Below, piece after piece: positions 1-5,147 of a DNA stretch of 5,147 bases. Within the stretch, counting starts at the first letter, position 1. Each line of letters begins with the position of its first letter. The DNA is taken from positions 1 to 5,147 of the forward strand of contig JAGGWO010000078.1 in the NCBI GenBank assembly GCA_021157485.1. The letters are read 5' to 3'. Below the pieces are notes generated by a model. The model worked only from the letters and a program-made list of their open reading frames with translations. It was not told where the DNA came from and did not search any database. Both the position numbers and the translations under genes were made by a program. The stretch is from Sulfurimonas sp. (GTDB lineage: Bacteria; Campylobacterota; Campylobacteria; Campylobacterales; Sulfurimonadaceae).

Positions 1-1116
1 AATCATTATGTATCCGTTTGCGTTTGCTAGAGGTGATACCATACCTGGTGCGAAATGCTCACATACTTCAAAATATTCACCATCAAAATATCCAGGAACA
101 AGAGTTCTTCTGCCAGCTCTTAGCTTGTAATCATTTTTTATCTTTGCATTAATTGTATTTAAAAATCTAGATTTATCTCCACTCATGGCGAGTATTATGC
201 TCTGACCAAAGAGTTCAAAGTTTAGAGCAGCCGCGAGTGGATTTCCCGGTAGATTTAAAATGATAGTATCTCCGATTTTACCAAAAGTAGTTGGTTTACC
301 CGGTTTAATCTCTATCTTGTCAAAGAGTATCTCGTATCCAAATGCACCAAACGCCTCTTTTGTAAAGTCTGCATCGCCAACACTCACACCACCAGAAGTA
401 ATGATTATGTCACTATCAAGTGCACTTTTTATGTGAGCTTTGATATCTTCTAAAGTATCAATAGAAGTTCCTATAAAATCTACTTCACAACCAAGCTCCT
501 TAGCACGTGCTAAAAGTGTAGGAGTGTTAGTGTTGTAGAGTTGATAAGCTTCAACTTGTTCAAAATGCATCTTAAGCTCATTCCCTGAGGCAAACAGAGC
601 TACTTTTGGACGTTTATGAACTTTGATATGGCTAATACCTTGAGAAGCTAAAAGAGTTATCTTGTGTGCGTTGAGTCTATCTCCTCTGTGAAGAAGTTTT
701 TCACCTTTTTTGATATCTTCACCACTTAGTCTGATATGTTTTGAGATAGTGAGATTTTGAGGCAGAGTAACACCACCATCACAAGGAGTAGTATCTTCAA
801 TAGGAACAATGCACTGCGTCCCCATTGGAATTCTAGCACCTGTCATTATTTTTATGCCACAACCTGCGTTTAACTCCTCTTTAGAATCATCACCTGCAAA
901 AATAGTATGTGAAACTTTTACATCTTTAGAGCTGTCAACTATTTTCACGGCATAGCCATCCATAGCAGAGTTATCAAAAGGAGGTAGATTATGTGTAGCT
1001 ATTATATCTTCAGCTATAACTGAGTCTAAAGCCTCTTCTATCGGTACGATTTTGAGTGATTTTTGTTTAATATTTGTATAGATTAACTCGAGTGCTTTTT
1101 CAACTGTAACTGCCAT
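1..1116 (-). CDS. moeA: Molybdopterin molybdenumtransferase MoeA, C-terminus cut off by window edge
   Basis: MoeA inserts molybdate into adenylylated molybdopterin, the last step of making the molybdenum cofactor used by enzymes such as nitrate reductases and formate dehydrogenases. It is cytoplasmic. The visible 372 residues run without a stop to the window edge. Family MoeA is about 400 residues, so roughly 30 residues of the C-terminal domain are missing. Visible motifs are LPPFDNSAMDGYAV (44-57) in the N-terminal domain, TSGGVSVGDAD (240-250) in the molybdopterin-binding domain, IKPGKP (270-275) and LPGNP (289-293). The ATG at 1116 is supported by AGAGGT (1130-1125) eight bases upstream. 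The gene stands alone on this strand, divergent from the ribosome cluster, and its upstream region is taken up by a structured repeat element. Identification is firm from the motifs. Which molybdoenzymes it serves cannot be seen here. Confidence 0.96.
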   Translation of the reverse strand, partial: MAVTVEKALELIYTNIKQKSLKIVPIEEALDSVIAEDIIATHNLPPFDNSAMDGYAVKIVDSSKDVKVSHTIFAGDDSKEELNAGCGIKIMTGARIPMGTQCIVPIEDTTPCDGGVTLPQNLTISKHIRLSGEDIKKGEKLLHRGDRLNAHKITLLASQGISHIKVHKRPKVALFASGNELKMHFEQVEAYQLYNTNTPTLLARAKELGCEVDFIGTSIDTLEDIKAHIKSALDSDIIITSGGVSVGDADFTKEAFGAFGYEILFDKIEIKPGKPTTFGKIGDTIILNLPGNPLAAALNFELFGQSIILAMSGDKSRFLNTINAKIKNDYKLRAGRRTLVPGYFDGEYFEVCEHFAPGMVSPLANANGYIMI

Positions 1117-1124
1117 ATTTGTCT

Positions 1125-1130
1125 ACCTCT
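1125..1130 (-). promoter_or_regulatory. Ribosome binding site of moeA
   Basis: On the minus strand this reads AGAGGT, with eight bases before the ATG at 1116. It is the best Shine-Dalgarno match in the intergenic region and fixes the moeA start. It lies ten bases outside the left end of the inverted-repeat element, so the element has not disrupted translation initiation. Confidence 0.75.
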
Positions 1131-1139
1131 TTGTTTAAG

Positions 1140-1172
1140 TAAGTAATGGAGAAGGGATAACTTCATACTCAA
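1140..1172 (+). repeat. Left terminal inverted repeat of the element
   Basis: The sequence here is the reverse complement of 1376-1408, with 32 of 33 positions identical. The core GAAGGGATAACTTCATACTC is identical in both copies. Confidence 0.92.
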
Positions 1173-1173
1173 T

Positions 1174-1268
1174 GAGAAGATAAGCTATAAGATGCAAGGC
1201 AAAATCTCGCAGTTGCACTTATTGTGCTTCAAGAGGTTTTAACGATGTAGATTATAGCTTATCTTCTC
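1174..1268. repeat. Arm A: long hairpin inside the element
   Basis: A perfect 17-bp stem (1174-1190 with 1252-1268) is followed inward by a short TGCA/TGTA pairing (1193-1196 with 1246-1249), an 8-bp stem with one wobble (1201-1208 with 1233-1240), and a small GCAC/GTGC hairpin at the tip (1215-1218 with 1224-1227). The arm is thus a nearly continuous extended hairpin of 95 bases. Confidence 0.85.
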
Positions 1269-1281
1269 ACCCAAAGGGCAA
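1251..1281 (-). promoter_or_regulatory. Possible promoter facing moeA, inside the element
   Basis: On the minus strand a perfect TATAAT (1256-1251), preceded by AAGC, has TTGCCC (1281-1276) 19 bases upstream as a weak -35. Transcription would start near 1244 and give moeA a leader of about 128 bases made of element sequence. The -10 box lies in the arm A stem, so it may be a by-product of the palindrome. No better promoter for moeA was found between the element and the gene. Confidence 0.35.
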
Positions 1282-1375
1282 GATTTAAAAGATTCATCTT
1301 CTTCGTTGAACTTCACTTAACGATGCCAGCATCGCCAAATAAAATTCGCCTTGAATATAAACTTTTTAAATCTTG
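1279..1375. repeat. Arm B: second hairpin of the element with a nested small hairpin
   Basis: CAAGATTTAAAAG (1279-1291) pairs with CTTTTTAAATCTTG (1362-1375), leaving one bulged base. ATTCA (1292-1296) can pair with TGAAT (1352-1356), extending the stem. Within the loop, CGATGC and GCATCG (1321-1326 and 1329-1334) form a perfect 6-bp palindrome. The arm ends exactly where the right terminal repeat begins, so the two helices would stack. Confidence 0.8.
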
Positions 1376-1408
1376 TTGAGTATGAAGTTATCCCTTCTTC
1401 ATTACTTA
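1376..1408 (-). repeat. Right terminal inverted repeat of the element
   Basis: This is the inverted copy of 1140-1172 with a single difference at 1399. Its outer end covers the -35 region of the promoter proposed for the downstream membrane protein gene. Confidence 0.92.
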
Positions 1409-1420
1409 AGGATATTATAT

Positions 1421-1426
1421 TATAAT
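1421..1426 (+). promoter_or_regulatory. -10 promoter box before the membrane protein and rsmE unit
   Basis: A perfect TATAAT sits in an AT-rich run, the usual form of Campylobacterota housekeeping promoters, where the -35 box is poorly conserved. The -35 position (about 1398-1403, TTCATT) falls inside the right terminal repeat of the element. Initiation about seven bases downstream would coincide with the A of the ATG at 1433, which would make the transcript leaderless. Confidence 0.6.
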
Positions 1427-1432
1427 TTCGCC

Positions 1433-1846
1433 ATGAATGAAATGTATAATATGGGTTTATCCCTCCATAGTATCGGCGGAATCGCACTTGTAGGCGTAGT
1501 TTTTTTAAATATTTTCATGTTGAGAATAGCTAAAGATTTACAAAAATATAAAAGATTAATGAGTATATTCTTACTTCCTTTGACTGCTACTGTTATAGGT
1601 TTAGATATTTTTACCGGTGTTATTATGATGGCGGCGAAGCATTTGGACTTCACAATAGAGAATATCGTAATGATTGCAATCTCTGTACTTTTAATAGTTA
1701 TAGAAGCTAAAAGAGCTAAAAGTTTAAAGTATATAAATCCTAACAAAGACAGAGCGCTTGAAGCGTATAAAGGCTATGGGATTAAACTTCTTTATATAGA
1801 AGCTGCTTGGGTATTAGTTATCTTCATTTGGATGTGGTGGATTTGA
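1433..1846 (+). CDS. Small four-helix integral membrane protein of unknown function
   Basis: The protein has 137 residues and is almost entirely hydrophobic. Likely membrane helices are at about 11-30, 45-67, 74-91 and 117-137. A basic loop (31-41) follows helix 1 and another (92-107, rich in Lys and Arg) follows helix 3. By the positive-inside rule both loops are cytoplasmic and both termini lie outside. The C-terminus is Trp-rich (WMWWI). I see no catalytic motif. His12 in helix 1 and the TGVIMMA stretch in helix 2 faintly recall CopD- or HemJ-like membrane proteins, but that is too weak to name. The frame opens upstream at TTG 1373, but that extension is encoded by the repeat element and lies upstream of the -10 box, so I start at ATG 1433. 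ATG 1442 and 1451 are alternatives. The stop codon overlaps the rsmE start. I recall a similar membrane gene beside rsmE in Campylobacter, unverified. Confidence 0.8.
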   Translation: MNEMYNMGLSLHSIGGIALVGVVFLNIFMLRIAKDLQKYKRLMSIFLLPLTATVIGLDIFTGVIMMAAKHLDFTIENIVMIAISVLLIVIEAKRAKSLKYINPNKDRALEAYKGYGIKLLYIEAAWVLVIFIWMWWI

Positions 1847-2514
1847 TATATATTCTGCATGAGAACGCAGGTATGAGCCAAATAACCCTAAAGGGAGATT
1901 TGCATAAATATATCATAAAAGTTCGTCGTCATATTGAGGGTGATGAGCTGAGTTTTCGTAACAAAGAAGATATAAAAACTCTGCATCGATATAAGATTAC
2001 AAATGTTGATGGCAGAAGTTTAGATGTGGAGTTGATATCATCTAAAATAGAAGAGGTAAAAGCTGCAAAAGAGCTACATATCGCATGGTGTGTTATAGAC
2101 TCAAAATCAATAGAGAAAGTTTTACCATCCCTGTGTGAGATAGGTGTTAGTAAAATCTCATTTATATACTGCGATAGAAGTCAGAAGAATTTTAAACCTG
2201 ATTTTAAAAGATTTGACAGAATTATTGAGGCTTCGATGGGGCAGAGTGGTCGAACTTCAATAATGGAGTTTGATACGTATAAAAATATTGCTACGTTTAT
2301 ATCTGAGTTTCCTGACACTAAGGTTTTTGATTTTACAGATAATATTTTAAGTGGCGATAATGATTTTAAAAGAGTTCTTATAGGTTGCGAGGGTGGTTTT
2401 TCTAAAGATGAAAAAGAGCTTTTAAAAAGCCAAGAAGTCTTTAGACTAAAGACTCCAATGGTACTACGTTCTGAGTCTGCTGTGATGGCCGTGGCTAGTA
2501 AAATTCTACTCTAA
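1843..2514 (+). CDS. rsmE: 16S rRNA m3U1498 methyltransferase RsmE
   Basis: RsmE uses S-adenosylmethionine to methylate N3 of U1498 of 16S rRNA in the 30S subunit. The 223-residue product matches the usual family length and layout: an N-terminal PUA-like RNA-binding domain (about 1-70, including KVRRHIEGDEL) followed by a SPOUT methyltransferase domain. The knotted SAM site shows IGCEGGFSKDE (180-190) and VLRSESAVMAVAS (207-219), the counterparts of the family IGPEGGF and LRTETA motifs. The second proline-position residue is Cys182 rather than Pro. I chose TTG 1843 because it yields the family-like start MIYILHENAG, overlaps the upstream TGA (1844-1846) by three bases, and follows a GGTGG stretch at 1836-1840. 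GTG 1837 is an alternative. The frame also extends to TTG 1807, which would overlap the upstream gene for longer. Translation is probably coupled to the membrane protein gene. Confidence 0.93.
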   Translation: MIYILHENAGMSQITLKGDLHKYIIKVRRHIEGDELSFRNKEDIKTLHRYKITNVDGRSLDVELISSKIEEVKAAKELHIAWCVIDSKSIEKVLPSLCEIGVSKISFIYCDRSQKNFKPDFKRFDRIIEASMGQSGRTSIMEFDTYKNIATFISEFPDTKVFDFTDNILSGDNDFKRVLIGCEGGFSKDEKELLKSQEVFRLKTPMVLRSESAVMAVASKILL

Positions 2515-2538
2515 CTTAAACTTTAAGAAAAAATTAGA

Positions 2539-2544
2539 TATAAT
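2539..2544 (+). promoter_or_regulatory. -10 promoter box of rpmE
   Basis: TATAAT lies 82 bases before the rpmE ATG in an AT-rich stretch with no convincing -35 box. Initiation near 2551 would give a leader of about 75 bases containing two hairpins. Confidence 0.65.
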
Positions 2545-2555
2545 TCGAGTTCTAA

Positions 2556-2619
2556 AAATCTGCCCCCATACGGATTTAAAAAATATATAGATATACGTAC
2601 CGAGACGTGTATCAAAAGG
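2556..2619 (+). promoter_or_regulatory. Candidate rpmE leader regulatory RNA with two hairpins
   Basis: Hairpin 1 pairs AAATCTG (2556-2562) with CGGATTT (2571-2577) around a C-rich 8-base loop. Hairpin 2 pairs 2590-2598 with 2605-2613, nine base pairs with one wobble, around ACCGAG. The AAGG Shine-Dalgarno (2616-2619) begins only three bases after hairpin 2. TGCC (2561-2564) is complementary to GGCA (2618-2621), so an alternative fold could hide the ribosome binding site. L31 genes in several other phyla have leader motifs, and E. coli L31 is reported to repress its own synthesis, so autogenous control is plausible. It is inferred from one sequence. Confidence 0.5.
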
Positions 2620-2626
2620 CAAAAAA

Positions 2627-2827
2627 ATGAAAAAAGATATACACCCTAAATTTGTAGACTGTACTGTAACATGTGCATGTGGAAATAGCTTCGTAAATAA
2701 AGCTATTCAAGATACTTTAAGAATTGATATCTGTAATGAATGTCACCCATTCTTCACAGGTTCTGAGCGTATGGTTGATACTGCTGGACGTATCGAGAAA
2801 TTTAACGCACGTTACGCTAAAAAATAG
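2627..2827 (+). CDS. rpmE: 50S ribosomal protein L31, zinc-binding type
   Basis: L31 is a small protein of the large subunit that helps form the bridge between the two ribosomal subunits. The 66-residue product has normal length and the full zinc-binding set Cys16, Cys18, Cys36 and Cys39, so it is the C+ form rather than the zinc-independent paralogue used in zinc starvation. The typical [24 protein letters not shown] block occupies 40-63. The ATG follows AAGG (2616-2619) with seven bases between. The gene has its own -10 box and a structured leader, and rsmI follows 13 bases after the stop codon, so the two are probably co-transcribed. No zinc-responsive (Zur) site is evident upstream. Confidence 0.98.
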
Positions 2828-2828
2828 T

Positions 2829-2843
2829 CAAGAGTTTCTCTTG
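2829..2843 (+). promoter_or_regulatory. Hairpin covering the rsmI ribosome binding site and start codon
   Basis: CAAGAG (2829-2834) pairs perfectly with CTCTTG (2838-2843) around a TTT loop. The left strand contains the only Shine-Dalgarno-like sequence (AAGAG) and the right strand contains the TTG start of rsmI. The rpmE stop codon ends two bases before the stem, so a ribosome finishing rpmE would open it. This suggests translational coupling that keeps RsmI much scarcer than L31. Confidence 0.55.
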
Positions 2844-3656
2844 CTTAGTCTAGTTCCTACTCCGATAGGTAATATAGGCGACATCTCACTTAGAGCCATA
2901 GAGCTTCTAAGTGAGGCTGATATACTCCTTTGTGAAGATACACGAGTCACAAAAAAATTAATCCACATACTTAAAGAGCGTTACGATACTGCGTTTAAAG
3001 AAAATCAAGAATTTATCTCACTTCACTCACACAATGAAAAATCTTTTGTTGAAAAATTAGAACCATCTTTTTTTGAGCAAAATATTGTTTACGCAAGTGA
3101 TGCTGGTATGCCGGGTATTAGTGATCCTGGGCAGGTACTGGTTCGTTACTGTATAGATAATGGGATAGAGTTCGATATATTACCAGGTGCAAATGCACTG
3201 CTAACTGCGTTTGTTGCAAGTGGGTTTATAGAGACTCAGATGCTCTTTTTTGGATTTTTAGATCATAAGGGTAGCAGTAGAAGTGCGGGACTTCAAAAGG
3301 CACTGCATAATGGTTTTACGACTATACTTTATGAATCACCTCATAGATTAGAGAAATTACTTTTAGAGATAGAGAAAGAAGAGCCCTCACGTGAGATATT
3401 TTTAGCAAAAGAGCTTACTAAAAAATATCAAAACTATTTTCATGGAACTGCCTCTCAGATTTTAGAAAAATTAGCTGGAAACTTTCGTGGAGAGTGGGTT
3501 GTCATTTTAAGTGCTGGGGATGCTCAAGCTGATTCTGCTGTGAGTCAAAAAGATATACTTGAGTTGGATTTACCAAAGAAAACGCAGGCAAAACTTATTA
3601 GTAAAATTACTGGCGAAAATACAAAAGCTTGCTACCAAAGACTGTTAAATAATTAA
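2841..3656 (+). CDS. rsmI: 16S rRNA 2'-O-methyltransferase RsmI (C1402)
   Basis: RsmI methylates the 2'-hydroxyl of C1402 in 16S rRNA, acting with the N4-methyltransferase RsmH (not in this window) to make m4Cm1402 in the decoding centre. The 271 residues match the family, a tetrapyrrole methylase fold. Visible motifs are VPTPIGN (5-11), CEDTR (31-35), SDAGMPGISDPG (86-97), LPGANA (114-119, family LPGPSA) and YESPHR (164-169). A C-terminal extension (about 235-271) ends in a short helical segment as in homologues. The frame is open from 2724 within rpmE, but the family begins just before LVPTPIGN, so TTG 2841 is the start. Its weak AAGAG site and start codon are paired in a small hairpin. It lies 13 bases after rpmE and shares its promoter. 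No terminator is evident after the stop. Confidence 0.95.
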   Translation: MLSLVPTPIGNIGDISLRAIELLSEADILLCEDTRVTKKLIHILKERYDTAFKENQEFISLHSHNEKSFVEKLEPSFFEQNIVYASDAGMPGISDPGQVLVRYCIDNGIEFDILPGANALLTAFVASGFIETQMLFFGFLDHKGSSRSAGLQKALHNGFTTILYESPHRLEKLLLEIEKEEPSREIFLAKELTKKYQNYFHGTASQILEKLAGNFRGEWVVILSAGDAQADSAVSQKDILELDLPKKTQAKLISKITGENTKACYQRLLNN

Positions 3657-3684
3657 TATTAACAATTAAATAACTTTTTTTAGC

Positions 3685-3690
3685 TAGAAT
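3685..3690 (+). promoter_or_regulatory. -10 promoter box of rlmB
   Basis: TAGAAT follows a T-rich run and AGC (3675-3684), the usual Campylobacterota promoter form. The rlmB ATG begins only seven bases after the box, at the expected transcription start, and no Shine-Dalgarno sequence is present. rlmB may therefore be translated from a leaderless transcript, from read-through of rsmI, or both. Confidence 0.55.
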
Positions 3691-3696
3691 ACACTC

Positions 3697-4380
3697 ATGT
3701 TAATTTATGCAAAACAACCAATATATTATTTAATAGAAAAATACCCAAATAAAATTAAAACTCTCTACCTTGCAAAAGAGCTAGAGAAAAAAGAGTATTC
3801 TCGTCTTATGAAGATGGGATTTGAAGTGAAACGTATTCCTAATGAAGCTGCACAAAAAATGTGTAAAAATGCCTCTCATCAAGGTTTTTTAGCTGAAGTG
3901 GAGGATTATGCTCTTCAGCCATATGACTTCTTTTTTGAGAAAAAATTTGTTTTAGTTCTTTCAGGTCTAACTGATGTTGGAAATATCGGTGCTCTTGTTA
4001 GAAGTGCTTATGCTCTAGGAGTTGATGCCATAATAGCTTGTGGTGTTAAACAACTCCCAATGGAAACAATTCTTAGAACAAGTACAGGTGCTCTGTATGA
4101 TATGCCTTTTGCAATCGAGAATAATGTTCATGATGTTATAAATGACTTGAAAATGTCAGGATTTACAACTTATGGCGCAGATATGAGTGGAATGGATATC
4201 AGAGAGACTAGAATTGATAGAAAAAAAGTTTTAGTTTTAGGAAGTGAAGGAGAGGGCCTTGCTTCTCGTGTAGTTTCTAAACTTGATTGTGCTGTTAGTA
4301 TAAAGATGTCACATGATTTTGACTCTTTGAATGTTAGCGTTGCAGGTGCTATTTTGATGGATAGGATGCGAGAAAACTAA
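3697..4380 (+). CDS. rlmB: TrmH-family rRNA 2'-O-methyltransferase, probably RlmB (23S G2251)
   Basis: The protein is a SPOUT-class, SAM-dependent 2'-O-ribose methyltransferase. RlmB methylates G2251 in the P loop of 23S rRNA. Residues 1-70 resemble the L30e-like substrate-binding domain and include the typical NASHQGFLAEV (58-68). The catalytic domain shows motif 1 LTDVGNIGALVRSA (91-104, with Asn96 and Arg102), LRTSTGAL (126-133), motif 2 VLVLGSEGEGL (178-188) and motif 3 IKMSHDFDSLNVSVAGAIL (202-220). Length is 227 residues, slightly shorter than E. coli RlmB. The ATG start agrees with the family N-terminus. Its neighbours are other rRNA methyltransferases, which favours an rRNA substrate. 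Family members that modify tRNA or other rRNA sites look alike, so the exact target is inferred. The next gene starts 12 bases after the stop. Confidence 0.9.
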   Translation: MLIYAKQPIYYLIEKYPNKIKTLYLAKELEKKEYSRLMKMGFEVKRIPNEAAQKMCKNASHQGFLAEVEDYALQPYDFFFEKKFVLVLSGLTDVGNIGALVRSAYALGVDAIIACGVKQLPMETILRTSTGALYDMPFAIENNVHDVINDLKMSGFTTYGADMSGMDIRETRIDRKKVLVLGSEGEGLASRVVSKLDCAVSIKMSHDFDSLNVSVAGAILMDRMREN

Positions 4381-4381
4381 T

Positions 4382-4387
4382 GAGGGG
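4382..4387 (+). promoter_or_regulatory. Ribosome binding site deciding the GTG start at 4393
   Basis: GAGGGG lies five bases before GTG 4393. The nearby ATG at 4388 is followed at once by TGA in its frame, and the ATG at 4380 gives only six codons, so neither is the start. Confidence 0.75.
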
Positions 4388-4392
4388 ATGCT

Positions 4393-5147
4393 GTGAGTGA
4401 AGAGTTAGATTTACTACGTGAGATAGGTGCTCAAAAGATTTATGAAGAGACTCATATATCTTTAAAACATGCACAAAGTGTTATTCATGAGAGTTTTGAG
4501 GGTCTGACTAAGGTTCAATTCTTGGGTTTCATCTCTATTTTAGAAAGAGAGTATAATCAAGATTTATCTGTTTTAAAAGCTAAAGGTTTACAATATTTTG
4601 ATGATGAATCTTCAGCAGATGTGTCATCATCAAGTGTATTTATTGAGCCAAAAAAAGCTAAAAAACCAACTCTAATTTACATTTTAGTAGCTCTTTTTGT
4701 TTTTCTCATAGTTGCTTATATTAGTATTGAAAGTAATTCCTCGGCTCCAGTGACGCCAAAAATTGATAACTCTGCAATTGAGAGTGTTCAAAAAAATCTA
4801 GATCCTATTGTGATTGATATTAACACTTCTGACTCTAATGTTAGTGAAGTTGATGAAAATACAACCATAGAAATACCTGAAGTTATTGAAATACCCGAAG
4901 CCGTTGAGATAATTCAATCTTTGAAGATTATTCCAAAAGCGAAACTTTGGATAGGTTATATTGATAGAAAAGAAGAGATTAAAAAGCAGACGATTATTAC
5001 AGAAACTTTAGAGCTAGATCCTGCTAAAGAGTGGTTGTTTTCTTTAGGCCACGGACATGTGGATATTGAGGTAAATGGTGAGATACAAGAGTTTAAAACA
5101 GCAAACAATATTAGATTTTTATATAAGAACGGAGAATTGCAAAAATT
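4393..5147 (+). CDS. RodZ-like single-pass membrane protein, C-terminus beyond window
   Basis: The visible 251 codons begin at GTG 4393 and continue past the edge. Residues 1-70 form a helical, soluble domain resembling the RodZ helix-turn-helix region (GAQKIYEETHISLKHAQSVI, then FISILEREYNQDLSVLK). A charged, Ser-rich linker with KKAKK (87-91) precedes one membrane helix (about 93-112), so the N-terminus should be cytoplasmic. The periplasmic part starts with an acidic, low-complexity linker including IEIPEVIEIPEAVEI (159-173). It then enters a probable beta-rich domain (about 178-251) with LWIGYID, KEWLFSLGHGHVDIEVNGE and FLYKNGE, laid out like the C-terminal domain of RodZ. RodZ links the MreB cytoskeleton to wall synthesis. 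Whether this protein does so is inference from architecture; the sequence is divergent. It is likely co-transcribed with rlmB. I recall a membrane protein gene at this place in Campylobacter, unverified. Confidence 0.75.
   Translation, partial: MSEELDLLREIGAQKIYEETHISLKHAQSVIHESFEGLTKVQFLGFISILEREYNQDLSVLKAKGLQYFDDESSADVSSSSVFIEPKKAKKPTLIYILVALFVFLIVAYISIESNSSAPVTPKIDNSAIESVQKNLDPIVIDINTSDSNVSEVDENTTIEIPEVIEIPEAVEIIQSLKIIPKAKLWIGYIDRKEEIKKQTIITETLELDPAKEWLFSLGHGHVDIEVNGEIQEFKTANNIRFLYKNGELQK
4867..4911 (+). repeat. Short imperfect 18-bp tandem repeat inside the RodZ-like gene
   Basis: Two and a half in-frame units of 18 bp (4867-4884, 4885-4902, then 4903-4911) encode IEIPEV, IEIPEA and VEI in the periplasmic linker. 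The units have diverged at several bases, so this is probably a flexible spacer rather than a rapidly changing repeat. Confidence 0.6.

What the first reader, a model, noticed from the sequence alone, without database searches (positions are those of the whole stretch)
1140..1408. A 269-bp branched inverted-repeat element between moeA and the ribosome cluster
Seen directly: 33-bp terminal repeats with one mismatch that is still a G-U pair in RNA, then two internal arms (17-bp perfect and about 13 bp with one bulge) packed with almost no unpaired bases at the junctions. Arm B abuts the right terminal repeat exactly. A simple MITE needs only its ends, so the conserved inner arms suggest selection on folded DNA or RNA. 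Possible roles are a transposable hairpin element, a structured non-coding RNA, or a bidirectional transcription stop. I have an unverified impression that similar intergenic elements, with a CCCAAAGGG turn and a CGATGC hairpin, occur in other marine Proteobacteria.
Basis: partly seen in the sequence, partly recalled or inferred. Interest (0 to 1): 0.72.

Follow-up and report, generated by a model that had tools for sequence, protein, structure and literature searches.

The report
Twin-hairpin jumping element across bacteria
This is a roughly 270-base DNA element without a recognised gene, belonging to a mobile family that inserts at the dinucleotide TA; relatives in the window's own bacterial order and in Pseudomonadota keep the same two mirror-image hairpins although most of their letters differ, it is likely moved by IS630-type transposases supplied by other elements, and what the hairpins do is untested.

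Summary
Window 1140-1408 is a 269-bp branched palindrome: 33-pair ends (P1), arm A, a CCCAAAGGG hairpin, arm B. It is very probably a non-autonomous IS630-type element (MITE). Matches occur in 54 of 135 genomes of the genus, own included. The 29 relatives' loci aligned have the moeA intergene without it. A 269-bp relative in G079 has an exact empty site in G081: one TA empty, TA on both sides filled. Two end types match IS630 elements; the window's own ends match only weakly (17 of 31). Unlike an ordinary MITE, the interior is conserved as a fold: 66 of 102 base pairs changed on both sides. Covariance models find the two-armed plan in 80 of 398 genomes of the order and 53 of 398 Pseudomonadota, against 1 of 299, weakly, in the phylum of an Enterococcus record. 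New here: arm B reverse-complemented carries arm A's motif, and each arm folds better on its own, opposite, strand (30 of 31 and 31 of 31 genus copies). So the core looks like a two-fold symmetric pair of strand-specific hairpins. Whether they act as DNA or RNA is unsettled.

The parts
1140..1141 (.). left TA target dinucleotide (start of TAAGT)
   Evidence: 34 of 45 copies have TAAGT at both ends; exact TA duplication shown for the G079 copy against its empty site in G081, not countable at this locus
1140..1172 (+). left terminal inverted repeat, 5' strand of P1
   Evidence: ends of copies; covariation
1173..1269 (+). arm A: 18-bp outer stem, motif GATGCAAGGC / AACGATGTAGAT around an 8-bp stem and terminal hairpin; folds better on the + strand
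1270..1278 (.). small hairpin P3, CCCAAAGGG; each stem pair kept in 30-31 of 31 genus copies, loop varies (GAA, GTA, TAC, TTC, AAA and others)
1279..1375 (-). arm B: 13-pair outer stem, inner CGATGCCAGCATCG hairpin, motif CTTCGTT...TTCGCCTTGAAT = reverse complement of arm A's motif; folds better on the - strand
1376..1408 (-). right terminal inverted repeat, 3' strand of P1
1407..1408 (.). right TA target dinucleotide
   Evidence: sequence
1..1116 (-). moeA (left neighbour, divergent)
   Evidence: Pfam
1433..1846 (+). ORF without a Pfam family (right neighbour, divergent)
   Evidence: start conserved in relatives

Best explanation
It is an element without a recognised gene from a family that inserts at TA, likely moved in trans by IS630-family transposases acting on its terminal repeats, and its two inner arms are conserved, oppositely oriented versions of one hairpin that probably work as strand-specific folded ends of the element. 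Shown: copies, empty sites, TA duplication in a relative, IS630 ends matching two subfamilies, covariation of each of the five long helices, and a shared motif and better fold on opposite strands in the two arms. Inferred: a transposase such as the one at G127:C7 binds the ends (P1) and cuts and pastes such elements at TA. Inferred, and the mechanism I commit to: when the DNA is single-stranded or extruded as a cruciform (replication, transposition), each half of the element (terminal repeat plus its arm) folds as one inward-reading end; the two arms stand in inverted orientation because transposon ends do. The arms would then compact and pair the two ends or recruit a hairpin-binding protein. 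I give the DNA-level role about 0.4 and an RNA-level role about 0.35.
For: Multiplicity: 54 of 135 genomes of the genus, own included; 14 elements with both ends 223-240 bases apart in 40 G046 loci. Empty site of this very locus in the 29 relatives' loci aligned, the best of 128 other matching genomes. Exact TA duplication, G079 against G081. IS630 ends: G127 insertion sequence against the element of the same genome, 25 of 31 bases; enterobacterial IS630 against the Vibrio element, 22 of the first 24 bases. Fold: 66 of 102 pairs changed on both sides, 94.4% of cells paired (shuffles 82.1%, slid 35.7-44.1%). Two-fold symmetry: both strands of the same place match the models. Strand polarity: + strand arm A G-U 87 / A-C 9, arm B G-U 12 / A-C 102, P1 29 / 21; alignment-free, the sense strand is more stable in 30/31 (A) and 31/31 (B) genus copies, 26/28 and 25/26 in a set from the order, 25/32 and 25/32 in Pseudomonadota (RNA energies; DNA energies agree). 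Hairpin-type instability: one Phaeobacter plasmid lineage lacks about 64 bp of one arm; arm-less P1 palindromes of 38, 64 and 52 bp.
Against: No transposition was seen. The window's own ends match the G127 IS630 end at only 17 of 31 bases. In the own genome only a 20.7-bit IS630 fragment was found, and I recognised no IS630 ORF beside lone ends in 12 G046 and 10 other loci, by eye without a family search. Eight IS630 loci searched with the model have no twin arms of their own, so the arms do not come from those insertion sequences. In G046 a repeat with the same kind of ends but no twin arms recurs (66 shared bases in 5 loci). Strand-specific folds fit RNA as well as DNA. In Pseudomonadota the per-pair G-U bias shows only in the arm A columns and the preference falls to 25 of 32. 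Outside the genus, elements were picked mostly by models that encode the motif and pairs, so those counts are not independent. Related copies are not independent either.
Confidence: 0.57

Rival explanations
1. Orientation-independent RNA device: the element is an IS630-moved MITE, and whichever way it is transcribed the first arm made reads RAGGC..AACG and folds into the functional hairpin, which would steer processing or stability of the host transcript and make insertions tolerable.
For: Strand-specific wobble pairs and conserved internal loops in each arm; 24 of 49 copies lie between tandem genes; RNA-level effects of MITE transcripts are reviewed for NEMIS and ERIC (PMC2229807, passages read).
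Against: No match in Rfam; 16 of 49 copies, and the window's own copy, lie between divergent genes where little read-through is expected; no expression data.
Confidence: 0.35
2. Plain MITE: only the terminal repeats matter; the inner palindromes are kept matched by gene conversion or template switching between the two strands of a hairpin, with no selected function.
For: Self-correction between the sides of a palindrome would also give matched stems (general knowledge of quasi-palindromes); arm-less derivatives and a recurring arm-less repeat with the same kind of ends exist; the motif counts outside the genus are biased by model selection.
Against: It does not explain the conserved unpaired motif and the opposite strand polarity of the two arms in copies that were collected by blastn alone, nor the same plan with other ends in Pseudomonadota.
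Confidence: 0.17
3. Bidirectional terminator or insulator: the hairpins stop transcription on both sides.
For: Very stable hairpins; 0 of 49 copies inside an ORF.
Against: No terminator-like site in 1000-1600; 7 of 49 convergent against 16 divergent; -10-like sites next to copies are not commoner outward than inward (32 and 38 of 98 ends within 40 bases).
Confidence: 0.06

Closest known systems
RUP (pneumococcal repeat proposed to be moved by IS630-Spn1) and other TA-ended bacterial MITEs such as Correia/NEMIS and ERIC
   Same: Short, TA at the ends, terminal repeats; RUP ends resemble an IS630 element (PMC2229807, passages and sections 4 and 7 read).
   Different: The review describes these repeats as about 100-200 bp with long stem loops formed by end-to-end pairing and, apart from CIR, without arms; here there are two conserved, oppositely oriented arms plus a third hairpin inside 33-bp ends.
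CIR repeats of Caulobacter and Brucella
   Same: Two arms joined by a linker, conserved between species, TA at the ends (PMC2229807, sections 4 and 7 read).
   Different: About 110 bp, no terminal inverted repeat, GANTC motif at or near a terminal loop. Here: 33-bp terminal repeats, and the one GANTC (GATTC, 1291-1295) lies in arm B's stem region. CIR sequences were not compared.
IS630 family insertion sequences (NF033545)
   Same: End sequences of two subfamilies and the TA target.
   Different: They encode a transposase; the model finds no twin arms of their own in 8 IS630 loci.
BIME/REP elements
   Same: Inverted pairs of strand-specific hairpins (recalled; alternating orientation is in an abstract listed).
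   Different: REPs are 20-40 bp (abstract in listing) and tied to REP-associated tyrosine transposases (title in listing); TA duplication and IS630 ends are not part of them (recalled).

Membership tests
MITE moved by an IS630-family transposase | short, no coding capacity | tested here: met
   269 bp; the only ORFs of at least 50 aa touching it are a 56-aa one (1317-1487, -) and the upstream extension of ORF 1373-1846
MITE moved by an IS630-family transposase | multiple dispersed copies | tested here: met
   54 of 135 genomes of the genus, own included; 14 elements with both ends in 40 G046 loci
MITE moved by an IS630-family transposase | terminal inverted repeats | tested here: met
   33 pairs, one G-T
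MITE moved by an IS630-family transposase | TA target-site duplication with empty site | tested here: met
   exact for the G079 copy; for the window's own copy the empty site is shown but relatives are too diverged to count the TA
MITE moved by an IS630-family transposase | ends shared with an IS630-family insertion sequence | tested here: inconclusive
   met for relatives: G127 25 of 31, Vibrio 22 of the first 24 bases; for the window's own ends only 17 of 31 against the G127 IS
MITE moved by an IS630-family transposase | movement by that transposase in trans | not testable with these tools
   needs a transposition assay
CIR repeats | no terminal inverted repeat, about 110 bp | tested here: not met
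   33-bp terminal repeats, 269 bp
Rfam structured RNA | match to a described RNA family | tested here: not met
   only two sub-threshold microRNA matches in the window, E 0.099 and 0.39
intrinsic bidirectional terminator | G+C-rich hairpin followed by a T run; preference for convergent genes | tested here: not met
BIME/REP | RAYT transposase nearby, REP tetranucleotide | not tested
   features recalled or seen in listings only

The most novel reading that the evidence does not exclude
A single structural module - two oppositely oriented copies of one strand-specific hairpin (RAGGC / GCAG / CAA / AACGMAG around freely varying stems) with a CCCNNNGGG pivot - has been kept by selection inside TA-inserting elements of the window's order and of Pseudomonadota while ends and stems were replaced, making it a conserved orientation-independent nucleic-acid machine (transposition synapse or RNA device) rather than transposon filler.
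Probability: 0.47. Interest if true: 0.8.

Novelty: new variant of a known kind. Interest (0 to 1): 0.66.

Why it matters
MITEs are usually defined by their ends. Here the interior is the conserved part: the fold and a few unpaired letters persist in the window's order and in Pseudomonadota while stems and ends change, and the two arms are polarised to opposite strands. That predicts a factor that reads the hairpin, gives a search model for many 'intergenic palindromes' (one seen here is annotated as a small hypothetical protein), and makes the question whether bacterial MITE interiors act at all directly testable.

Tried and rejected
Terminator reading: rejected. Promoter-providing reading: no outward bias of -10-like sites. 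Rfam: nothing. Plasmid and phage blastn with the window's element: no match. A degenerate arm pattern, designed partly from a recalled gammaproteobacterial repeat, found nothing in viral contigs and 3 genome contigs that R1 (loci) and R2 (genomes) do not support, so they are probably chance; a second arm pattern found nothing in viral contigs. Transposase beside lone ends: none recognised by eye in 12 G046 loci and 10 others. The alphaproteobacterial end type (TAGGGTCAGG) was searched in plasmids: none of the 40 of 283 records listed shows a transposase under the match, so that end type is not tied to IS630 here. R2 does not match the Phaeobacter P128 element, L194, which is linked by blastn to L152 only. 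Per-pair wobble counts on model-fitted alignments were inconclusive for arm B (the A3 part used a wrong P3 boundary, mended), perhaps because arm B is forced into the genus-type pairing; I relied on the alignment-free fold test. A Vibrio empty site was sought and not found. A strict TA test on other subfamilies gave 15 of 25 and 19 of 32; the local alignment overshoots some ends. Four relatives whose moeA intergene matched in two pieces were fetched; R2 finds no element there. Papers: searches listed no description of a two-armed IS630 MITE that I recognised; I saw listings, plus passages of PMC4853749, PMC10969869 and PMC2229807 and two sections of the last. Most subscription journals are not held, so this is weak evidence of novelty. 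The Thiomargarita paper (PMC4853749) reports TA-ended hairpin MITEs that I did not compare by sequence.

Full report
What is there. Window 1140-1408 is a 269-bp branched palindrome: 33-pair ends (one G-T), an 18-bp arm A stem with a structured interior, CCCAAAGGG, and arm B with a 13-pair outer stem and an inner CGATGCCAGCATCG hairpin. It folds at -117.1 kcal/mol against -53.5 (sd 4.5) for shuffles. It lies between moeA (-) and an ORF on + starting at 1433, so the neighbours diverge.

It is a repeat family. blastn finds only this copy in the own genome, which is 80% complete, but 54 of 135 genomes of the genus, own included, match (5 candidates per genome scored). Rescored more deeply, G046 has 30 matches, fragments included, and in 40 G046 loci 14 elements have both ends, 223-240 bases apart. 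Ends start mostly TAAGT and differ between subfamilies, but the two ends of one copy match each other.

It moves. The joined flanks of the window's copy match 129 of 135 genomes, own included. I aligned 29 of the 128 others, the best-scoring ones: all 29 have the moeA-to-ORF intergene without the element. Of those that matched in two pieces I fetched four; R2 finds no element in them. The 29 are about 70-75% identical, so the TA duplication cannot be counted at this locus. For a 269-bp copy in G079, the genome G081 (97% identical there) has the empty site: one TA where the filled site has TA on both sides. 34 of 45 copies have TAAGT at both ends. 0 of 49 copies lie inside an ORF by a simple ORF rule.

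The mobiliser. TA duplication is the mark of the IS630/Tc1/mariner group (established knowledge). NF033545 gives a match over the cut-off in 9 of 135 genomes of the genus. The one at G127:C7 lies in a 1,069-bp element whose end agrees at 25 of 31 bases with the twin-arm element in the same genome. The end of the Vibrio tritonius element agrees at 22 of the first 24 bases with an IS630 end in a Citrobacter plasmid, and similar ends lie on Salmonella and Fukatsuia IS630 elements. The window's own ends agree with the G127 end at only 17 of 31, so for this copy the link runs through relatives. No movement was observed.

The interior is conserved as a fold. On 31 copies (kept from 63 hits at under 93% similarity, some of the 63 being the same place; alignment), 94.4% of cells pair (shuffled 82.1%, slid 35.7-44.1%), 66 of 102 pairs have changes on both sides, and none of 500 shuffles reaches any of the five measures. 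The structure came from the window's own fold and the consensus, which favours the unslid version; relatedness inflates the shuffle comparison.

Two arms, one motif, two strands. Reverse-complemented, arm B reads like arm A: RAGGCRAA, a stem, a terminal hairpin, the stem back, then AACGMAG. On the + strand arm A has 87 G-U and 9 A-C cells, arm B 12 and 102, the ends 29 and 21 (arm B's inner register was corrected). Without aligning pairs, the strand that reads the motif folds better in 30/31 (A) and 31/31 (B) genus copies, 26/28 and 25/26 of a set from the order (some of it same genus), and 25/32 and 25/32 Pseudomonadota elements by RNA energies; by DNA energies 28/30, 31/31, 25/28, 26/26, 27/32, 28/32 (two short arm B sequences of the second set were left out, ties are not counted). 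Against this, model-fitted per-pair counts show the bias only in the arm A columns. The genus copies were collected by blastn; the other two sets mostly by models that already encode pairs and motif, so their counts are weaker evidence. The motif RAGGN..AACG is in sense arms A and B of 28 and 29 of 31 genus copies (antisense 0 and 10), 22 and 20 of 28 (antisense 0 and 2), and 19 and 23 of 32 Pseudomonadota elements (antisense 2 and 2).

Range. Model R1 (28 sequences) matches 80 of 398 genomes of the order, own included, in 24 of 87 genera; 68 of them have a best E below 1e-15 by my count. Stems are unlike the window's. It finds two further elements in the own genome. Model R2 (58 rows of both strands) matches 53 of 398 genomes of the phylum of a Thalassovita record (Pseudomonadota by its title), 33 of them above 60 bits by my count; weaker ones are partly single arms. 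The phylum of an Enterococcus record gives 1 of 299, best 35.7 bits. By blastn from two of these elements, named carriers are Vibrio, Photobacterium, Pseudoalteromonas and Catenovulum and Phaeobacter and Pseudosulfitobacter replicons in the plasmid collection; R2 itself matches the V. tritonius and V. campbellii ones but not the Phaeobacter one. Ends differ between subfamilies (TAAGT.., TATACCC.., TAGGGTCAGG..); the third type was not tied to any transposase.

Instability and arm-less forms. Phaeobacter gallaeciensis P11 lacks about 64 bp of one arm that P128 has. Arm-less palindromes of 38, 64 and 52 bp occur in G115 and G068. G046 also has a repeat with related ends and no twin arms: 66 shared bases in 5 loci. 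So the ends alone may suffice to move, and arms can be lost; that the full core nevertheless recurs argues for a use.

Mechanism. I commit to an IS630-moved MITE whose arms are extensions of its two ends acting as strand-specific DNA hairpins (about 0.4), with an orientation-independent RNA device close behind (about 0.35). The symmetry is what transposon ends have; the wobble polarity needs a single-stranded state but does not say which nucleic acid.

Known or new. TA-ended MITEs, RUP proposed to be moved by IS630-Spn1, and two-armed CIR repeats are known (PMC2229807, passages and two sections read). A two-fold symmetric twin-arm core shared by distant groups was not found in the paper searches, which cover open papers only. 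I file it as a new variant of a known kind.

Noticed in passing
G000:C184:710-935 and G000:C99:922-1148 (L127, L128): Two further twin-arm elements of other subfamilies in the own genome (135 and 88 bits).
   Followed up: partly
L200:3435-3472, L204:2209-2272, L205:992-1043: Short palindromes made only of the two terminal repeats or little more (38, 64 and 52 bp), with the arms gone.
   Followed up: partly
L064:715-947; also L063, L065, L068, L075 (G046): A second repeat with related TAAGT ends but no twin arms; 66 inner bases are shared by the five loci.
   Followed up: partly
L228 (G046:C71): An IS630 fragment with one TAAGT-type end lies close to a full twin-arm element in the copy-rich genome G046.
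   Followed up: no
L194 against L195 (Phaeobacter gallaeciensis plasmids): About 64 bp of one arm missing in strain P11 relative to P128, a natural arm difference between related plasmids.
   Followed up: partly
L196:3082-3249: A hypothetical protein (WP_342610029.1) is annotated inside a Vibrio tritonius twin-arm element; probably not a gene.
   Followed up: no
L038 (G115:C1:1433740-1433992): Arm B carries an extra stretch with its own CCCTTTGGG hairpin, as if the pivot hairpin had been duplicated into the arm.
   Followed up: no
window 1409-1427 and L254: Both empty sites examined in detail lie a few bases upstream of a TATAAT-like box before a gene start; over 98 ends there was no outward bias.
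   Followed up: partly
P3 loops of the aligned copies: The pivot loop is often GAA or GTA on one strand (TTC or TAC on the other); GNA triloops are, from recall, unusually stable in DNA.
   Followed up: no
L034 (G055:C284): The 50 flanking bases printed on the two sides of the element are reverse complements of each other: a fold-back contig, probably an assembly artefact.
   Followed up: no
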